NCBI GenBank assembly: GCA_035606695.1
Contig: DATNEW010000043.1
Span: 62,001-126,000 of the forward strand
DNA: 64,000 nt
From: Gemmatimonadaceae bacterium
GTDB lineage: Bacteria; Gemmatimonadota; Gemmatimonadetes; Gemmatimonadales; Gemmatimonadaceae
Direction of reading: 5' to 3'
In this document: piece by piece, positions 1 to 64,000 of the stretch
How the letters are laid out: the number at the start of each line of letters is the position of its first letter
Numbering within the stretch: position 1 is the stretch's first letter
Notes under the pieces: generated by a model
What the model was told of the DNA's origin: nothing
The model's database searches: none
The model's input: the letters and a program-made list of their open reading frames with translations, nothing else
Position numbers and translations under genes: made by a program

Positions 1-306
1 CCACGCGGCGAACTCCGGACGCAGCGGTGCACCGATTCGAATGAGACCGATGCCTTCACCGATCCTCGCTAGCCCGACGTTGTCGGTGGAGACGCGAACG
101 AATGTCGCGCGATACGCGCGCTCGCATTCCTCGATCGCCTCCCATCGCTCTTCGAGCGGCGACAGGTTCCACTGATCGCACCTCGTGCATACAACCCACA
201 GCCGTCCCTTGGCGGCGTCGAACGCGAGCCGCCGGCCGACCGGGAAATGCTCGATGCTCTCGTTGGAGCCGAGCGATTGATTGCAGACGAGACAGGTGGA
301 GTACAT
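1..306 (-). CDS. Partial zinc-ribbon hypothetical protein (C-terminus beyond window)
   Basis: An open frame begins with ATG at 306 on the minus strand and runs off the left edge without a stop (102 codons visible). It carries two CxxC pairs, C5/C8 and C40/C43, the second followed by a DQWNLSP segment, which suggests a small treble-clef or zinc-ribbon fold. An in-frame stop lies just upstream (325-327), so the start is well fixed. It is divergent from the M1 peptidase gene. I do not recognise the family; a zinc-binding role is inferred only from cysteine spacing, and no enzymatic motif is visible in the part present. Confidence 0.7.
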   Translation of the reverse strand, partial: MYSTCLVCNQSLGSNESIEHFPVGRRLAFDAAKGRLWVVCTRCDQWNLSPLEERWEAIEECERAYRATFVRVSTDNVGLARIGEGIGLIRIGAPLRPEFAAW

Positions 307-409
307 GGGCGCCGGTGACCGTGCTCAAACACTGCGCGCAAGTCGAAGGCCGGTCCAGCACCCGAGGATTAGGATTCCGTTAGCATCGGCCCAAAAGGGC
401 GCCAAAGCG

Positions 410-415
410 TAATAC
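410..415 (+). promoter_or_regulatory. Candidate -10 element (TAATAC) nine bases before a start codon
   Basis: TAATAC lies nine bases upstream of the ATG at 425 and no Shine-Dalgarno sequence is visible between them. If used, the transcript would have almost no 5' leader. No good -35 hexamer was seen. Sequence-only guess. Confidence 0.22.
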
Positions 416-424
416 GTTTCCACC

Positions 425-3400
425 ATGCTCCTGACCTTTTCTCTGTTCGCCTTGCTTCAGTTACCGCAGCAGGGCGTTCCGCAAACGAATTTCCAGGGCG
501 CCACGACGCCGCCGTCCGGCGACACCGTCGGCTACTGGCAGCAGCGGGTGCACTACCAGATCGTCGCGACGCTGGACGAAGCGGCGACGAACCTGCACTC
601 GACCGCGACGCTTACCTATGTGAACAACTCGCCGGACACGCTGCGCGAGATGTTCTTTCATCAATATCTCAACGCGTTTCGTCCGGGATCGAAGTGGAGC
701 GCGGTGGACATTCGCGAGAATCGCGAGCGCTTCCAGCATCTCGGCGACCGTGACATCGGGTACGAACGGTTCACGCAGGCGCCGGTCGTCGGCGGAACGC
801 CGGTCATCGTCGACTATCCCGGCGCGCCGGACAGTACGGTCGTGCATTTCAGACTGCCGCGGCCGCTGGCGCCGCACGACTCGCTCGTCATTCAGCTCGC
901 GTGGGATGCGCGGCCATCTACGGTGACTCGTCGTCAGGGACGAAAGGGCCGCACGTACGATTTCGCGCAGTGGTATCCCAAGGTCGCCGTGTACGATCGA
1001 GGTGGGTGGGAACCGAATCCGCTCGTACCGGCGGGCGAGCTGTACGGCGAATATGGGACATACGAAGTGGCGATGATCGTGCGCGATGATCAAGTGATCG
1101 CGTCGACGGGCGTTCCCGTTGCCGGCGATCCAGGCTGGGCGCGTGTGTCCCGCAACGGTGCGCCGTATCTGGCCGCGAACGCCTACGGGAACGTCGGTTC
1201 GTTCGCCAGGGTGCAACCCCCGGATGGATATCGTGTCGTCACGTTTCGCGCGGAAAACGTGCACCATTTCGCGTGGAGTGCGTCGCCGGACTATCGCTAC
1301 GAGGGCGGCGTCTATGTGCGGCGCGTGCCGGCAACGCACTTCCCGACGTGGGACACCGTGGCCGTCCACGTGCTGTACAAGGCCGACGACGACACGACGT
1401 GGGGCGGTGGGCGTGCGCTCGAGCGTACGCTCTTCGCGGCGCGATGGCTCGAGTCCGTGTGGGGCCCGTACGCCTATCCGCAAATCACGAATGTGCATCG
1501 GCTCGATCCCGGCGGGACCGAGTTTCCGATGATGGTCATGAACGGCTCGGCGAGTCAGGGGCTGATTCTGCACGAGTTCGGGCACGTGTTCACCTACGGC
1601 ATTCTCGGCAACAACGAATGGCGCTCGGGGTGGATGGACGAAGGGCTCACCGATTATCAAACCGACTGGGCGCAGAAGCTCACGCCACAGGATCGCGATC
1701 GGGTGATCGAGCCGCCGCGGCTTGCCGAAGGGTACCGCGTCAACGCCGTCACGATTCCGAAAACCGACAGTTTGGGGTTGTCGGAGAATCGTCTCGAGCT
1801 GCTCGGGCGGACGCAGCCGATCGGCACACCGGCCTACGATTTCACCGAATTCGGAATCTATAATGAGATGATTTATAATCGCGCGAAGGTGATGTACGGC
1901 CAGCTGCGCGAATTGATGGGCGATAGCGTCTTCCTGCGCTTCACGCACGACTACTATGACCGGTGGGCGCTCAAGCACGTCGACGAGCGCGCCATGCGAG
2001 CATCGGCCGAGCGGGCGTATGGCCGTCCGCTTGGTTGGTTCTTCGATGAATGGGTGCACCGCACGGGACTCATGGACTACGAGCTCGGTCCGTACTCGGT
2101 ACGCACCGACGGCAGCAACTACGAGACGCTCGTCACGGTGCAGCGGCGCGGAGCGTTGCGGCATCCGATGCCGATTGGCGTGCGCACCGACGCTGGGTGG
2201 ACCATCGGCCGCGCGGATCCATCGCTCGACGGCCAGGTCGTGCGCATCGTCACCAAACAGCAACCGCGCGAAGTGCAGCTCGATCCATATCACGCGACGT
2301 TCGATTGGGATCGCCGCAACGACGTCGGTCAGACGACGCTGCTCGCTGCGATCCCCGAGCCCAAGGTCACCTTCAATTGGCCGTGGTTCAATCAGTCGGA
2401 CCGCACGCACACGATCGTCGCGCTCGCGCCCACGGCGTGGTACAGCAATCCGCAGGGTGTCGCCGCTGGTATCCGCGCGAAGAGCAGCTATCTGTCGATG
2501 GTCGACGAGTACGACGCTGGCCTCGCCGTCGCCTCGCGCGCCCCGGCAGGGTCGAGCGGATTTGCACCGACCATGCGCCGTATTCAGGCATGGGCGCGCG
2601 GCGAAAATCTCTATCTGCCCGGTTTTTCACGTCCGCTCATGGGCGTGGGCGGCGGCGTGAACTACCTCGATGGATTGTTCAAGGCAGATCTCTATCGGCA
2701 TTGGGATCTGAGTCCGTTCATCTTCACGCCGGGACCGGCGATCGGAGCACGTGTGTACGCCACCGTTGCCGCGCCGACCGATTCGCTTCTGCTGCCCGAG
2801 CAGTGGGCGAACGTGAGCGTCGCGGAATTGGGTGGATCGGGGTCGTATCGAACCGCAGTCCTCGCTGACAGCGGCTACGCCATGGCGAACGTTTCGCTCG
2901 GCGGCGGTGCGACGACGAGCGGGCCCGTGGGAAGCGGCGAAGCGTCGCGCGGATATTTGCGCGCCGAGGCGTCGGTGGGTGCGGTGCAACCGCTCGCCGG
3001 TATGGCGACGCAGCTGCACGCACGCTTGTACGGTGGCATCGCGCGCAATGCGCCGCGGCAGCGCGCCATCTTCGCGTCGACGCGCGATCCGTTCGAGACG
3101 TTCACGAACGATTTGTTCCGTCCGCGCGGTGCACTGTTCAAGCAAGACGGCATCAACTATCTGCCACTCGGCGGCGCGGGACTGCGCGGGTTCGGCATCG
3201 ACACTCCGCTGGATCGAGTCGCCGCGGTGAATGGCGAGCTGCTGCAACGCCTCGGTACGAGCAAAGGCGGCTGGGGGCGCGCGACGCTGTCGTTCAGCGT
3301 GTTCGGTGACGCGGGCGTGGGGTCATCGAAGTACGTCGCGCTCAGCGATCGTTTCCTGTCCGACGCGGGCGTCGGTCTCGTCGCGCAAGGGAAGCTCTAC

Positions 3401-3532
3401 GATCGCGATGTGCACGTTCGGCTGGACGCGCCGATCTTCGTGAATCGCGTCGATCTCGCGGGCGGCCGCGGATTGGGCGGTAACGGTTCGCTCGCGCCGC
3501 GGTGGACGATTACCGTCGGCGATTTGTGGTGA
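425..3532 (+). CDS. Secreted M1-family metallopeptidase with C-terminal outer-membrane-barrel-like domain
   Basis: The 1035-residue product starts with a short hydrophobic signal peptide. The gluzincin zinc site is clear: HEFGH at 383-387 followed 18 residues later by E406 in WMDEGLTDY, the M1 aminopeptidase arrangement HExxH-x18-E. Residues about 40-330 resemble the beta-sandwich N-domain of M1 enzymes. From about residue 640 to the end the character changes to alternating polar/hydrophobic strands rich in Gly, with features like GGAGLRGFGIDTP and a terminal strand ending in aromatic W (VGDLW), as in surface-antigen/Omp85-type barrels. It is therefore probably an outer-membrane-anchored peptidase; substrate unknown. 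Its stop is only 2 bases from the convergent UbiB-like gene. Confidence 0.85.
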   Translation: MLLTFSLFALLQLPQQGVPQTNFQGATTPPSGDTVGYWQQRVHYQIVATLDEAATNLHSTATLTYVNNSPDTLREMFFHQYLNAFRPGSKWSAVDIRENRERFQHLGDRDIGYERFTQAPVVGGTPVIVDYPGAPDSTVVHFRLPRPLAPHDSLVIQLAWDARPSTVTRRQGRKGRTYDFAQWYPKVAVYDRGGWEPNPLVPAGELYGEYGTYEVAMIVRDDQVIASTGVPVAGDPGWARVSRNGAPYLAANAYGNVGSFARVQPPDGYRVVTFRAENVHHFAWSASPDYRYEGGVYVRRVPATHFPTWDTVAVHVLYKADDDTTWGGGRALERTLFAARWLESVWGPYAYPQITNVHRLDPGGTEFPMMVMNGSASQGLILHEFGHVFTYGILGNNEWRSGWMDEGLTDYQTDWAQKLTPQDRDRVIEPPRLAEGYRVNAVTIPKTDSLGLSENRLELLGRTQPIGTPAYDFTEFGIYNEMIYNRAKVMYGQLRELMGDSVFLRFTHDYYDRWALKHVDERAMRASAERAYGRPLGWFFDEWVHRTGLMDYELGPYSVRTDGSNYETLVTVQRRGALRHPMPIGVRTDAGWTIGRADPSLDGQVVRIVTKQQPREVQLDPYHATFDWDRRNDVGQTTLLAAIPEPKVTFNWPWFNQSDRTHTIVALAPTAWYSNPQGVAAGIRAKSSYLSMVDEYDAGLAVASRAPAGSSGFAPTMRRIQAWARGENLYLPGFSRPLMGVGGGVNYLDGLFKADLYRHWDLSPFIFTPGPAIGARVYATVAAPTDSLLLPEQWANVSVAELGGSGSYRTAVLADSGYAMANVSLGGGATTSGPVGSGEASRGYLRAEASVGAVQPLAGMATQLHARLYGGIARNAPRQRAIFASTRDPFETFTNDLFRPRGALFKQDGINYLPLGGAGLRGFGIDTPLDRVAAVNGELLQRLGTSKGGWGRATLSFSVFGDAGVGSSKYVALSDRFLSDAGVGLVAQGKLYDRDVHVRLDAPIFVNRVDLAGGRGLGGNGSLAPRWTITVGDLW

Positions 3533-3534
3533 CG

Positions 3535-5316
3535 CTACTTTCTTGACTGTTCTCGATCGGACCACAGAATCGACAACACCATCCAGAGTCCGATCGCGCC
3601 GGCGAGAATGAAACCGGCCGTGCCGAGTGCGCGGCGAACCTGGATGAGCATGGCGCTGGCAACGAGCAGGCCCGCGAGCACGAGTCCGGAGAAGACGCGG
3701 TTCGCGACCTTCTGGAGCGCCTGCATCATCAGCGTGATTTGCGGAACGTCGATGCGCGTCTGGAATTCGTTCGCCGCCATTCGCTGCGTGATCAGGTCGA
3801 GGCGGTGGGGCAGCGCCATCACGAGATCGCTGCCTTCGGTCGCGAGCTGATAGAGTCGCCGAGGATTGAGCTCGCGGCGCGCGCGATCGGCGGCGATCTT
3901 GTTGCCGTATTCGCGAATCGTCGGGATGGGACTGTATGTTGGATCGAGCGCCTTCGTGACCGCGTCGAGATTGAACAGGGTCTTGGCGAGCAACGTGAGC
4001 TCGGCGGGGAGTCGCAATCCGCGCTGATACGAGATGTTGATCAACTCATATAACACCTTGCCCGTATCGAGCTCGCCGATGGACAGGTTGTAATTCCGCG
4101 CCATCAGGCTCGCGACTTCGCGCACGTAGCCTTCGCGGTCGAATCCCGGCAACTCGTCGCCGACTTCGATCATCGATTCGGCCGCGTCGTCGCCGCGATT
4201 GTCGGCGAGGTCGAGCAAGAGCCGCACGATGTGCTCGCGCAGCGTCGCGGACAGGCGCGCCGTCATGCCGAAGTCGATCAACGCGACCTTGACGTCGATC
4301 TCGATTGGCTGCGGCGCGGCGGCGCGCTGCGCTTCGTTTTCGACGCGTGCCAGCGGCGTCATCGCTTCGCGCTGTACGGCGCGCCGGTCGGACGCTTTCA
4401 CCTCGGACGGCGTCGGCGGATTCGCCTCGCTCGGCAGCACCACGAAGACGTTGCCGGGATGCGGATCGGCGTGAAAATGGCCGTCGATGGTGATCTGCTT
4501 GAGGTACGCGCGCGTGAATTCGTCGGCGACGGGCCTGAAGTCGTAATCGAGTCGCGTGAGCGGCGACACGCTGTCGATCTTCGTGCCGTGAATGCGCTCG
4601 GTGGTGAGCACCTTCTCCGTCGTGTATGCCTCGATCACGCGCGGCACGAGGATGCGTGGAAACTCGGCGAGCGTACGGCGGAACGACATCGCGTTGCGCG
4701 CTTCGATGCGATAATCAAGCTCGTCGCTGAGCGCTTGCTCGAGCTGTTGGACGACCCCGACCATGTCGATGCGCGCGCCCGCCGTGGTGTGATCGGTGAG
4801 AAACTCGGCGAGCTCGCGAAAGAACTCGATGTCGTCGGCGAGCAGATTGCGAATGTTCGGACGCTGCACCTTCACGACGACGGGGCGTCCATCGCGCAGC
4901 TCGGCGGCGTGGACCTGGCCGAGGCTCGCGGTGCCGAGCGGCTCGAGGTCGAACGTTGCGAAGAGCTTGCTCAGGCGCGCGCCAAGCTCCTGTTCGATGC
5001 CGTTCACGACGTCTTCGACGGGGATTGGATCGACGTCGTCCTGCAGCTTCTCGAGCTCCTCGATGTACGTCGGCGGCAAGAGATCCGGCCGGGTGGACAG
5101 GACTTGTCCGAGCTTGATGTACGCCGGTCCGAGCTCGACGAGGCGTTTGCGAAACGCGCGCGCTGTGTCGGGCGATCCGCCAAAATCCTCGCCCGGTTCC
5201 GGCTCGTGTCCGATGCCCTGCAATCCCTGCTGTTTCGCGAAGTCAGCGAGGCCGTAGCGGGTGAACAACCCGACGGTGGACGCGAGTCGCGGGAGATAGC
5301 GAGGGGCGAGGATCAT
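3535..5316 (-). CDS. ABC1/UbiB-family atypical protein kinase-like protein
   Basis: The 593-residue protein has the hallmark ABC1/UbiB motifs in order: KLGQ (68-71) in AYIKLGQVLSTRPDLLP, an alanine-type nucleotide loop TASLGQVH (129-136), the catalytic-lysine strand VVVKVQRP (K149), HADPHPGN (282-289) and DFG (348-350). Two hydrophobic helices at the C-terminus anchor it in the membrane. UbiB-family proteins act as ATPases supporting quinone or isoprenoid-lipid metabolism. A low-complexity insert of about 45 residues (about 293-340) separates HADPHPGN from the DFG strand. Because the quinone genes elsewhere in the window are of menaquinone type, a menaquinone-related role is more likely than ubiquinone; this is inference. 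Confidence 0.9.
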   Translation of the reverse strand: MILAPRYLPRLASTVGLFTRYGLADFAKQQGLQGIGHEPEPGEDFGGSPDTARAFRKRLVELGPAYIKLGQVLSTRPDLLPPTYIEELEKLQDDVDPIPVEDVVNGIEQELGARLSKLFATFDLEPLGTASLGQVHAAELRDGRPVVVKVQRPNIRNLLADDIEFFRELAEFLTDHTTAGARIDMVGVVQQLEQALSDELDYRIEARNAMSFRRTLAEFPRILVPRVIEAYTTEKVLTTERIHGTKIDSVSPLTRLDYDFRPVADEFTRAYLKQITIDGHFHADPHPGNVFVVLPSEANPPTPSEVKASDRRAVQREAMTPLARVENEAQRAAAPQPIEIDVKVALIDFGMTARLSATLREHIVRLLLDLADNRGDDAAESMIEVGDELPGFDREGYVREVASLMARNYNLSIGELDTGKVLYELINISYQRGLRLPAELTLLAKTLFNLDAVTKALDPTYSPIPTIREYGNKIAADRARRELNPRRLYQLATEGSDLVMALPHRLDLITQRMAANEFQTRIDVPQITLMMQALQKVANRVFSGLVLAGLLVASAMLIQVRRALGTAGFILAGAIGLWMVLSILWSDREQSRK

Positions 5317-5389
5317 TGACCGGGCAGGAAGAGCACGGAGTATGCCGGGCTGGGCGTTTGGGCGTCGACGCCCATGCGCCCCGACGCCC

Positions 5390-5395
5390 TATATT
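5390..5395 (+). promoter_or_regulatory. Candidate -10 element (TATATT) upstream of cupin/nucleotidyltransferase operon
   Basis: TATATT sits in GACGCCCTATATTGGCTC, six bases before a short ATG frame at 5402 and 26 bases before the cupin ATG. A GGGCGTCGACGCCC palindrome lies just upstream (about 5359-5373). No convincing -35 box. A very similar GCCCTATTATT precedes the lipoprotein gene at 14509. Confidence 0.3.
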
Positions 5396-5401
5396 GGCTC
5401 A

Positions 5402-5425
5402 ATGCCTAACTCGACATTTCCATGA
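5402..5425 (+). other. Possible seven-residue upstream micro-ORF overlapping cupin start (ATGA)
   Basis: ATG CCT AAC TCG ACA TTT CCA TGA encodes MPNSTFP; its TGA overlaps the cupin ATG at 5422. Neither start has a Shine-Dalgarno sequence, and the ATG falls where transcription would begin if the TATATT at 5390 is the -10 box. It could be a leaderless leader ORF coupling translation to the cupin gene, or chance. Confidence 0.2.
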
Positions 5426-5793
5426 GCGGCCGCCAGCCGATCAAGCATGTGCCGAAGCCCTGGGGGCACGAGACGATCTGGGCGCACACCGACGCGTACG
5501 TCGGGAAGGTGCTGCACATCAAAGCCGGCGAGGCCCTGTCCGTGCAGTATCACAACGTCAAGGACGAAACCGTCTTTCTGATGTCGGGCCAACTGATCTA
5601 CCGCGTCTGGGAGAACAATCAGCCGGTGGATGTCCAGTTGAAGCTGGGCGAGGCGTTCCGAATCACGCCGGGCACCGTGCATCAGATGGAAGCCATCACC
5701 GATTGCGACATACTCGAGGTTTCGACGCCGCATCTCGACGACGTGGTGCGGCTCGAGGACCGATACGGACGCGAGGGAACGAACGCCCCATGA
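5422..5793 (+). CDS. Single-domain cupin, mannose-6-phosphate isomerase type II-like
   Basis: A 123-residue protein with one cupin fold. The metal-binding motif 1 is seen as YHNVKDE (H44, E49) before FLMSGQ, and motif 2 as PGTVHQM (H87). The start PWGHETIWAH resembles the beginning of the C-terminal phosphomannose isomerase domain of AlgA/ManC-type enzymes. The gene overlaps by ATGA the next gene, a sugar nucleotidyltransferase, so the two together mimic a split isomerase/nucleotidyltransferase pair for sugar activation. Exact substrate cannot be told; other sugar-binding or regulatory cupins remain possible. Confidence 0.8.
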   Translation: MSGRQPIKHVPKPWGHETIWAHTDAYVGKVLHIKAGEALSVQYHNVKDETVFLMSGQLIYRVWENNQPVDVQLKLGEAFRITPGTVHQMEAITDCDILEVSTPHLDDVVRLEDRYGREGTNAP

Positions 5794-6779
5794 AGGTCAT
5801 CATCCCGTTGGCGGGCAAGGGCACCCGGCTCAGGCCGCACACGCACATCACGCCCAAGCCGATGCTCAAGATCGCCGGCAAACCGGTGATCGACTACGTG
5901 ATGGAGGACCTGGAGCGGCTGGGTACCGTCGAGCAGGTCATCTACATCACCGGCCATCTGAAAGAGAAGGTCGAGGACTACGCGCGGAAGACGTATCCGT
6001 TTCCGTCGGTGTTCATCGAGCAGAAGGTGCAGGACGGCACGGCCGGCGCGGTGGGACTCGCGCGCGAGCACATCGACCAGCCGGTCTTCATCATCTTCGT
6101 CGACACGATCTTCGACGCCGATCTCTCGGTGGTGAAGACGACCGACGCCGACGGCATCATCTGGGTGAAGGAGGTCGAGGATTATCAACGCTTCGGCGTG
6201 GTCGTGACCGACCAGGCCGGGAACATGACGAAGATCGTCGAGAAGCCGTCGACGCCGATCTCGAAGCGGGCGAATATTGGACTTTACTATATAAAGAACT
6301 GGAAACTCCTGCTCGAGGGCATCGACTGGACGCTCGAGCAGCCCAAGAACAAGGGCGAGTACTACCTCACCGATGCGTTCCAGTACATGATCGACCACGG
6401 CGCCAAGATTCGCGTGATCGACGTGCAGGGCTGGTACGATGCCGGTGAACAGGGCACGCTGCTCCAGACGAATCGCATCATCCTGGAAAAGGGCAGGGCG
6501 CGGAAGCCCGCCTCGGTGCCGGCGGGCGTTACGATCCTCGACCCCGTCTATATCGAAGATGGCGTCACGCTCGCGTCATCCACCATCGGTCCCAACGTCT
6601 CGATCGCGACGGGCACGACCGTCGAGGGTTCGACACTGCGGGATACCGTGATCGGCGCCGGCACGAAGATCTCGAACGCCGCGCTCAGTGGCTCGATGAT
6701 CGGCGACGCCGCCGTCGTAGCGGGAGTGCGTGGCCAAGTGAACGTTGCCGACCACTCCGTCGTGCGGCACGAGGGCTGA
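5790..6779 (+). CDS. Sugar-phosphate nucleotidyltransferase (RmlA/GlmU-like) with left-handed beta-helix tail
   Basis: Start ATG at 5790 overlaps the cupin stop. The 329-residue protein begins with the nucleotidyltransferase signature LAGKGTRLRPHT (7-18) followed by TPKPM with K23, and contains FVDTIF for metal/nucleotide binding and VVEKPS-type motif (IVEKPSTPIS). Residues about 240-329 form hexapeptide-like repeats (VYIEDGV, STIGPNVSI, DTVIGAGT), a left-handed beta-helix tail. It should activate a sugar-1-phosphate to an NDP-sugar for cell-surface glycans; glucose-1-phosphate thymidylyl- or uridylyltransferase are the nearest ideas. The nucleotide and sugar cannot be fixed by eye. Confidence 0.85.
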   Translation: MKVIIPLAGKGTRLRPHTHITPKPMLKIAGKPVIDYVMEDLERLGTVEQVIYITGHLKEKVEDYARKTYPFPSVFIEQKVQDGTAGAVGLAREHIDQPVFIIFVDTIFDADLSVVKTTDADGIIWVKEVEDYQRFGVVVTDQAGNMTKIVEKPSTPISKRANIGLYYIKNWKLLLEGIDWTLEQPKNKGEYYLTDAFQYMIDHGAKIRVIDVQGWYDAGEQGTLLQTNRIILEKGRARKPASVPAGVTILDPVYIEDGVTLASSTIGPNVSIATGTTVEGSTLRDTVIGAGTKISNAALSGSMIGDAAVVAGVRGQVNVADHSVVRHEG

Positions 6780-6823
6780 ACGGCCATCGCGACACGATCG
6801 ACGGCCGCCAGCCTCCGCACGGC

Positions 6824-7573
6824 ATGATCACCGTCCAATCGCTCACGAAGCTGTACGGCGACTTCACCGCCGTGCGCTCGCTGTCGTTCGAGGTGGCGGC
6901 GGGTGAAGTGCTTGGCCTCGTCGGCGCGAACGGCGCCGGCAAGACGACCACGCTCAGGTGTCTCGCCGGCATCATTCAGCCCACCGCGGGCAGCATCACA
7001 ATCGACGGCCACGACATGCGTTCGGACGCGATCGGCGCCAAGCGCGCCCTGGCGTTCATTCCCGACGAGCCGCATCTCTTTGAATACCTCTCCGTCGAGG
7101 AGCATCTGCGCTTCATCGCTCGCCTGTACGGTGTGAGCGACGTCGACGCACGCATGCCGGGATTGTTGCAGGAATTGGAACTGGCCGAGAAGCGCAGATC
7201 GCTCCCCGGCGAGCTCTCGCGCGGCATGCGGCAGAAGCTCGCGATCGCCTGCGGGCTGTTGCACGATCCATCCGCGCTCATTCTCGACGAGCCGCTGACC
7301 GGGCTCGATCCCGGCGGCATGCGACGCATGCGCGAGACGATCCAGACGCGCGCGTCGAATGGCGCCGCCGTGATTCTGAGCTCGCATCTGCTCAACCTCG
7401 TCGAGGAGCTGTGCGATCGCCTGCTGGTCGTGCGCCGCGGCGAGTGCGTCGCGTTCGGCTCGATCGACGAGATCATCGCGGCGCATCCGCACCTCGCGGG
7501 CAAATCGCTCGAGGACGTGTTCCTCGCGCTCACGAGCGATCAGGCGGCGCCAGGGGCGCCGGCCGCGCCGTGA
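6824..7573 (+). CDS. ABC transporter ATP-binding protein
   Basis: A 249-residue ATPase with Walker A GANGAGKT (34-41), signature LSRGMRQ (131-137), Walker B ALILDEP (151-157) and the D-loop region TGLDPGGM. The switch histidine lies in SSHLL. It matches the type I/ABC-2 export ATPase group (CcmA/NatA-like) with no fused membrane part. Its stop overlaps the GTG start of the next gene, a large membrane protein that is its evident permease. Exported substrate is unknown. Confidence 0.93.
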   Translation: MITVQSLTKLYGDFTAVRSLSFEVAAGEVLGLVGANGAGKTTTLRCLAGIIQPTAGSITIDGHDMRSDAIGAKRALAFIPDEPHLFEYLSVEEHLRFIARLYGVSDVDARMPGLLQELELAEKRRSLPGELSRGMRQKLAIACGLLHDPSALILDEPLTGLDPGGMRRMRETIQTRASNGAAVILSSHLLNLVEELCDRLLVVRRGECVAFGSIDEIIAAHPHLAGKSLEDVFLALTSDQAAPGAPAAP

Positions 7574-9270
7574 ACGCGTTTCTCTATCTCACGTGGACGA
7601 GCGCGCGCAATCGCATCTGGTTCCAGCTCCGCCGAGTTCGCAGCCCGCGCTACGCCGCGGCGCTGATCGTCGGCGCGATCTACATCTGGTCATTCCTGTT
7701 AAGGCCGACGCCGCGCGGGCCGGGCTCATCGATCTTCCTTGGCCAGGCGACCGAGATGCTCGTCACGCTGCTCGCCGTCATCACACTGATGGGCACGTGG
7801 GTCTTCGGTTCGGATACGACGGCGCTCGCGTTCACGCAGGCCGAGCTGTCGCTGCTGTTTCCCGGGCCCTTGTCGCGCCGGCAGCTGATCGGATACAAGC
7901 TCTATCGCGCACAAATCGCGGTGTTGTTCAACGCGGTGATCTGGGTGTTCGTGCTTCGCCGCGGCGGTACGGCGCTGCCGTCGCCGCTGCGAGCGATCGG
8001 CATCTGGGCATTGTTCTCAACGCTCAACCTCCATCGCCTGGGCGCGGCGATTCTTCGTTCGTCGTGGCGTGAGCACGGTGGCGCGGCAATGCGCCGCACG
8101 CGCTGGTCGGTTCTGGTATTCATCGCCATCGGCGCGTCGATCGCCGGCGGCGTCTTCATGCATCGCGCCGAACTGTTCGCCGCGCCGAGCATCGGCGTCT
8201 TCTTTGACGCACTCGGCCGAACACTCGCGACGCCGCCGGCGATCATCGGACTGTATCCGTTCCACCTCGTCGTCGCGCCGACGTTCGCCCATACGCTCGC
8301 TGAATGGTCGCGCGAGATCCCGCTGGCGCTGCTCGTGCTCGCCGCGCACGCGTGGTGGGTGCTGCGCACCGACGCCGCCTTCGAGGATGCGGCGATCGAA
8401 GCGTCTGCCGAGCGGGCGAAGCGGCTCGACGCCATGCGCGCGCGCCGCTCGGTTGCCGCGGTCGGCGCACCGCGGCCCGCGACGTCCAGTCTTCGCCTTG
8501 CCGAGCACGGACACCCCGCGATCGCGATCATCTGGAAGAATACGCTCTGCCTGCGGCGCACGGCGCAGTTGCGCTTGTTCATCGGCCCGCTCGTCATGGC
8601 GATCGCCGTCGGCGCGGCGACGTCCGGCGCGGGCGCCGACTTTCCGGCGTTTTTGTCGACCACCGCGCTGGTGCTCGCGGCGATGATGTTGATCTTCGGC
8701 GGACGGTTGATCCGCAACGATCTCCGTCACGACATGTTGAATCTGCCGCTGCTCAAATCGTTGCCGATCGCGCCTGGTGACATCGTGCTCGCCGAAGTTG
8801 CGTCGGCCGCGCTGCCGATGTCGGCGGTGCAAATGGTGCTGATCCTGATCGCCTACGCCGCGATGCTTGCGTCAGCGGTGCAACCATTCTCCCCCAGCAT
8901 TCATGTCGCGCTGTTGTGCGTCGCACCGTTCGCGGTGATCGCGCTCAATCTCGCGCTGCTCACCATTCAGAATGCGACAGCGGTGCTCTTTCCGGCATGG
9001 ATCAGACTCGGCCCTGCCGTGAACACCGGCGTCGAAGCACTTGGGCAGAACGTACTCGCGACGCTGGCCAATCTGATTTCACTTGGGGTCGCGCTGGTGG
9101 TTCCGCTGTTGATCAGCTGGGGCACGGTCGTGTGGATGCATCAGCAGCGGCCGGTCGCGATTGCGCTCGTCATCGTGCTGTCGGCGGTGGTGTTGGTCGC
9201 CGAGACGTATGGTGCGATGCGATTGCTCGGGACGGCGTTGGCGAGAGCGGAGCCGGCGCAGAGCGGGTGA
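7570..9270 (+). CDS. ABC exporter membrane subunit
   Basis: I take GTG at 7570 (GTGA overlap with the ATPase stop) as start, giving 566 residues beginning VNAFLYLTWTSARNRIW. Many hydrophobic segments are spread along the protein (for example about residues 30-50, 65-85, 115-140, 185-205, 340-365, 410-440, 465-480, 500-530), with a soluble basic region around 260-310. The layout fits the putative ABC-exporter/ABC-2 permease families that pair with a stand-alone ATPase. The longer upstream frame to 7411 lies inside the ATPase gene and is rejected. Substrate unknown. Confidence 0.85.
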   Translation: MNAFLYLTWTSARNRIWFQLRRVRSPRYAAALIVGAIYIWSFLLRPTPRGPGSSIFLGQATEMLVTLLAVITLMGTWVFGSDTTALAFTQAELSLLFPGPLSRRQLIGYKLYRAQIAVLFNAVIWVFVLRRGGTALPSPLRAIGIWALFSTLNLHRLGAAILRSSWREHGGAAMRRTRWSVLVFIAIGASIAGGVFMHRAELFAAPSIGVFFDALGRTLATPPAIIGLYPFHLVVAPTFAHTLAEWSREIPLALLVLAAHAWWVLRTDAAFEDAAIEASAERAKRLDAMRARRSVAAVGAPRPATSSLRLAEHGHPAIAIIWKNTLCLRRTAQLRLFIGPLVMAIAVGAATSGAGADFPAFLSTTALVLAAMMLIFGGRLIRNDLRHDMLNLPLLKSLPIAPGDIVLAEVASAALPMSAVQMVLILIAYAAMLASAVQPFSPSIHVALLCVAPFAVIALNLALLTIQNATAVLFPAWIRLGPAVNTGVEALGQNVLATLANLISLGVALVVPLLISWGTVVWMHQQRPVAIALVIVLSAVVLVAETYGAMRLLGTALARAEPAQSG

Positions 9271-9271
9271 C

Positions 9272-9369
9272 TGTCATCCCGAGCGTAGCGAGGGATCTCT
9301 TCCGGCTGGATGCCCCCGATGCGTGCACGCGAATGAGATCCCTCGTCGCTGCGCTCCTCGGGATGACAG
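9272..9369. repeat. Family A intergenic inverted repeat (copy A1) between convergent genes
   Basis: The left arm TCATCCCGAGCGTAGCGAGG and right arm, reading CTCGTCGCTGCGCTCCTCGG then GATGACA, are reverse complements with few mismatches; the loop is about 40 bases. It fills the whole gap between the ABC permease (+) and M20 peptidase (-) and could fold into a strong hairpin on either strand, working as a two-way terminator. It may equally be a non-autonomous mobile repeat. Confidence 0.85.
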
Positions 9370-9370
9370 C

Positions 9371-10612
9371 CTAACGACTCGCCGCCATCACGATCGTCAG
9401 CGCTCTCGCCACGCCCAGGGTGCCGTGCAAGTTGTCGTACCACTCCGAGTGGGTGTGCGCATCGCCGCCGCGGCCGCCGGCGCCAATTGCGATCGCGGGA
9501 ATCCCCTGGCTGATCGGCACGTTCGCATCCGTCGACGCCAGGGCGAGCTCCGGCTCGCGACCCACGAGGCGCGTCGCCTCGATCGCCGATTGCACGAGAT
9601 CGTGCTCGGCGGCAGTTTCACCGCAGGGACGCGCGCCGATCAACTCGACTGCAACGCGCAGTGGCCGCGTGCCGAGCGCGCGCTTGGCGTTCTCGTCTTC
9701 CATCGCGGCCTGTGCGATGCGCCGAATCGCGCGCTCGATCTCGTCGAGTTGCGCGCCGGACGTCGAACGCAGATCGATCTCGAGCCACGCCGAGTCGGGA
9801 ATCGAATTCACCGACAACCCGCCGCCGATTCGTCCAACGGACAACGTCGTGCGCGGATTGGTCGACAACGGAAGCGACGCCAGTCGCGCGGCGGCGGCCG
9901 CCGCCGCGTGCACCGCGTTCGGCGAACCGAACGCCGCCCAGGAATGTCCGCCGGGTCCGGCGTACGCCACGCGAAAGCGCCGGGAGCCGAGCGCGCGATG
10001 GATGATGCGTTCATCGCCGGCGCCATCGAGTGCGACCATCGCGTGCGCGTCGCGGCCGCGATCCGCGAAATAGTGCTTGGCGCCTCGCAGATCGCCGATG
10101 CCTTCTTCGCCGGTCGTTGCGACGAACTCGATCGGACGGCGCGGCTTGATTCGCGCGCCATCGATCTCGCCCGCGAGTGCGAGCATGACCGCGAGGCCGC
10201 GGCCGTTGTCATTGATGCCGGGGCCGACGAGACGTTCGCCGTCGCGCCGGACGGATAAATCGGTGCCGCGTGGGAACACGGTATCGAGATGCGCGCAAAT
10301 CGCGACCGGCGCGAGATCACGTTCTCCCGCACGCTGGCCGATGACGTTGCCGGCCTCATCGGTGTGAATGTCCGCGAGACCGCAGTCGCGATAGCGCCGC
10401 GCGACCCATGCGGCGCGCTCTGACTCCTCGCCAGTCGGTGCGCCGATCTGCGCGATGGTGATCTGCGAGCGAATGATCGCGTCGTCGTGTGCGGCGAGTC
10501 GCGCACGCGCCGCCGCCAGCGCACGATGTACATGTGTCGTGGCGGTCGAAGCCGTGTCCGGAGACCGCCCGGGCGCGCGCGCTGTCATGTCTATCAATAG
10601 CCACTGATTCAC
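9371..10612 (-). CDS. M20-family metallopeptidase (PepT/carboxypeptidase G2-like)
   Basis: A 413-residue protein with the dinuclear-zinc M20 layout: CAHLDTVF (H108, D110), the bridging aspartate in GPGINDNGRG (D135), catalytic glutamate pair in TTGEEGIGD (E169/E170), and a late HTHSEWYDN ligand near the C-terminus. A dimerisation domain lies about 205-310, including the PGGHSW motif. It should hydrolyse di/tripeptides or N-acyl amino acids in the cytoplasm; no signal peptide is visible. The first 30 residues are low in conservation, and ATG at codon 9 is an alternative start. It is divergent from the MFS gene. Confidence 0.88.
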   Translation of the reverse strand: MNQWLLIDMTARAPGRSPDTASTATTHVHRALAAARARLAAHDDAIIRSQITIAQIGAPTGEESERAAWVARRYRDCGLADIHTDEAGNVIGQRAGERDLAPVAICAHLDTVFPRGTDLSVRRDGERLVGPGINDNGRGLAVMLALAGEIDGARIKPRRPIEFVATTGEEGIGDLRGAKHYFADRGRDAHAMVALDGAGDERIIHRALGSRRFRVAYAGPGGHSWAAFGSPNAVHAAAAAAARLASLPLSTNPRTTLSVGRIGGGLSVNSIPDSAWLEIDLRSTSGAQLDEIERAIRRIAQAAMEDENAKRALGTRPLRVAVELIGARPCGETAAEHDLVQSAIEATRLVGREPELALASTDANVPISQGIPAIAIGAGGRGGDAHTHSEWYDNLHGTLGVARALTIVMAASR

Positions 10613-10643
10613 GAGTTACCGCAAGTGGTAGATTCGGTGGGAC

Positions 10644-11843
10644 ATGAGCCAGCCCTCGCAAGACACGACCAGCCCTCCCCAGTCGCGCAAACTCGGCCGG
10701 AACGTATACGCGCTGGCCGCCGTGAGTTTCTTCACGGACGTTTCCAGCGAAATGATCTACCCGTTGCTGCCGGTGTTTCTCACGACCGTGCTCGGCGCGA
10801 GCGCCGGATTCATCGGCGCGATCGAGGGCGCGGCGGAGTCGGTCGCGGCGCTGCTCAAGCTCGCGAGCGGCTGGTGGTCGGACCGCATTCAGAAGCGGAA
10901 GATCTTCGTCGTCGTCGGCTACACGCTCGCGTCGGTCGTGCGGCCGCTCGTGGCGATCGCCCAGTCGGCGACACAAGTGCTGTTGATCCGCGTCAGCGAT
11001 CGCGTCGGCAAAGGACTGCGCAACTCACCGCGCGATGCCTTGATCGCCGACTCGATTCATCCCTCGATGCGCGGCCGGGCGTTCGGCGTGCGAAGCGCGG
11101 CCGACAACGCGGGTGCGCTGCTCGGACCGTTGATCGCCTTCGTCCTGCTTCGTTCGTTCGGCCTGACGCTGCGCGCGGTGTTCTGGTTGTCGGCCATCCC
11201 GGGCGCGATCGCGGTTCTCGTTGCGATGATCGGGGTGCGCGAGGTCGCGCGGCGCGAGGCGTCGTCGAGCAAGAAAGCGGAGCTTCGCACCGGCATGGGC
11301 GCGCGGTTCTGGGTCTTCCTCGCGATCATCTTCGTCTTCACGCTGGGCAACTCGACCGACGCGTTTCTTTTGCTTCGCGCGAAGGACCTTGGCGTTCCGG
11401 TCGCGCTCGCGCCGATTCTCTGGGCGCTGCTCAACGGCGTCAAGAGCATCTCGAACGTTCCCGGTGGTTCGCTCTCCGATCGCATCGGGCGCCGGCCGAC
11501 GTTGATCGCGGGCTGGCTCGTCTACGCGCTCGTCTACTTTCTATTTGCGCGCGCGACGCATGCATGGGAAGCGTGGGCGCTGTTCGCGGCCTACGGGATT
11601 TTCTTCGGGCTCACGGAAGGGACGGAGCTCGCGCTCGTTGCCGACGTCGTTCCGGCCGATCGACGCGGCGCGGCCTACGGCTGGTACTACCTCGCGATTG
11701 GGATTGGGGCGCTGCCGGCATCGCTCATGTTCGGCGCGGTGTGGGATCGCTTCGGATCCGGCGCCGCCTTCGTGATGGGCGCGTCGCTGTCGCTCGTCGC
11801 GGCCCTGGCGCTGCTCGCGGCCGGTCGCGGACGCCACGCGTGA
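10644..11843 (+). CDS. MFS transporter
   Basis: A 399-residue protein with about 12 hydrophobic helices and the MFS loop-2/3 motif (GWWSDRIQKRK, about residues 76-86) repeated in weaker form after helix 8 (GSLSDRIGRRP). The N-terminal half carries FTDVSSEMIYPLLPVFL, a signature shared by a bacterial MFS group of unknown substrate. A charged cytoplasmic loop (VAREASSSKK region) lies between the two halves. It is probably a drug or metabolite exporter; substrate cannot be assigned. The downstream gap is a large family A repeat. Confidence 0.88.
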   Translation: MSQPSQDTTSPPQSRKLGRNVYALAAVSFFTDVSSEMIYPLLPVFLTTVLGASAGFIGAIEGAAESVAALLKLASGWWSDRIQKRKIFVVVGYTLASVVRPLVAIAQSATQVLLIRVSDRVGKGLRNSPRDALIADSIHPSMRGRAFGVRSAADNAGALLGPLIAFVLLRSFGLTLRAVFWLSAIPGAIAVLVAMIGVREVARREASSSKKAELRTGMGARFWVFLAIIFVFTLGNSTDAFLLLRAKDLGVPVALAPILWALLNGVKSISNVPGGSLSDRIGRRPTLIAGWLVYALVYFLFARATHAWEAWALFAAYGIFFGLTEGTELALVADVVPADRRGAAYGWYYLAIGIGALPASLMFGAVWDRFGSGAAFVMGASLSLVAALALLAAGRGRHA

Positions 11844-11844
11844 A

Positions 11845-12103
11845 TGTTGTCACCCCGAGCGAAGGTGTTGTCATCCCGAGCGAAGGTGTTGTCACCCTGA
11901 GCGAAGGTGTTGTCACCCCGCGCGAAGGTGTTGTCATCCCTGAGCGAAGGTGTTGTCATCCCGAGCGAAGCGAGGGATCTCTTTTCCCGATAGAGAGGCC
12001 TCTGTCGGGACGAGAGATCCCTCGTCGTTTCACTCCTCGGGATGACGAGCGTCGTTTCACTCCTCGGGATGACGAGCGTCGTTTCACCCCTCGCGATGAC
12101 GAG
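11845..12103. repeat. Family A inverted repeat with tandem expansion of both arms (copy A2)
   Basis: The left side holds six head-to-tail copies of a 21-base unit (TGTTGTCA-CCCCGAGCG-AAGG type; 11845-11970, the fifth 22 bases). The right side holds three copies of a 27-base unit (CGTCGTTTCACTCCTCGG plus GATGACGAG; 12023-12103). A normal family A hairpin (GAGGGATCTC ... GAGATCCCTC) sits in the middle, about 11970-12024. It lies between convergent genes (MFS + and ybdD-like -). Arms have been amplified independently, with substitutions between copies. Confidence 0.85.
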
Positions 12104-12112
12104 CTTCGATTT

Positions 12113-12322
12113 CTAACAGCAGCGGTTGCCGGGACGACTATACCGGTCCATCAATCGCTGCTGCATGAATTCGTCGCGAGGCATCGGCTTCTCATCCGGA
12201 TGATGCGTGCGTACGTGCGCCACGTACCGATCGTAGTCCGGCACGCCAATCACGCGCCGCACGACACACGCCGCCTGTTCCAGGCGAGCGTGTGTGGCTC
12301 GAAGCAGCTCGCGCGTGCTCAT
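12113..12322 (-). CDS. YbdD/YjiX-family small protein (CstA partner)
   Basis: A 69-residue protein with the family pattern: RRVIGVPDYDRYVAHVRTHHP followed by P-MPRDEFMQQR and a terminal double-cysteine tail (GNRCC). It lies 12 bases downstream of the CstA gene in the same direction, as in enterobacterial cstA-ybdD and btsT-yjiX pairs, where the small protein is required for transport by its partner. The identification rests on both sequence and position. Start is ATG with the expected length for the family. Confidence 0.9.
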   Translation of the reverse strand: MSTRELLRATHARLEQAACVVRRVIGVPDYDRYVAHVRTHHPDEKPMPRDEFMQQRLMDRYSRPGNRCC

Positions 12323-12334
12323 GCCGCGGTCCCC

Positions 12335-14404
<2,070 letters not shown>

Positions 14405-14493
14405 GGGTAGTGCGCTCCGTTGTTGAGGCGGGTGGGGAGAAAGTGCAGTGTGGAGCGCGAGGGCGAAAGGGCCGCGCCTAAGGCGCGCCGCCC

Positions 14494-14499
14494 TATTAT
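14494..14499 (+). promoter_or_regulatory. Candidate -10 element (TATTAT) nine bases before a start codon
   Basis: TATTAT in GCCGCCCTATTATTTTCC lies nine bases upstream of the lipoprotein ATG, with no Shine-Dalgarno sequence between. It resembles the GCCCTATATT motif at 5387-5395. A near-leaderless transcript would follow. No -35 box is apparent. Confidence 0.3.
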
Positions 14500-14508
14500 T
14501 TTCCTCCG

Positions 14509-15150
14509 ATGCCGCGCCTCGCGACGATCGTCGTTCTGTCCGTCTTCGCCGCCGCCTGCCAGGGCGGGGGCGGGCCCGGCGCCACAGGTGGCCCGCAACC
14601 GGCCGAGCATTCGCTGGCGGGCATTGCCGCGCAGCACGTGGCGGTGCTTCCCGCGTACACCGTGCGACTCATGCCGGACTGGAACATGTCCATCCCGCGG
14701 CCGCCGGAGCTCCTGATGCAGCTCGACGCGGACATTCTCGCGGCCATGGACGAGCGCGGCCTGCGCAAAGCATGGGTCTTTCCGGCGCAGCTCGAGCGGA
14801 GCTACGAGCACAACACGACCTACGCCACCGACCCGCACGCGTTTGCCGAAGAGCCTCTGCGCTCACCCGGGCTTGCCGTCGACATGCGGCTCCCGGAACC
14901 GCTCGCGTCGCAGGTGCGCACGCTCGTCGCGTTCGAGCAGGATGTTCGCCTCGTGCTGGCGCCGGTCGAGCTTCGCCTCGAGAAAGCGGGGAACGGCGGA
15001 CGCGGCGTCCTGCGCCTGGTGCTCATCGACGCGCGCCTGTCGAACGTGCGCTGGTATGGCGACGTGGTGAGCGATACGGTCTCAACGTTTGGACCCGCCG
15101 TCACCGCGAGCATCGCGGCGCGCCTCGCCGGCGTCGTCGCTCCTCAATAA
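14509..15150 (+). CDS. Putative lipoprotein of unknown function
   Basis: A 213-residue protein with a typical lipoprotein signal: charged start, hydrophobic core and lipobox VFAAAC with C17 followed by a Gly-rich linker. The mature part has alternating beta/alpha character, with segments such as LPAYTVRLMP and LRLVLIDARLSNVRWYGDV. I do not recognise the family. The late segment describing a periplasmic-facing domain is compatible with a peptidoglycan- or envelope-associated lipoprotein. A family B repeat separates it from the dehydrogenase gene downstream. Confidence 0.75.
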   Translation: MPRLATIVVLSVFAAACQGGGGPGATGGPQPAEHSLAGIAAQHVAVLPAYTVRLMPDWNMSIPRPPELLMQLDADILAAMDERGLRKAWVFPAQLERSYEHNTTYATDPHAFAEEPLRSPGLAVDMRLPEPLASQVRTLVAFEQDVRLVLAPVELRLEKAGNGGRGVLRLVLIDARLSNVRWYGDVVSDTVSTFGPAVTASIAARLAGVVAPQ

Positions 15151-15162
15151 AACCAGAAATGC

Positions 15163-15204
15163 GAAATTCCGAGCGAAGGTGCGACGCGCCGCAGCGAGGA
15201 ACAC
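15163..15204 (+). repeat. Family B ~42-bp intergenic repeat (copy B1)
   Basis: AAATTCCGAGCGAAGGTGCG then ACGCGCCGCAGCGAGGAACA closely match copies at 33421, 41297 and 45039. It sits between the lipoprotein stop and the dehydrogenase start; its GAGGAA lies 13-14 bases before that ATG, somewhat far for a ribosome-binding site. Confidence 0.8.
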
Positions 15205-15214
15205 TCTCATAACA

Positions 15215-16228
15215 ATGGCAACTCAAGTCACTCTGATTCCCGGCGACGGTATCGGTCCGTCGATCAGCAACGCCACCGTGCGGATTCTCGACGCGGCCGG
15301 CGCCGACATCGAGTGGGACACACAGGTCGCGGGCATGGCCGGCGTCGCGCGCTACGGCGACCCGATTCCCGACGCGACCCTCGATTCGATCAAGCGGACG
15401 AAGCTCGCGCTCAAGGGACCGCTCGAGACACCGGTGGGCGAAGGCTACCGCTCGATCAACGTGGCGCTGCGGAAGACGTTCGATCTCTATGCCAACGTGC
15501 GGCCTGCCTACAGCATCATCCCCGGCGGGCGATACACCGATCTCGATCTCGTGATGATTCGCGAGAACACCGAAGGCTTGTACGTCGGCGTGGAGCACTA
15601 CATCCGCGTCGGAGACGACCCGCGCGCGGCGGCGGAGTCCATCGCGATCATCACGCGGCAGGGATCCGAGCGGATCGTGCGCTACGCGTTCGAGTACGCG
15701 GTGAAACACCATCGCAAAAAAGTGACGCTCGTCCACAAGGCGAACATTCTCAAATACTCACAGGGCCTGTTCCTGGACACGGGCCGCATGGTCGCGCGCG
15801 ATTATCAGGGCACGATCGAGTTCGAGGAGCGCATCGTCGACGCGATGTCGATGAACCTCGTGCTGCATCCGGAGCGCTTCGACGTCATCGTCACGACGAA
15901 TCTGTTCGGCGACATCCTGTCGGATCAGATCTCGGGGCTCGTCGGCGGACTCGGCCTGGCGCCGGGCGCGAACATCGGCGCGAACGGCGCGATCTTCGAG
16001 GCCGTCCACGGCACGGCACCGGACATCGCGGGGAAAGGCATTGCCAACCCGGGCGCCGTCATTCTTGCCGCGTGCATGATGCTCGACCACATCGGCCAGT
16101 CGGAGCGCGCGAAGCGCATTCGCACCGCGCTCGAGACGACCATCCGCGACGGCAAGACGGTGACGCGGGATCTCGGCGGCACGGCGTCGACCGACGAATT
16201 CACGAACGCGATCGTCGCCAAGCTGTGA
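15215..16228 (+). CDS. NAD-dependent isocitrate dehydrogenase-type beta-decarboxylating dehydrogenase
   Basis: ATG at 15215 gives a 337-residue protein starting ATQVTLIPGDGIGP. Substrate-site motif RSINVALRK (79-87) followed by YANVRP and ENTEGLYVGVEH matches isocitrate and homoisocitrate dehydrogenases (S80 and the arginines) rather than the isopropylmalate type. The metal/NAD part has TNLFGDILSD and HGTAPDIAGKGIANP, typical of NAD rather than NADP preference. It should convert isocitrate to 2-oxoglutarate in the TCA cycle. The upstream in-frame extension to 15089 would run through the family B repeat and is rejected. Homoisocitrate dehydrogenase is the main alternative. Confidence 0.88.
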   Translation: MATQVTLIPGDGIGPSISNATVRILDAAGADIEWDTQVAGMAGVARYGDPIPDATLDSIKRTKLALKGPLETPVGEGYRSINVALRKTFDLYANVRPAYSIIPGGRYTDLDLVMIRENTEGLYVGVEHYIRVGDDPRAAAESIAIITRQGSERIVRYAFEYAVKHHRKKVTLVHKANILKYSQGLFLDTGRMVARDYQGTIEFEERIVDAMSMNLVLHPERFDVIVTTNLFGDILSDQISGLVGGLGLAPGANIGANGAIFEAVHGTAPDIAGKGIANPGAVILAACMMLDHIGQSERAKRIRTALETTIRDGKTVTRDLGGTASTDEFTNAIVAKL

Positions 16229-16241
16229 ACGCGCCGAGACC

Positions 16242-17069
16242 GTGACGCAGACGACGCTGTTTCACTGCTCCGATCTGCACTTCGGCCACCCCGCGGTGCC
16301 CGAGCAGTACGAGGCGATCGAAGCGCTGATCCAGACGCGACACTACGACGTCGTGGCCATCTCGGGCGACGTGTCGCAGCGCGCGCGCGCGGGCGAGTTC
16401 CAACGCGCGCGCGAGTTCATCCGGCAGGCGGACAAGGTCAGCCACACGATCATCGTCCCCGGCAATCATGACGTGGCGTGGTGGTACGCCCCGCTGGGCT
16501 TCGGCGATGCGGACAAGATGTACGCCAAATATCGCGCGTACATCAGCAAGGATCTTGAGCCGGTGCTGCGCGTCGCGGGCGCGACCTTCGTCGGCTTGAA
16601 TACCTCGCAGGGCGTAATTCGCCAGACGCTGACGTGGAACGTGCGCGACATCTCCATCATCGGGCATCTGACGCGCGCCCAGATCGAGCGGGCCCGGGCG
16701 GAGTTCGAGCATTCGCGGACGGGTGACGCGCGGATCATCGTCATGCACCACAATCCGGTGAAAGGCGAGCTTTCCCAGCGCCACGGATTAAAGAATACTC
16801 AACGCACGCTGGGCGCGTTCGCCGAAATGGGTGTTGACCTGGTGCTCTGCGGGCACGATCATCAGGAGGCGGTACACTACATCGAGCACACGCGGCGCGG
16901 CACGATCATCTCCACCTCGGGAACGATCAGCAATCGGTCGCGGGGTGGACGCCCGGGATCGGTGAACAGCATTCGCATCACCGAGACGGACATCGAGGTG
17001 TCGACGCTGGTGTGGTCGGACGAGGCGCGTGACTTCGTGGCGGGTCCAACGAAATGTTTCGCTCGCTGA
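16242..17069 (+). CDS. Calcineurin-like metallophosphoesterase (Icc/CpdA-like)
   Basis: GTG start, 275 residues. The binuclear-metal motifs are in order: CSDLHFGH (near residue 10), SGDVSQ (about 43-48), PGNHDV (about 74-79), MHHNP (about 167-171) and CGHDHQEA (about 206-213). Such enzymes hydrolyse phosphodiesters, cAMP in the CpdA group. No signal peptide. Its end overlaps the SprT-like gene by 16 bases, so they are co-transcribed. Substrate is unknown; DNA or lipid-A precursor esters are possible alternatives. Confidence 0.88.
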   Translation: MTQTTLFHCSDLHFGHPAVPEQYEAIEALIQTRHYDVVAISGDVSQRARAGEFQRAREFIRQADKVSHTIIVPGNHDVAWWYAPLGFGDADKMYAKYRAYISKDLEPVLRVAGATFVGLNTSQGVIRQTLTWNVRDISIIGHLTRAQIERARAEFEHSRTGDARIIVMHHNPVKGELSQRHGLKNTQRTLGAFAEMGVDLVLCGHDHQEAVHYIEHTRRGTIISTSGTISNRSRGGRPGSVNSIRITETDIEVSTLVWSDEARDFVAGPTKCFAR

Positions 17070-17830
17070 AGGGACTGCAGGTTCCGAAAGGTCTCAAGGG
17101 CGCGGCCGCTTGGTTCGGGCGCGGCCGCGTGCCGTCGCCGCAGCTCTCGCTCGAGCTCGAGCCGCCGCCACCCGCACCGCGCGACGGCGACGAGCTGCTC
17201 GCGCGCTTGCGTGCCCTCGGTCTGAGACGCATCACGCACTGCCGCCTGACGCGCAACCGCAACGTGATGGTGAGCTTTCGCGGTCCGCAGCTGCGCGTCC
17301 ACGTCGGCTATCTCGACGCGCCGGTCGAGATTCATCAGGCGATCGTTGCATTCATCGAGGGGCGCACACGCGACGAACGTCGCGCGGCGCAGAACGCGAT
17401 CGTATCGCACAAGATCGCGACACCTGCCGACGCTCGCGGCCCGGCGCGCCGTGAGCGCACGCGGCCGGAAGACGAGCCGTTCGCGGCGAGACTCGCCGAA
17501 TGGCACGCTCGCTACAACGCCGACCACTTCGCGGGCGTGCTCAAGGTCGTGCCCGTTCGCGTCTCTCGCCGGATGAAGAGCCGGCTCGGCCACTACACCG
17601 CGGCCACGCCGAGCGCGTGCGCCGAGATCGCGATCAGCTACCGGCATCTGCGGCGGCACGGATGGGACGAGGCGCTCGCCACGCTGCTGCACGAGATGGT
17701 GCATCAGTGGCAGGACGAAACCGGCCTGCCGCTGGATCACGGTCCGAAGTTTCGCGCCAAGGCACGTGAAGTGGGCATCGCGCCGGCCGCAAAACGCGGC
17801 GTTACGAGAAGCGTTCGCGGAGTCGACTAG
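17054..17830 (+). CDS. SprT-like zinc metalloprotease-domain protein
   Basis: A 258-residue protein with HExxH in LLHEMVHQWQDE (about residues 216-227) and a following HGPKFR element, the SprT/Spartan-like arrangement with the third ligand shortly after. The C-terminal part from about 150 (EWHARYNADHF...RLGHY) matches the SprT-like domain. The N-terminal 130 residues are basic and Pro/Glu-rich at first and then include a small beta-rich module of unknown kind. Overlaps the previous gene. A role in DNA-protein crosslink handling is suggested by the family only. Confidence 0.82.
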   Translation: MFRSLKGLQVPKGLKGAAAWFGRGRVPSPQLSLELEPPPPAPRDGDELLARLRALGLRRITHCRLTRNRNVMVSFRGPQLRVHVGYLDAPVEIHQAIVAFIEGRTRDERRAAQNAIVSHKIATPADARGPARRERTRPEDEPFAARLAEWHARYNADHFAGVLKVVPVRVSRRMKSRLGHYTAATPSACAEIAISYRHLRRHGWDEALATLLHEMVHQWQDETGLPLDHGPKFRAKAREVGIAPAAKRGVTRSVRGVD

Positions 17831-17869
17831 ATTCAACGTCACCGTTTCCTGGTTTCCTGACGCCGACTC

Positions 17870-19042
17870 ATGCTCGACTTCTATAACATCGATTCACAGC
17901 TCTCCGAAGAAGAGCGCGCCGTGCGCGACAGCGTGCGCCGATTCGTCGACGACCGCGTCCTGCCGATCATCGGCAAATGCTACGTCGACGGGCGCATGCC
18001 CAAAGAGCTCGTGCCCGAGATGGCGTCGCTCGGCGTGTTCGGCGCGAATCTGCCAGAGGAATACGGCTGCGCGGGCCTGAACAACGTCGCGTACGGACTG
18101 ATCATGCAGGAGCTCGAGCGCGGCGATTCCGGCATTCGCTCGTTCGCGTCGGTGCAGGGCGCCCTCGCGATGTATCCGATCTTCGCGTTCGGCAGCGAAG
18201 ATCAGAAGAAGAATTATCTGCCGCGCATGGCGGCCGGCGAAGTGATCGGCTGCTTCGGGTTGACCGAGCCGGATTACGGATCGAATCCGTCGGGCATGAT
18301 CACCATGGCGCGCGAGCAGAAGGACGGCACGTGGCTGCTCAACGGCGCGAAGATGTGGATCACCAACGGCTCGACGGCGCAGATCGCGGTGGTGTGGGCG
18401 AAGACGAACGGCGACGCGAGCGACACGTCGATTCGCGGGTTCATCGTGCCGACTTCAGCCAAGGGCTTCCAGGCGAAGGACCAGAAGGGAAAGCTCTCGC
18501 TCCGCGCCAGCGACACGAGTGAGCTCGTCTTTCAAGATGTGGAATTGCCGCCGGAAGCATTACTGCCGAAATCGGGCGGCCTCAAGAGTCCGTTGATGTG
18601 TCTGACGCAAGCGCGCTACGGCATCTCGTGGGGCGCGATCGGCGCCGCGATGGCGTGCTTCGAGGAAGCGCTCGAATACTCGAAGAATCGCGTGATGTTC
18701 GACCGGCCGATCGGTGGATTCCAGATTCAACAGACGCGACTTGCCGACATGCTCACCGAGATCGTGAAGGCGCAGCTCGTATCGCTCCACCTCGGCCGCC
18801 TGAAGGACGCCGGCACGATGTCACCGCAGCAGGTGTCGCTGGCCAAGCGCAACAACGTCAGCATGGCCACTGACATCGCCCGCGAGGCCCGCCGGCTGCT
18901 TGGCGCGAATGGCATCCTGGCCGAATACGCGTCCATGCGCCACATGGCGAATCTGGAAAGCGTCTATACCTACGAAGGCACGCACGACGTCCATTCGCTC
19001 GTGCTCGGCCAGGCGCTCACGGGGCTCAACGCGTTCAAGTAG
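17870..19042 (+). CDS. gcdH: Acyl-CoA dehydrogenase, glutaryl-CoA dehydrogenase type
   Basis: A 390-residue flavoprotein that follows glutaryl-CoA dehydrogenase closely from memory: GCFGLTEP-YGSNPS flavin loop, KMWITNG, and the end VYTYEGTHDVHSLVLG with catalytic base E369. R90 in IRSFASVQGALAM matches the arginine that binds the glutaryl carboxylate in this subgroup, which argues against a plain short-chain enzyme. It would oxidise and decarboxylate glutaryl-CoA to crotonyl-CoA in lysine/tryptophan degradation, passing electrons to ETF. The etfB-etfA-Fe-S oxidoreductase genes lie 0.6 kb downstream, consistent with this. Confidence 0.9.
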   Translation: MLDFYNIDSQLSEEERAVRDSVRRFVDDRVLPIIGKCYVDGRMPKELVPEMASLGVFGANLPEEYGCAGLNNVAYGLIMQELERGDSGIRSFASVQGALAMYPIFAFGSEDQKKNYLPRMAAGEVIGCFGLTEPDYGSNPSGMITMAREQKDGTWLLNGAKMWITNGSTAQIAVVWAKTNGDASDTSIRGFIVPTSAKGFQAKDQKGKLSLRASDTSELVFQDVELPPEALLPKSGGLKSPLMCLTQARYGISWGAIGAAMACFEEALEYSKNRVMFDRPIGGFQIQQTRLADMLTEIVKAQLVSLHLGRLKDAGTMSPQQVSLAKRNNVSMATDIAREARRLLGANGILAEYASMRHMANLESVYTYEGTHDVHSLVLGQALTGLNAFK

Positions 19043-19171
19043 GCTCGAGTAGACTCGAGTCGGCTGGCGCGGGCCGCTCCAACGGGCCTCGCCGGCTCAA
19101 GTGGATGCGCACTCTTGCCGAGAATCGAGTAGACTGATACTGTACTAGTCACCCGATACAGTGAGACAGCT

Positions 19172-19570
19172 ATGCGCCTCGCCAGAACTCTCGCCTTCGC
19201 CGCGCTTCTCGTCGCTCCGACCGTGCTGCGTGCGCAGGCCGCGGAGCAGGACAGCGTTCGTACCGCGCTCATTCAGATGAAATCCGATCTCCGCAATCTC
19301 GTCGTTGCGCAGGAGGCGTTCTTCGCCGACCACAGCGCCTACGCCGCGCAAATGGAGGGGCTCAAGTTCCAATCGACCGCGAACGTCTCGGTGTCGCTCA
19401 CCGCGACGCAGAACAATGCGTGGGCGGCGGAAGCACGCAGCACGCTGCTGCCGAACGTGGTCTGCGGGATCTACATCAATCTGCCCGAGAAGTACCAGCC
19501 GAAAGTTTCCGTCGAAACGCACGCGGCCGAAGGCGAGCCGACGTGCGCGGACGTCTCGAAGAAGCCGTAA
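19172..19570 (+). CDS. Small secreted protein, pseudopilin-like body
   Basis: A 132-residue protein with a clear signal peptide (MRLARTLAFAALLVAPTVLRAQA) and one cysteine pair in the mature part (C near VVCGIY and C near PTCADV). The segment RNLVVAQEAFFADHSAYAAQM is reminiscent of the helix and loop after the hydrophobic stem in type IV pilin-like proteins, but no prepilin cleavage site is present. Function unknown. It sits between the acyl-CoA dehydrogenase and etfB. The gap upstream (19043-19171) contains CTCGAGTAGACTCGAGT-like short direct repeats and a weak TTGCCG-N17-TACTGT promoter-like pair. Confidence 0.65.
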   Translation: MRLARTLAFAALLVAPTVLRAQAAEQDSVRTALIQMKSDLRNLVVAQEAFFADHSAYAAQMEGLKFQSTANVSVSLTATQNNAWAAEARSTLLPNVVCGIYINLPEKYQPKVSVETHAAEGEPTCADVSKKP

Positions 19571-19580
19571 TCGTCATCCG

Positions 19581-19610
19581 CTGTTACGGCTGTTACGGCT
19601 GTTGCGGCTG
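19581..19610. repeat. Short 9-bp tandem repeat (CTGTTACGG x3)
   Basis: CTGTTACGG is repeated three times (third copy CTGTTGCGG) right after the secreted-protein stop. The rest of the gap up to etfB shows no gene; GGCTAACTTCC near 19629 is a weak -10-like site. Confidence 0.75.
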
Positions 19611-19669
19611 ACATCCGTCACCTCGCTCGGCTAACTTCCGCCTGCATTCAACCCGAGCGAGGTTCGACG

Positions 19670-20422
19670 GTGAAAATCGCCGTCTGTATCAAGCGCACGC
19701 CGGATTCGGAGTCGCGCTTCAAAATCGCCCCGTCGTCGACGTCGATCGATGAAACGGGGCTGAAATTCGACATCGACGACTTCGCGAGCTACGCCGTCGA
19801 AGTCGCGCTGCAGCTCAACGAAAAACAGGGCCCGGGCGAGACGGTCATCGTCGCCGTCGGGCCTGACGTCGTGCAGGAGACGCTGCGCAAGGCGATGAGC
19901 ATGGGCGCCGACCGCGCGATTCAGCTCAAGGCGGACAAGATCCCGTCCGACGGATTGGCGGTCGCCAAGGCGCTGGCCGCCGAGTTGAAGGACGGGGGCT
20001 ACGATCTCGTGCTGTTCGGCAAGCATGCGTTCGACACGAGCGCCGGCGTCGTCGGCACGGCGACCGCGGAACTGCTCGGCATGCCGTGCGTGACCGCGGC
20101 GACGAAATTAGAAATCTCGAATGGCCGCGGGCTGGCGCGTCGTGAGCTCGAAGGCGCGGCCGAAATGGTCGAGTTCCCGCTGCCGGCCGCGGTGACGATC
20201 GATGAGGGCATCGCGCGGCCGCGCTATCCCTCGCTCAAGAACATCATGGCGGCGAAGAAAAAGCCGCTCGAGACGAAGCCGGCGCAGCTCGGCGACGTCC
20301 GCGTGACGGTCACCGGGATGGAGCTGCCTCCCGACCGGCCGCCGGGCCGCATCATCGGCGAAGGCGTCGCCGCCGTTCCCGAGTTGATTCGTTTGCTGCA
20401 GACGGAAGCCAAGGTTCTCTAA
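19670..20422 (+). CDS. etfB: Electron transfer flavoprotein beta subunit
   Basis: GTG start, 250 residues. The N-terminus MKIAVCIKRTPDSESRF and the central AMP-binding stretch (VIVAVGP...LRKAMSMGADRA, then DLVLFGKHAFDTSAG) are those of the ETF beta family. ETF carries electrons from acyl-CoA dehydrogenases to a membrane oxidoreductase. The gene is followed by etfA and a membrane Fe-S oxidoreductase, and preceded by the glutaryl-CoA dehydrogenase gene, giving a complete electron route. A half family A repeat separates it from etfA. Confidence 0.95.
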   Translation: MKIAVCIKRTPDSESRFKIAPSSTSIDETGLKFDIDDFASYAVEVALQLNEKQGPGETVIVAVGPDVVQETLRKAMSMGADRAIQLKADKIPSDGLAVAKALAAELKDGGYDLVLFGKHAFDTSAGVVGTATAELLGMPCVTAATKLEISNGRGLARRELEGAAEMVEFPLPAAVTIDEGIARPRYPSLKNIMAAKKKPLETKPAQLGDVRVTVTGMELPPDRPPGRIIGEGVAAVPELIRLLQTEAKVL

Positions 20423-20429
20423 CTTTTAC

Positions 20430-20474
20430 CTGTCATCCTGAGCCGTAGCGACGCGAAGGCGAAGGATCTCTCGA
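20430..20474 (+). repeat. Half family A repeat (copy A3) carrying the etfA ribosome-binding site
   Basis: CTGTCATCCTGAGCCGTAGCG then ACGCGAAGGCGAAGGATCTC is the left arm of family A without a right arm. Its GAAGGA (20461-20466) stands eight bases before the etfA ATG (20475), an ideal Shine-Dalgarno position, so the repeat appears to supply the ribosome-binding site. Confidence 0.75.
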
Positions 20475-21463
<989 letters not shown>

Positions 21464-21464
<1 letters not shown>

Positions 21465-23539
21465 TGGGAGCGGTTCACGCGTCGAACGCGGTGTTCGCCT
21501 TCGTGTTGACGATCGGCGCGGGCTTCTTCGCGCTGAACGTGCAGCGGCTCATTCGCTACATGCGGCTGGGCTTCGCCGAAGATCGGACGAACGCGCCGCT
21601 CGTGCGGGCGAAAAACGTGCTGTCGATCGGCATCGCGCAGACGAAGATCTTTCGCGATCCCGTCGCCGGCGCCATGCACGCCACGATCTTCTGGGGATTC
21701 ATGGTGCTGACGGCCGGCACCGTAGAAATACTCATTCAAGGAGTATTCCCCCAGTTCTCATATGATCTGTTTCTGTGGCACCCGCTGTATCAGTTGTACG
21801 CGCTGTCGCAGGACGGGTTCGCGCTGCTGGTGCTCGGCGCCATCGGCTTCGCGTATTATCGCCGCCTCGTGGTGCACCCGCGCCGGCTGGAGGGGGACAA
21901 GCTGGAGCACACCGACGCCCTGATCATTCTCGGAATGATCGGCGGCTTGATGGTGACGCTGCTGCTGATGAACGCGTTCCAGTACCACGTCGATCCCGCG
22001 ACCGTCGGCCCCGAGAAGTTTGTCTCTCGTGCCCTCGCGTATGCCGTCACGCCGATCGCCCAACATCCAACGTCCATCGCCCAGCTCTTCTTCTGGGCGC
22101 ACGCGCTGCTGATTCTCATCTTCCTCAACTACCTCCCGTACTCGAAGCATCTGCACGTGGTGACGTCGCTCATCAACGTCTACCTGTCGAATACGAGCGG
22201 GCCGGGTCAGAAGGGCGTGATGCGCCCGATGGACCTCGAGGCCGAAGTGGAGCAGTTCGGCGCATCGGATGTCGAGCACCTGAGCTGGAAGAATCTTCTC
22301 GACGGCTATTCGTGCACCGAATGCGGCCGCTGCACCGCCGCGTGTCCGGCGAACATCACCGGCAAGGAGCTGAGTCCGCGAAAGATCGTCATCAACACGC
22401 GGCAACGGTTGATGGAGAAGGCGCCGGTCGTCACCGGCGATCGCATGGAATTCTTGCATCCGGCGCTCCTGCACGGCGAAGGCGGCGATGCGGGCGCGGT
22501 CACTATCGAGCAGGTCGCGGAGCACCGCCTGCTCGACACCTACATCAGCGACACGGAGCTGTGGCAGTGCACCAGCTGCCGAGCGTGCGTACAGGAATGT
22601 CCAGTGTCGATCGATCAGCTCGACATCATCAACCAGATGCGCCGCTATCTGGTGTTGTCGGAGTCGCGTTTCCCTGAAGAGGTCCAGCCGGCATTCGAGT
22701 CGCTCGAGCGGAACGGCTCGCCGTGGGCGTTCAGTCCTTCGGACCGCGCCAAGTGGGCCGAGGGAATGGACATTCCGACGATGGCCGAAGTCGTGGAGCG
22801 CGGCGAGCGGCCCGACATTCTGTTCTGGGTCGGGTGCATGGGATCGTTCGACGATCGCGCGAAGAAGATCACCGTGGCCTTCGCGCGCATCCTCAAGGCG
22901 TGCAACATCAACTTCGCGATTCTCGGGCAGGAAGAACACTGTCACGGCGATCCCGCGCGACGCATGGGCAACGAGTATCTCTATCAGATGCTCGCCAAGG
23001 ACACCATCGGCACGCTCGACCGTTACGAGGTGAAGACGATCGTCACGAGCTGTCCACACTGCTTCCATCAGATAGGCAACGAGTTCCCACAGCTCGGCGG
23101 CAACTACGAGGTCATTCACCACTCGACGTTCATCGAGCGCCTGTTGCAGGAGCAGCGCGTGCCGCTCGAGAGCGACGAAGGGAAGCGCCTCACCGTGGCG
23201 TACCACGATTCCTGCTACCTCGGCCGTTACAACGACGTGTACGATGCGCCGCGCGAGACGCTCAAACGCGCGCTGCCCGTGGTGAATCTCGTCGAGCCGA
23301 AGCGGACGAAGGATCGCGGCCTGTGCTGCGGCGCGGGCGGTGGGCGCATGTTCATGGAAGAGCGTCAGGGCAAGCGGATCAACATCGAGCGCACCGAGGA
23401 ACTGCTCGCGACGGGCGCCGACACCATCGCCGTGGCGTGTCCGTTCTGCATGACGATGATCAACGACGGCGTGAAGGCGGTGCAGTCGGACGTGCCGGTG
23501 CTCGATATTGCCGAGGTGGTGGCGGGGCAACTAAGGTAG
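21464..23539 (+). CDS. Membrane Fe-S oxidoreductase, probable ETF:menaquinone oxidoreductase
   Basis: A 691-residue protein: an N-terminal membrane domain of about six helices (to about residue 240), resembling the haem-b/NarI-HdrE type, then two 4Fe-4S motifs (CTECGRCTAACP from C284 and CTSCRACVQECP from C369), then two CCG cysteine-rich domains (VGCMGS near 458 to SCPHCFH; SCYLG to LCCGAGGG at 621-622 and CPFCMTM). This is the layout of the HdrD/DUF224-type proteins described as EMO, ETF:menaquinone oxidoreductases. It replaces the usual ETF-ubiquinone oxidoreductase and would reduce menaquinone with electrons from EtfAB. Confidence 0.88.
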
Positions 23540-23659
23540 TCATCCCGAGCGAGCGTGAGCGAGTCGAGGGATCCCCGTCTCAGCAGAGGTGTGTGTGACT
23601 CCTCCGTCCGGAAGGGGGTCCTTCGACCCCGGCGCTGCGCGCCTTCGTTCAGGATGACA
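23540..23659. repeat. Family A inverted repeat (copy A4) between convergent genes
   Basis: The arms TCATCCCGAGCGAGCGTGAG and, on the right, CGCCTTCGTTCAGGATGACA flank GGATCCCCGTCTCAGC...CCGGAAGGGGGTCC, itself an imperfect dyad. It starts directly after the Fe-S oxidoreductase TAG and ends just before the methyltransferase stop, filling the junction. Confidence 0.8.
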
Positions 23660-23663
23660 AGCC

Positions 23664-24359
23664 CTATTGGTGCACGATCTCGAACACGACGATCTGCTGC
23701 CGGATCGTGCCCTCGACGAACGGCACCGTCCGCCGCGATCGCAACACGAGTCCGTTCGTTGGCAACGCGTCTAGAAACGCCTCGCGTCCCACGCGACCCG
23801 GATCCGCCAGCACCGCCATCCCGTTCGGCGCGAGCGCCTTCGCGATGACGGCCGCCACCAATCCGCCGTACGGCCGCTCGTACAACACGTCGGACGCGAT
23901 CACCACGTCGAACGTCGGCAAATCCGGCGGCAGCGCGCGCCAGTCGAGCATCATTCCGCGTATGGATGGCCCGCCGTTGCGCCACGCATTCACGCGGGCG
24001 AAGCGCGCCGCATCCTCGTAGTAGTCCGACGCGACGACGTTGAATCCGGCTAATGCGGCCGACGTGGCGACGAGCCCCGAGCCGCATCCCAGCTCGAGCA
24101 GCGATCGGCCGTCGCCGCTCATCTCGAGCACGAGCGCCGCCAGGATTCGCGCCGACGGCCACAGCTCCGCCCAATACGGCAAACGCTCGTCCCGCTCGAA
24201 GTCGCGTTCATCGATCAGATCCTCCGCGCTGGCCGGATGCAGGATCGACAACGTCCGCGTACCGACGTCGACAGCCGTCTGCACGGCACGAAATCGCCGA
24301 CGCAACGAATCGTCCAGCGCCTCGAGCTCGGCGTCGGCGCGCGCGCGGCGCTCGCTCAC
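23664..24359 (-). CDS. Class I SAM-dependent methyltransferase
   Basis: GTG start, 231 residues. Motif I is LLELGCGSGL (about residues 87-96), followed by VVASDYYEDA and the post-motif VVIASDVLYERP. The N-terminal DERLPYWAELWPSA block before motif I is typical of the METTL/nicotinamide-lysine methyltransferase-like group that acts on proteins or small amines. It is the last gene of the moeA-dacB-mobA-fdhE strand, five bases after moeA. Substrate is unknown. Confidence 0.83.
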   Translation of the reverse strand: MSERRARADAELEALDDSLRRRFRAVQTAVDVGTRTLSILHPASAEDLIDERDFERDERLPYWAELWPSARILAALVLEMSGDGRSLLELGCGSGLVATSAALAGFNVVASDYYEDAARFARVNAWRNGGPSIRGMMLDWRALPPDLPTFDVVIASDVLYERPYGGLVAAVIAKALAPNGMAVLADPGRVGREAFLDALPTNGLVLRSRRTVPFVEGTIRQQIVVFEIVHQ

Positions 24360-24364
24360 TCTAC

Positions 24365-25612
24365 TCAGATGTCGAACGTAGCCGACGATCCTGCCTCGGC
24401 GAGCGACAGCGCGTGGAGCGTCTCACCGGCGCGTACGATTGGCCGGTCGTGCGGCACCACGAGCAACGCATTCGCACGCGCCATCGACGTCAATAAGCCC
24501 GAGCCCTGCGGTCCCGTCAGCGAAGCCCACGCGCCATCCGGCTCCCACGTCACGATGCCCCGCATGAAGTGCGTGAGCGCCGCGGCGATGGTGATGTCTT
24601 CACGGGCGCGGACGTCGATCGGCCGGCGGAAGATCAGCGTTTCGCCGCGCTGCTTCCGAACGAGTGGATTACCGAACAGCTCGAACGTGACCATCGACGA
24701 GACCGGATTGCCGGGCAGCCCGAGCCATGGCATGCCGTGCAGCATCCCGAACCCGAGGGGCGCGCCAGGCCGCATGCGAATGCGCCACAAATGCAGCTCG
24801 GCGCCGAGCGACGCGAGCACGTCTTTAGTAAAGTCAAATGCACCGACGGACACGCCGCCGGTCGTGACGAGCAAATCGCAACCGCGCGCGGCGGTGACGC
24901 GTTCGACGTACGCCTCAGGATCATCCGGCACGATGCCGAGGTCGACGACCTCGCCGCCGGCCTCGAGCACGGCCGCCGAGATGGTGTAGCTGTTCGAGGA
25001 GACGATTCGTTCTCCGCGGCGGACGGCACCGAATCCGTCGACGTCCACGAGCTCGTCCCCCGACGCGAGCACCGCGACGCGCGGGACACGATGCACGAGC
25101 GGCGCCGCACACCCGACCGACGCCAGCACGCCAAGTTGCGCCGCGCCGATCATGGTGCCCTTCGGCACCGCGACGACGCCGGGGCGCAAATCCTCGCCGC
25201 GCGGACGCACGTTGCGGCCCGAGTCGCGCGTGTCGCGAATCTCGACATATGTGTCGCCGCCATCTGTGTCTTCGACACGTATGACCGTGTCGGCTCCGTC
25301 GGGAACCGGCGCGCCCGTCATCACACGAATTGCGGTGCGCGGTTCGACGGAACGCGTTGGTCGCTGGCCGGCGCGCACCGTCTCGACCACTTCCATCCGA
25401 ACCGGCGACGAACCCGTGGCCGACGCGACGTCTTCGGCGCGCACCGCGTAGCCGTCCATCGACGAATTGTTCCAGGGCGGATGCTCGATCGGCGAGATCA
25501 CGTCTTCGGCGAGCACGCGACGGTGCGATTGGCGCAACGGCACGCGTTCGGCGCCGAGTGGCCGAATGGGCGCGAGAATTCGCGCGCTGGCTTCCTCGAC
25601 GCTGTACGCCAC
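24365..25612 (-). CDS. moeA: Molybdopterin molybdenumtransferase MoeA
   Basis: GTG start overlapping the dacB stop by one base (TAGTG); 415 residues. Family blocks: PPWNNSSMDGYAVRAEDV near the start, VRVMTGAPVPDGADTVIRVED (about 90-110), SSNSYTISA, the catalytic region TTGGVSVGAFDFTKDVL, and MRPGAPLGFG then GLPGNPVSSMVTFE. MoeA inserts molybdate into adenylated molybdopterin. It sits with mobA and fdhE, consistent with a molybdoenzyme such as formate dehydrogenase encoded elsewhere. Confidence 0.95.
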   Translation of the reverse strand: MAYSVEEASARILAPIRPLGAERVPLRQSHRRVLAEDVISPIEHPPWNNSSMDGYAVRAEDVASATGSSPVRMEVVETVRAGQRPTRSVEPRTAIRVMTGAPVPDGADTVIRVEDTDGGDTYVEIRDTRDSGRNVRPRGEDLRPGVVAVPKGTMIGAAQLGVLASVGCAAPLVHRVPRVAVLASGDELVDVDGFGAVRRGERIVSSNSYTISAAVLEAGGEVVDLGIVPDDPEAYVERVTAARGCDLLVTTGGVSVGAFDFTKDVLASLGAELHLWRIRMRPGAPLGFGMLHGMPWLGLPGNPVSSMVTFELFGNPLVRKQRGETLIFRRPIDVRAREDITIAAALTHFMRGIVTWEPDGAWASLTGPQGSGLLTSMARANALLVVPHDRPIVRAGETLHALSLAEAGSSATFDI

Positions 25613-27129
25613 TAGCGCAGACGCATGCCGGCGAGACGTTCGGCGACGAGATCCTGCACGCGTTCGATGGTGCGGTTCGGCACGGTGAAGTTGTTCGAGA
25701 GAAAGCTGAAGATGAGCAAATGCCCATCCGCCGTCGTGACGTATCCGCTGAGTGACCGCGACTGGGCGACGGTGCCGGTCTTCGCATGCACATTGTTTTC
25801 CGCGGGCGTGCCTTTCATACGGCTGCGGATGGTGCCGTCGACGCCGGCGATCGGCAGTGCATCATAGAACACTTTGAACGTCGGCGCGCGGCGCATCGCG
25901 TCGAGGATGCGGACGAGCGTTCGCGGCGTCACGTAGTCGTAACGAGAGAGGCCGCTGCCGTCGCGCACGATCGCTTCCGATGCCGGTGCGCCCCACGCGC
26001 CGATCTGCGCACGAACGGCCGCGGCCGCGCTGTCGGTGCGCCCCGCGCCGAACCGCTCGAGCGCGATCGTCCGGAACAGCATCTCGGCGATCTGATTCTG
26101 GGACGGTTTGAGGCACGCCTCGAGAATCTCGCTCAACGGCGGCGATGAGAGGGTTGCGAGCGTCTCGATGCGCGCGAGCGTATCGGTCGCGCCGTCGTCG
26201 ATCGTGATGCCTCGATCGCGCAGCGCTTCGCGGAAGGCCGCGACGTATGCCCGGCCGGGATCGTGATGCGTGACCTCGAGAACAGCGGTGTCTCGCGCGG
26301 GGATCTGTCCTGTGAGAACCTCATCCCAGGTCGTGCTGTCCTTGCGGGCCGACAGCATGCGACTGCGCGCCCGGGCGCTGTCGCGAACCGGCGCGGCGGC
26401 CGTGTGGACATCCGCGCGCAAAGCCGGAACACTGCGCGCGGGACGCATCTCGACGTGCGCCGGATCACCCTCATGGTCGGCGCCGCGGACGTGGATCTCG
26501 CTGAAGCCTTCGTTGAACAGCAGCTCGTCGATCGGCGCCGAGTAGGAATCCTCGAAATCGTCGTAGGTCCAGCCGTACCCGAAGACTTCGCCGGGAAAGG
26601 CGTCGCCGTACGGGAGCACGTGGCCGGCGATGCGACGGATACCTCGCGCCGCGAGTGAATCGGCGATGAGGCGCAGTGGTTTCATCGCGTCGCCCATCAT
26701 GTGGTCGCTGACGCTGGGGTCGCCGCGGCCAACGACGAGGAGATCCCCGTCGAGCGTGCCGCCGTTGACGGGGCCGCGCGCGGCGAAGCTGGTGCGATAC
26801 CGATAGTCGGGCCCGAGCTGCGTGAGGATCGTGGACGTCGTCAGCAGTTTCATGTTCGACGCCGGCATGAACAGCTTGCCGGCGTTGCGCGCGTACAGCG
26901 TGTCGCCGCGCTCTGGGTCGACGATGAGTATTCCTAAATGAGCGTTTGCGAAATCCGGCCCGTCGGCCATGGAATCGATGAACGCGCGAAGCGCTTCATG
27001 GCTGCCGGCGCTGATGCGCGGGCTCGGGGCCGCCGCCGCATGCGTGCAGGCGCCCGCGACGCCCGCGGCGAGCGTGACGAGCAGTGTCGTGAACGAGCGA
27101 AACCAGCGAGACGAGCGTACGCGGGACAT
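25612..27129 (-). CDS. dacB: D-Ala-D-Ala carboxypeptidase/endopeptidase, PBP4 (S13) family
   Basis: I choose ATG at 27129 (505 residues), which begins a signal peptide MSRVRSSRWFRSF plus hydrophobic core ending near GACTHA; cleavage as lipoprotein at that Cys is possible. The longer frame to 27492 lies inside mobA. Active-site motifs: SNMK in PASNMKLL (SxxK, S as nucleophile), DGSGLSRYDYV near 385-395, and HAKTGTV (KTG). An inserted domain between the first two motifs fits PBP4. It trims peptidoglycan in the periplasm. Its place among molybdenum cofactor genes looks incidental. Confidence 0.93.
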   Translation of the reverse strand: MSRVRSSRWFRSFTTLLVTLAAGVAGACTHAAAAPSPRISAGSHEALRAFIDSMADGPDFANAHLGILIVDPERGDTLYARNAGKLFMPASNMKLLTTSTILTQLGPDYRYRTSFAARGPVNGGTLDGDLLVVGRGDPSVSDHMMGDAMKPLRLIADSLAARGIRRIAGHVLPYGDAFPGEVFGYGWTYDDFEDSYSAPIDELLFNEGFSEIHVRGADHEGDPAHVEMRPARSVPALRADVHTAAAPVRDSARARSRMLSARKDSTTWDEVLTGQIPARDTAVLEVTHHDPGRAYVAAFREALRDRGITIDDGATDTLARIETLATLSSPPLSEILEACLKPSQNQIAEMLFRTIALERFGAGRTDSAAAAVRAQIGAWGAPASEAIVRDGSGLSRYDYVTPRTLVRILDAMRRAPTFKVFYDALPIAGVDGTIRSRMKGTPAENNVHAKTGTVAQSRSLSGYVTTADGHLLIFSFLSNNFTVPNRTIERVQDLVAERLAGMRLR

Positions 27130-27173
27130 CCGTTCTCCGGTGATCGTGCGCGGAGAAGGATAAGCCGAAGCCC

Positions 27174-27875
27174 TTACTCGCCGCGAGCCATCCGCTCGGC
27201 GGCCGCGAGATCGTCCGCCGTATTGACGTTGAAGAAGAGGCGGGCGGGATCGCCGTATTTCGCGACGACTGCCAGCGGGATCGTCACCAGGCGGGGCAAT
27301 CGCTCGAGGAGCGCACCGAGCCGATACTCGCCGCGCTGAAGTGCGTCCGCCGCGAGGGAGCGAGTCTCGCGAGCGTACCATGCGCACATCGGCTCGGGAC
27401 CGCGCGGGCCCATTGGTACGACGGCGGTCGCGCCCTCGGAGCGCTCGACGATCAACTTCATCAATGCCGGGTCGACGAACGGCATGTCCCACGCAACGAT
27501 GAGGACGTCGTCGTGCGTCGCGGCAAGCGCACTGTGAATGCCGATGAGGCTGCCGCGCTCCGAGGCGTTGTCACGAATCACACGCACGCCGGGAAGCCAC
27601 GACTCCGCGTGTGGCGCGTTCGCGCTGAGGATGATCGACGGGGTTACCGCATGGAGCGCTGCGGCGACGCGATCGATGATGCGCACGCCGCCGACGGTCC
27701 GCAGTCCTTTCGGTTCGCCGCCGAAGCGGCTGTTTGCCCCACCAGCGACGATCGCGCCGATCAGGCGCGCAGTCCTCGCTGTTGCGCGGCTTCGTCCAGG
27801 CCGGCGGTGAGCGCGCGCTCCACGAGCAGCGCGTTCGCCGGAGCGCCGCGGCGTTCCTTGAGATAGCGGCCGCAC
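27174..27875 (-). CDS. mobA: Molybdenum cofactor guanylyltransferase MobA
   Basis: The nucleotidyltransferase signature VAGGANSRFGGEPKGL and the later VAWDMPFVDP are the MobA pattern; the protein would attach GMP to molybdopterin. The start is uncertain: the conserved domain begins at LIGAIVAGG, whose first codon is a CTG at 27764 overlapping the fdhE stop, while the only usual start codon in frame is GTG at 27875, which adds 37 Arg/Ala-rich residues inside fdhE. I give the longer form but suspect a CTG start or a missed signal. The stop precedes dacB by 44 bases. Confidence 0.85.
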   Translation of the reverse strand: MRPLSQGTPRRSGERAARGARAHRRPGRSRATARTARLIGAIVAGGANSRFGGEPKGLRTVGGVRIIDRVAAALHAVTPSIILSANAPHAESWLPGVRVIRDNASERGSLIGIHSALAATHDDVLIVAWDMPFVDPALMKLIVERSEGATAVVPMGPRGPEPMCAWYARETRSLAADALQRGEYRLGALLERLPRLVTIPLAVVAKYGDPARLFFNVNTADDLAAAERMARGE

Positions 27876-28525
27876 GAGTTACAGATCGCGAGCTCGTAGC
27901 CGAGTTGCGGCGACGGCACGCGAGCAAGCGTCGGTGCGCTGTCGGCGCCGCAGCTCAAGCAGCCGCGCCGGTCGGTGCGCCACATCGTGTCGCAGCGCCA
28001 GCAGACGAGCGTACGACGGCGATCGGTCGACAGCGCGAGATCGGGCGACGCACCGCAGCACGGACACTGCGCCCGCTTCCAGTTCGCCAGGGAGAATCCG
28101 TCGACGATCTGGTCGGACGCGCGCGCGAGGACCGCATTGCCGACGATCGCCGCGACTTGTCTCGCGAGCTTGAGATGCGAAGAGCGGGGCATCGAGTCGC
28201 CGTTCGCCCAACTCAGCACGTGCGCGGTCGGATCGACCGACGCTTTTTGCAGCGCGTTCGCTTGCGGCGTCGACGCGACGCCGATGTGTTCGAGCGCGCT
28301 CGCCGTGCGTTGAAACGCGCGAGTCAGATCTCCCGCGTCGCGCAACACGTCGCCGCTGTCGAACGCCGCGCGGCCGGCGCGAATGCGCGCGCGTGCGGCG
28401 TCGACGTCGAGATGCGACGCACCGCGCGCACGAAGCGACGTGTGCAGCGTGACGATCGGTTGAAACTGTTCCGCCAGCGTCTTGCTTGCGGCGGTGGGAC
28501 GACGGGTGGTGGTATGCGGCGACAC
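27761..28525 (-). CDS. fdhE: Formate dehydrogenase accessory protein FdhE-like
   Basis: A 254-residue protein whose C-terminal half has four CxxC zinc/rubredoxin-like pairs: CPCCG (154-157), CWRC (175-178), CLSCG (189-192) and CNSCG (215-218), the FdhE arrangement. The N-terminal half is helical. GTG at 28525 is supported by GAGAGGAG six bases upstream. FdhE binds formate dehydrogenase and helps its maturation, but no formate dehydrogenase structural gene lies in the window. It heads the mobA-dacB-moeA operon. Confidence 0.85.
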   Translation of the reverse strand: MSPHTTTRRPTAASKTLAEQFQPIVTLHTSLRARGASHLDVDAARARIRAGRAAFDSGDVLRDAGDLTRAFQRTASALEHIGVASTPQANALQKASVDPTAHVLSWANGDSMPRSSHLKLARQVAAIVGNAVLARASDQIVDGFSLANWKRAQCPCCGASPDLALSTDRRRTLVCWRCDTMWRTDRRGCLSCGADSAPTLARVPSPQLGYELAICNSCGRYLKERRGAPANALLVERALTAGLDEAAQQRGLRA

Positions 28526-28602
28526 GACAGGCTCCTCTCCCGCAAGGAAGAACGAAACCCCGTCGAGGTCACGACTCCGTTGTGATGTTGGTCAGATGTT
28601 GC

Positions 28603-29022
28603 TCATTCACGTCGGTACGATGCGCTCAATGTCGCATCTTCGGCCACAATGACCTCTTCGACGCGCGCCGCATTCCCCAGCGCCGTTTGTATACGGTCGA
28701 AAATGAAACGCGCGAGCTCCTCGCCCGTCGGAATGAGTTTCCCGTCGGCGAACTCGGGTACGTCGAGATTGATGTTGCGATGATCGAAGCGCGCGCGCAC
28801 TTCGGTCGCGAGCACGCGGTCGAGCAGCCCGAGATCGACGATCATACCAGTTTTGTGATCGACCGGACCGCTCACCGTGACGTCGCACGTATAGCTGTGT
28901 CCGTGAAAACTTTCGCGCGCGCACAGACCAAAGGTCTGTTCGTTCTGCTGGTCCGACCAATCAGGCCGGCGATACCGATGCGCAGCGGCGAACGTGATGC
29001 GGCGGGTGAGCAATGAAGGCAT
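28603..29022 (-). CDS. queD: 6-pyruvoyl-tetrahydropterin synthase / 6-carboxytetrahydropterin synthase (QueD family)
   Basis: I take ATG at 29022 (139 residues); the longer frame would run through the terminator and repeat. The first zinc ligand H15 lies in FAAAHRY, the catalytic cysteine C34 in LCARESFHGH, and zinc ligands H40 and H42 in HGHSYTCDV; the C-terminal VEEVIVAEDAT carries the conserved glutamate. QueD makes the queuosine precursor CPH4 from dihydroneopterin triphosphate; PTPS activity is an alternative in the same family. No other queuosine gene is in the window. Confidence 0.88.
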   Translation of the reverse strand: MPSLLTRRITFAAAHRYRRPDWSDQQNEQTFGLCARESFHGHSYTCDVTVSGPVDHKTGMIVDLGLLDRVLATEVRARFDHRNINLDVPEFADGKLIPTGEELARFIFDRIQTALGNAARVEEVIVAEDATLSASYRRE

Positions 29023-29024
29023 TT

Positions 29025-29129
29025 GCGATGGGCGGTGGGCGATGGTGTTGGGCGTAAAAACTAAAAGGCGACGGGAGTTTCCGTCGCCTTTTGCCGTTTC
29101 GCCCATCGCCCAACTCCCAGCGCCCATCG
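29025..29129. repeat. Family C inverted repeat (CGCCCATCGCCCA type) framing a terminator
   Basis: The left arm reads CGATGGGCGGTGGGCGATGG (from about 29026) and the right arm CGCCCATCGCCCAACTCCCA then GCGCCCATCGC (to about 29130). The arms are inverted copies around the hairpin at 29063-29092. Similar wording recurs inside the UbiA gene start (48090-48122) and in the Fe-S oxidoreductase gene near 22050-22085. Confidence 0.7.
29063..29092 (-). terminator. Intrinsic terminator, symmetrical
   Basis: A perfect 12-bp stem AAAAGGCGACGG / CCGTCGCCTTTT with a six-base loop GAGTTT; the A and T ends make it usable in both directions. It lies downstream of the BON gene (minus strand) and upstream of queD. 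Confidence 0.85.
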
Positions 29130-29636
29130 CTAGTGGTCTTCCCCCGTCTCGGCCCGATCGTTCATGATCCCTTCCTGCGTCGGACTCTCCGGCGGAATCC
29201 ACGCCGTTCCGTCCGAAATCGCATGGCCGACGTCCGTCGTGCCGTAGAGCTCGTGATCGAGATCATCCTGGCGCGATTCGGCTTCGGGATTGATCGGTAC
29301 CGGACGGTCGCCCAGGAGCAACCCTTCGCGGCGATCGTCGTCGACCAGGTGTTCATCGATCGCTTCAGGGCTCAGCGCGCGGCGGATCGGATCGACGAAC
29401 AGATTGTTCTCGAACTCGCGCACGCCAATCAGGTCGGTCAGGATGTGCTCGGCGACGAGCCGCTCACCGTCTGTTCCGACGCGCCCGTCCAGACACACGA
29501 CGCCGTCCGTCACCGAGACGACGATCTCGTCGATGTCGACCATGTTGTTCTCGGCGAGCCGCTCGCGGACCAGCCCGCGCAGCTCGTCGTCGCTCAGATC
29601 GTCGATGTCGTCGATGTTCTCAAAGTCGCGTGCCAT
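29130..29636 (-). CDS. BON-domain protein
   Basis: A 168-residue acidic protein. Residues about 18-85 form one BON domain (LRGLVRERLAENNMVD...VVVCLDGRVGTDGERLVAEHILTDLIGVREFENNL pattern), a fold that binds phospholipids or other envelope ligands. The rest is a disordered acidic tail. No signal peptide is visible, so it may be cytoplasmic or use its partner for export; most known BON proteins are periplasmic, so this is an oddity. It lies 56 bases after the outer-membrane protein gene. Confidence 0.8.
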   Translation of the reverse strand: MARDFENIDDIDDLSDDELRGLVRERLAENNMVDIDEIVVSVTDGVVCLDGRVGTDGERLVAEHILTDLIGVREFENNLFVDPIRRALSPEAIDEHLVDDDRREGLLLGDRPVPINPEAESRQDDLDHELYGTTDVGHAISDGTAWIPPESPTQEGIMNDRAETGEDH

Positions 29637-29692
29637 GAGTCACCCGTGGTTGACCCGGCGCGCCGACTCGCCGCTCGCGCTACGCCGCGCAG

Positions 29693-30406
29693 CTAGAACA
29701 AGTAGGACAAGCCGAGTGTGAAAGTCGGATTGTTCGTCCAGAACGACTTCGCCTGCGCCGTCGTCAACACGGCCGTGCCACCCGCCGGCGCCGTGAAAAA
29801 CGTCTGCGGATACGCGAGCGTGTACAGCCGATCCTTGATGTCGCCGCGAATCTGCCAGCGTCGTCCACCGCCCGGCACATACCGGAGCCCGGCAGCCATG
29901 TTGAATGCAAAGCGGGTGCCGAACCTGAACCCGCCAGAATCCGACGCTGTCCGCAAGTCGCTGATGAAACCGATCCCGCTCGCGATCTCGGGAACGAAGC
30001 TGTGCCAGCTCTTGCTGCCCGTGAGGCTCAGTCCGAGATCGAAGTCCGCGCTGTAGAGGGGACGGCTGGCCGTGCCGACGAATCGTGTGGCCGGCGGCGC
30101 GAACGGATTGATCATGTCGCGATCGGAGTTGATCCGCGCCACCTCGGCCACCAGATGCGCCGGCCCACCCGCGCGCCACTCGTAATGCACGCCGAAGATC
30201 GGGCCACTCTGCGGCCCGACCCCGACTGGATCACGGTGCGCGTGATACTGCCCGCCGAAGATCGTGAGCTCCTGCGATTGCTCCAGGTCCACGTACGGGC
30301 TTCGCGTCGGCGGATAGCCGACCTGGCCACCGCCTGTCTGCGCGGCGGCGTTCGTGAATCCACCGACAACGAGTCCAACGACCATCGACGCCAGGCGTCT
30401 GTTCAC
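29693..30406 (-). CDS. Small outer-membrane beta-barrel-like protein
   Basis: GTG at 30406 overlaps the gpmI stop (GTGA), giving 237 residues with a signal peptide (VNRRLASMVVGLVVGGFTNAAAQ). The mature part alternates in a barrel-like pattern (for example SADFDLGLSLTG, FGTRFAFNMAAGLRYV) and ends in TFTLGLSYLF, whose terminal aromatic F and alternating residues are the classic outer-membrane assembly signal. Specific function unknown; OmpA/OmpW-like or acyloxyacyl-like barrels of about eight strands would fit the size. It is translationally coupled to gpmI, which is unexpected. Confidence 0.8.
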   Translation of the reverse strand: MNRRLASMVVGLVVGGFTNAAAQTGGGQVGYPPTRSPYVDLEQSQELTIFGGQYHAHRDPVGVGPQSGPIFGVHYEWRAGGPAHLVAEVARINSDRDMINPFAPPATRFVGTASRPLYSADFDLGLSLTGSKSWHSFVPEIASGIGFISDLRTASDSGGFRFGTRFAFNMAAGLRYVPGGGRRWQIRGDIKDRLYTLAYPQTFFTAPAGGTAVLTTAQAKSFWTNNPTFTLGLSYLF

Positions 30407-31956
30407 GCGCGTGCTCCCCGTCCCAGGTTTCGCAAGTCTACCCCGGTCATCTCCGCAGGTTGCTCGAGGCCGAGCATCGACAGAATGGTGGGGCCGACGT
30501 CGCAGAGTGCACCGCCCGAGCGAAGGGGCCGTGCAGACGACTCCGTCGAATCTATCAGGATGAACGGCACCGGATTGCTGGTGTGAGCGGTGTGCGGCCC
30601 ACCCGTTTCCGGGTCGATCATCATCTCGCAGTTGCCGTGGTCCGCCGTCACGAGCAGACGAGCGCCGACTCGTTCGGCGGACTTCATCACGCGCGCCAGA
30701 CATTGGTCCACCGTCTCGACGGCAGTGATCACGGCGGGCATCACACCCGTGTGTCCGACCATGTCGGCGTTGGCGTAGTTGCACAGAATGAAGTCGTGCT
30801 CGCGCTTTTCGATGGCGCCGCACAAGACGTCCGTAATGCCCGCGGCGCTCATCTCCGGCTTCAGGTCGTACGTCGCGACCTTCTGGCTCGGCACCAGCTC
30901 GCGATCCTCGCAGGGGAACGGCGTCTCGATGCCTCCGTTGAAGAAGTACGTGACGTGCGCGTACTTCTCCGTCTCCGCCGTGCGCAGATTTCGCATGCCC
31001 GCCTTCGACACGACCTCGCCGACGATGTTCACCATCGACTGCGGCGGAAACGCGACGGGCAGATCGAACGTCCGATCGTAGGTGGTCATCGTAACCACAT
31101 CGAGCGTCGGCCGGCTGCTCACGTCGAAGCCGTCGAAGTCCGGCTGCGTGAGCGCCCGCACGATCTGCCGCATGCGATCCGCGCGATAGTTGAAGCAGAT
31201 GAGCGAATCGCCGTCGCGCATCGGCGCGACCGGCTTTCCGTCGCGCACGATCACGGTTGGCGTGATGAACTCGTCGGTCTCGTTGCGCTCGTATGCCGCT
31301 CTGATCACGTCCAGCGGATCCGTGCTTTCGGGCCCGACGCCATCGACCGCGGCGCGATACCACTTTTCGGTGCGATCCCACCGCTTGTCGCGATCCATGC
31401 CGAAATACCGCCCACCAAGGCTCGCGACGACCGCGCGATTCTCGGCGTACGCGAGCAGTTCGCGCATGTAGCCGAGACCGGAGCGCGGCATCGTGTCGCG
31501 GCCGTCCATGAGCGCGTGGATCGCGATGCGATGCACGCCGTGGTTCGCGCAGAGATCGATGAGCGCGAAGAGATGCCGGTCGAGCGCGTGCACGCCACCC
31601 GAGCCGATGAGCCCCATGATGTGCACGGTGCCGTTGTGCTTCGTGGCATGCGCGCACGCGTTGACGAACACCGGATTGTCGAAGAATCCACCGTTCTTGA
31701 TCGACTCGCCGATCCGTACGAGGTCCTGCCTCACCACGCGACCGGCGCCGAGGTTGAGGTGTCCGACTTCGCTGTTGCCCATCTGTCCGGCGGGCAGTCC
31801 GACGGCGAGCCCCGATGCCTCGAGCAACGTCCGCGGATGATTCGCGACGAGCGCGTCCCATGTCGGCGTGTTCGCCAGCGCGATCGCATTCCCGTCGCGT
31901 TCCGCGCGGTAACCCCAACCATCCAGCACGATCAGAACTACGGGACTTTGGGGCAC
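30403..31956 (-). CDS. gpmI: 2,3-bisphosphoglycerate-independent phosphoglycerate mutase
   Basis: The start is taken at GTG 31956 (517 residues, the usual size); the longer frame adds 98 unrelated residues. Alkaline-phosphatase-superfamily motifs are present: LIVLDGWGYR (first metal Asp), MGNSEVGHLNLGAGR with the phosphoserine, FILCNYANADMVGHTG, and TADHGNCE near the end. The enzyme interconverts 3- and 2-phosphoglycerate using two Mn ions. It reads out into the outer-membrane protein gene through a GTGA overlap. Confidence 0.96.
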   Translation of the reverse strand: MPQSPVVLIVLDGWGYRAERDGNAIALANTPTWDALVANHPRTLLEASGLAVGLPAGQMGNSEVGHLNLGAGRVVRQDLVRIGESIKNGGFFDNPVFVNACAHATKHNGTVHIMGLIGSGGVHALDRHLFALIDLCANHGVHRIAIHALMDGRDTMPRSGLGYMRELLAYAENRAVVASLGGRYFGMDRDKRWDRTEKWYRAAVDGVGPESTDPLDVIRAAYERNETDEFITPTVIVRDGKPVAPMRDGDSLICFNYRADRMRQIVRALTQPDFDGFDVSSRPTLDVVTMTTYDRTFDLPVAFPPQSMVNIVGEVVSKAGMRNLRTAETEKYAHVTYFFNGGIETPFPCEDRELVPSQKVATYDLKPEMSAAGITDVLCGAIEKREHDFILCNYANADMVGHTGVMPAVITAVETVDQCLARVMKSAERVGARLLVTADHGNCEMMIDPETGGPHTAHTSNPVPFILIDSTESSARPLRSGGALCDVGPTILSMLGLEQPAEMTGVDLRNLGRGARA

Positions 31957-32304
31957 GTGTCGGGGCGGCGTGTCGGTGGTATGGTGGTGATGTGCTGGTC
32001 GAGAGCGGCAACGTCGGTGGTGCAGCGCGATTCCGGCGTGATCCGCGATACATCGCTGCGCACGCCGGAGGCGGAAATGTACATGTTCGGCAGCCCTCGA
32101 GTGCATCATCCGTCGCAGCCGAGCCTGGCGAACCGTGGCAGCCTCGGCAGGCCGGTCGTAAATTCCGTTGCGAACTGGATTTACGGGTCGTCTCGCAAGC
32201 ACACCGCAAGCACACGCGCGAATAAATGTGCAGGCACATGACTGGTGCACTCGCGCGTCCCGCCGAATTACTCTGAATTACTCTCCGCCGCCCACATTTC
32301 CGCG
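31957..32304. other. Gene-free divergent region between gpmI and the M15 peptidase
   Basis: About 350 bases with no supported long frame. Visible items: a direct repeat of GAATTACTCT (about 32261-32285) and a short GTGCAGGCACATGACTGGTGCAC dyad-like stretch near 32230. The region should hold the promoters of both divergent genes, but I cannot point to convincing -10/-35 boxes. Confidence 0.5.
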
Positions 32305-32370
32305 ATGTTCATCTCCCTCCGCCAACTCAACGGCCATTCGCCCGAGCACACCGCGGTGCTCGCCTCATGA
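32305..32370 (+). other. Possible 21-residue upstream ORF overlapping the M15 peptidase start (ATGA)
   Basis: A frame from ATG at 32305 ends in TGA overlapping the ATG at 32367. Product begins MFISLRQLNGH and ends AVLAS. No Shine-Dalgarno before either start. It resembles the micro-ORFs at 5402 and 46578 in its overlap geometry; may be chance. Confidence 0.2.
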
Positions 32371-33410
32371 GCCGCCTGGAGCGCATGGCGTGGACGACGT
32401 TGCTGGCGGCGGTCGCGGCGGTGCTGGGCATTGGCCCGTTCGTTCGCCCTGGTCAGGCAGCGCCGACCGCACCGTTCGCGGCGGTCGCGAACGAGGTCTC
32501 GCGACTGAGCGCCGGTCCTTCAGGCAATGCGTTCGGAACGAGCCGCGCCGTGCGCTTTCGTTTCGCGATGCCGGACGCCAGCGTCGAGTTTCCGCTCGAG
32601 GTGAGCGGCGACCCGGCGTCATTGACGTACGAGTGGGTTCCAGTCCGCGATACGACCACCGCCACCATTCCGCAGCCGGTGAACGGCTCGACATTCGTCA
32701 CGCCGTCACAGCCCGGGTACTATCGCCTGGCGATCGTTCGCGGACTCGAGCGGCAGATCATCTCGCAGCCCACGCTCGCGGTGATGGTTCCGTTTCGCGA
32801 AAAGGTCGGCGGCGTGTTGAACGGCTATCACATCGGGACGTATCTGGCCGAGCGGTTCGGTCATCGCGACGAGCATCCGGCGGGATTCCTCGAGGTGAAT
32901 CCGTCGGATCTGAGTCTCCGCGTCAGCACGCATTTGCGGCTTGGCGACTTCGTCACGCACGACAACCAGGCGAACGTGTGGCCCAAGTACGTCGCGCTGA
33001 GCCCGCGCCTGCTTGATAAGCTGGAGCTCGTCCTGGCGAAGGTGGGTGGCCGTGCCGCCATGACGGCGGTCGATGAGGCAGACGCGCCCGACGACCAAGG
33101 CCCATTGCCGAACGATGTGGCATTTGACGTGCACAGCGGTTTCCGTACGCCCGCGCATAATCACGGCGTATGGCGTGCGGCGCGCGACAGCCGGCATCAG
33201 TATGGCGATGCTGCTGACGTCGCGATCGACGCCGATGGTGATGGACGCGTGACATTGCGTGACGAAGTGTTGGTGGCGCGCGCCGTCGAGCAGGTGGAGC
33301 GCGAGCATCCCGATCTCGTGGGTGGGCTTGGGTTGTACACGAGCCGGCACTACCGTACGCCGTACGTGCACATCGATGCACGCGGGAAGCGATCGCGTTG
33401 GACGGGATGA
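32367..33410 (+). CDS. Secreted M15-family peptidase (LAS zinc carboxypeptidase) with EF-hand-like loop
   Basis: A 347-residue protein with an N-terminal hydrophobic signal (about 8-25) and a beta-sandwich-like middle. The LAS-type zinc site is clear: SGFRTPAHN (257-265), SRHQYGDAADV with H277 and D284, and YVHIDARG with H335. Between them D288-A-D290-G-D292-G and D299 fit a canonical EF-hand calcium loop. It probably cleaves peptidoglycan peptide cross-links or stems in the periplasm (MepK/DUF882-like). ATG at 32367 gives the signal peptide directly. Confidence 0.85.
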   Translation: MSRLERMAWTTLLAAVAAVLGIGPFVRPGQAAPTAPFAAVANEVSRLSAGPSGNAFGTSRAVRFRFAMPDASVEFPLEVSGDPASLTYEWVPVRDTTTATIPQPVNGSTFVTPSQPGYYRLAIVRGLERQIISQPTLAVMVPFREKVGGVLNGYHIGTYLAERFGHRDEHPAGFLEVNPSDLSLRVSTHLRLGDFVTHDNQANVWPKYVALSPRLLDKLELVLAKVGGRAAMTAVDEADAPDDQGPLPNDVAFDVHSGFRTPAHNHGVWRAARDSRHQYGDAADVAIDADGDGRVTLRDEVLVARAVEQVEREHPDLVGGLGLYTSRHYRTPYVHIDARGKRSRWTG

Positions 33411-33420
33411 TTTTCGCGGC

Positions 33421-33461
33421 GGCATTCCGAGCGTAGGTGCGAAGCGCCGAAGCGAGGAACA
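33421..33461 (+). repeat. Family B ~42-bp intergenic repeat (copy B2)
   Basis: GGCATTCCGAGCGTAGGTGC then GAAGCGCCGAAGCGAGGAACA matches copies B1, B3 and B4. It lies between the M15 peptidase and the small coiled-coil gene. Confidence 0.8.
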
Positions 33462-33481
33462 ATTAACGGGCGACTGACCGA

Positions 33482-33889
33482 ATGAACGACCATCTGCGCG
33501 ACCGCATTCTCAGAAAGCTGGAGACATTGTCGGACGAGCGCGGATACCAGGTGCTCGACTACGTGGAGTTCCTCGAGTCGCGCTACGCCGAGCGCCCGGC
33601 GCCGAACGCCAGCGCGTTCACGCGATTCACCGAGACGATCGAAGATCGTCTGCGCGCCGGAAAAGTCTCGGCCAGCGCGATCGCCGAGACCGTTGGATTT
33701 TTGAATCGCGCCGCCACCGCGCTCAATAGCGCCGTGGAAACCGGCAAGAACATGGCGAACGATCTGGTGAACACCGCGCGTACGACGGCGGAGCAGCGGT
33801 TCTCAGGACCGCCGCCCTCGACGCCGGACAATGCGTCATCGCCAGCACACGAAACCAAGGATCCAGGCGGATCGGGAGAGAAGCTCTGA
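33482..33889 (+). CDS. Small helical protein, DUF2281-like N-terminus
   Basis: A 135-residue protein. Its start RILRKLETLSDERGYQVLDYVEFLESRY resembles DUF2281-type modules seen in antitoxin-like and regulatory small proteins. The middle is amphipathic helix (SASAIAETVGFLNRAATALNSAVETGKNMANDLV), followed by a disordered Pro/Ser tail. The stop overlaps the next gene (TGATG), so the two are probably translated together. Function unknown; a membrane-surface or structural helper of the YkvA-like protein is a guess. Confidence 0.7.
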   Translation: MNDHLRDRILRKLETLSDERGYQVLDYVEFLESRYAERPAPNASAFTRFTETIEDRLRAGKVSASAIAETVGFLNRAATALNSAVETGKNMANDLVNTARTTAEQRFSGPPPSTPDNASSPAHETKDPGGSGEKL

Positions 33890-34362
33890 TGGCCACTCGC
33901 GCACGCGCTGGCACCGCACGCGCTGGCACACGCGCATCCGGCGCTCGCCGCGGTTCGGCCGAGAGTCCGGCGGTCGGCACGCCGCGCACGGGCGCCAAGC
34001 GCACGGTGATGTATTACATCCGGCAGCTCCCGCAGTATGTGCGCTTGTTGGCGGGCCTCGCGCGCGATCCGCGTGTGTCGATGGTCGACAAGATGATCGT
34101 GCTTGGCGCGATCGCGTACATCGTGATGCCGATCGACCTCATTCCCGATTTCATTCCGTTCTTCGGCGAGATCGACGACGTGTACATTCTCGTGCTCGCG
34201 CTGCAGCGCCTGATCGCGAACGCCGGACGACCCGTGCTGTTGGATCACTGGACCGGCGAAGCGTCGGATCTGGCCGACCTGAATCTCCGCGGCGTGCTCG
34301 CGGCGGCCGCGTTCTTCTTGCCCAAGCGCATTCGCCGGCGCCTCAAGATGATCGGGCGGTGA
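33889..34362 (+). CDS. YkvA-like DUF1232 membrane protein
   Basis: A 157-residue protein with a 40-residue basic, Ala/Arg-rich disordered start and then a DUF1232 domain (about 55-130): SMVDKMIVLGAIAYIVMPIDLIPDFIPFFGEIDD, where the PIDLIPDFIP core is the family signature. One or two membrane helices. Function unknown; an inner-membrane location is likely. It is overlapped by the preceding small helical gene. Confidence 0.85.
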   Translation: MATRARAGTARAGTRASGARRGSAESPAVGTPRTGAKRTVMYYIRQLPQYVRLLAGLARDPRVSMVDKMIVLGAIAYIVMPIDLIPDFIPFFGEIDDVYILVLALQRLIANAGRPVLLDHWTGEASDLADLNLRGVLAAAAFFLPKRIRRRLKMIGR

Positions 34363-34413
34363 GCCTCGTGGGCGTCACCTAGACTTGCCCGGGTCGCGCG
34401 CCTACCTTTCGCC

Positions 34414-35958
34414 ATGGCGACCAGAACTCACCATCCATCTCGGCCCGCAGCCTCCGTCCAGGCGAGCGGGCCTTCGCGTCTTCAGGACCGAACCGGCGGC
34501 GCCTCGCGAGTGCGCGAAGATCTCGCCCTGACGTTCGATGACGTCCTGCTCGTTCCCCGACATTCGCTGCCGCACCCGCGCGACGTCTCCGTCGTCTCGA
34601 AATTCTCCCGTGGCATCGAGCTTCGTATTCCTCTCATTTCGGCGGCGATGGACACCGTCACCGAATCCGAGATGGCGATCGCGATGGCCCGCGCCGGCGG
34701 CATCGGCGTGCTCCACAAGAACATGTCGATCGATCGGCAGGCGGCCGAAGTCGATCGCGTGAAGCGATCCGAAAGCGGCATGATCCTCAAGCCGATCACG
34801 CTGAGACCCACCGATACGGTGCGTGAAGCCACTGCGCTCATGCACCGTTTTCGCATCTCGGGCGTGCCGATCGTGGATGAGGATGAGCGCCTGGTCGGCA
34901 TCATCACCAACCGCGACCTCCAGTTCGAGCGGAATCTCGACCGGCCGCTTCGCGAGGCGATGACGAGCTCCAACCTCGTGACCGCGCGCGAAGGCACCAC
35001 GCTCGACGAGGCGGAGCAGATTCTCGCGAAGCATCGCATCGAGAAGCTGCCCGTCGTCGACTCGAGCGGCGTGCTGAAAGGCCTCATCACCATCAAGGAC
35101 ATCCACAAGCGCCGGCAGTATCCGGACGCGAACAAGGATCGTTTCGGTCGGCTGCGTGTCGCGGCGGCGATCGGCGCGGCCGGCGATTACATGAATCGCG
35201 CGCGCGCACTGATCGATGCCGGCGTCGACGCGATCATCATCGACACCGCGCACGGTCACAGCGACGGCGTGCTCAACGCCACCGCCCAGGTGCGCAACGC
35301 GTACCCCGACATTCAGCTCGTCGTCGGCAACATCGCGACGCGCGCGGCGGCCGAAGCGCTCGTCGAGCGCGGCGTCGATGCGGTGAAGGTGGGCGTCGGA
35401 CCAGGCTCGATCTGCACGACGCGTGTCGTCACTGGCGTCGGCGTTCCGCAGCTCACCGCGGTATTCGACGCCGTCGAAGGCGCGGGCGATGTGCCCGTCA
35501 TCGCCGACGGCGGTATCAAATACTCCGGTGACGCGGTCAAGGCGCTCGCCGCGGGCGCGATGAGCGTGATGATGGGCTCCATGCTCGCCGGGACGGAAGA
35601 AAGCCCTGGCGAGACCTTCCTCCTCGAAGGCCGGCGATTCAAAATGGTGCGCGGCATGGGCAGTCTCTCCGCCATGCAGGACGGAAGTGCCGACCGGTAC
35701 TTCCAGGAAGGCGAGCTGTCCCCCAAGAAGCTGGTACCGGAAGGCATCGAGGGCAGGGTGCCGTACCGTGGTCCGGTGTCCGACGTGTTGTTCCAGATGG
35801 TCGGTGGACTTCGCAGCGGCATGGGCTACGTTGGGTGCGCGACGATCGACGCGCTGCGAACCGAGACCGAATTCGTTCGCATCACCGCGGCGGGTCTTCG
35901 CGAGTCACACCCGCACGACGTCCAGATCACGCGAGAAGCACCGAACTACAGTCTCTAA
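34414..35958 (+). CDS. guaB: Inosine-5'-monophosphate dehydrogenase
   Basis: A 514-residue protein with a 32-residue unconserved N-terminal extension and then [10 protein letters not shown], the IMPDH start. Two CBS domains occupy about residues 125-245 ([38 protein letters not shown]). The catalytic cysteine is C334 in GPGSICTTR, and the mobile flap/monovalent-cation region is [12 protein letters not shown]. It commits IMP to guanine nucleotides. It stands alone rather than beside guaA. A weak TACCTT -10-like site lies five bases before the ATG. Confidence 0.97.
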
Positions 35959-36037
35959 CGCTTCCCGAGCGCTCTAAACGCTCTCTAACGCCGGGTTCGG
36001 TTTCCGCGTAAGCTTTTCGTTGAACGGGAGTCTCGCA

Positions 36038-36066
36038 TTGACACGAGACATCGCGCGCGCAAAATT
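36038..36066 (+). promoter_or_regulatory. Candidate sigma-70-type promoter for the permease gene
   Basis: TTGACA (36038-36043) is followed after 17 bases by AAAATT (36061-36066), a weak -10. The permease GTG at 36114 has a strong ribosome-binding site, AAGGAGGAAG at 36101-36110. The -35 is perfect, the -10 poor. Confidence 0.4.
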
Positions 36067-36113
36067 GCATACAAATCGCCTGCCGGCTTATCGACTACCC
36101 AAGGAGGAAGGGC

Positions 36114-37637
36114 GTGGCTGAGGGACTTTTTCGGACCAAATCCATCGATCGGCTCATCGCCGACAGTGCCGCCGAAGGTGAGAGCGGCAGGGGCCTCAAG
36201 CGAACGCTCGGCCCGGGCGCACTGATCGCCCTGGGTATCGGCGCGATCATCGGCGCCGGGCTGTTCGTGCGAACCGCGGCCGCAATCGCCGAACGCGCGG
36301 GATCGTCGGTTACGATCTCGTTCGTCGTCGCGGGCATCGGCTGCGCCTTCGCCGGCCTGTGCTACGCCGAGTTCGCGTCGATGATTCCAATCGCGGGGTC
36401 GGCGTACACGTATTCGTACGTCACGATGGGCGAGTTGGTCGCGTGGATCATCGGCTGGGATCTCGTGCTCGAGTACGCGGTCGGCGCGGCCACCGTCGCC
36501 ATCGCATGGAGCGAGTATTTCAACAAAGTTCTGGAATACTTCGGACTTCACGTACCGTATCAGTGGTATCACTCGCCCTTCGAGTCGGCGGCGGCGGTCG
36601 GAGGAGCGGCCGGCGTTCACGGAATCGTGAACATTCCCGCGATCGGCATTCTGCTCGTCTTGTCGCTGTTGCTCGTGCGCGGCACGCAGGAATCGGCGTG
36701 GGTGAACAACATCATCGTCATCACGAAGGTCGCGATCGTCATCACGGTCATCGTGATCGGCTGGGGATTCATCAATCCGGCCAACCACACCCCGTTCATT
36801 CCGGCGCCGACGACGTATACGACGCCTGAAGGGATCACGCTCAAGTACGGCGGCATGATGGGCATTCTGGGCGCCGCCGGGGTGGTGTTCTTCGCGTTCA
36901 TCGGATTCGACGCGGTGTCGACCGCGGCGCAGGAAGCGAAGAATCCCAAACGCGACATGCCCATCGGCATTCTCGGCTCGCTCGTCATCTGCACGGTGCT
37001 CTACGTGCTCTTCTCGTACGTGCTGAGCGGCGTCGCGACGGTGAACGACTTCCGCACGCAGGGCAAGGAAGCGTCGGTGACGTTCGCGATCGCCAAATAC
37101 ATGATCGGCTACGGCTGGCTGGCCAAGTCCGTCACGGTCGCCATTCTCGCCGGGTTCTCGTCCGTCATCCTGGTCATGCTCCTTGGCCAGTCGCGTGTGT
37201 TCTACACGATGAGCCACGACGGCCTGGTGCCGAAGGTGTTTTCGGACGTGCATCCGAAGTTCCGCACGCCGTGGAAATCGAACATGCTCTTCTTCGTGCT
37301 CACGTCGATTTTCGCGGGCTTCATTCCCGGCGACATCGTCGGCGAGATGACGTCGATCGGAACGTTGTTCGCGTTCATCCTCGTCTGCATCGGCGTGTGG
37401 ATCATGCGCGTCAAACGGCCGGATTTGCCTCGCGCGTTCAAGACGCCGGCTGTGCCGGTGGTCTCCACGCTGGGCGTCGTGGTGTGCGGCGCGATGATCT
37501 ACGGCCTTGGATGGACGAACTGGGCGCGGCTCATCGTGTGGCTCGTGATCGGCCTGGTGATTTACTTCACGTACGGGCGTACACATTCGCACATCGGTAC
37601 GGAGTACACGGGCGCAACGCCGGTGGCCGCCGACTGA
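36114..37637 (+). CDS. APC-family amino acid permease (cationic amino acid transporter type)
   Basis: GTG start supported by AAGGAGGAAG six bases upstream; 507 residues and about 12-13 hydrophobic helices. The first helix region LGPGALIALGIGAIIGAGLFV carries the APC unwound-helix Gly motif, and FFAFIGFDAVSTAAQEAKNPKRDMPIGI is the CAT/YfnA signature. It should import amino acids by proton symport; specificity unknown. A clean intrinsic terminator follows at 37685. Confidence 0.92.
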   Translation: MAEGLFRTKSIDRLIADSAAEGESGRGLKRTLGPGALIALGIGAIIGAGLFVRTAAAIAERAGSSVTISFVVAGIGCAFAGLCYAEFASMIPIAGSAYTYSYVTMGELVAWIIGWDLVLEYAVGAATVAIAWSEYFNKVLEYFGLHVPYQWYHSPFESAAAVGGAAGVHGIVNIPAIGILLVLSLLLVRGTQESAWVNNIIVITKVAIVITVIVIGWGFINPANHTPFIPAPTTYTTPEGITLKYGGMMGILGAAGVVFFAFIGFDAVSTAAQEAKNPKRDMPIGILGSLVICTVLYVLFSYVLSGVATVNDFRTQGKEASVTFAIAKYMIGYGWLAKSVTVAILAGFSSVILVMLLGQSRVFYTMSHDGLVPKVFSDVHPKFRTPWKSNMLFFVLTSIFAGFIPGDIVGEMTSIGTLFAFILVCIGVWIMRVKRPDLPRAFKTPAVPVVSTLGVVVCGAMIYGLGWTNWARLIVWLVIGLVIYFTYGRTHSHIGTEYTGATPVAAD

Positions 37638-37684
37638 TCCCGGCGATCACCGACTGCGCCGGTTCGCAGGGCGTTATGTTTGAG

Positions 37685-37717
37685 ACGGCGTCCGGGGGTT
37701 CTCCCGGACGCCGTTTT
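37685..37717 (+). terminator. Intrinsic terminator after the permease gene
   Basis: A perfect 12-bp stem ACGGCGTCCGGG / CCCGGACGCCGT with loop GGTTCT, followed by TTT. It ends just 10 bases before the NrnA-like ATG at 37728, so that gene would need a promoter inside or read-through past the hairpin. Confidence 0.85.
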
Positions 37718-37727
37718 CAATTCCATC

Positions 37728-38759
37728 ATGACGCATATCGCCCGCGAATACCTCACGATCCCCGAAGCACGCCGCGCCGCCATTCATCAGCTCGATCGGG
37801 AGCTGGTGCCCGGGCGGCGCGTCGCGTTGTCGACGCACATGAACGCCGACGGCGACGGCTGCGGCTCCGAGACGGCGCTCGCGCGCATGCTCGCACAGCG
37901 CGGGCTCGACGTTCGCATCGTCAACCCCACGCCGTGGCCGACGCTGTTCGACTACCTGCTCGGCGACGATGTGAAGGACATGACGGCGAAGGGAACGGAC
38001 GCGCTGCGCGGCATCGACATGTTGATCGTGCTCGACATCAGCGACGTGAAGCGCCTGGGCCATCTTGCCGATTCCGTTCGCAAGCTCGACGTGCCGAAGC
38101 TGGTGATCGACCATCACATCGCGTCCGATGATCCGGCGGGCAACATCATCCTCACCGACGTCACCGCGTGCGCCACGGGCGAGCTCGTGTACGACTTCGG
38201 CTGCGTGCTGGGCTTCGATTTCACGCCGGCGATCGCGCAGTCGCTGTACGCGGCAATTCTGACGGATACCGGCAGCTTCCGCTTCAGCAATACGTCGCCG
38301 CGCTGCCACGCCATCGCCGCCGACTTGCTGGCGACCGGCGTCGATCCCGAGGAGAGTTACGTCCGGATCTACGCCTCGGCGCCGGCGGGCCGCGTGCGCC
38401 TGCTCGGCGAGGTACTCGATTCGCTCGGTGTGGACGACTCGGTGGGTCTCACGTGGCTGTCGATGAACGCCGGGGCATTAGAGAAGTATAATGTCCGGCA
38501 GGAAGACCTGGACGGGATCGTGGAGCACGCACGGTCCATTGCGGGAACGCGCATGGCGCTGTTCTTTCGCGATCTCGGCTACGGCAAGGTCAAAATCTCG
38601 TTTCGCAGCACGGGATCTATCGACGTCAATGCATTTGCCCGGCAGTTCGGCGGCGGCGGACACGCCAAGGCGTCGGGCGCGCTCATCGCCGGCTCGCTCG
38701 ACGACGTACGGACGCGCGTGGTCCAGGCCGCGCGGCAGTTTCTTTCACAGACGAATTGA
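37728..38759 (+). CDS. nrnA: DHH/DHHA1 phosphoesterase, NrnA-like oligoribonuclease/pAp phosphatase
   Basis: ATG at 37728 gives 343 residues; the longer frame runs through the terminator. DHH motifs: STHMNADGDGCGSE (about 35-48), LIVLDISD (about 100-107), the DHH triad IDHHIASDD (about 127-135), and the DHHA1 part ending FARQFGGGGHAKASG (GGGHxxASG) near residue 310. NrnA degrades short RNA oligonucleotides and 3'-phosphoadenosine phosphate. Followed closely by mrp. Confidence 0.9.
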   Translation: MTHIAREYLTIPEARRAAIHQLDRELVPGRRVALSTHMNADGDGCGSETALARMLAQRGLDVRIVNPTPWPTLFDYLLGDDVKDMTAKGTDALRGIDMLIVLDISDVKRLGHLADSVRKLDVPKLVIDHHIASDDPAGNIILTDVTACATGELVYDFGCVLGFDFTPAIAQSLYAAILTDTGSFRFSNTSPRCHAIAADLLATGVDPEESYVRIYASAPAGRVRLLGEVLDSLGVDDSVGLTWLSMNAGALEKYNVRQEDLDGIVEHARSIAGTRMALFFRDLGYGKVKISFRSTGSIDVNAFARQFGGGGHAKASGALIAGSLDDVRTRVVQAARQFLSQTN

Positions 38760-38770
38760 GATGGCTTGAG

Positions 38771-39880
38771 ATGGCTACTCCATTGCAGGGCCGCGTCCAG
38801 GACGCCCTGGCGCGCGTTCGACACCCGCGCACCGGGCGGAATGTGCTGGAAAGCGACGCGGTGCGCGACGTCGCCACGACGACGTCGGGAAAGGTGCGAT
38901 TGACGCTGCTGCTGGAGCCCGGCGACGACCCGGTACTCGCGCGCGCCGTCCGCCAGGCGTTAGAGAACGTTGAAGGCGTGACGGACGTGACGGTCGACGT
39001 CGGCGACGCCGCGGCCTTCGCGCCGAACCGGAAGGCGGCGAGCCGCGCGCTGCCGGTGATGGACGACCGCCCGGCGCAGCAGGCGCGCGTGCCCGCGCCG
39101 ACGCCGGTCGCGTATCCCAACCTCGGGCGCGTCATCGCCGTGTCGAGCGGCAAGGGCGGCGTCGGCAAGTCGACGGTGTCGGTCAATCTCGCGGTGGCGC
39201 TCGCCCAGTCGGGCGCGCGCGTCGGCCTCATGGATGCGGACATTTACGGGCCGAACGTTCCGCTGATGATGGGTGTGAACGAGCCGCCGATGGTGATCAA
39301 CGAGAAGATCGTTCCGCTCGAGGCGCACGGGGTGAAGCTCATCAGCCTGGGCTTCCTGATCGACAAGGATCAGCCGGCGATCTGGCGCGGGCCGATCATC
39401 ATGAAGATCATCACGCAGTTTCTGCGCGATGTCGCCTGGGGCCAGCTCGACTACTTCATCGTCGACCTGCCGCCCGGCACGGGCGACGCGCAGCTCACGC
39501 TCGTGCAAGCGACGATGGTGAACGGCGCGATCATCGTCACCACGCCGCAGGAAGTCTCGGTCGGCGACGCGTTGCGCGGCGCGAAAATGTTCGAGCGCGT
39601 GAACGTGCCCGTGATCGGCGTCGTCGAGAACATGAGCTGGTTCGAGTGCCCGCACTGCGGCAAGCCGACACCGATCTTCGGATCGGGCGGCGGCGAGCGA
39701 CTGGCCACCGAGTTGAAGCTGCCACTGCTGGGGCAGATTCCACTATATCCGCGCGTGATGCATGGCGGTGATACAGGTACGCCGATCGTGGAATCGGACC
39801 GCGATTCGTCGGCGGCCAAAGCGCTGACGTCGATCGCGCGGCGCGTGGTGGAGCACTTCGGAGCGGCCGCCAGCCGGTAG
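38771..39880 (+). CDS. mrp: Mrp/NBP35-family iron-sulfur cluster carrier ATPase
   Basis: ATG at 38771 (369 residues). An N-terminal DUF59-like domain (1-85, ending VEGVTDVTVDV) is joined to a P-loop ATPase with the deviant Walker A GKGGVGKST (127-135), DADIYGPNVP, and the Fe-S-binding CPHCG with C293 and C296. Such proteins carry 4Fe-4S clusters to apo-enzymes. This genome needs many clusters, for example the Fe-S oxidoreductase at 21464. A TTG 15 bases upstream is in frame but less likely. Confidence 0.93.
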   Translation: MATPLQGRVQDALARVRHPRTGRNVLESDAVRDVATTTSGKVRLTLLLEPGDDPVLARAVRQALENVEGVTDVTVDVGDAAAFAPNRKAASRALPVMDDRPAQQARVPAPTPVAYPNLGRVIAVSSGKGGVGKSTVSVNLAVALAQSGARVGLMDADIYGPNVPLMMGVNEPPMVINEKIVPLEAHGVKLISLGFLIDKDQPAIWRGPIIMKIITQFLRDVAWGQLDYFIVDLPPGTGDAQLTLVQATMVNGAIIVTTPQEVSVGDALRGAKMFERVNVPVIGVVENMSWFECPHCGKPTPIFGSGGGERLATELKLPLLGQIPLYPRVMHGGDTGTPIVESDRDSSAAKALTSIARRVVEHFGAAASR

Positions 39881-39888
39881 TCGCCCAC

Positions 39889-41292
39889 GTGCTCGATCCG
39901 ACGAAGGCCCTCGCGCTTCCGGTCGAGCCGCACGAAGGCTTGGCGCCCGTCGCGGTCAGCGACGATCGCGAGGCGGCGCATCTCGTCACCGATTCGCTGC
40001 GCGGCACCATTCTGCGTGTCGCCCTACCGGCCGTCGCATCATCGCTCCTGATGACGTTGTTCGCGTCGGTCGACGCATTCTGGGTCGGCACGCGACTCGG
40101 GCCGTCGGGATTGGCCGCGGTGTCGACGTCGTTGTTCTGGATCTGGATGATCGTCTCGCTGGCCGAGATGATCGGTGTCGGCCTCACGGCGGTGGCGGCG
40201 AGGCGGTACGGCGAACGACGCGGCGACGAAGCAGCTCGGCTCGCCGGCGACACCATGGTGTTCGCGGTCATCCTCGGCGCCGCGGTGAGCGTCGCCGGGA
40301 GCTTCGCGCTCAATTCCTTGTTCGCGATGATGAACACGCCCCCCAACGTCACCGCGCTCGGGCGCGCATATCTGCACACGTATCTCATCGGTACGCCGCT
40401 CATCTACGGATTCTTCGCCGTCGACGCGAGCTTCCGCGCGGCCGGAGATACCAAGACGCCGTTCGTGTTGCTGCTCGCGTCCGTCGCGGTGACGTTGGTG
40501 CTCGATCCCGCGCTCATTCTCGGCTGGGGACCGTTTCCGCGGCTGGGCATCTCCGGCGCCGCGATCGCCACGCTGAGCACGCGCGGCGCGGCGTTCGTCA
40601 TGGGCACCGCCATCGCGACACGGCGCGGCGTGCTGCGCGTCGGCCGGCTGCACTGGAGTCGCATCTGGCCGGTATGTCGCGTCGGGCTGCCGACGGCGAT
40701 CACCGGGATGACCTTCAGTTTGATCTATGTATTTCTGACGCGAACGACGACGCGGTTCGGCACACCGGCACTCGCCGCGCTCGGCATTGGCCACCGCGTC
40801 GAGAGTTGGCTGTTCATGATCGGCGTCGGGTTCGGCGCGGCGACGGCGGCGATCGTCGGCCAGAATCTCGGCGCGCATCGGCCTGATCGCGCCGCGCGCG
40901 CCGGATGGATGGCGACCGGGTTCTGCACGCTGCTCGGCGTCGTCACGTTCGTGCTCGAGCTGACGATTCCACGGCAGTTCGCGTCGTTGTTCACGAGCGA
41001 TCCCGCGACCATCGCCGAAGCGGTCAAGTATCTGCGGATTGCGTCGATCTCCCAGCTGGCGGTGTGTTCGGAGATCGTGTTGGAGGGCGCGCTCGGCGGC
41101 GCCGGCGAGACGGTGCCGCCGATGTTCGCGTCGACGGCGCTGACCGCGTCGCGCATTCCGCTCGCGGGTTGGGCCGCGACGCGATGGGGCAGCGCGGGAA
41201 TCTGGTGGGTGATCTCGCTGACGGCCGTCGGCCGCGGCGTGGCGATGGCGTCGCTCTGGCGCATTGGACGCTGGAAGCGCAAAGCGTTGTGA
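39889..41292 (+). CDS. MATE-family efflux transporter
   Basis: GTG start eight bases after mrp; 467 residues with 12 predicted helices. MATE landmarks are seen: ASVDAFWVGTRLGPSGLAAVS in helix 1-2, a second half repeating this pattern (TTTRFGTPALAALGIGHRVESW), and VGQNLGAHRPDRA after helix 8. The first 35 residues are a hydrophilic cytoplasmic tail. It would export drugs or metabolites using Na+ or H+. Confidence 0.92.
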   Translation: MLDPTKALALPVEPHEGLAPVAVSDDREAAHLVTDSLRGTILRVALPAVASSLLMTLFASVDAFWVGTRLGPSGLAAVSTSLFWIWMIVSLAEMIGVGLTAVAARRYGERRGDEAARLAGDTMVFAVILGAAVSVAGSFALNSLFAMMNTPPNVTALGRAYLHTYLIGTPLIYGFFAVDASFRAAGDTKTPFVLLLASVAVTLVLDPALILGWGPFPRLGISGAAIATLSTRGAAFVMGTAIATRRGVLRVGRLHWSRIWPVCRVGLPTAITGMTFSLIYVFLTRTTTRFGTPALAALGIGHRVESWLFMIGVGFGAATAAIVGQNLGAHRPDRAARAGWMATGFCTLLGVVTFVLELTIPRQFASLFTSDPATIAEAVKYLRIASISQLAVCSEIVLEGALGGAGETVPPMFASTALTASRIPLAGWAATRWGSAGIWWVISLTAVGRGVAMASLWRIGRWKRKAL

Positions 41293-41296
41293 GATT

Positions 41297-41339
41297 GTTC
41301 CTCGCTGCGGCGCTGGTCACCTTCGCTCGGAATTCCGCA
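41297..41339 (-). repeat. Family B ~42-bp intergenic repeat (copy B3, reversed)
   Basis: Read on the minus strand it gives GCGGAATTCCGAGCGAAGG then the CGCCGCAGCGAGGAAC end. It fills the gap between the MATE and SAM hydrolase genes and lies opposite to their direction, unlike the other three copies. Confidence 0.8.
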
Positions 41340-41350
41340 GATTACTAAAT

Positions 41351-42139
41351 ATGAGTCGCGTCATCACACTGCTCACCGACTTTGGAACCGTCGACGGCTA
41401 CGTCGGCGAGATGAAGGGCATTCTCCTGTCGAGCGGTGCAGACATCGAGATCGTGGACATCACGCACGACGTTCCGCCGCAGGACGTGGAGCGCGCGCGG
41501 CTCACGCTGGCGCGCGTCTGGCGGCGTTTCCCGGCGGGGACGATCCACATCGTCGTCGTCGATCCGGGCGTCGGTTCGGCGCGACGCGGGCTGGCGATCG
41601 CCAGCGATGAGCATTTTCTAATAGGGCCGGACAACGGCGTGTTGTCGCCGGCGCTCGTCGTTCACGGAGCACGCGTGATCGAGCTGCCCGTGCCGCCGTC
41701 GGCCTCCTTCACGTTCCACGGGCGGGACGTCTTCGCTCCCGCGGCGGCCGCGATCGCGCTCGGCGAGTCCATCGACGAGTTTGGACGGGTGGTCGATGAT
41801 CCCATCATTCATCGCACGCCCGAACCGCGCCGAATCGCGGATGGCGCGATCGAAGGGCAGGTGATCGTGGTGGACCGGTTTGGGAACGGGATCACGAATC
41901 TGATCACGTTGAAGGGTGGGATGGTGACCGTGAATGGACGTGCGATTCCCGTTCGCCACACATACGCTGAGGTGGCGCCAGGTCAACCGGTCGCGGTCGT
42001 TGGATCCACCGGGTTCATCGAAGTCGCTGTTCGGGATGGAAGCGCTGCCGAATCGCTTGGCATTGTACGAGGGACGAAGGTCATTTTGACCACGGACAAC
42101 CATCCGACGTCCACGGACAGGCACGGAGACAGCGGATGA
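41351..42139 (+). CDS. S-adenosylmethionine hydrolase (DUF62, adenosyl-forming)
   Basis: ATG at 41351 gives 262 residues, starting MSRVITLLTDFGTVDGYVGEMKG, the DUF62 pattern with the substrate aspartates. HIVVVDPGVGSARRG and GPDNGVLSP complete the SAM pocket; the fluorinase-specific 23-residue loop is absent, so it is a SAM hydrolase rather than halogenase. The C-terminal domain includes IVVDRFGNGITNL. The last 16-17 codons, from about DNHPTSTD, lie inside the inverted-repeat element at 42090 and look added from it. Product is adenosine plus methionine. Confidence 0.9.
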   Translation: MSRVITLLTDFGTVDGYVGEMKGILLSSGADIEIVDITHDVPPQDVERARLTLARVWRRFPAGTIHIVVVDPGVGSARRGLAIASDEHFLIGPDNGVLSPALVVHGARVIELPVPPSASFTFHGRDVFAPAAAAIALGESIDEFGRVVDDPIIHRTPEPRRIADGAIEGQVIVVDRFGNGITNLITLKGGMVTVNGRAIPVRHTYAEVAPGQPVAVVGSTGFIEVAVRDGSAAESLGIVRGTKVILTTDNHPTSTDRHGDSG

Positions 42140-42300
42140 ACGGCGTTTGCCGTTGAAAAAAAACTTCTTTAGAAAACCATCATTAAGCTTCACGAATGCA
42201 AGCATCCTGAGGGAATTCCTAAGAGAGCCTTTCAACGGCAGTTAACCGCAGTTCACGCCGTCTCCGTGCCTGTCGGCAGTGGTCCGACGTTCGTCCGTGG
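42090..42300. mobile_element. 211-bp inverted-repeat element (family D, MITE-like) with AT-rich core
   Basis: The ends CCACGGAC (42090) and GTCCGTGG (to 42300) begin long imperfect terminal inverted repeats of about 70 bases; the most exact blocks are GACAGGCACGGAGAC and TGCCGTTGAAA on the left, met by their reverse complements on the right. The core (about 42157-42225) is AT-rich (AAAAAAAACTTCTTTAG...) against a GC-rich background. No ORF. It ends the SAM hydrolase frame and abuts the convergent YihY gene, so could serve as a terminator. A MITE is inferred from structure only. Confidence 0.7.
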
Positions 42301-42307
42301 TATGCTG

Positions 42308-43192
42308 TTACGTGACAATCCGCCCGAGATACACAGCTCCCTTGTCCGGATCGATCGCCCCGGTTCCGTGGTGGAGCTCGGACGCGAGCTCGCCGCCCAG
42401 CAGCACCACGAACATCGTGTAGTACATCCACGTCAACAGAATGATCACGCCGCCGATCAATCCGTACGCCGCGTTCGGCGGGAAGTGATTCACGTACAAC
42501 CGAAAGAGCAGCGTCGCCACCACCCACAACACGGTCGTCGTAATCGCCGCCACGAGCAGCTGTCCCGTGTGCTGGCGCACGTTCGGCAATAAGTAGTACG
42601 TCATGAACGCCAGGCCCGTGACGCCGACGAACGCGAGCGGGAATTGGAGCACCTTCCACGTCCACAGAAATACCGGGCCGAGTCGCATGGCGCCGCCAAT
42701 CCAGTTCGCGACGGATTCGCCGTCGAGAAAGACGACGGTCGAAATGGCGACGATCACACCACCAGCCACGAAGGCCGCGAGCCGTATGAGCTGCTGGCGA
42801 ATCCACGAACGTGTTTCGCGCACGTCGTACGCCGTGTTCAACGCGCCCATGAGCGTGCCGAAGATGTTCGAGCCCGACCACGCCGCCAGCAGCAAGCCGA
42901 CCGACATCAAGCCGGGCGCATTCGACGCGAAGACCACGCGCTCGAGAATCTTGCGCACCGCGTCGATCTGGTCGGGCGGAAGCACCGAGACGAGCTCACC
43001 CATCAGCCAGCCGACCATCTGCTGCTTGTTCCCGGCGAGGCTCAGAAGCGGCGCCAGGAAGAGCAGCAGCGGGAAGAGCGAGAAGAAAAAGTTGTATGCG
43101 GCTGACGCGGCGAGCGTCGTGACGTTGTCGTCGCCGACTTCGCGCGCCGTTTTCTTCAGCAACGGGCCAAGGCGATATCCCCAGAGCGTCAT
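42308..43192 (-). CDS. YihY/RNase BN-like inner-membrane protein
   Basis: ATG at 43192 gives 294 residues; the longer frame to 43498 lies in the next gene. YihY family features: an amphipathic start, DDNVTTLAASAAYNFFFSLFPLLLFLAPL as helix 1, and about six helices in all, with AWSGSNIFGTLMGALNTAYD and IILLTWMYYTMFVVLLGGELASELH in the last helices. YihY proteins are integral membrane proteins of unclear role; the old RNase BN name is not supported. It is the last gene of the sigma/anti-sigma strand. Confidence 0.88.
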   Translation of the reverse strand: MTLWGYRLGPLLKKTAREVGDDNVTTLAASAAYNFFFSLFPLLLFLAPLLSLAGNKQQMVGWLMGELVSVLPPDQIDAVRKILERVVFASNAPGLMSVGLLLAAWSGSNIFGTLMGALNTAYDVRETRSWIRQQLIRLAAFVAGGVIVAISTVVFLDGESVANWIGGAMRLGPVFLWTWKVLQFPLAFVGVTGLAFMTYYLLPNVRQHTGQLLVAAITTTVLWVVATLLFRLYVNHFPPNAAYGLIGGVIILLTWMYYTMFVVLLGGELASELHHGTGAIDPDKGAVYLGRIVT

Positions 43193-43262
43193 AGGCAACG
43201 GGACGGGCAAGGGATATTCCGCCGTGCGGTCCCTTGCCGTCTCGCTATGTGCCGCGGACTGA

Positions 43263-44351
43263 CTATCTGCTGCTGGCGACCCGCCGCGTCGACGCCGCGA
43301 CACCAGTGACCGGCGTCGGCGTCTGCCAGGCAAACTCGTCGGTCGACGACTTCGCCGATCCCGCGCCGGGGCGGACGGTGCCGCCGCGCGAGGTGATCGT
43401 GGCGCCGAGACCAACGGTCGCCGCGACCCACGTGACCGCGATCGCGATTGGGCGAAGAATCCCCGACACCACCGGATTCCACGCAAACGCCGCGGCAATC
43501 AGCCACACGGCGCAGTATGCGACGAGACCGATGAACAACGCGCGAAGATGCACGCCGCGTGGTGAGGTCGTTCCGCGATCCGACGCAAACGCTCCGCCCG
43601 TGAGTCGAGCGACGGCGAGAAATCCGAGCGTCACGAGCCCCGCGGCGGCGATCACGTATGCCACGATCGCGAACGGAATCAACAGACCGCCGATCACCGT
43701 GATCGCCAGAGCGACGACCAGCACGAGCAATCCCGGAAGCGCGAGGAGCTGCCCCAGGACGCCAATCCAGAAGGCGCGTCCGAATCCACGTTCGAGTGCG
43801 ATCACCACGCCGTCGAGGTTCGCTTCGGCGAAGATCATCACGCCGAGTCCGATGATGATCAGCACCGCGAACCAGCCGATGGTCAGTTTCACCGAACCCA
43901 AGGTGCCGAGCGGTGGACTCGCTGGCGCCGGCAGCGCGGGCGTGGCGTTGATCGCGCGCTTCTGACCGTCGATCACGCCGCCGTCGATGATCACTCGGCC
44001 ATCAGCCGCCCACGCATCGCCGATGACGCGGGCGCCGCGATGCACGTGGATGTCGCCGTCCAGTACGGCGACGTCGCCGTTGACCGTGCCATAGACGTCG
44101 AGGTTTCCGCGGGCAACGGCGATTGGTCCGTCGACGCTGGTGCCTGCCTTGATGACGCGATCGCCAAACGTGAAGTGATCGGCGTCGGGAAGATGCGTGT
44201 CGCCGGCGGCGCGCTGCCTGGCGATCTCGTTCGACAACGCGGCCGTGTCGGCCGGGGCAGCAGGGGGAGTGGCCTGCGCTGGAGCAGGAGCCTGCGCCGG
44301 AGCCCGAAGACTACCGAGCGCCAGTGCGGCGAAGGCGAGCAGGGCGCGCAT
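43263..44351 (-). CDS. Exported bactofilin-like protein with C-terminal membrane domain
   Basis: A 362-residue protein: signal peptide (MRALLAFAALALGS...), an Ala/Pro linker, then a beta-helix block (about 58-132) of bactofilin-like turns (TFGDRVIKAGTSVDGPIAVARGNLDVYGTVNGDVAVLDGD... pattern), then about six hydrophobic helices from residue 155. This is the membrane-anchored polymer-forming type rather than a plain cytoplasmic bactofilin. It sits 2 bases after the anti-sigma gene and may be that system's envelope-facing effector. Function is inferred from fold only. Confidence 0.8.
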   Translation of the reverse strand: MRALLAFAALALGSLRAPAQAPAPAQATPPAAPADTAALSNEIARQRAAGDTHLPDADHFTFGDRVIKAGTSVDGPIAVARGNLDVYGTVNGDVAVLDGDIHVHRGARVIGDAWAADGRVIIDGGVIDGQKRAINATPALPAPASPPLGTLGSVKLTIGWFAVLIIIGLGVMIFAEANLDGVVIALERGFGRAFWIGVLGQLLALPGLLVLVVALAITVIGGLLIPFAIVAYVIAAAGLVTLGFLAVARLTGGAFASDRGTTSPRGVHLRALFIGLVAYCAVWLIAAAFAWNPVVSGILRPIAIAVTWVAATVGLGATITSRGGTVRPGAGSAKSSTDEFAWQTPTPVTGVAASTRRVASSR

Positions 44352-44353
44352 GG

Positions 44354-44944
44354 TTACGCCCGGCGGCGGCTGGATGCGGTCGCGAGAGCGCTGAGTCCGG
44401 CGATCGACGCGCCGGTCGCGGCCACGAGGCCGAGAACGGCGACGAAAATGCCGATGGTGCCCGTGCGCTGGATGACCGTAAACATTTGATCACCGAACAC
44501 GGTGGTCAGAATCGCCTGGCCTGCGTCGAACACGACGCCCTTGACCTGATCGCCGGCGGCGCTGGACGCCACCACGAGCGCGTCCGTCTGGGTGGCGATC
44601 CAGAGAATCGCCAGCGTGACGACCGACATGAACGACGCGGCCAAGGCCCCGACGGCGATTCGTGCCGAGCGGGACCGTGGGATGTATTGGGCGACCGTGT
44701 CGCGGGCGGTGACGTGCCAGGGCACGAACACCGGGACCTGGAGCATGACCCGGTTGGAGAAGTCGTGCGCCGGCGCGAAATGGGGGAGATCTTCGAGCGC
44801 ATCCACGACGAAGCGGGCTTCATCGACCTTCGCGCGGCATTCGGCACAATCGCGAATATGGGCTTTCAGGGGGTTTACCCCGAAGCCCACCTCGTCATCG
44901 AGGAGGAGGTCGATCTCGTCTGGAAGCAGGTGCCTGTGATTCAT
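44354..44944 (-). CDS. Anti-sigma factor with zinc-finger (zf-HC2) domain
   Basis: A 196-residue protein. The N-terminal cytoplasmic part has HIRDCAECRAKV, the H-x3-C-x2-C of zf-HC2 anti-sigma domains (about residues 29-36). Two hydrophobic helices follow (about 98-118 and 162-185). It is encoded directly after the sigma factor gene, the usual pairing. Release would free the sigma factor under envelope stress; the signal is unknown. Gap to the sigma gene (138 bases) holds family B copy B4. Confidence 0.9.
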   Translation of the reverse strand: MNHRHLLPDEIDLLLDDEVGFGVNPLKAHIRDCAECRAKVDEARFVVDALEDLPHFAPAHDFSNRVMLQVPVFVPWHVTARDTVAQYIPRSRSARIAVGALAASFMSVVTLAILWIATQTDALVVASSAAGDQVKGVVFDAGQAILTTVFGDQMFTVIQRTGTIGIFVAVLGLVAATGASIAGLSALATASSRRRA

Positions 44945-45038
44945 GGAGTCTCCGGAATGGCTTACGGAGCAAGTAGCAAATTCGTTTCAGTACAAACGGG
45001 AGATTTTCTTAACGGTGTGATCTGTCGCACTAGTAGGT

Positions 45039-45081
45039 GGTTCCTCACTTCGGCGCTTCGCACCTTCGCTCGGAATTCCGG
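45039..45081 (-). repeat. Family B ~42-bp intergenic repeat (copy B4)
   Basis: On the minus strand, GCCGGAATTCCGAGCGAAGG then TGCGAAGCGCCGAAGTGAGG. It begins two bases after the sigma factor stop and lies upstream of the anti-sigma gene, in the direction of transcription. Confidence 0.8.
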
Positions 45082-45082
45082 C

Positions 45083-45694
45083 TTAGCCTGAATCGGCTCG
45101 CAAATGTTCGAGCGCCCGGCGGAGCTCGTGCCGGGCGCGGTGGATGTACGTCTTGACCGTGCCGAGGGGCAGGTCGAGGGTCGCGGCGATTTCCTCGTAC
45201 GACCGCCCCTCGACGTGCCGCAGCATGATGCACGATCGATACTCGGGCCGAAGGCTGGCGATGGCGCGCTCGATGGAGGCACCCATCTCGCGCGCCTCGA
45301 GCTCGTCGAGCGCGGACTCGCGGTCGCCGACGACGTCGATGGACGTCGCCTCGATCGCGTCGGCTGTTTGCGCGTGCGGCGACCCGTCGATGCTCACGGT
45401 GTCGAGCGTCCGCCGCCGCAGGTGATCGATCGCCACGTTGTTGGCGATCTTGAAGAGCCAGCTCGAGAGCTTGAACTCCGGCCGGTAGCGATCGATGTGG
45501 TTCAGGACCTTGATGAACGTGTCCTGCGCGAGATCTTCGGCGAGCTCGCGATCGCGCACCATGCGGTAGATGAGCGAAAAAACCGGCCGCTCGTATCGGC
45601 GGATCAGCTCACGAAACGCGGCGTCGCGGCCTTGCTGCGCCAGCGCGACGACGTCGGCATCCGGAAGATTGAGGAGGTCGAGGGCTGGAGGCAT
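45083..45694 (-). CDS. ECF-type RNA polymerase sigma factor (SigE/RpoE-like)
   Basis: ATG at 45694 gives 203 residues; a GTG at 45763 would extend it by 23. Region 2: FRELIRRYERPVFSLIYRMVRDRELAEDLAQDTFIKVLNHIDRYRPEF, with sigma-2.4-type RxxLxxWLFKIANNVAIDHLRRR. Region 4 (about 150-200): RPEYRSCIMLRHVEGRSYEEIAATLDLPLGTVKTYIHRAR. No C-terminal sensory domain. Paired with the anti-sigma gene and divergent from the menaquinone genes, with 89 bases between the two ATG starts. Confidence 0.93.
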   Translation of the reverse strand: MPPALDLLNLPDADVVALAQQGRDAAFRELIRRYERPVFSLIYRMVRDRELAEDLAQDTFIKVLNHIDRYRPEFKLSSWLFKIANNVAIDHLRRRTLDTVSIDGSPHAQTADAIEATSIDVVGDRESALDELEAREMGASIERAIASLRPEYRSCIMLRHVEGRSYEEIAATLDLPLGTVKTYIHRARHELRRALEHLRADSG

Positions 45695-45783
45695 CGCCGG
45701 TTGATCACAAGCTACTTGGCGCTGGTGTGACAAACCAGCCGCGTTGCCTTGCTTGGCCGTCACGCCACGGGCAACTTTCGGCG

Positions 45784-46578
45784 ATGCCCGTCAGCGAAGT
45801 ACGAGCGTTGGACAGAGCGGAAGCGGCCGAAGCGGCCGAAGCGGCGCAGGCAGCGTCGGCCGGGGGCGAGGCGAAGCGCGTCTACGTGCGGCGCATCTTC
45901 ACCGAGATCGCCCCCCGGTACGACCTTCTCAATCACCTGCTCAGCTTCAACATCGACAAGCGCTGGCGTCGGCGGGCGATCGCGGCGCTGGGCTGGGAGC
46001 GGGCGCCGCGCGGGACGTACGTCGACCTGTGCGCCGGCACGCTGGATGTTTCGGCGGCGTTGGCCGGGCAGCCGGGATTCGCCGGGCGGATTGTCGGTGC
46101 GGACTTCGCCGAACCGATGTTGCGCGCGGGCGCGGGCAAGACGTCGCCGGCAGTGGTGTCGCCGGTCGTTGCCGACGCGCTCGATCTGCCGCTGCCCGAT
46201 AATACGGCAGCCGGCGCGATCGTCGCCTTCGGAATTCGGAACGTCGCCGAGCTCGATCGGGGATTGCGCGAGGTGCATCGCGTGCTGGCACCTGGTTCAC
46301 GCTTCGTGATTCTTGAATTCACGACGCCGCGATCGGCGGTCGTGCGCGCCGGCTATCACGCGTATTTCCATCACGTGCTGCCGTTCATCGGCGGATTGAT
46401 CAGCGGTCACGGAACCGCGTACAAGTATCTGCCGCGGTCGGTGGCGAATTTCCCCATCGAGGAAGAGTTGGCGGGTCGGATGCGGGATGCGGGATTCGTG
46501 GACGTCACATGGTCGCGGCTGACCTTTGGAATTGCGGCCATCCATGTTGGCGTCAAGCGACGCGAGACCACTCTGTAA
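45784..46578 (+). CDS. menG: Demethylmenaquinone methyltransferase (UbiE/MenG)
   Basis: ATG at 45784, 264 residues. After a 20-residue Ala/Glu tract comes the UbiE/MenG signature RRIFTEIAPRYDLLNHLLSFNIDKRWRRRAI, then SAM motif I VDLCAGTLDVSAAL and the later AFGIRNVAELDRGLREVHRVLAPG. It performs the last C-methylation of menaquinone. The three genes that follow (UbiD-, UbiA- and UbiX-like) fit the futalosine-type menaquinone route; no ubiquinone-specific gene is seen. Stop is TAATG with the short frame below. Confidence 0.92.
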   Translation: MPVSEVRALDRAEAAEAAEAAQAASAGGEAKRVYVRRIFTEIAPRYDLLNHLLSFNIDKRWRRRAIAALGWERAPRGTYVDLCAGTLDVSAALAGQPGFAGRIVGADFAEPMLRAGAGKTSPAVVSPVVADALDLPLPDNTAAGAIVAFGIRNVAELDRGLREVHRVLAPGSRFVILEFTTPRSAVVRAGYHAYFHHVLPFIGGLISGHGTAYKYLPRSVANFPIEEELAGRMRDAGFVDVTWSRLTFGIAAIHVGVKRRETTL

Positions 46579-46616
46579 TGAGCGAATTTTTTGATTTTAT
46601 TCGCCACCCGTCGTGA
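46578..46616 (+). other. Possible 12-residue micro-ORF linking menG and the UbiD gene (TAATG / GTGA)
   Basis: ATG at 46578 overlaps the menG TAA (TAATG) and its TGA overlaps the GTG at 46613 (GTGA); product MSEFFDFIRHPS. The stretch is AT-rich (AATTTTTTGATTTTATT). No Shine-Dalgarno before either start. It could couple translation of menG to the UbiD gene, or be chance. Confidence 0.25.
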
Positions 46617-48085
46617 CCGACACACTTTCTGAGTTCATCCACCAGCTGGACTCCGCCGGTGAGCTCGTCCGCATCACTCGGCCCGTGTCCGCGGAGCTCG
46701 AGCTGTGCGAGATCTCCGACCGCGTGATGAAGTCACCCAGCGGCGGCAAAGCGCTGCTCTTCGAGAACGTCACGCTCATGAACGGCGAACGGTCCGCGTT
46801 TCCCGTCGCCATCAACACGTTCGGATCGATGCGCCGCATGAGCATGTCGATGGGCGTCGACAACCTGGACGACATCGGCGCGCGCATCACCGAGCTGCTC
46901 GAGATGAAGGTGCCCGAAGGGCTGATCGGGAAGTTGTCCATGCTGCCGCGTCTGCTCGAGGTGGGAAAGTTTCCTCCGCGGATGCGGCGCGGCGATGCGC
47001 CCTGCCAGGAGGTGGTGTGGCGCGGCGACGAGGTGAATCTCGACAAGCTGCCGCTCATCAAGTGTTGGCCCGAGGACGGCGGCGCGTACATCACCTTCCC
47101 GATGGTGATCACGCGCGATCCCAAGCGCGGCATTCGAAACGTCGGCATGTATCGCATCATGCAGACGGGCAAGACCACGCTCGCGATGCACTGGCAGCGC
47201 CACAAGGTGGGCGCCGCGCATTGGCGCGAGATGGCCGAGCGTGGTGAGAAGATGCCGGTGTGCATCGCGCTTGGCGCCGATCCGCCGTCGATGTACACGG
47301 CGAGCGCGCCGCTGCCGCCCACAGTCGATGAGTTTCTATTCGCGGGCTTCCTACGCAACAAGCCGGTTTCGTTGACGAAAGCGATCACGTGCGATCTCGA
47401 GGTGCCTGCCGAGGCGGATTTCGTGCTCGAGGGTTATATCGATCCCGCGGAGGCGCTCGTCACCGAAGGACCGTTCGGCGATCACACGGGATTCTATTCG
47501 CTCGCGGATCTGTATCCGCAGGTGCACGTCACGGCGATCACGATGCGGCGAAATCCCATCATGCCCGCGACGATCGTCGGCCGGCCGCCGATGGAAGACT
47601 TCTATCTCGGCCACGCCACTGAGCGTATCTTCCTGCCGCTGCTCAAGCTCACGATTCCCGAGATCGTGGACTATCACATGCCGGCGGAAGGCATCTTTCA
47701 CAATCTCGTATTCGTCTCCATCAAAAAGGAGTATCCGGGTCAGGCGTACAAGGTGATGAACGCGCTCTGGGGGCAGGGGTTGATGTCGCTCGCCAAGGTG
47801 CTCGTCATCGTCGACGCGTGGGTGAACGTGCGCGACCCGCAGGAAGCGTGGTGGGTGGCGCTCAACAACATCGATCCCGAGCGCGACGCGCGATTCACGA
47901 TGGGCCCGATGGACGTGCTCGATCATTCGAGCCGCGCGTTCACGTATGGCTCGAAGATGGGATTGGACGCGACGAAGAAGCTTCCCGAAGAGGGCTTTAC
48001 GCGCGAGTGGCCGGGCGTGATCGAGATGGATGCGGAGACGAAGGCACGCGTTGACGCGATGTGGAGCACGTTGGGTATCCCATGA
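46613..48085 (+). CDS. UbiD-family decarboxylase (menaquinone pathway, MqnL-like)
   Basis: GTG at 46613, 490 residues. UbiD motifs: NVGMYRIMQTGKTTLAMHWQRHKVGAAHW in the prFMN/substrate region, and TEGPFGDHTGFYS, the E-x-PFGDHTG loop with the catalytic glutamate. The enzyme uses prenylated FMN, supplied here by the UbiX homologue two genes on. Context (menG, UbiA, UbiX) indicates decarboxylation of a menaquinone precursor, as in the futalosine pathway, rather than 4-hydroxybenzoate. Overlaps the UbiA gene by ATGA. Confidence 0.88.
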   Translation: MTDTLSEFIHQLDSAGELVRITRPVSAELELCEISDRVMKSPSGGKALLFENVTLMNGERSAFPVAINTFGSMRRMSMSMGVDNLDDIGARITELLEMKVPEGLIGKLSMLPRLLEVGKFPPRMRRGDAPCQEVVWRGDEVNLDKLPLIKCWPEDGGAYITFPMVITRDPKRGIRNVGMYRIMQTGKTTLAMHWQRHKVGAAHWREMAERGEKMPVCIALGADPPSMYTASAPLPPTVDEFLFAGFLRNKPVSLTKAITCDLEVPAEADFVLEGYIDPAEALVTEGPFGDHTGFYSLADLYPQVHVTAITMRRNPIMPATIVGRPPMEDFYLGHATERIFLPLLKLTIPEIVDYHMPAEGIFHNLVFVSIKKEYPGQAYKVMNALWGQGLMSLAKVLVIVDAWVNVRDPQEAWWVALNNIDPERDARFTMGPMDVLDHSSRAFTYGSKMGLDATKKLPEEGFTREWPGVIEMDAETKARVDAMWSTLGIP

Positions 48086-49062
48086 CTAACCGCCCATCGC
48101 CCATCGCCCACCGCCCATCGCGCGAAGGCCAGACCTTCGCGCACCGCGGCTCCCGACTCGTCACGTACGTCAACTTCGTGAAGCTGCCGCACACGCTGTT
48201 CGCGCTGCCGTTCGCGCTCGTCGGTGTCGTGCTCGCGTCCTATCACGCCCCGGTGACATGGAGCGGCATCGGCTGGATCGTCCTCGCGTTCACGTGCGCC
48301 CGCTTCGCCGCGATGGGCTTCAACCGCATCGTCGATCGCGAGATCGACGCGCGCAATCCGCGCACGCGCCAACGTGAGCTGCCGAGTGGCGCGCTGCGCG
48401 TCACGGAGGCGATCGCGGCGGTCAGTGTCGCGTCGCTGCTCTTCGTCTACGCGGCGTGGCGTCTCAATCCGCTCTGCGCGATGCTCTCTCCGCTCGCGCT
48501 GGCCTGGGTGATGTTCTACAGCTACACCAAGCGCTTCACGCGCTGGTGCCATCTCGTGCTCGGCGTCGGCATGTCGATCGCGCCGGTGGGCGGCTATCTG
48601 GCGATCACTGGCGCGTGGAGCACGCCATGGTGGATGCTCGTCGCGCTGGCGCTCGCGGTGGCGACGTGGGGTGGCGGCTTCGACGTGCTGTACGCATTGC
48701 AGGACGTGGAATTCGATCGCGGGCAAGGCCTCTATTCGCTGCCCTCGACTCTTGGCGAGCGGCGCGCGCTCCTGTTCGCGCGCGCGCTGCATCTGCTCAC
48801 CGTGACGTGCCTGGCACTCGTCGGCGCGGCGACGTTCGCGTCGGCGTCCGGCGGATCGTATTACGCGATCGGCGTCGGCGTCACGGCGGCGCTGCTCGTT
48901 TACGAACACTCACTCGTGAAGCACGACGACTTCTCGCGCCTCGACGCGGCGTTTTTCACGATGAATGGCGTGATCAGCATCGTCTTCTTCGCGTGCGTGC
49001 TCGTCGAGCGGTTGGTGAACGCGACGCCCGCGCTCTACGCCGGGCACCTCCTCGCTCGATGA
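48082..49062 (+). CDS. UbiA-family prenyltransferase (MqnP-like)
   Basis: ATG at 48082 overlaps the UbiD stop. 326 residues, eight or nine helices. First Asp-rich motif NRIVDREIDARNPRTRQRELP and second DVLYALQDVEFDRGQGLYSLP, the two Mg-diphosphate sites of UbiA. The first 20 residues (TNRPSPIAHRPS) are encoded by a CGCCCATCGCCCA-type repeat and look like an added tail. In this cluster it should prenylate the naphthoate precursor of menaquinone. Overlaps the UbiX gene by ATGA. Confidence 0.9.
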   Translation: MTNRPSPIAHRPSREGQTFAHRGSRLVTYVNFVKLPHTLFALPFALVGVVLASYHAPVTWSGIGWIVLAFTCARFAAMGFNRIVDREIDARNPRTRQRELPSGALRVTEAIAAVSVASLLFVYAAWRLNPLCAMLSPLALAWVMFYSYTKRFTRWCHLVLGVGMSIAPVGGYLAITGAWSTPWWMLVALALAVATWGGGFDVLYALQDVEFDRGQGLYSLPSTLGERRALLFARALHLLTVTCLALVGAATFASASGGSYYAIGVGVTAALLVYEHSLVKHDDFSRLDAAFFTMNGVISIVFFACVLVERLVNATPALYAGHLLAR

Positions 49063-49679
49063 GTGACCGCGGCGCGGGCGACCGGCCGATCGTCGTCGCG
49101 ATCACGGGCGCCTCGGGCGCGCCATACGCGGTGCGCCTGCTCGAAGGCCTGCTCCAGGCGAAGCGGTCGGTGCAGCTCATCATATCCGGTCACGGATTCC
49201 GCCTGCTGCGCACGGAAACCGATATCGATTCGATCGACGCATTGCGCGAGCGCGTGGGTGCGGCGGCCTGGGATCGGCATGTGCGGCTCTTCTCGGACGA
49301 CGATCGCGGCGCCGCGCCGGCGTCCGGTTCCGCGCTCAACGCCGGCATGGTGATCTGTCCATGCTCGATGGGCACGCTATCCGCGATCGCGCAGGGATCG
49401 TCGCGATCGCTCATCGAGCGCGCCGCGGACGTCATGCTGAAGGAACGTCGTCCGCTGGTGCTGGTGCCGCGCGAGACGCCGCTGAGCGCGATACATCTCG
49501 AGAACATGCTCGCGGTCACGCGCGCGGGGGCCATCGTGATGCCGGCGGCGCCCGGGTTCTATCATCGCCCGGCAGAAATAGTTGACTTAGTCAACTTTAT
49601 GGTTGCCAGAGTCATGGATCACCTGGGCGTGCCCAACCAGCTTGCTCGGCGCTGGGGCGGTGAGGCCGAGCTGGAGTGA
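49059..49679 (+). CDS. ubiX: UbiX-family flavin prenyltransferase (MqnM-like)
   Basis: ATG at 49059, 206 residues. Motifs: AITGASGAPYAVRLLEGLL at the FMN phosphate site, ISGHGFRLL, CPCSMGTLSAIAQG with the conserved Ser/Cys, and VLVPRETPLSAIHLENMLAVTRAGA-IVMPAAPGFYH near the end. It makes prenylated FMN for the neighbouring UbiD-type decarboxylase. Overlaps both neighbours (ATGA and GTGA), so it is part of a tightly coupled unit. Confidence 0.95.
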   Translation: MSDRGAGDRPIVVAITGASGAPYAVRLLEGLLQAKRSVQLIISGHGFRLLRTETDIDSIDALRERVGAAAWDRHVRLFSDDDRGAAPASGSALNAGMVICPCSMGTLSAIAQGSSRSLIERAADVMLKERRPLVLVPRETPLSAIHLENMLAVTRAGAIVMPAAPGFYHRPAEIVDLVNFMVARVMDHLGVPNQLARRWGGEAELE

Positions 49680-50161
49680 GTGACGCCCATACGCACGTCA
49701 TCGGGCTCATTTCCGACACGCACGGTCTGTTGCGGCCGGATGTGCACGCGGCGCTCGCCGGGGTCGAGCTGATTCTGCACGCGGGCGACGTTGGCGGGGA
49801 CGACATTCTCGACGAGCTCGAGACAATCGCGCCGGTGCGCGCGGTGTACGGCAACACGGATCCGCCGGGACAACCGCGCCTCGAGACCGCGATCGACCTG
49901 GAGATCGGCGGCCTGCGCGTCCACGTGAGTCATGGGCACGAAGTCGGAAGTCCGACGCCGGCGAAGTTGTTAGAGCGCTATGATGCCGATGTGATCGTCT
50001 ACGGTCACACGCACAAGCAGCTGGTGACGAACGAAGGCGGGCGGTGGGTGGTGAATCCGGGCGCCGCGGGCGCGCGGAGGTTCAATTTGCTGCCGAGTGT
50101 GGCGCGGATGACGATCGTGCAAGGCGAGGTGTCTATCTCGTTGATCGAGCTGTCATCCTGA
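49676..50161 (+). CDS. YfcE/MJ0936-like metallophosphodiesterase
   Basis: GTG start overlapping ubiX; 161 residues. Binuclear-metal motifs: LISDTHGLL, LHAGDVGGDD, YGNTDPPG (Asn-Thr-Asp in place of the usual GNHD), VSHGHEVG and VYGHTHKQ, typical of the short YfcE group. Biological substrate unknown. Its last two codons and TGA stop (TCA TCC TGA) are the first bases of family A repeat A5, so the repeat defines the C-terminus. Confidence 0.87.
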   Translation: MSDAHTHVIGLISDTHGLLRPDVHAALAGVELILHAGDVGGDDILDELETIAPVRAVYGNTDPPGQPRLETAIDLEIGGLRVHVSHGHEVGSPTPAKLLERYDADVIVYGHTHKQLVTNEGGRWVVNPGAAGARRFNLLPSVARMTIVQGEVSISLIELSS

Positions 50162-50228
50162 GCGAAGGCCGCGTGTCATCCTGAGCGAAGCGAAGGGCCC
50201 CTGTCCGTCGCTGCGCCTCAGGATGACA
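50152..50228. repeat. Family A inverted repeat (copy A5) between convergent genes
   Basis: TGTCATCCTGAGCGAAGGCCG is followed by a second copy TGTCATCCTGAGCGAAGCG and closed by TCGCTGCGCCTCAGGATGAC. The left arm is thus duplicated. It lies between the YfcE-like gene (+), whose stop it supplies, and the 73-residue gene (-). Confidence 0.82.
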
Positions 50229-50229
50229 A

Positions 50230-50451
50230 CTACACTTCCTTGAAATGCGACACCGGGTAGAGATAATCCTCGCCCGAGTCATCGATGATCCGGTAGAACG
50301 ACCCGCTGCCCTCGATCCCGAGCGATTCGTAGATCTTACCGAGCGTGAGATCATGGCAGCCGCCGGGCTCGTCGCATCCTGGATAGACGAGCCAGGGTTT
50401 CGTGCTCACGCATTTCAACAGAGTTGTCGCCTGCCAGGAAGTCGTCGCCAT
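50230..50451 (-). CDS. Small conserved hypothetical protein (73 residues)
   Basis: ATG at 50451 gives 73 residues. The C-terminal half GKIYESLGIEGSGSFYRIIDDSGEDYLYPVSHF reads like a compact beta domain similar to short SH3-like modules that end in xxRIIDDSGEDYLYP; C14, C26 and C32 suggest possible metal or disulfide binding. I cannot name the family. A slightly longer start at 50478 exists. It is close to, but not overlapping, the UvrC-like gene. Low complexity is absent, so the frame is likely real. Confidence 0.65.
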   Translation of the reverse strand: MATTSWQATTLLKCVSTKPWLVYPGCDEPGGCHDLTLGKIYESLGIEGSGSFYRIIDDSGEDYLYPVSHFKEV

Positions 50452-50542
50452 TGTCGTCCCCACGTGTCCCCGGAACATCGCGCGCCCGCCGCGCATTTGG
50501 ACACTATCGCAGGAGGCGCGCCAACGGCGGCGGCCAGAGCCA

Positions 50543-51676
50543 TCAAGATGCCACGGCGAGCGGCGATACAGCGCGAGCCGCGCTCGTCCGTTCGAGCTCG
50601 TTCGGAAAACGCCGGAACCACGACGACAACAGCAGCAGCTCGTCAATCTCGTGCGTTGGAATCTGGCCCGTGTCGCGCTCGACGGGTGTGAACACATCCT
50701 CGATCATCTGCATCAGCCGCGCGGCATCGTCAGGCGTCGTCGGACGCGGCGCCTCGGCGCGCACCCGGCCGCGGCGAATGAGATAGACGCGATCGTCGCC
50801 TTCGGCGCCGGGAACGGTGTACGCGAACGACAGCGTTTCCACCGCGAAGCGAAGACGGCCGAACTGCTGCTTGAGCGCCTCGAGACGCTTCAACTTGTCG
50901 CGCAATGCCGCGGCGCGCTCGAACTCGAGACGGTCGCTGGCTGCTTCCATCTCGCGGCGCAGATGCTCCATCGGACCATCGTTGGATCCGTCGAGGAAGG
51001 CGCGCGCCAGCGCAAGGCGTTCGTCGTACTGTTGCACGGTGCAACCGCCGACGCACGGGCCCAGACATTTTTTCACCTCGAAGCGAATGCAGCCGGGCGT
51101 GCGAGGCGTGATGTCGAAGAGCTCGGGTTGATCGGCGAAGTTCATGCGCTGGTCGATGGCGCAATCGCGCAGGCCGAGCACGTCGTTGAGCTCGCGGACG
51201 GATTCGTTCACACCCATCGCGCCCAGGAATGGCCCGTAATAAATCGCCGTGTCATCGTGTCCCGGGCCGCGTACGACGACGAACTTCGGCGCCGGCCCCT
51301 TCGTGAGCTTGATGAAGCAGTAGTTCCGCCCATCGCGCTTCATCGCCACGTTGAAGCGCGGACGGTACCTCTTGATCAGCCGCAACTCGCCAAGCAGCGC
51401 GGCGAACTCGCTCGGCGTGTACTCCCACTCGATGCGATCGGCGTCGCGGAGAATGCGGGCGCCTTTCTCTTCGGGGAACGCGCAGCGGAAGTAGCTGAGC
51501 AGTCGCGAGCGGAGGCGTTTCGATTTGCCGACGTACACGATCTCGCCGTCTGCGGCGATCATGCGGTAGACGCCCGGCTTGTCCGCGGCCGTCGACTTCA
51601 CGTGCGTGCGCATGGCGGCGAGCTGCTCGTCCGACGTCGGCGGACGCAGCAGCGCTACCTTTGACAATGCGCGCAT
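50543..51676 (-). CDS. Short UvrC-like GIY-YIG protein with UVR motif, lacking the RNase H-type half
   Basis: A 377-residue protein: an N-terminal GIY-YIG nuclease domain (about 33-110; GVYRMIAADGEIVYVGKSKRLRSRLLSYF, with R and Y of the motif kept), a cysteine cluster about residues 200-225 (C in GCIRFEVKKCLGPCVGGC), and a UVR motif (about 235-270, LEFERAAALRDKLKRLEAL). Full UvrC continues with an RNase H-like endonuclease and HhH region, absent here. It may be a Cho-like 3'-side incision enzyme or a specialised single-nick nuclease. Overlaps mutM by 22 bases. Confidence 0.85.
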   Translation of the reverse strand: MRALSKVALLRPPTSDEQLAAMRTHVKSTAADKPGVYRMIAADGEIVYVGKSKRLRSRLLSYFRCAFPEEKGARILRDADRIEWEYTPSEFAALLGELRLIKRYRPRFNVAMKRDGRNYCFIKLTKGPAPKFVVVRGPGHDDTAIYYGPFLGAMGVNESVRELNDVLGLRDCAIDQRMNFADQPELFDITPRTPGCIRFEVKKCLGPCVGGCTVQQYDERLALARAFLDGSNDGPMEHLRREMEAASDRLEFERAAALRDKLKRLEALKQQFGRLRFAVETLSFAYTVPGAEGDDRVYLIRRGRVRAEAPRPTTPDDAARLMQMIEDVFTPVERDTGQIPTHEIDELLLLSSWFRRFPNELERTSAARAVSPLAVAS

Positions 51677-52482
51677 AACACGGTCATTCGTCCGTCGATG
51701 GCTTGAGTCCCGATGAGTCGGTGTCCACAGCGCGGGCAGGGGTCGTCCGCATGGCCGTACGCCGAGAGCTTTTCGACGAATCCGCCGCGTTGGCCGGTGG
51801 CGTCGCGATAGTCGCGAAAGCTCGTGCCGCGCAGCGCGATGGATTCCTCGAGCACGCCGACGATTGCGTCGCGAAGGGCGTGCGCTTCGGTTGAAGTGAT
51901 GCGATTGGCGGCGCGCGAAGGGTCGATCCCCGCCCGCCAGAGTGATTCGTTCGCGTAGATGTTGCCGATCCCGGCCACGACGCGCTGGTCCATCAGCACC
52001 TTCTTCACGGCTTGCCGGCTGCCCCGAAGAAGTACCGATAGATGCTCTGCGGAAAAGGCGGGGTCAAGTGGCTCGACGCCAAGCGGCGCGGTGTAGGCGG
52101 CGAATCGTGTCGGGGACATCAGCGCGACGGTGCCGAGTCGTCGGATGTCGCGGTAGTGGAGAGAGCGGCCGTCGTCGAGAACGAGCTCGAGCGTGGAATA
52201 GCGGCGCTCCTGATCAGGAAGGGCGCCGGCGTCGATGAGCAACGCGCCGGTGAAGCGCGGCTGCACCACGATGCGCTCACCCGTCGAGAGATCCAGAATC
52301 ACGAGCTTGGCTCGCCGCCACGCGCGCGTAATCGTCGTTCCACTCACGCGACGCTGAAATGCGAGCGGCCCGACTTCGCGCAGGACGTCGCCGCGCGTCA
52401 CGATGACGGTGTTGACGCGGCGCCCCGCGATCTCGCGATCGAGATCGCGCGCGATGGTCTCGGTCTCAGGTAGCTCCGGCAC
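51655..52482 (-). CDS. mutM: Formamidopyrimidine-DNA glycosylase
   Basis: GTG start, 275 residues beginning MPELPETETI: after Met removal Pro is the nucleophile and the adjacent Glu the acid. K59 (AWRRAKL) is the conserved lysine. The H2TH region is DQRVVAGIGNIYANESLWRAGIDP, and the zinc finger is the C-terminal CPRCG...LCAHCQR pair. It removes 8-oxoguanine and related lesions. Overlaps purD (17 bases) and the UvrC-like gene (22 bases), so it belongs to one DNA-repair/purine transcript. Confidence 0.95.
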   Translation of the reverse strand: MPELPETETIARDLDREIAGRRVNTVIVTRGDVLREVGPLAFQRRVSGTTITRAWRRAKLVILDLSTGERIVVQPRFTGALLIDAGALPDQERRYSTLELVLDDGRSLHYRDIRRLGTVALMSPTRFAAYTAPLGVEPLDPAFSAEHLSVLLRGSRQAVKKVLMDQRVVAGIGNIYANESLWRAGIDPSRAANRITSTEAHALRDAIVGVLEESIALRGTSFRDYRDATGQRGGFVEKLSAYGHADDPCPRCGHRLIGTQAIDGRMTVLCAHCQR

Positions 52483-53782
52483 CCTTCATCGCGCTGCTCG
52501 TGCGCGCCAGTTCCCGCCACGCGATGTCGCTGCGATGCTGCTTGCCGTCGAAGCGCACGGTATCCGCGAAGCGCTGACTTCTGGTCTGCGCTTCCTCGAT
52601 CGTGTCGCCCAGCCCCGTGACGGCAAGGACGCGTCCGCCCGCCGTAACGAGACGGCCGTCGCGACCGCGCTTTGTGCCGGCGTGGAACACGAGCACGTTG
52701 GTCGGCGCGTCAGGAATCTCGATCGCATCGCCCGTCCGCGGCTTCTCGGGATATCCGCTCGCGGCGAGCACCGTCGTCACAGCGGCGCCGCGCCACGCCA
52801 GTACGCTGTCGGCCCCGAGTGATTCACCGCATGCAACGCGCTGCATCAACGCGCCGACTGAACCCGCAATCACGGGCATGACGACTTGTGTCTCGGGGTC
52901 GCCGAAGCGGCAGTTGAATTCCACAACCCTGGGGCCGTCCGCCGTCAACATCAGTCCGACGTACAACAAACCGGTGAAGGGCGTTCCACGGCTTTGCATT
53001 GCTCGAAGTGTCGGTTGGACGACACGCGACCGCACGTCGGAAAACAGCGCTGCGTTCTGCGGGACCATCGACACCGGCGAGTATGCGCCCATGCCGCCGG
53101 TGTTGGGGCCTCGGTCGCCGTCGAGCAGTCGCTTGTGGTCCTGCGCCGGCGGGAGCGCGACCGTGAATTCGCCATCCGTGATGAAGAACATGGAAAGCTC
53201 TTCGCCTTCCATGAATTCTTCGATGAGTACGGTATTACCCGCGTCGCCAAAGATGTTGTCGCTCATCATCGCGGTGGCCGCGCGCTGGGCTTCGTCGGTC
53301 GTCGCGCAAATGATGACGCCTTTCCCCGCGGCGAGGCCCGACGCCTTCACGACGAGCGGCGCGCCGATCTCGGCGATCGCGCGCTCGGCGTCATGGAGCG
53401 TCTCGCACGTGGTCGCGTGCGCGGTCGGAACGCCGGCTTCGATCATTACAGATTTCGAAAACGCCTTGGAGGTCTCGAGCATCGCGGCGGCCTGTGTCGG
53501 GCCGAACACGGCGAGGCCCTCGGCGCGAAAGCGGTCGGCGATGCCGGCGGCAAGCGGCGCTTCCGGGCCCACGAGGGTCCATGCGACATGTTCGTCGCGC
53601 GCGAGTGCGACGAGGGCTTCGACCTCAGTGGCGCCGATTGGAACGCATTTGCCGAGCTGCGCGATGCCCGGATTGCCGGGCGCGGCGAGGATCTCGTATC
53701 GACCTTCGTGCAGCAGGCGCCAGGCCAGCGCGTGTTCACGCCCGCCGCCGCCGACGATCAGTACCTTTACCGTTTGCGCCAA
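52466..53782 (-). CDS. purD: Phosphoribosylamine-glycine ligase
   Basis: The start is TTG at 53782, overlapping the M48 gene; 438 residues. It opens with VKVLIVGGGGREHALAW and has the ATP-grasp motifs: PLVVKASGLAAGKGVIIC, EEFMEGEELSMF, DHKRLLDGDRGPNTGGMGAYSP and EFNCRFGDPETQVVMP. It makes GAR in purine synthesis. It is oddly placed with repair genes rather than other pur genes, but the overlaps show it is expressed with mutM. Confidence 0.95.
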   Translation of the reverse strand: MAQTVKVLIVGGGGREHALAWRLLHEGRYEILAAPGNPGIAQLGKCVPIGATEVEALVALARDEHVAWTLVGPEAPLAAGIADRFRAEGLAVFGPTQAAAMLETSKAFSKSVMIEAGVPTAHATTCETLHDAERAIAEIGAPLVVKASGLAAGKGVIICATTDEAQRAATAMMSDNIFGDAGNTVLIEEFMEGEELSMFFITDGEFTVALPPAQDHKRLLDGDRGPNTGGMGAYSPVSMVPQNAALFSDVRSRVVQPTLRAMQSRGTPFTGLLYVGLMLTADGPRVVEFNCRFGDPETQVVMPVIAGSVGALMQRVACGESLGADSVLAWRGAAVTTVLAASGYPEKPRTGDAIEIPDAPTNVLVFHAGTKRGRDGRLVTAGGRVLAVTGLGDTIEEAQTRSQRFADTVRFDGKQHRSDIAWRELARTSSAMKGAGAT

Positions 53783-54738
53783 GCCGAGCTCACCGCATCA
53801 CGCGCCTTGCTGATGCTGTCCTTGAACGTGTTCATCGTCTCGCGCGTCTTTTCGCCGTAATAGCCGGCGGCGTCGGCGAAATCTTCCGACAGCGGTTGAT
53901 CGTGATCGTTCTGGCCGCGGCGCAGGTAGTCGCCGGAGAGAATCTTGTCGTAGCCGCCGGCGCGATGCCAGCGCATGAGCTCCGCGGCGCGCACCGTGTG
54001 CATGGGGTGCGTGCGCATGACGGTGTTCATGATCTTGAGCACCGTGTCCCACGCATCGCCGCCGGTCTCGTATTGCTCGGCCTGGCGAATGAACTCTTCG
54101 ACGCGCAGGGTGTCGCCGAACTCGCGCCCGCCGGCGAGCTTCATCTCCGTGCTCATCACCGTGTTCAGGTCCTGCACGGTCAGCAATCCGGCGCGGTCGG
54201 CGGAGAATTCGCTCTTCCGATACCACTCGAGCAGCGCGAGCTGGAAGGGCAGGATGGCGACCGCGGCGAGGAACGGCAGGTTGCTGACGCCGAAGTAGAG
54301 CAGAATGATCGCGATCGTCGTGTACGTCGGATGTCCGCTCATGATGTGCCCGAGCTCGTGGCCGAGGACGGCGCGCAGCTCCTCGTCGGTGAGCGTCTCG
54401 AGCATTCCTGAATTCACGACTACGAACGGCTTCTCGAAGCCGACCGCCATGGCGTTCACGATCGGCGTCTGGGTAACGTAGAGCTCCGGGCGCTCGGGCC
54501 AATCCAGGGTCTCGAGCACTTCCGTCCACATCGCGTTCAGCTTCGGCCGCTGCCCCGCCGTGACCTTGACCGCGTCGCCCAGAAAGAGCTGCCGAACGCC
54601 GCGCTCGCCGAAGAACGACGCCACTTTGCGCACGACTTCATCGAAGCCGGGGATCGCGCGCAGGGTGTTGAGCGCCGCGCGGTCGGCGGGGTGCTCCCAG
54701 GCGCGGGACGAGATCTGGACGAGTTGAGTTCTGGGCAT
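53767..54738 (-). CDS. M48-family metallopeptidase
   Basis: A 323-residue protein. Zinc motif LGHELGHIMSGHP (HELGH about residues 127-131) with the third ligand Glu in SEFSADRAG (about 178-186). A hydrophobic helix pair (about 142-175) sits between the motifs as in HtpX/Ste24-like membrane proteases. The C-terminal part is helical and soluble. It may handle misfolded membrane proteins or lipoprotein-linked quality control. First gene of the M48-purD-mutM-uvrC strand. Confidence 0.88.
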   Translation of the reverse strand: MPRTQLVQISSRAWEHPADRAALNTLRAIPGFDEVVRKVASFFGERGVRQLFLGDAVKVTAGQRPKLNAMWTEVLETLDWPERPELYVTQTPIVNAMAVGFEKPFVVVNSGMLETLTDEELRAVLGHELGHIMSGHPTYTTIAIILLYFGVSNLPFLAAVAILPFQLALLEWYRKSEFSADRAGLLTVQDLNTVMSTEMKLAGGREFGDTLRVEEFIRQAEQYETGGDAWDTVLKIMNTVMRTHPMHTVRAAELMRWHRAGGYDKILSGDYLRRGQNDHDQPLSEDFADAAGYYGEKTRETMNTFKDSISKARDAVSSAWRKR

Positions 54739-54754
54739 CGGGAATCCCGGCTGG

Positions 54755-54867
54755 TGTCATTCCGAGCGAAGCGACGAATCTGGCGTCATGATAGAGGGGC
54801 CTGACAGGAGAAACCAGCCGCTCTACCCAGACGAAAGATCCCTCGTCGCTTCGCTCCTCGGGATGAC
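54755..54867. repeat. Family A inverted repeat (copy A6)
   Basis: TGTCATTCCGAGCGAAGCGA on the left and CTCGTCGCTTCGCTCCTCGG plus GATGACA on the right, with a divergent 60-base middle (GGCGTCATGATAGAGG...). It ends at the metB stop and sits between two minus-strand genes, so it would act as a terminator for the metB transcript only. Confidence 0.78.
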
Positions 54868-54868
54868 A

Positions 54869-56107
54869 CTACGTGCTGCCCGCGCCGATAGTGTCGCGCG
54901 ATTTTCTCCCGGCGCCCGTTTGGCGACTCGCGGTTCCCGGCAGCCCTTCGAACGCCTGCTCCAGATCCGCGAGCAGATCGGGTGTATCCTCGACCCCGCA
55001 CGAGAGCCGGATCAAGCCGTCGGAGAGCCCCATCGCGGCACGTCGCTCGGGCGGCACCGACGCGTGCGTCATTCCCGCCGGCTGGCTGATCAGGGACTCG
55101 ACGCCACCCAGTGATTCCGCCAGCGCGAACACTCTTACGCGATCGAGCACGTGCGCGGCGCGCTCGCGCGTGCCCAGCTCCACGCTGATCATGCCGCCGA
55201 ACCCCGACATCTGTCGCTTGGCCAGCTCGTACTGCGGATGCGACGGGAGGCCGATGTAGAACACGTTTTCGTCGCCGACGGTGTGCGCCAGCCACTTCGC
55301 GATCTCGCGGCCGTTCACGTCGTGCTGCCGCATGCGAAGGTGCAGCGTCTTGGTGCCGCGCAGCGCGAGCCAGGCATCGAACGGACCAGCGACCGCGCCG
55401 GCGGCGTTGTGGATGAACTGCAGGCGGGCCGCGAGATCGTCGTCGCGCACGACGGCGCAACCGCCGATCATGTCGCTGTGGCCGTTCAGGTACTTTGTCG
55501 TCGAGTGGAAGACGATGTCGGCGCCCAGATCGAGCGGGCGCTGGAAATACGGCGAGGCGAAGGTGTTGTCGACGATGAGGAGCGCCTCCTGATCGTGCGC
55601 GATCTGGGCGGCGGCCGCGATGTCGGTGAGGCGCATCAGCGGATTGCTGGGCGTTTCCACCAGCACCGCGCGCGTCGTCGGCGTCATCGCATCGGCGATG
55701 CGCTGCGGATCGCGCGTATCCACGTAGCTGAACGACAGCCCCATGTGCTGCAGAATCTTGTCGAACAGGCGGAACGTGCCGCCGTACACGTTCTCGGCGC
55801 AAACGATGTGATCGCCTGCCCGAAACAGTTTCATGATGGAATCGATGGCGCCCATACCACTCGAAAACGCAAACCCATGGCGGCCGTTCTCGAGCGCCGC
55901 GATGTTTCGCTCGAACGCTTCGCGGGTGGGATTCTTGCCCCGCGCGTATTCGTATCCTTTGTTTTGGCCGAGGGCATCCTGGACGTACGTCGACGTGAGG
56001 TACACGGGCGTCATGATCGCGCCCGCAAGCGGCTCGGGCCGCTGGCCGGCGTGAATGGCGCGGGTGCCAAAACCAGGCACGAGATCGTCATCAAAAACAC
56101 GGGTCAT
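54869..56107 (-). CDS. metB: Cystathionine gamma-synthase/gamma-lyase-type PLP enzyme
   Basis: A 412-residue fold-type I PLP enzyme. Residue blocks: YEYARGKNPTREAFERNIAALENG, SSGMGAI, VETPSNPLMRLTDI, DNTFASPYFQRPLDLGADIVFHSTTKYLNGHSDMIGG with the Schiff-base lysine in STTKY, and LAESLGGVESLISQPAGMTH near the end. It should form cystathionine from O-acyl-homoserine and cysteine, or cleave it; synthase and lyase cannot be told apart by eye. Stands alone, divergent from the response regulator gene. Confidence 0.92.
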   Translation of the reverse strand: MTRVFDDDLVPGFGTRAIHAGQRPEPLAGAIMTPVYLTSTYVQDALGQNKGYEYARGKNPTREAFERNIAALENGRHGFAFSSGMGAIDSIMKLFRAGDHIVCAENVYGGTFRLFDKILQHMGLSFSYVDTRDPQRIADAMTPTTRAVLVETPSNPLMRLTDIAAAAQIAHDQEALLIVDNTFASPYFQRPLDLGADIVFHSTTKYLNGHSDMIGGCAVVRDDDLAARLQFIHNAAGAVAGPFDAWLALRGTKTLHLRMRQHDVNGREIAKWLAHTVGDENVFYIGLPSHPQYELAKRQMSGFGGMISVELGTRERAAHVLDRVRVFALAESLGGVESLISQPAGMTHASVPPERRAAMGLSDGLIRLSCGVEDTPDLLADLEQAFEGLPGTASRQTGAGRKSRDTIGAGST

Positions 56108-56181
56108 GCCGATACTCTGCTTGCTTGGGGTATGTGGAAATTAACCCCACTCGACCCCTGGCTGTAACCGAACCGAACGTC

Positions 56182-57291
56182 ATGAACGCTTCCGCTTCGA
56201 GCATCACCGCTGCCGGTTCGGCCGCCGAATCAGGCGCGGCGTTGCCGTATTGCCTCATCGTCGACGACGAGCCGCGACTTCGCCAGGTGATGGTGCACCT
56301 GATGCGCAGCGACGGCTTCCAGTGCGTCGAGGCCGGCAACGGCGTCGAGGCGCTCGAGCAGCTGGAGAAGTATCCGGCCATCCTCGTGCTCAGCGATCTG
56401 CGCATGCCGAAGATGGACGGCTTCGCGCTGCTGAGAGAAATCCGCTCGCGCTTTCCGGATGTCGCCGTGGTCATGATCACCGCGGTGGCTGACGTCGAGA
56501 TCGCCGTGAACTGTCTGGCAATCGGCGCGGCCGACTACGTCATCAAGCCGTACCAGCTCGAGGACGTCCGCGCCCGCGTGGCGCAGGCGCTCGAGAAGCG
56601 GCGCATGGTGCTCGAGCTCCGGGCATATCGCGAGAGCCTCGAGGAGCGCGTCGCCGTGCAGGCGCGGCGCCTCGAGGAGCTCTTCCTGGCGAGCGTACAG
56701 TCGCTCGCCGAGGCCCTGGAATTAAAGGATCCTTATACGCGCGGCCACTCGATCCGGGTGAGCCAGTACTCGAGCATCATCGCGCAGACGATGGGCTTGG
56801 ACGGTGAGATGCTGCGCCAGATCGAGCTCGGCGGCCACGTGCACGACATCGGCAAGATCGGCGTGCGCGAGTCGGTGCTGAACAAGGCGGATCGTCTGAC
56901 GCCCGAAGAGTATCAGCACATCATGACACATCCGGTGCTCGGCTGGCGCATTCTCGCGCCGCTCCTGGGCGACACGCCGAACGCGCTGAACATCGTGCGT
57001 TCGCATCACGAGCGCTACGACGGCCGGGGCGTGCCCGACGGGTTGAGCACGGACGAGATTCCGCTCGAGGCGCGCATTGCCGCGGCCGCTGACGCCCTGG
57101 ACGCGATGACGAGCGATCGCCCGTACCGCGCGAGCGAGATGTCGCTCGAGATGGCCGTGGAGGAGATTCGCCGCTGCAGCCGTACGCAGTTCGATCCGGC
57201 GGTGGTCGACGCCGTGGTGAGCGCGGCCGAGCGCGGCGAGCTGCAACTGCTGCCGCGGACGGCGACGTATCCCGTCCCGAATCGTGCGTAA
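56182..57291 (+). CDS. Response regulator with HD-GYP phosphodiesterase domain
   Basis: ATG at 56182, 369 residues. A receiver domain (24-140) has the acidic pair at D28/D29, phospho-acceptor D72 in LSDLRMPKMDG and lysine in VIKPYQ. A helical linker leads to an HD-GYP domain from about residue 178: LKDPYTRGHS, HDIGKIG (221-227), HHERYDGRGVP (275-285) and AADALDAMTSDRPYR. The GYP triplet is GVP here. It likely breaks down c-di-GMP under control of an unlinked kinase. Followed closely by an AraC-type regulator. Confidence 0.9.
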   Translation: MNASASSITAAGSAAESGAALPYCLIVDDEPRLRQVMVHLMRSDGFQCVEAGNGVEALEQLEKYPAILVLSDLRMPKMDGFALLREIRSRFPDVAVVMITAVADVEIAVNCLAIGAADYVIKPYQLEDVRARVAQALEKRRMVLELRAYRESLEERVAVQARRLEELFLASVQSLAEALELKDPYTRGHSIRVSQYSSIIAQTMGLDGEMLRQIELGGHVHDIGKIGVRESVLNKADRLTPEEYQHIMTHPVLGWRILAPLLGDTPNALNIVRSHHERYDGRGVPDGLSTDEIPLEARIAAAADALDAMTSDRPYRASEMSLEMAVEEIRRCSRTQFDPAVVDAVVSAAERGELQLLPRTATYPVPNRA

Positions 57292-57311
57292 CACGGCGGA
57301 GCGCGAGTGAG

Positions 57312-58097
57312 ATGATCACGCTGGACCAGGGCGGACGCGGTCGGGCGACGACGCGCATCATTCCGGCGCCGCCATCCATCGGTGCGATCGCCGAGCTCCT
57401 CTGGATTGACTCGACGCGCCATGACGTCGGAGCGACGCACCACTGGACAGTCGTGGCCGACGATGCTCCGCATCTCATTTATAGTTTGCTCAATGACGGA
57501 CGGGGTGATCGTCACCGGTTGGTGGTGGTCGGCGCACGGCGGGTACACGCCCGGATCCACCTGGGCGGCCGGCAACTGACCGTCGGTGTTCGTCTTCGGC
57601 CTGGCTCGTTGCCGGCACTCTTTGGCGTTGACGCGTCGAGCCTCACGGATCGCGCGACACCGTTCGACTCGATGGTTCCCCCTGCGGAGCGTGGGGCGGC
57701 GGAACGGTTCCACGGGCGGTCGCCGGAACAGATCGCGCACGAGCTGGCGAGAGTGATCGCGCGGCTCGCCGGACACGGACGCCCACTCGATCATCGCGCA
57801 CGCTTGCTCGAGACCTTGGCGCGGCAGCAGTCCGGAGACGTTCGCGCGATCGCGACACAGTTCCGCATGAGCGACCGCGGCCTGAGGGCATGGAGCTCGG
57901 CGCACGTCGGGATCGGCGTGCGTCGCATTCTGCGCATCCGCCGTGTTCATGCCGCGCTCGAGATTCGCCTGGCGCAGCCGCGGTCGACATGGAGCACGAT
58001 CGCCGCACGAACGGGATTCGCGGATCACTCGCATCTCGTGCGCGACTGCACCGCGCTCGTCGGCGAGAGTCCGTCGGCGTTTCTCGCGCGGGGTTGA
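57312..58097 (+). CDS. AraC-type helix-turn-helix regulator with DUF6597-like N-domain
   Basis: A 261-residue protein. The C-terminal third (about 170-255) is a two-HTH AraC domain: RAIATQFRMSDRGLRAWSSAHVGIGVRRILRIRRVHAALEIRL followed by TIAARTGFADHSHLVRDCTALVGESPSAFL, with the usual GFADxSHLxR block. The N-terminal domain is beta-rich with a small-ligand-like cupin fold, as in transcription factors annotated DUF6597. It lies 20 bases after the HD-GYP gene and may be in the same transcript. Targets unknown. Confidence 0.85.
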   Translation: MITLDQGGRGRATTRIIPAPPSIGAIAELLWIDSTRHDVGATHHWTVVADDAPHLIYSLLNDGRGDRHRLVVVGARRVHARIHLGGRQLTVGVRLRPGSLPALFGVDASSLTDRATPFDSMVPPAERGAAERFHGRSPEQIAHELARVIARLAGHGRPLDHRARLLETLARQQSGDVRAIATQFRMSDRGLRAWSSAHVGIGVRRILRIRRVHAALEIRLAQPRSTWSTIAARTGFADHSHLVRDCTALVGESPSAFLARG

Positions 58098-58173
58098 CGA
58101 CCTTCCGTTTCGTTCAATCGCACCGATCGCCAAATGCGTAACGTCCGATCATCTCTTCGAGGGTGATCGAGGC

Positions 58174-59223
58174 ATGCGAATCTCACAGCGTTCGATCGTA
58201 TCGCGCGCCGAGCGTGTGACGCGTTTCGCGATCGTGGCGGCGCTCATCGGGCTCGGCGCGTGCGCGGTGCGGCGCGCGCGGGGGCTGACCGGATCCTCGG
58301 TTGCACGCGTCACGATGCCCGACCCCCTGTTCGATTTTCGGGTGAATCCGTGGGTCAACCTTCACCACTTTCTCTATGAAGCGGCGCGCGGGCGACGCGG
58401 ATTGGACTCCGGCCGCGAGGGACCTCGCCGCGCTGCGGCCGACACGGCCGGCATTGGATCGCTAACCGCTCGCGAGCGTGGAGCGTGGGATCGTGCGCTC
58501 AACTACTACGACCGGACATTCGCCCAGCGCGACATCCTCTTCGATACGACACTCGTTGCGATCACGGATCGCCTGTCCGATCTCGGTGCGTCGTCGCCGC
58601 TTGCCGACGCGCGTCTGGATTCAGAGCTCACGTCGGTGCTTGCCGAGGCGATGCCGGTGTATCGCGTCCTGTGGTGGCCGCGTCATCGCGCGGCAGACTC
58701 GGCGTGGATTGCGTCAGTGCGCCCATACCTCGCGCGATATGGCAACGCCGCCGCGGCGCGCGAGGCACGCGCGTTCGCTACGAGCTGGCCGGATGCGCCA
58801 GTCCGCGTCGACGTCTCCGAGTACACCAGTTGGGCCGGCGCGTACACTACGACTCAGCCGAGCCGGATCAACATGGGAGCCTTCGATCCCATGGCGTACG
58901 GTGCGGCAGGGTTGAAGACGCTCTTTCACGAAGTTCTTCACACGATGGACGACACGTTGTTCGCGCACTTTCAAGCCCAGGCGCGTGCCGAGAGGAAACG
59001 AATGCGACGCGATCCCACGCACGTGTTCATCTTCTATACCGCGGGGGAGACCGTGGCGGCGCTGATCCCCGGCTACATCCCGTTCGGCGAGCGCACCGGT
59101 TTCTGGAAGCGCACCAACGACATGGACGGCATGCGGCCCTTGCTCGCGCGGTATTGGCAACCGTGGCTGGATGGCCGCGGGACGTTCGACGCCGCGTTGC
59201 GGGCCATCGCGGCCAAGATGTGA
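58174..59223 (+). CDS. Lipoprotein zinc metalloprotease-like protein
   Basis: ATG at 58174, 349 residues. A lipoprotein signal ends at ALIGLGAC (lipobox L-G-A-C). The zincin motif is HEVLH in KTLFHEVLHTMDD (about residue 251-255), with a candidate third ligand downstream. The rest contains tryptophan-rich surface segments and ends with PWLDGRGTFDAALRAIAAK. I cannot assign a named family. It is convergent with the acyl-AMP ligase gene, with 16 AT-rich bases between. Confidence 0.8.
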   Translation: MRISQRSIVSRAERVTRFAIVAALIGLGACAVRRARGLTGSSVARVTMPDPLFDFRVNPWVNLHHFLYEAARGRRGLDSGREGPRRAAADTAGIGSLTARERGAWDRALNYYDRTFAQRDILFDTTLVAITDRLSDLGASSPLADARLDSELTSVLAEAMPVYRVLWWPRHRAADSAWIASVRPYLARYGNAAAAREARAFATSWPDAPVRVDVSEYTSWAGAYTTTQPSRINMGAFDPMAYGAAGLKTLFHEVLHTMDDTLFAHFQAQARAERKRMRRDPTHVFIFYTAGETVAALIPGYIPFGERTGFWKRTNDMDGMRPLLARYWQPWLDGRGTFDAALRAIAAKM

Positions 59224-59239
59224 TATTATAAAATGATAA

Positions 59240-60628
59240 TTATAAAACTCGTACAAACGTCGGTTGCCTGTACAGGCTGAGCCGCTCGGAGCACCACTGG
59301 CGCACGGCCATTTCGGTCACCGAGCCGCGCACCTCGAGGGTGATCTCCGGCTCGCGGTCCTCATCCGTGGGCGTCGCAGTTGCGATCGCCGCATCGACAC
59401 CGGCCAGCTCGCGAACGGCGCGCTCGATCTCCGCCGGATAGATGTTGAAGCCGTTGCGAGTGAACATCGGCTTGATGACGCCTTCAAATGTCACCGTGCC
59501 GTCGGCATTCATGCGGCCGCGATCGCCCGTGTGCAGCCAGCCGTCCTGCACGAAGAGGCCGGCGTCGCCATGCGAGACGTAGCCCGAAAAGAGGTTGTCA
59601 CCGCGCACGCAGATCTCGCCGTCGTCGATGCGAACGTCGACGCCTGGGAACGGGCGCCCAAGCGTTCCGCGCGCGTTGGGCCGATCGACGGCGTTGAAGA
59701 GGCACACGGGACCTGCTTCCGTGAGACCGTAGCCCTGCCGAAGCTCGACCTCCGTAGCGTTGGACCAGCGCTCCTGCAACGACGTCGAGAGCGGCGAGCC
59801 GCCGCAGATGGCTAGGCGGAGCGCGCCCGCGCCGCGGCCAAGACGCTCGAGCGCCGCGAGCAGCGCGCGAAAGACGGCGGGAACGCCGATGACGGCCGTG
59901 ATCTCGCCCGCCGCGATGCGTTCGGCGGCGCGGCCCGGATTGAATCGCGGCATCGTGATGACGCGAGCGCCGGCGAGCAGCGGAGCGTTCGCGGAAACAG
60001 TCAGACCGAACAGGTGCGAGAATGGCAAGAGCGCCAACGCCACGTCGGCGTCGGTGAGTTCCCCGGCAACGATCGTCGCGCGCGCATTCGACAACAGGCT
60101 GCGGTGCGAGAGAATGGCGCCGAGTGGCGTGCCGCGCATCGCGGAGGTGTAGACGATCGCGGCTTCGTCGTCGCTGCCCGCGACGTCGGTATCGCCTTCG
60201 ATGGCCAATCCCTGATGCGAGCCGAGATCGATGGTTCGCTGGACGTCGGGTGACGAGAACGTGGCGCTGCGCGGCGCATCGTCGAGCAACACGCGCGGAA
60301 GGTTCGGTGGCAGCAGCGGCGCGAGCGCGGCGTTCGTGAAGACGGCGCCGACGTTCGCGTCGTCGACGCAGTGCGCCGCTTCGTGTCGCGAGGCGAGCGG
60401 ATTGATGAGCACCGCGCCGCGGCCTTCGGACGCGGCGAGCGCCACAAAAAACGCGGGCGTCGTGGGGAGGAGAATGGCACTTCGCTTGGCCGTCAACGCG
60501 CGCACGAGTGGCGCGCTTCGCTGCAGCAGCGTGACGCCTGCGGCGACGAGTTGTTGCGCGTCGAATTCGTCAATGCGGCCGCCGTGCGCGGCGATTGCGA
60601 GGGGGAGGAGAGAAAACGGGTCCGGCAT
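59240..60628 (-). CDS. Acyl-AMP ligase-like (ANL superfamily) protein with degenerate P-loop and missing C-terminal lysine
   Basis: A 462-residue protein with an ANL-family core: substrate blocks, A5-like RQGYGLTEAGPV, A7-like LHTGDRGRMNADG, and A8-like FTRNGFNIYPAEIE. The nucleotide loop reads TSAMRGTPLG where the family has TSGTTG-x-PKG, so three of its key residues including the lysine are changed. The protein ends at LYRQPTFVRVL just where PxTxxGK with the catalytic lysine should follow, so the last 15-25 residues are missing. It is probably weakly active, repurposed or damaged. Convergent with the lipoprotein gene at an AT-rich junction. Confidence 0.75.
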   Translation of the reverse strand: MPDPFSLLPLAIAAHGGRIDEFDAQQLVAAGVTLLQRSAPLVRALTAKRSAILLPTTPAFFVALAASEGRGAVLINPLASRHEAAHCVDDANVGAVFTNAALAPLLPPNLPRVLLDDAPRSATFSSPDVQRTIDLGSHQGLAIEGDTDVAGSDDEAAIVYTSAMRGTPLGAILSHRSLLSNARATIVAGELTDADVALALLPFSHLFGLTVSANAPLLAGARVITMPRFNPGRAAERIAAGEITAVIGVPAVFRALLAALERLGRGAGALRLAICGGSPLSTSLQERWSNATEVELRQGYGLTEAGPVCLFNAVDRPNARGTLGRPFPGVDVRIDDGEICVRGDNLFSGYVSHGDAGLFVQDGWLHTGDRGRMNADGTVTFEGVIKPMFTRNGFNIYPAEIERAVRELAGVDAAIATATPTDEDREPEITLEVRGSVTEMAVRQWCSERLSLYRQPTFVRVL

Positions 60629-60639
60629 GGGGACAAAAG

Positions 60640-60903
60640 TAGCTGTGTCATCCCGAGCGGAGGCGCGTAGCGCGCCCTCTTTTCGTCATCCCGAGCGGAG
60701 GCGCGTAGCGCCGGAGTCGAGGGATCCCCTTCTCAGCGGTGCGCTGCGCATGGCTCCTCCGTCGGGACGGGGGTCCCTCGACTTGCTCGCTGCGCTCGCT
60801 CGCTCGGGATGACGGAGGGCGCTCATGCTCGCTGCGCTCGCTCGCTCGGGATGACAGAGAGCGCTCACGCTCGCTGCGCTCGCTCGCTCGGGATGACGGC
60901 TGC
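60640..60903. repeat. Family A repeat with 42-bp tandem array (copy A7) between divergent genes
   Basis: Two left-arm copies (TCATCCCGAGCGGAGGCGCG) and a central dyad are followed by about 2.7 tandem copies of a 42-base unit containing GCTCGCTGCGCTCGCTCGC and GGGATGAC (about 60783-60903). It fills most of the 314-base gap between the acyl-AMP ligase (-) and glmM (+). The promoter of glmM must lie within or in the 39 bases after it; GTTAGCTTTCC at about 60911 is the only -10-like candidate seen. Confidence 0.78.
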
Positions 60904-60942
60904 CTCACACCGTTAGCTTTCCCTCACAACTCTGGAGGCTGG

Positions 60943-62313
60943 ATGGCGAACGATGGGCTGATGGTGAGTGTGTCGGGTATTCGTGGGCGCGTCGGCGCGG
61001 GGCTGTCGCCCGAAGTCGTCGCGCGATACGCCTCGGCGTTCGGCGCCTGGGCGTCGCGACGCGGGCACGGCAACAATGTCGTCGTCGGGCGCGACAGTCG
61101 TGTCTCGGGGCCGATGTTTCACGCCGTCGTCTTGTCGTCGCTACAGTCGGTGGGCTGCAACGTGATCGACATCGGCCTTACGACGACCCCGACCTGCCAA
61201 CTCGCCGTCGAACACCATCACGCCGCGGGTGGACTCATGATCTCCGCGAGCCACAACCCGATCGAATGGAACGCGCTCAAGTTCATCGGGCCGTCGGGAT
61301 TGTTTCTCGAAGCCGCGGAAGGCACGGAGATGCGCGCGACGATCGAGCGCGGCGTACCCTTCGCGACGTGGGAGACGCTCGGTCGTGTGGAGCGCGACGA
61401 TCGTGCGATTCAGCGACACCTGGAACGTGTCCTATCGATACCGTACATCGACGTCGAGGGGATTCGTCGCCGCAAATTTCACGTTGCGCTCGACTGTGTG
61501 CGCGGCGCCGGCGCCGCCATCATGCCCGAACTGCTCGAGCGGCTTGGCTGTACCGTCACCGCGATCAACACGGAGACCGACGGCCGATTTCCGCGTCCAC
61601 CGGAGCCGATCGCGGAAAACCTCGGCGAGTTGGAACGGCTCGTGCTCGAGTCCGGCGCGGCGATCGGGTTTGCCGTCGATCCAGACGTCGATCGCCTGGC
61701 GCTCGTGTCGGACGCCGGCAAGGCGATCGGCGAGGATTTCACGCTGGCGCTCGCCGCGCGGCTGGTGCTCAAGCATCGTTCGGGCGCGGTCGTGACGAAC
61801 CTCTCGACGAGTCGCGTCGTCGAGGACGTGGCGGTGGCGGCGAACGTGCGGGTCATTCGCGCGCCGGTGGGCGAAGTGAACGTCGCCGTACGGATGCGCG
61901 ACGAACACGCGCCGATCGGCGGTGAAGGCAACGGGGGCGTCATTCTGTCGGAGGTCCATCTCGGCCGCGATGCGCCGATCGGGGCGGCCCTCCTGCTGCA
62001 ACTGCTGCACGAAGAGAACAAGCCGTTGTCGCAGATCGTGTCGGAGTTGCCGCGCTATGTGATCGTGAAAGACAAGCTCGACCGTCCCGACGCAAGCCTG
62101 GACACGGTGTACGCAGCGCTGCGGAAAGCGTTCTCCGACGCCTCCGCGGACACGCAAGACGGGTTGCGCCTGTCGTGGCCGGACCGCTGGGTGCACGTGC
62201 GGCCCTCCGGAACGGAACCAATCGTGCGAGTAATAGCCGAAGCACCGACCAACGAAGCCGCGCTGGAACTGGTTCGCCGCTCACGCGAACCGCTCGACGC
62301 TCTGAGCGCCTAA
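60943..62313 (+). CDS. glmM: Phosphoglucosamine mutase
   Basis: ATG at 60943 is preceded by GGAGG at 60934, so the longer frame from 60739 is rejected; 456 residues. Catalytic serine S103 in ISASHNPIEWN, metal loop DPDVDRLAL (246-254), sugar loop IGGEGNGGV, and phosphate loop RPSGTEP near 425. It converts glucosamine-6-phosphate to glucosamine-1-phosphate for UDP-GlcNAc. glmS follows 63 bases later, a natural pair for cell-wall sugar supply. A broad phosphomannomutase/PGM is the alternative. Confidence 0.93.
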   Translation: MANDGLMVSVSGIRGRVGAGLSPEVVARYASAFGAWASRRGHGNNVVVGRDSRVSGPMFHAVVLSSLQSVGCNVIDIGLTTTPTCQLAVEHHHAAGGLMISASHNPIEWNALKFIGPSGLFLEAAEGTEMRATIERGVPFATWETLGRVERDDRAIQRHLERVLSIPYIDVEGIRRRKFHVALDCVRGAGAAIMPELLERLGCTVTAINTETDGRFPRPPEPIAENLGELERLVLESGAAIGFAVDPDVDRLALVSDAGKAIGEDFTLALAARLVLKHRSGAVVTNLSTSRVVEDVAVAANVRVIRAPVGEVNVAVRMRDEHAPIGGEGNGGVILSEVHLGRDAPIGAALLLQLLHEENKPLSQIVSELPRYVIVKDKLDRPDASLDTVYAALRKAFSDASADTQDGLRLSWPDRWVHVRPSGTEPIVRVIAEAPTNEAALELVRRSREPLDALSA

Positions 62314-62350
62314 GATCGCCCAGGAGCGCCTGGGAGCGCCTGGGAGCGCG
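62301..62350. repeat. 10-bp phased tandem repeat bridging the glmM stop
   Basis: Five units at 10-base spacing, TCTGAGCGCC, TAAGATCGCC, CAGGAGCGCC, TGGGAGCGCC, TGGGAGCGCG; the first two cover the last codons and stop of glmM. One turn of DNA per unit. Confidence 0.7.
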
Positions 62351-62376
62351 GTACACCCGAAGAAGGAACTCACGCT

Positions 62377-64000
<1,624 letters not shown>

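Follow-up and report, generated by a model that had tools for sequence, protein, structure and literature searches.

A 213-bp inverted-repeat element was identified in the window (the whole 64,000-nucleotide stretch of Gemmatimonadaceae DNA analysed here), and it is probably an ORF-less, MITE-like hairpin that has been spread in trans by a GxxExxY protein recognising its iterated arms. From sequence comparison, we interpret the element as derived from a compact (~0.5 kb) GxxExxY element and lacking the ORF, and its arms are common to another copy in the same genome, on contig C29, that encloses a GxxExxY gene. More tentatively, and with slightly more doubt than belief, it is proposed that GxxExxY genes and their cognate arms may make up a class of mobile elements of ~0.5 kb that occurs across prokaryotes and has gone unrecognised. 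In such elements one protein of PD-(D/E)XK fold would recognise its own iterated arms and spread both itself and ORF-less hairpins.

To our knowledge, environmental genomes often contain long inverted hairpins built from repeated short words, for which a mobiliser has generally not been named. Pairing such hairpins with one small protein family across phyla provides a mobiliser that is directly testable, and offers a role for the GxxExxY family, which is of unknown function and has several copies per genome. If the pan-prokaryotic class is real, it would explain many orphan CACAGAG-word hairpin repeats of environmental bacteria; S23p/IVP genes with arms of 7-nt words would then be a parallel class, and 23S intervening sequences a special case. 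Inserts of the window type also show how protein ends are rewritten at convergent junctions.

The element and its site in the window

The window comes from contig C43; the genome measures 5.9 Mb and is in 50 contigs. An earlier note on this DNA had placed an inverted-repeat element of 211 bp at 42090-42300. Homology to other copies bore this out and set the limits 1 bp wider on each side, at 42089-42301 (213 bp), with ACCACGG starting at 42089 and CCGTGGT closing at 42301. The features of the site are listed below.

41351..42139, + strand: SAM hydrolase (SAM_HAT_N, SAM_HAT_C), 262 aa
42089..42301, no strand assigned: ORF-less inverted-repeat (MITE-like) element, 213 bp, recognised by homology to about 55 copies
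42089..42134, + strand: left arm, outer 46 nt, with iterated CGGA words ~10-11 nt apart, terminating in GGCACGGAGACAGCG
42089..42136, + strand: last 16 codons of the SAM hydrolase, a C-terminal tail encoded by the element and not shared by any of 18 aligned homologues
42170..42221, no strand assigned: AT-flanked core hairpin, a degenerate version of the GAAMACCCTCRGGANGCTTCG hairpin of most standard copies
42256..42301, - strand: right arm, outer 46 nt, 78% complementary to the left arm, with GGCACGGAGACGGCG on the - strand
42302..42310, no strand assigned: ATGCTGTTA, outside the right arm, resembling sequence outside other copies and holding the YihY/BrkB stop (42308-42310, - strand)
42308..43498, - strand: YihY/BrkB ORF, true start probably near 43201, ending in GRIVT

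When inner pairing is counted, the arms reach about 65-70 nt with an AT-rich core between them, in rough agreement with the terminal inverted repeats of about 70 bases and the AT-rich core claimed earlier. A folding energy of -97.3 kcal/mol was obtained for the element strand, where shuffled versions averaged -62.1 (z -7.5; 0/200 shuffles). The match to the GAAMACCCTCRGGANGCTTCG-type core is at C43:104201-104218, that is, at 42201-42218 of the window. Beyond the overlapping gene ends the element holds no complete ORF, as is also the case for the standard copies of 205-223 bp, and an Rfam search yielded no credible family, its one sub-threshold match (mir-360) lying outside the element.

Exactly 16 codons of the SAM hydrolase CDS (42089-42136) and its stop lie within the element, where about 16 had been estimated. 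The tail that they encode, TTDNHPTSTDRHGDSG, was present in 0/18 aligned SAM hydrolase homologues from relatives, all of which end before it. The proposal that the element had changed a protein end thus withstood the comparison with homologues, and the C-terminus of the SAM hydrolase is supplied by the element. Behind the SAM hydrolase gene of G022, a genome of another genus, there is a different inverted repeat (GGACCACTGCGGA...), which has weak relatives elsewhere in G022.

The convergent YihY/BrkB gene has its stop codon outside the element, starting 7 bp from it. The protein ends in GRIVT*, while three same-genus orthologues run 13-14 residues further and a fourth, from another genus, likewise extends past this point; the 13-14 terminal residues missing here are conserved. 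In two same-genus relatives (G001 and G002) the same convergent junction is without the element and has a short plain spacer, in keeping with the earlier idea that the element had landed at a convergent junction. The element-free junctions and the longer YihY orthologues together mean that the native spacer and the YihY end were lost. The insertion would so have been accompanied by this loss, with both protein ends rewritten, and the shortened YihY suggests that target DNA was replaced at insertion.

Copies of the element in the genome

A blastn search with the window element returned 91 matches in its own genome and, at the same setting, none in 19 relatives. The arm word GGCACGGAGACGGCG, allowing at most one mismatch, had 112 genome hits against 1 for the reversed control, and the MITE-like reading of a multi-copy, ORF-less inverted-repeat element was supported by both counts. 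The arms are common to all of the about 55 dispersed copies, and the core to most of them. Paired copies could be measured in 48 cases, and further copies were located at C13:24436, C28:112439, C4:13115, C1:201856, C26:139841 and C35:135017.

Three size classes were distinguished, including standard copies of ~215 bp with one central hairpin (GAAMACCCTCRGGANGCTTCG...), larger copies of ~285 bp with two core hairpins in tandem within one arm pair (C9:157220, C9:166941 and C27:168877), and mini copies, which consist of arms only and measure 51-64 bp from arm word to arm word. Almost every core hairpin in the genome is located inside arms of this family. The copies are 25-30% diverged and mostly old. 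Diverged arms (e.g. CGCGGAAAGGCGCGGAGACGGCG) are also carried by the same-genus genomes G001 and G005, the latter with a similar core as well. At C38:409-561 the usual core of a copy is swapped for a different inverted sequence of the ATCCCGAGCG type.

It had been suggested that the element be sought elsewhere together with target-site duplications. The other copies were found, but among the 43 copies scanned no direct repeat of 2-9 bp was enriched at any offset up to 5 bp, and no other insertion scar was detected in them. Simple insertion with a target-site duplication was rejected on this absence of signal, and it is possible that duplications have decayed in old copies. Because no duplication was found, the label 'MITE' fits by analogy and falls short of the full definition. 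Over their outer 46 nt the two arms of one copy fit each other better than they fit arms from other copies (0/5000), and the inner 30 nt show no such within-copy excess; stem pairing as the sole constraint was rejected on this confinement to the outer 46 nt.

GxxExxY genes of this genome

The wide copy on C29 (82832-83348 between arm words; ~600 bp) encloses a single gene, whose product is assigned by HMM to the GxxExxY family (TIGR04256, E 9e-29; PDDEXK_3, PF13366, E 1e-28) and keeps an intact D...ExK motif. Its left arm gave a median score of 69 against the 48 ORF-less copies, with a shuffled maximum of 22. The ORF (L090:1999-2466) has a candidate start, an ATG, at the outer extremity of the left arm; read from there, its opening residues, MTTDKSGTATDRHGDGG, are encoded by the arm, in the frame that also gives the SAM hydrolase tail. 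Such copies are rare, C29 being the only ORF-bearing one seen of the window arm family, and this partner with the same ends encodes a GxxExxY protein, not a known transposase. Since the C29 copy is without the CCTCGGGA core, a simple deletion within it would not yield the standard copy.

Three further GxxExxY genes of the genome were assigned by HMM. Around the second gene, at C40:32123, the arms are different (ACGACAACATCCGACAAGATCCGACC); they recur in an ORF-less hairpin at C9:94915, together with the CCTCGGGA core. This second arm family, comprising the gene (C40:31200-33600) and the hairpin (C9:94600-95300), is built of ATCTGACAAA-type words. Directly downstream of the third gene, at C40:19700, lies a 59-nt, 93% complementary inverted repeat of ACGCGGAC words (L308:1595-1787).

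GxxExxY genes between inverted arms across phyla

In this genome and its relatives, 30 GxxExxY loci were compared, of which 12 had a best upstream/downstream inverted match of at least 50, the maximum at 57 control positions being 41; nearly half of the loci are without clear arms. A scan of named genomes recovered 80 GxxExxY loci from many phyla, including archaea. In this cross-phylum sample, which represents the GPGLLESVY-type subfamily and not that of the C29 gene (a narrower alignment having replaced a first one that was too diverse), inverted arms scoring at least 35 flank 53 of the 72 genes with enough flank, against 1/389 controls from the same loci. At a score of at least 40, arms were found at 42 loci and at 0 controls. 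The arm-flanked genes are spread over about a dozen phyla.

The arms are composed of iterated words (ACCACAGAGGCACAGAGG, ACGCGGAAAACGCGGA etc.), and for most of them the best lag is 8-10 nt; the words of the window-family arms are spaced 10-11 nt apart. The median length of the GxxExxY elements is 521 bp, and the gaps between matched domain and arm are ~25 bp. Protein similarity is correlated with arm similarity (Mantel r 0.30, 0/2000 permutations), for which GC is not the explanation, though shared descent alone could also yield the correlation. In the type strain Hymenobacter daecheongensis DSM 21074 (L221) a GxxExxY gene stands between two identical 52-nt inverted arms; judged by its sequence, this locus is the strongest candidate of this study for an element that is recent and may be active. 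Similar words also occur in G401, an acidobacterial genome that has a GxxExxY gene, as about nine close inverted pairs that leave no room for an ORF.

The GxxExxY protein is predicted to have a PD-(D/E)XK nuclease fold. Residues D64, E74 and K76 are invariant in 77 sequences, and the AlphaFold2 model of one arm-flanked protein (pLDDT 95.5) was matched to SSO0001 with Z 9.8 over 99 residues (rmsd 3.8), and to Hjc and BglII with Z 7.3 and 7.2, respectively, values below 8 being merely suggestive of function. A PDB sequence search for relatives returned none at E up to 1.

Four-helix-bundle 23S_rRNA_IVP genes (PF05635) were taken as a rival cargo. In this genome and its relatives, 24/29 of these genes have inverted iterated arms (score at least 33), against 4/54 controls, and the arms have a 7-nt period (autocorrelation 0.59 at lag 7 and 0.52 at lag 14). 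Arm style tracks the protein family, which favours recognition of its own arms by the encoded protein. Nuclease activity as the driver of spread is weakened, because a family that is not a known nuclease shares the layout, and the nuclease fold may perhaps not be what drives it.

Genomic context and proposed mechanism

The orientation of neighbouring genes was counted in the ~247 kb of loci covered by the analysis, with an in-house codon-model gene caller. Convergent genes flank 21 of 47 copies, tandem genes 24 and divergent genes 2, compared with 11, 57 and 19, respectively, of 87 background spacers of at least 30 bp (Fisher test, convergent enrichment p 8e-5, divergent depletion p 0.006). 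The copies favour gene 3' ends, with copy ends typically a few to 30 bp from stop codons, and their outer flanks are T-rich in the outward direction (TTTT in 19/82, AAAA in 6/82).

In the mechanism that we propose, the GxxExxY protein would be a nuclease that recognises its own arms, by their iterated words or by the cruciform, and promotes copying or insertion of the hairpin, and ORF-less copies would be moved in trans. Surviving insertions would mostly be those placed immediately after a stop codon, and especially those between convergent genes, at which a long hairpin whose flanks are T-rich in the outward direction may be tolerated or may act as a shared bidirectional terminator. The new SAM hydrolase tail would be a by-product of the position of the first in-frame stop. 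Given the observed association of genes with arms, we infer binding, cutting, insertion and movement by the nuclease, and the weakest step of the reading is the one in which the nuclease itself would be the mover.

Alternative explanations

The enrichment between convergent genes and near-absence between divergent ones, together with the very stable folds, would also suit a resident REP/BIME-type hairpin that selection keeps at convergent gene ends to terminate transcription in both directions or to stabilise mRNA 3' ends, its mobility being long past or irrelevant. This explanation, which is compatible with the proposed mechanism, appears rather unlikely. It gains from the better within-copy pairing of the outer 46 nt and from the minis, in most of which the stem is preceded by an A-run and followed by a T-run, as in long-stem bidirectional intrinsic terminators. 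In standard copies, however, the T-run is left and the A-run right of the core stem, where they pair together and are on the wrong sides, and the inner core as a canonical bidirectional terminator of these copies was rejected on that ground; outside its arms the window copy has T-rich bits only. The low frequency of TTTT in the outer flanks and the absence of a pairing excess in the inner 30 nt also speak against it, where copies damage gene ends (SAM hydrolase, YihY) they resemble insertions, and the enclosed GxxExxY gene is left unexplained.

An RNA-level hairpin comparable to the intervening sequences of 23S rRNA, in which RNase III would cut the stem out of transcripts and so make insertions harmless, and in which GxxExxY and four-helix-bundle proteins would be hairpin-binding passengers or helpers and not DNA mobilisers, is quite unlikely. 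RNase III excises the Coxiella intervening sequence, which has an S23p ORF and a terminal stem of 28 bp (PMC4990558), and the S23p/IVP genes studied here share the layout of a single gene within inverted arms. Against this stand the location of the copies, which lie between genes, on either strand and not in rRNA, and the arms, which track a protein of DNA-nuclease fold and whose helical-turn-like spacing of 8-10 nt suggests DNA recognition. The reading as a classical MITE, mobilised in trans by a transposase of DDE or HUH type (of an insertion sequence or RAYT) that is unrelated to GxxExxY, with the C29 gene as a chance passenger, is very improbable despite the MITE-like size, arms, copy number and intergenic location. 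A target-site duplication is absent, the only gene seen between the arms is GxxExxY, and the pairing recurs across phyla. A profile search of the genome with PF01797 (RAYT, Y1/HUH transposase) gave no match, while control genomes do match, and RAYT was rejected as the mobiliser.

Relation to known elements

The window element is like bacterial MITEs of the RUP, Correia/NEMIS and ERIC type in being short, ORF-less, multi-copy and intergenic, with inverted repeats and a strong hairpin. It differs in having neither a target-site duplication nor a transposase partner that could be found, in its long arms of iterated words, and in an ORF-bearing relative that encodes a protein of predicted PD-(D/E)XK fold. 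Repeats and TIRs around RAYT genes were described by Di Nocera et al., and TIR-flanked RAYTs were termed 'TIRtrons' (PMC3733652). The likeness to these and to REP/BIME systems lies in small hairpins found genome-wide at gene 3' ends and in a gene flanked by the same repeats as the likely mobiliser, but here there is no RAYT, the flanked gene is GxxExxY and not an HUH transposase, and no GTAG or CGTC tag was noticed as a defining end.

For the GxxExxY family, to which the C29 gene and the three others belong, flanking inverted iterated arms appear to be undescribed in the literature searched. That search, of literature outside subscription journals, preprints and database notes, found no description of GxxExxY genes with such arms, nothing on TIGR04256, PDDEXK_3 or the word CACAGAGACACAGAG, and nothing pertinent on MITEs in Gemmatimonadetes; the term GxxExxY itself turned up in two papers, which by their titles deal with an algal virus genome and a survey of reverse transcriptases, and earlier notice of these elements elsewhere is possible.

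The nearest described case is the Coxiella intervening sequence. Intervening sequences of 23S rRNA with an S23p ORF are alike in their size of ~0.4-0.6 kb, in long-stem terminal inverted repeats, in one small ORF and in the occurrence of forms that lack an intact ORF. The GxxExxY elements differ in being intergenic, in their GxxExxY gene and in their words of 8-10 nt, the local S23p/IVP arms having 7-nt words, and the window element itself lies between two protein-coding genes and not in a 23S rRNA gene. Among the 23S_rRNA_IVP loci L266-L295, examples with arms of 7-nt words are L277, L283, L284 and L291.
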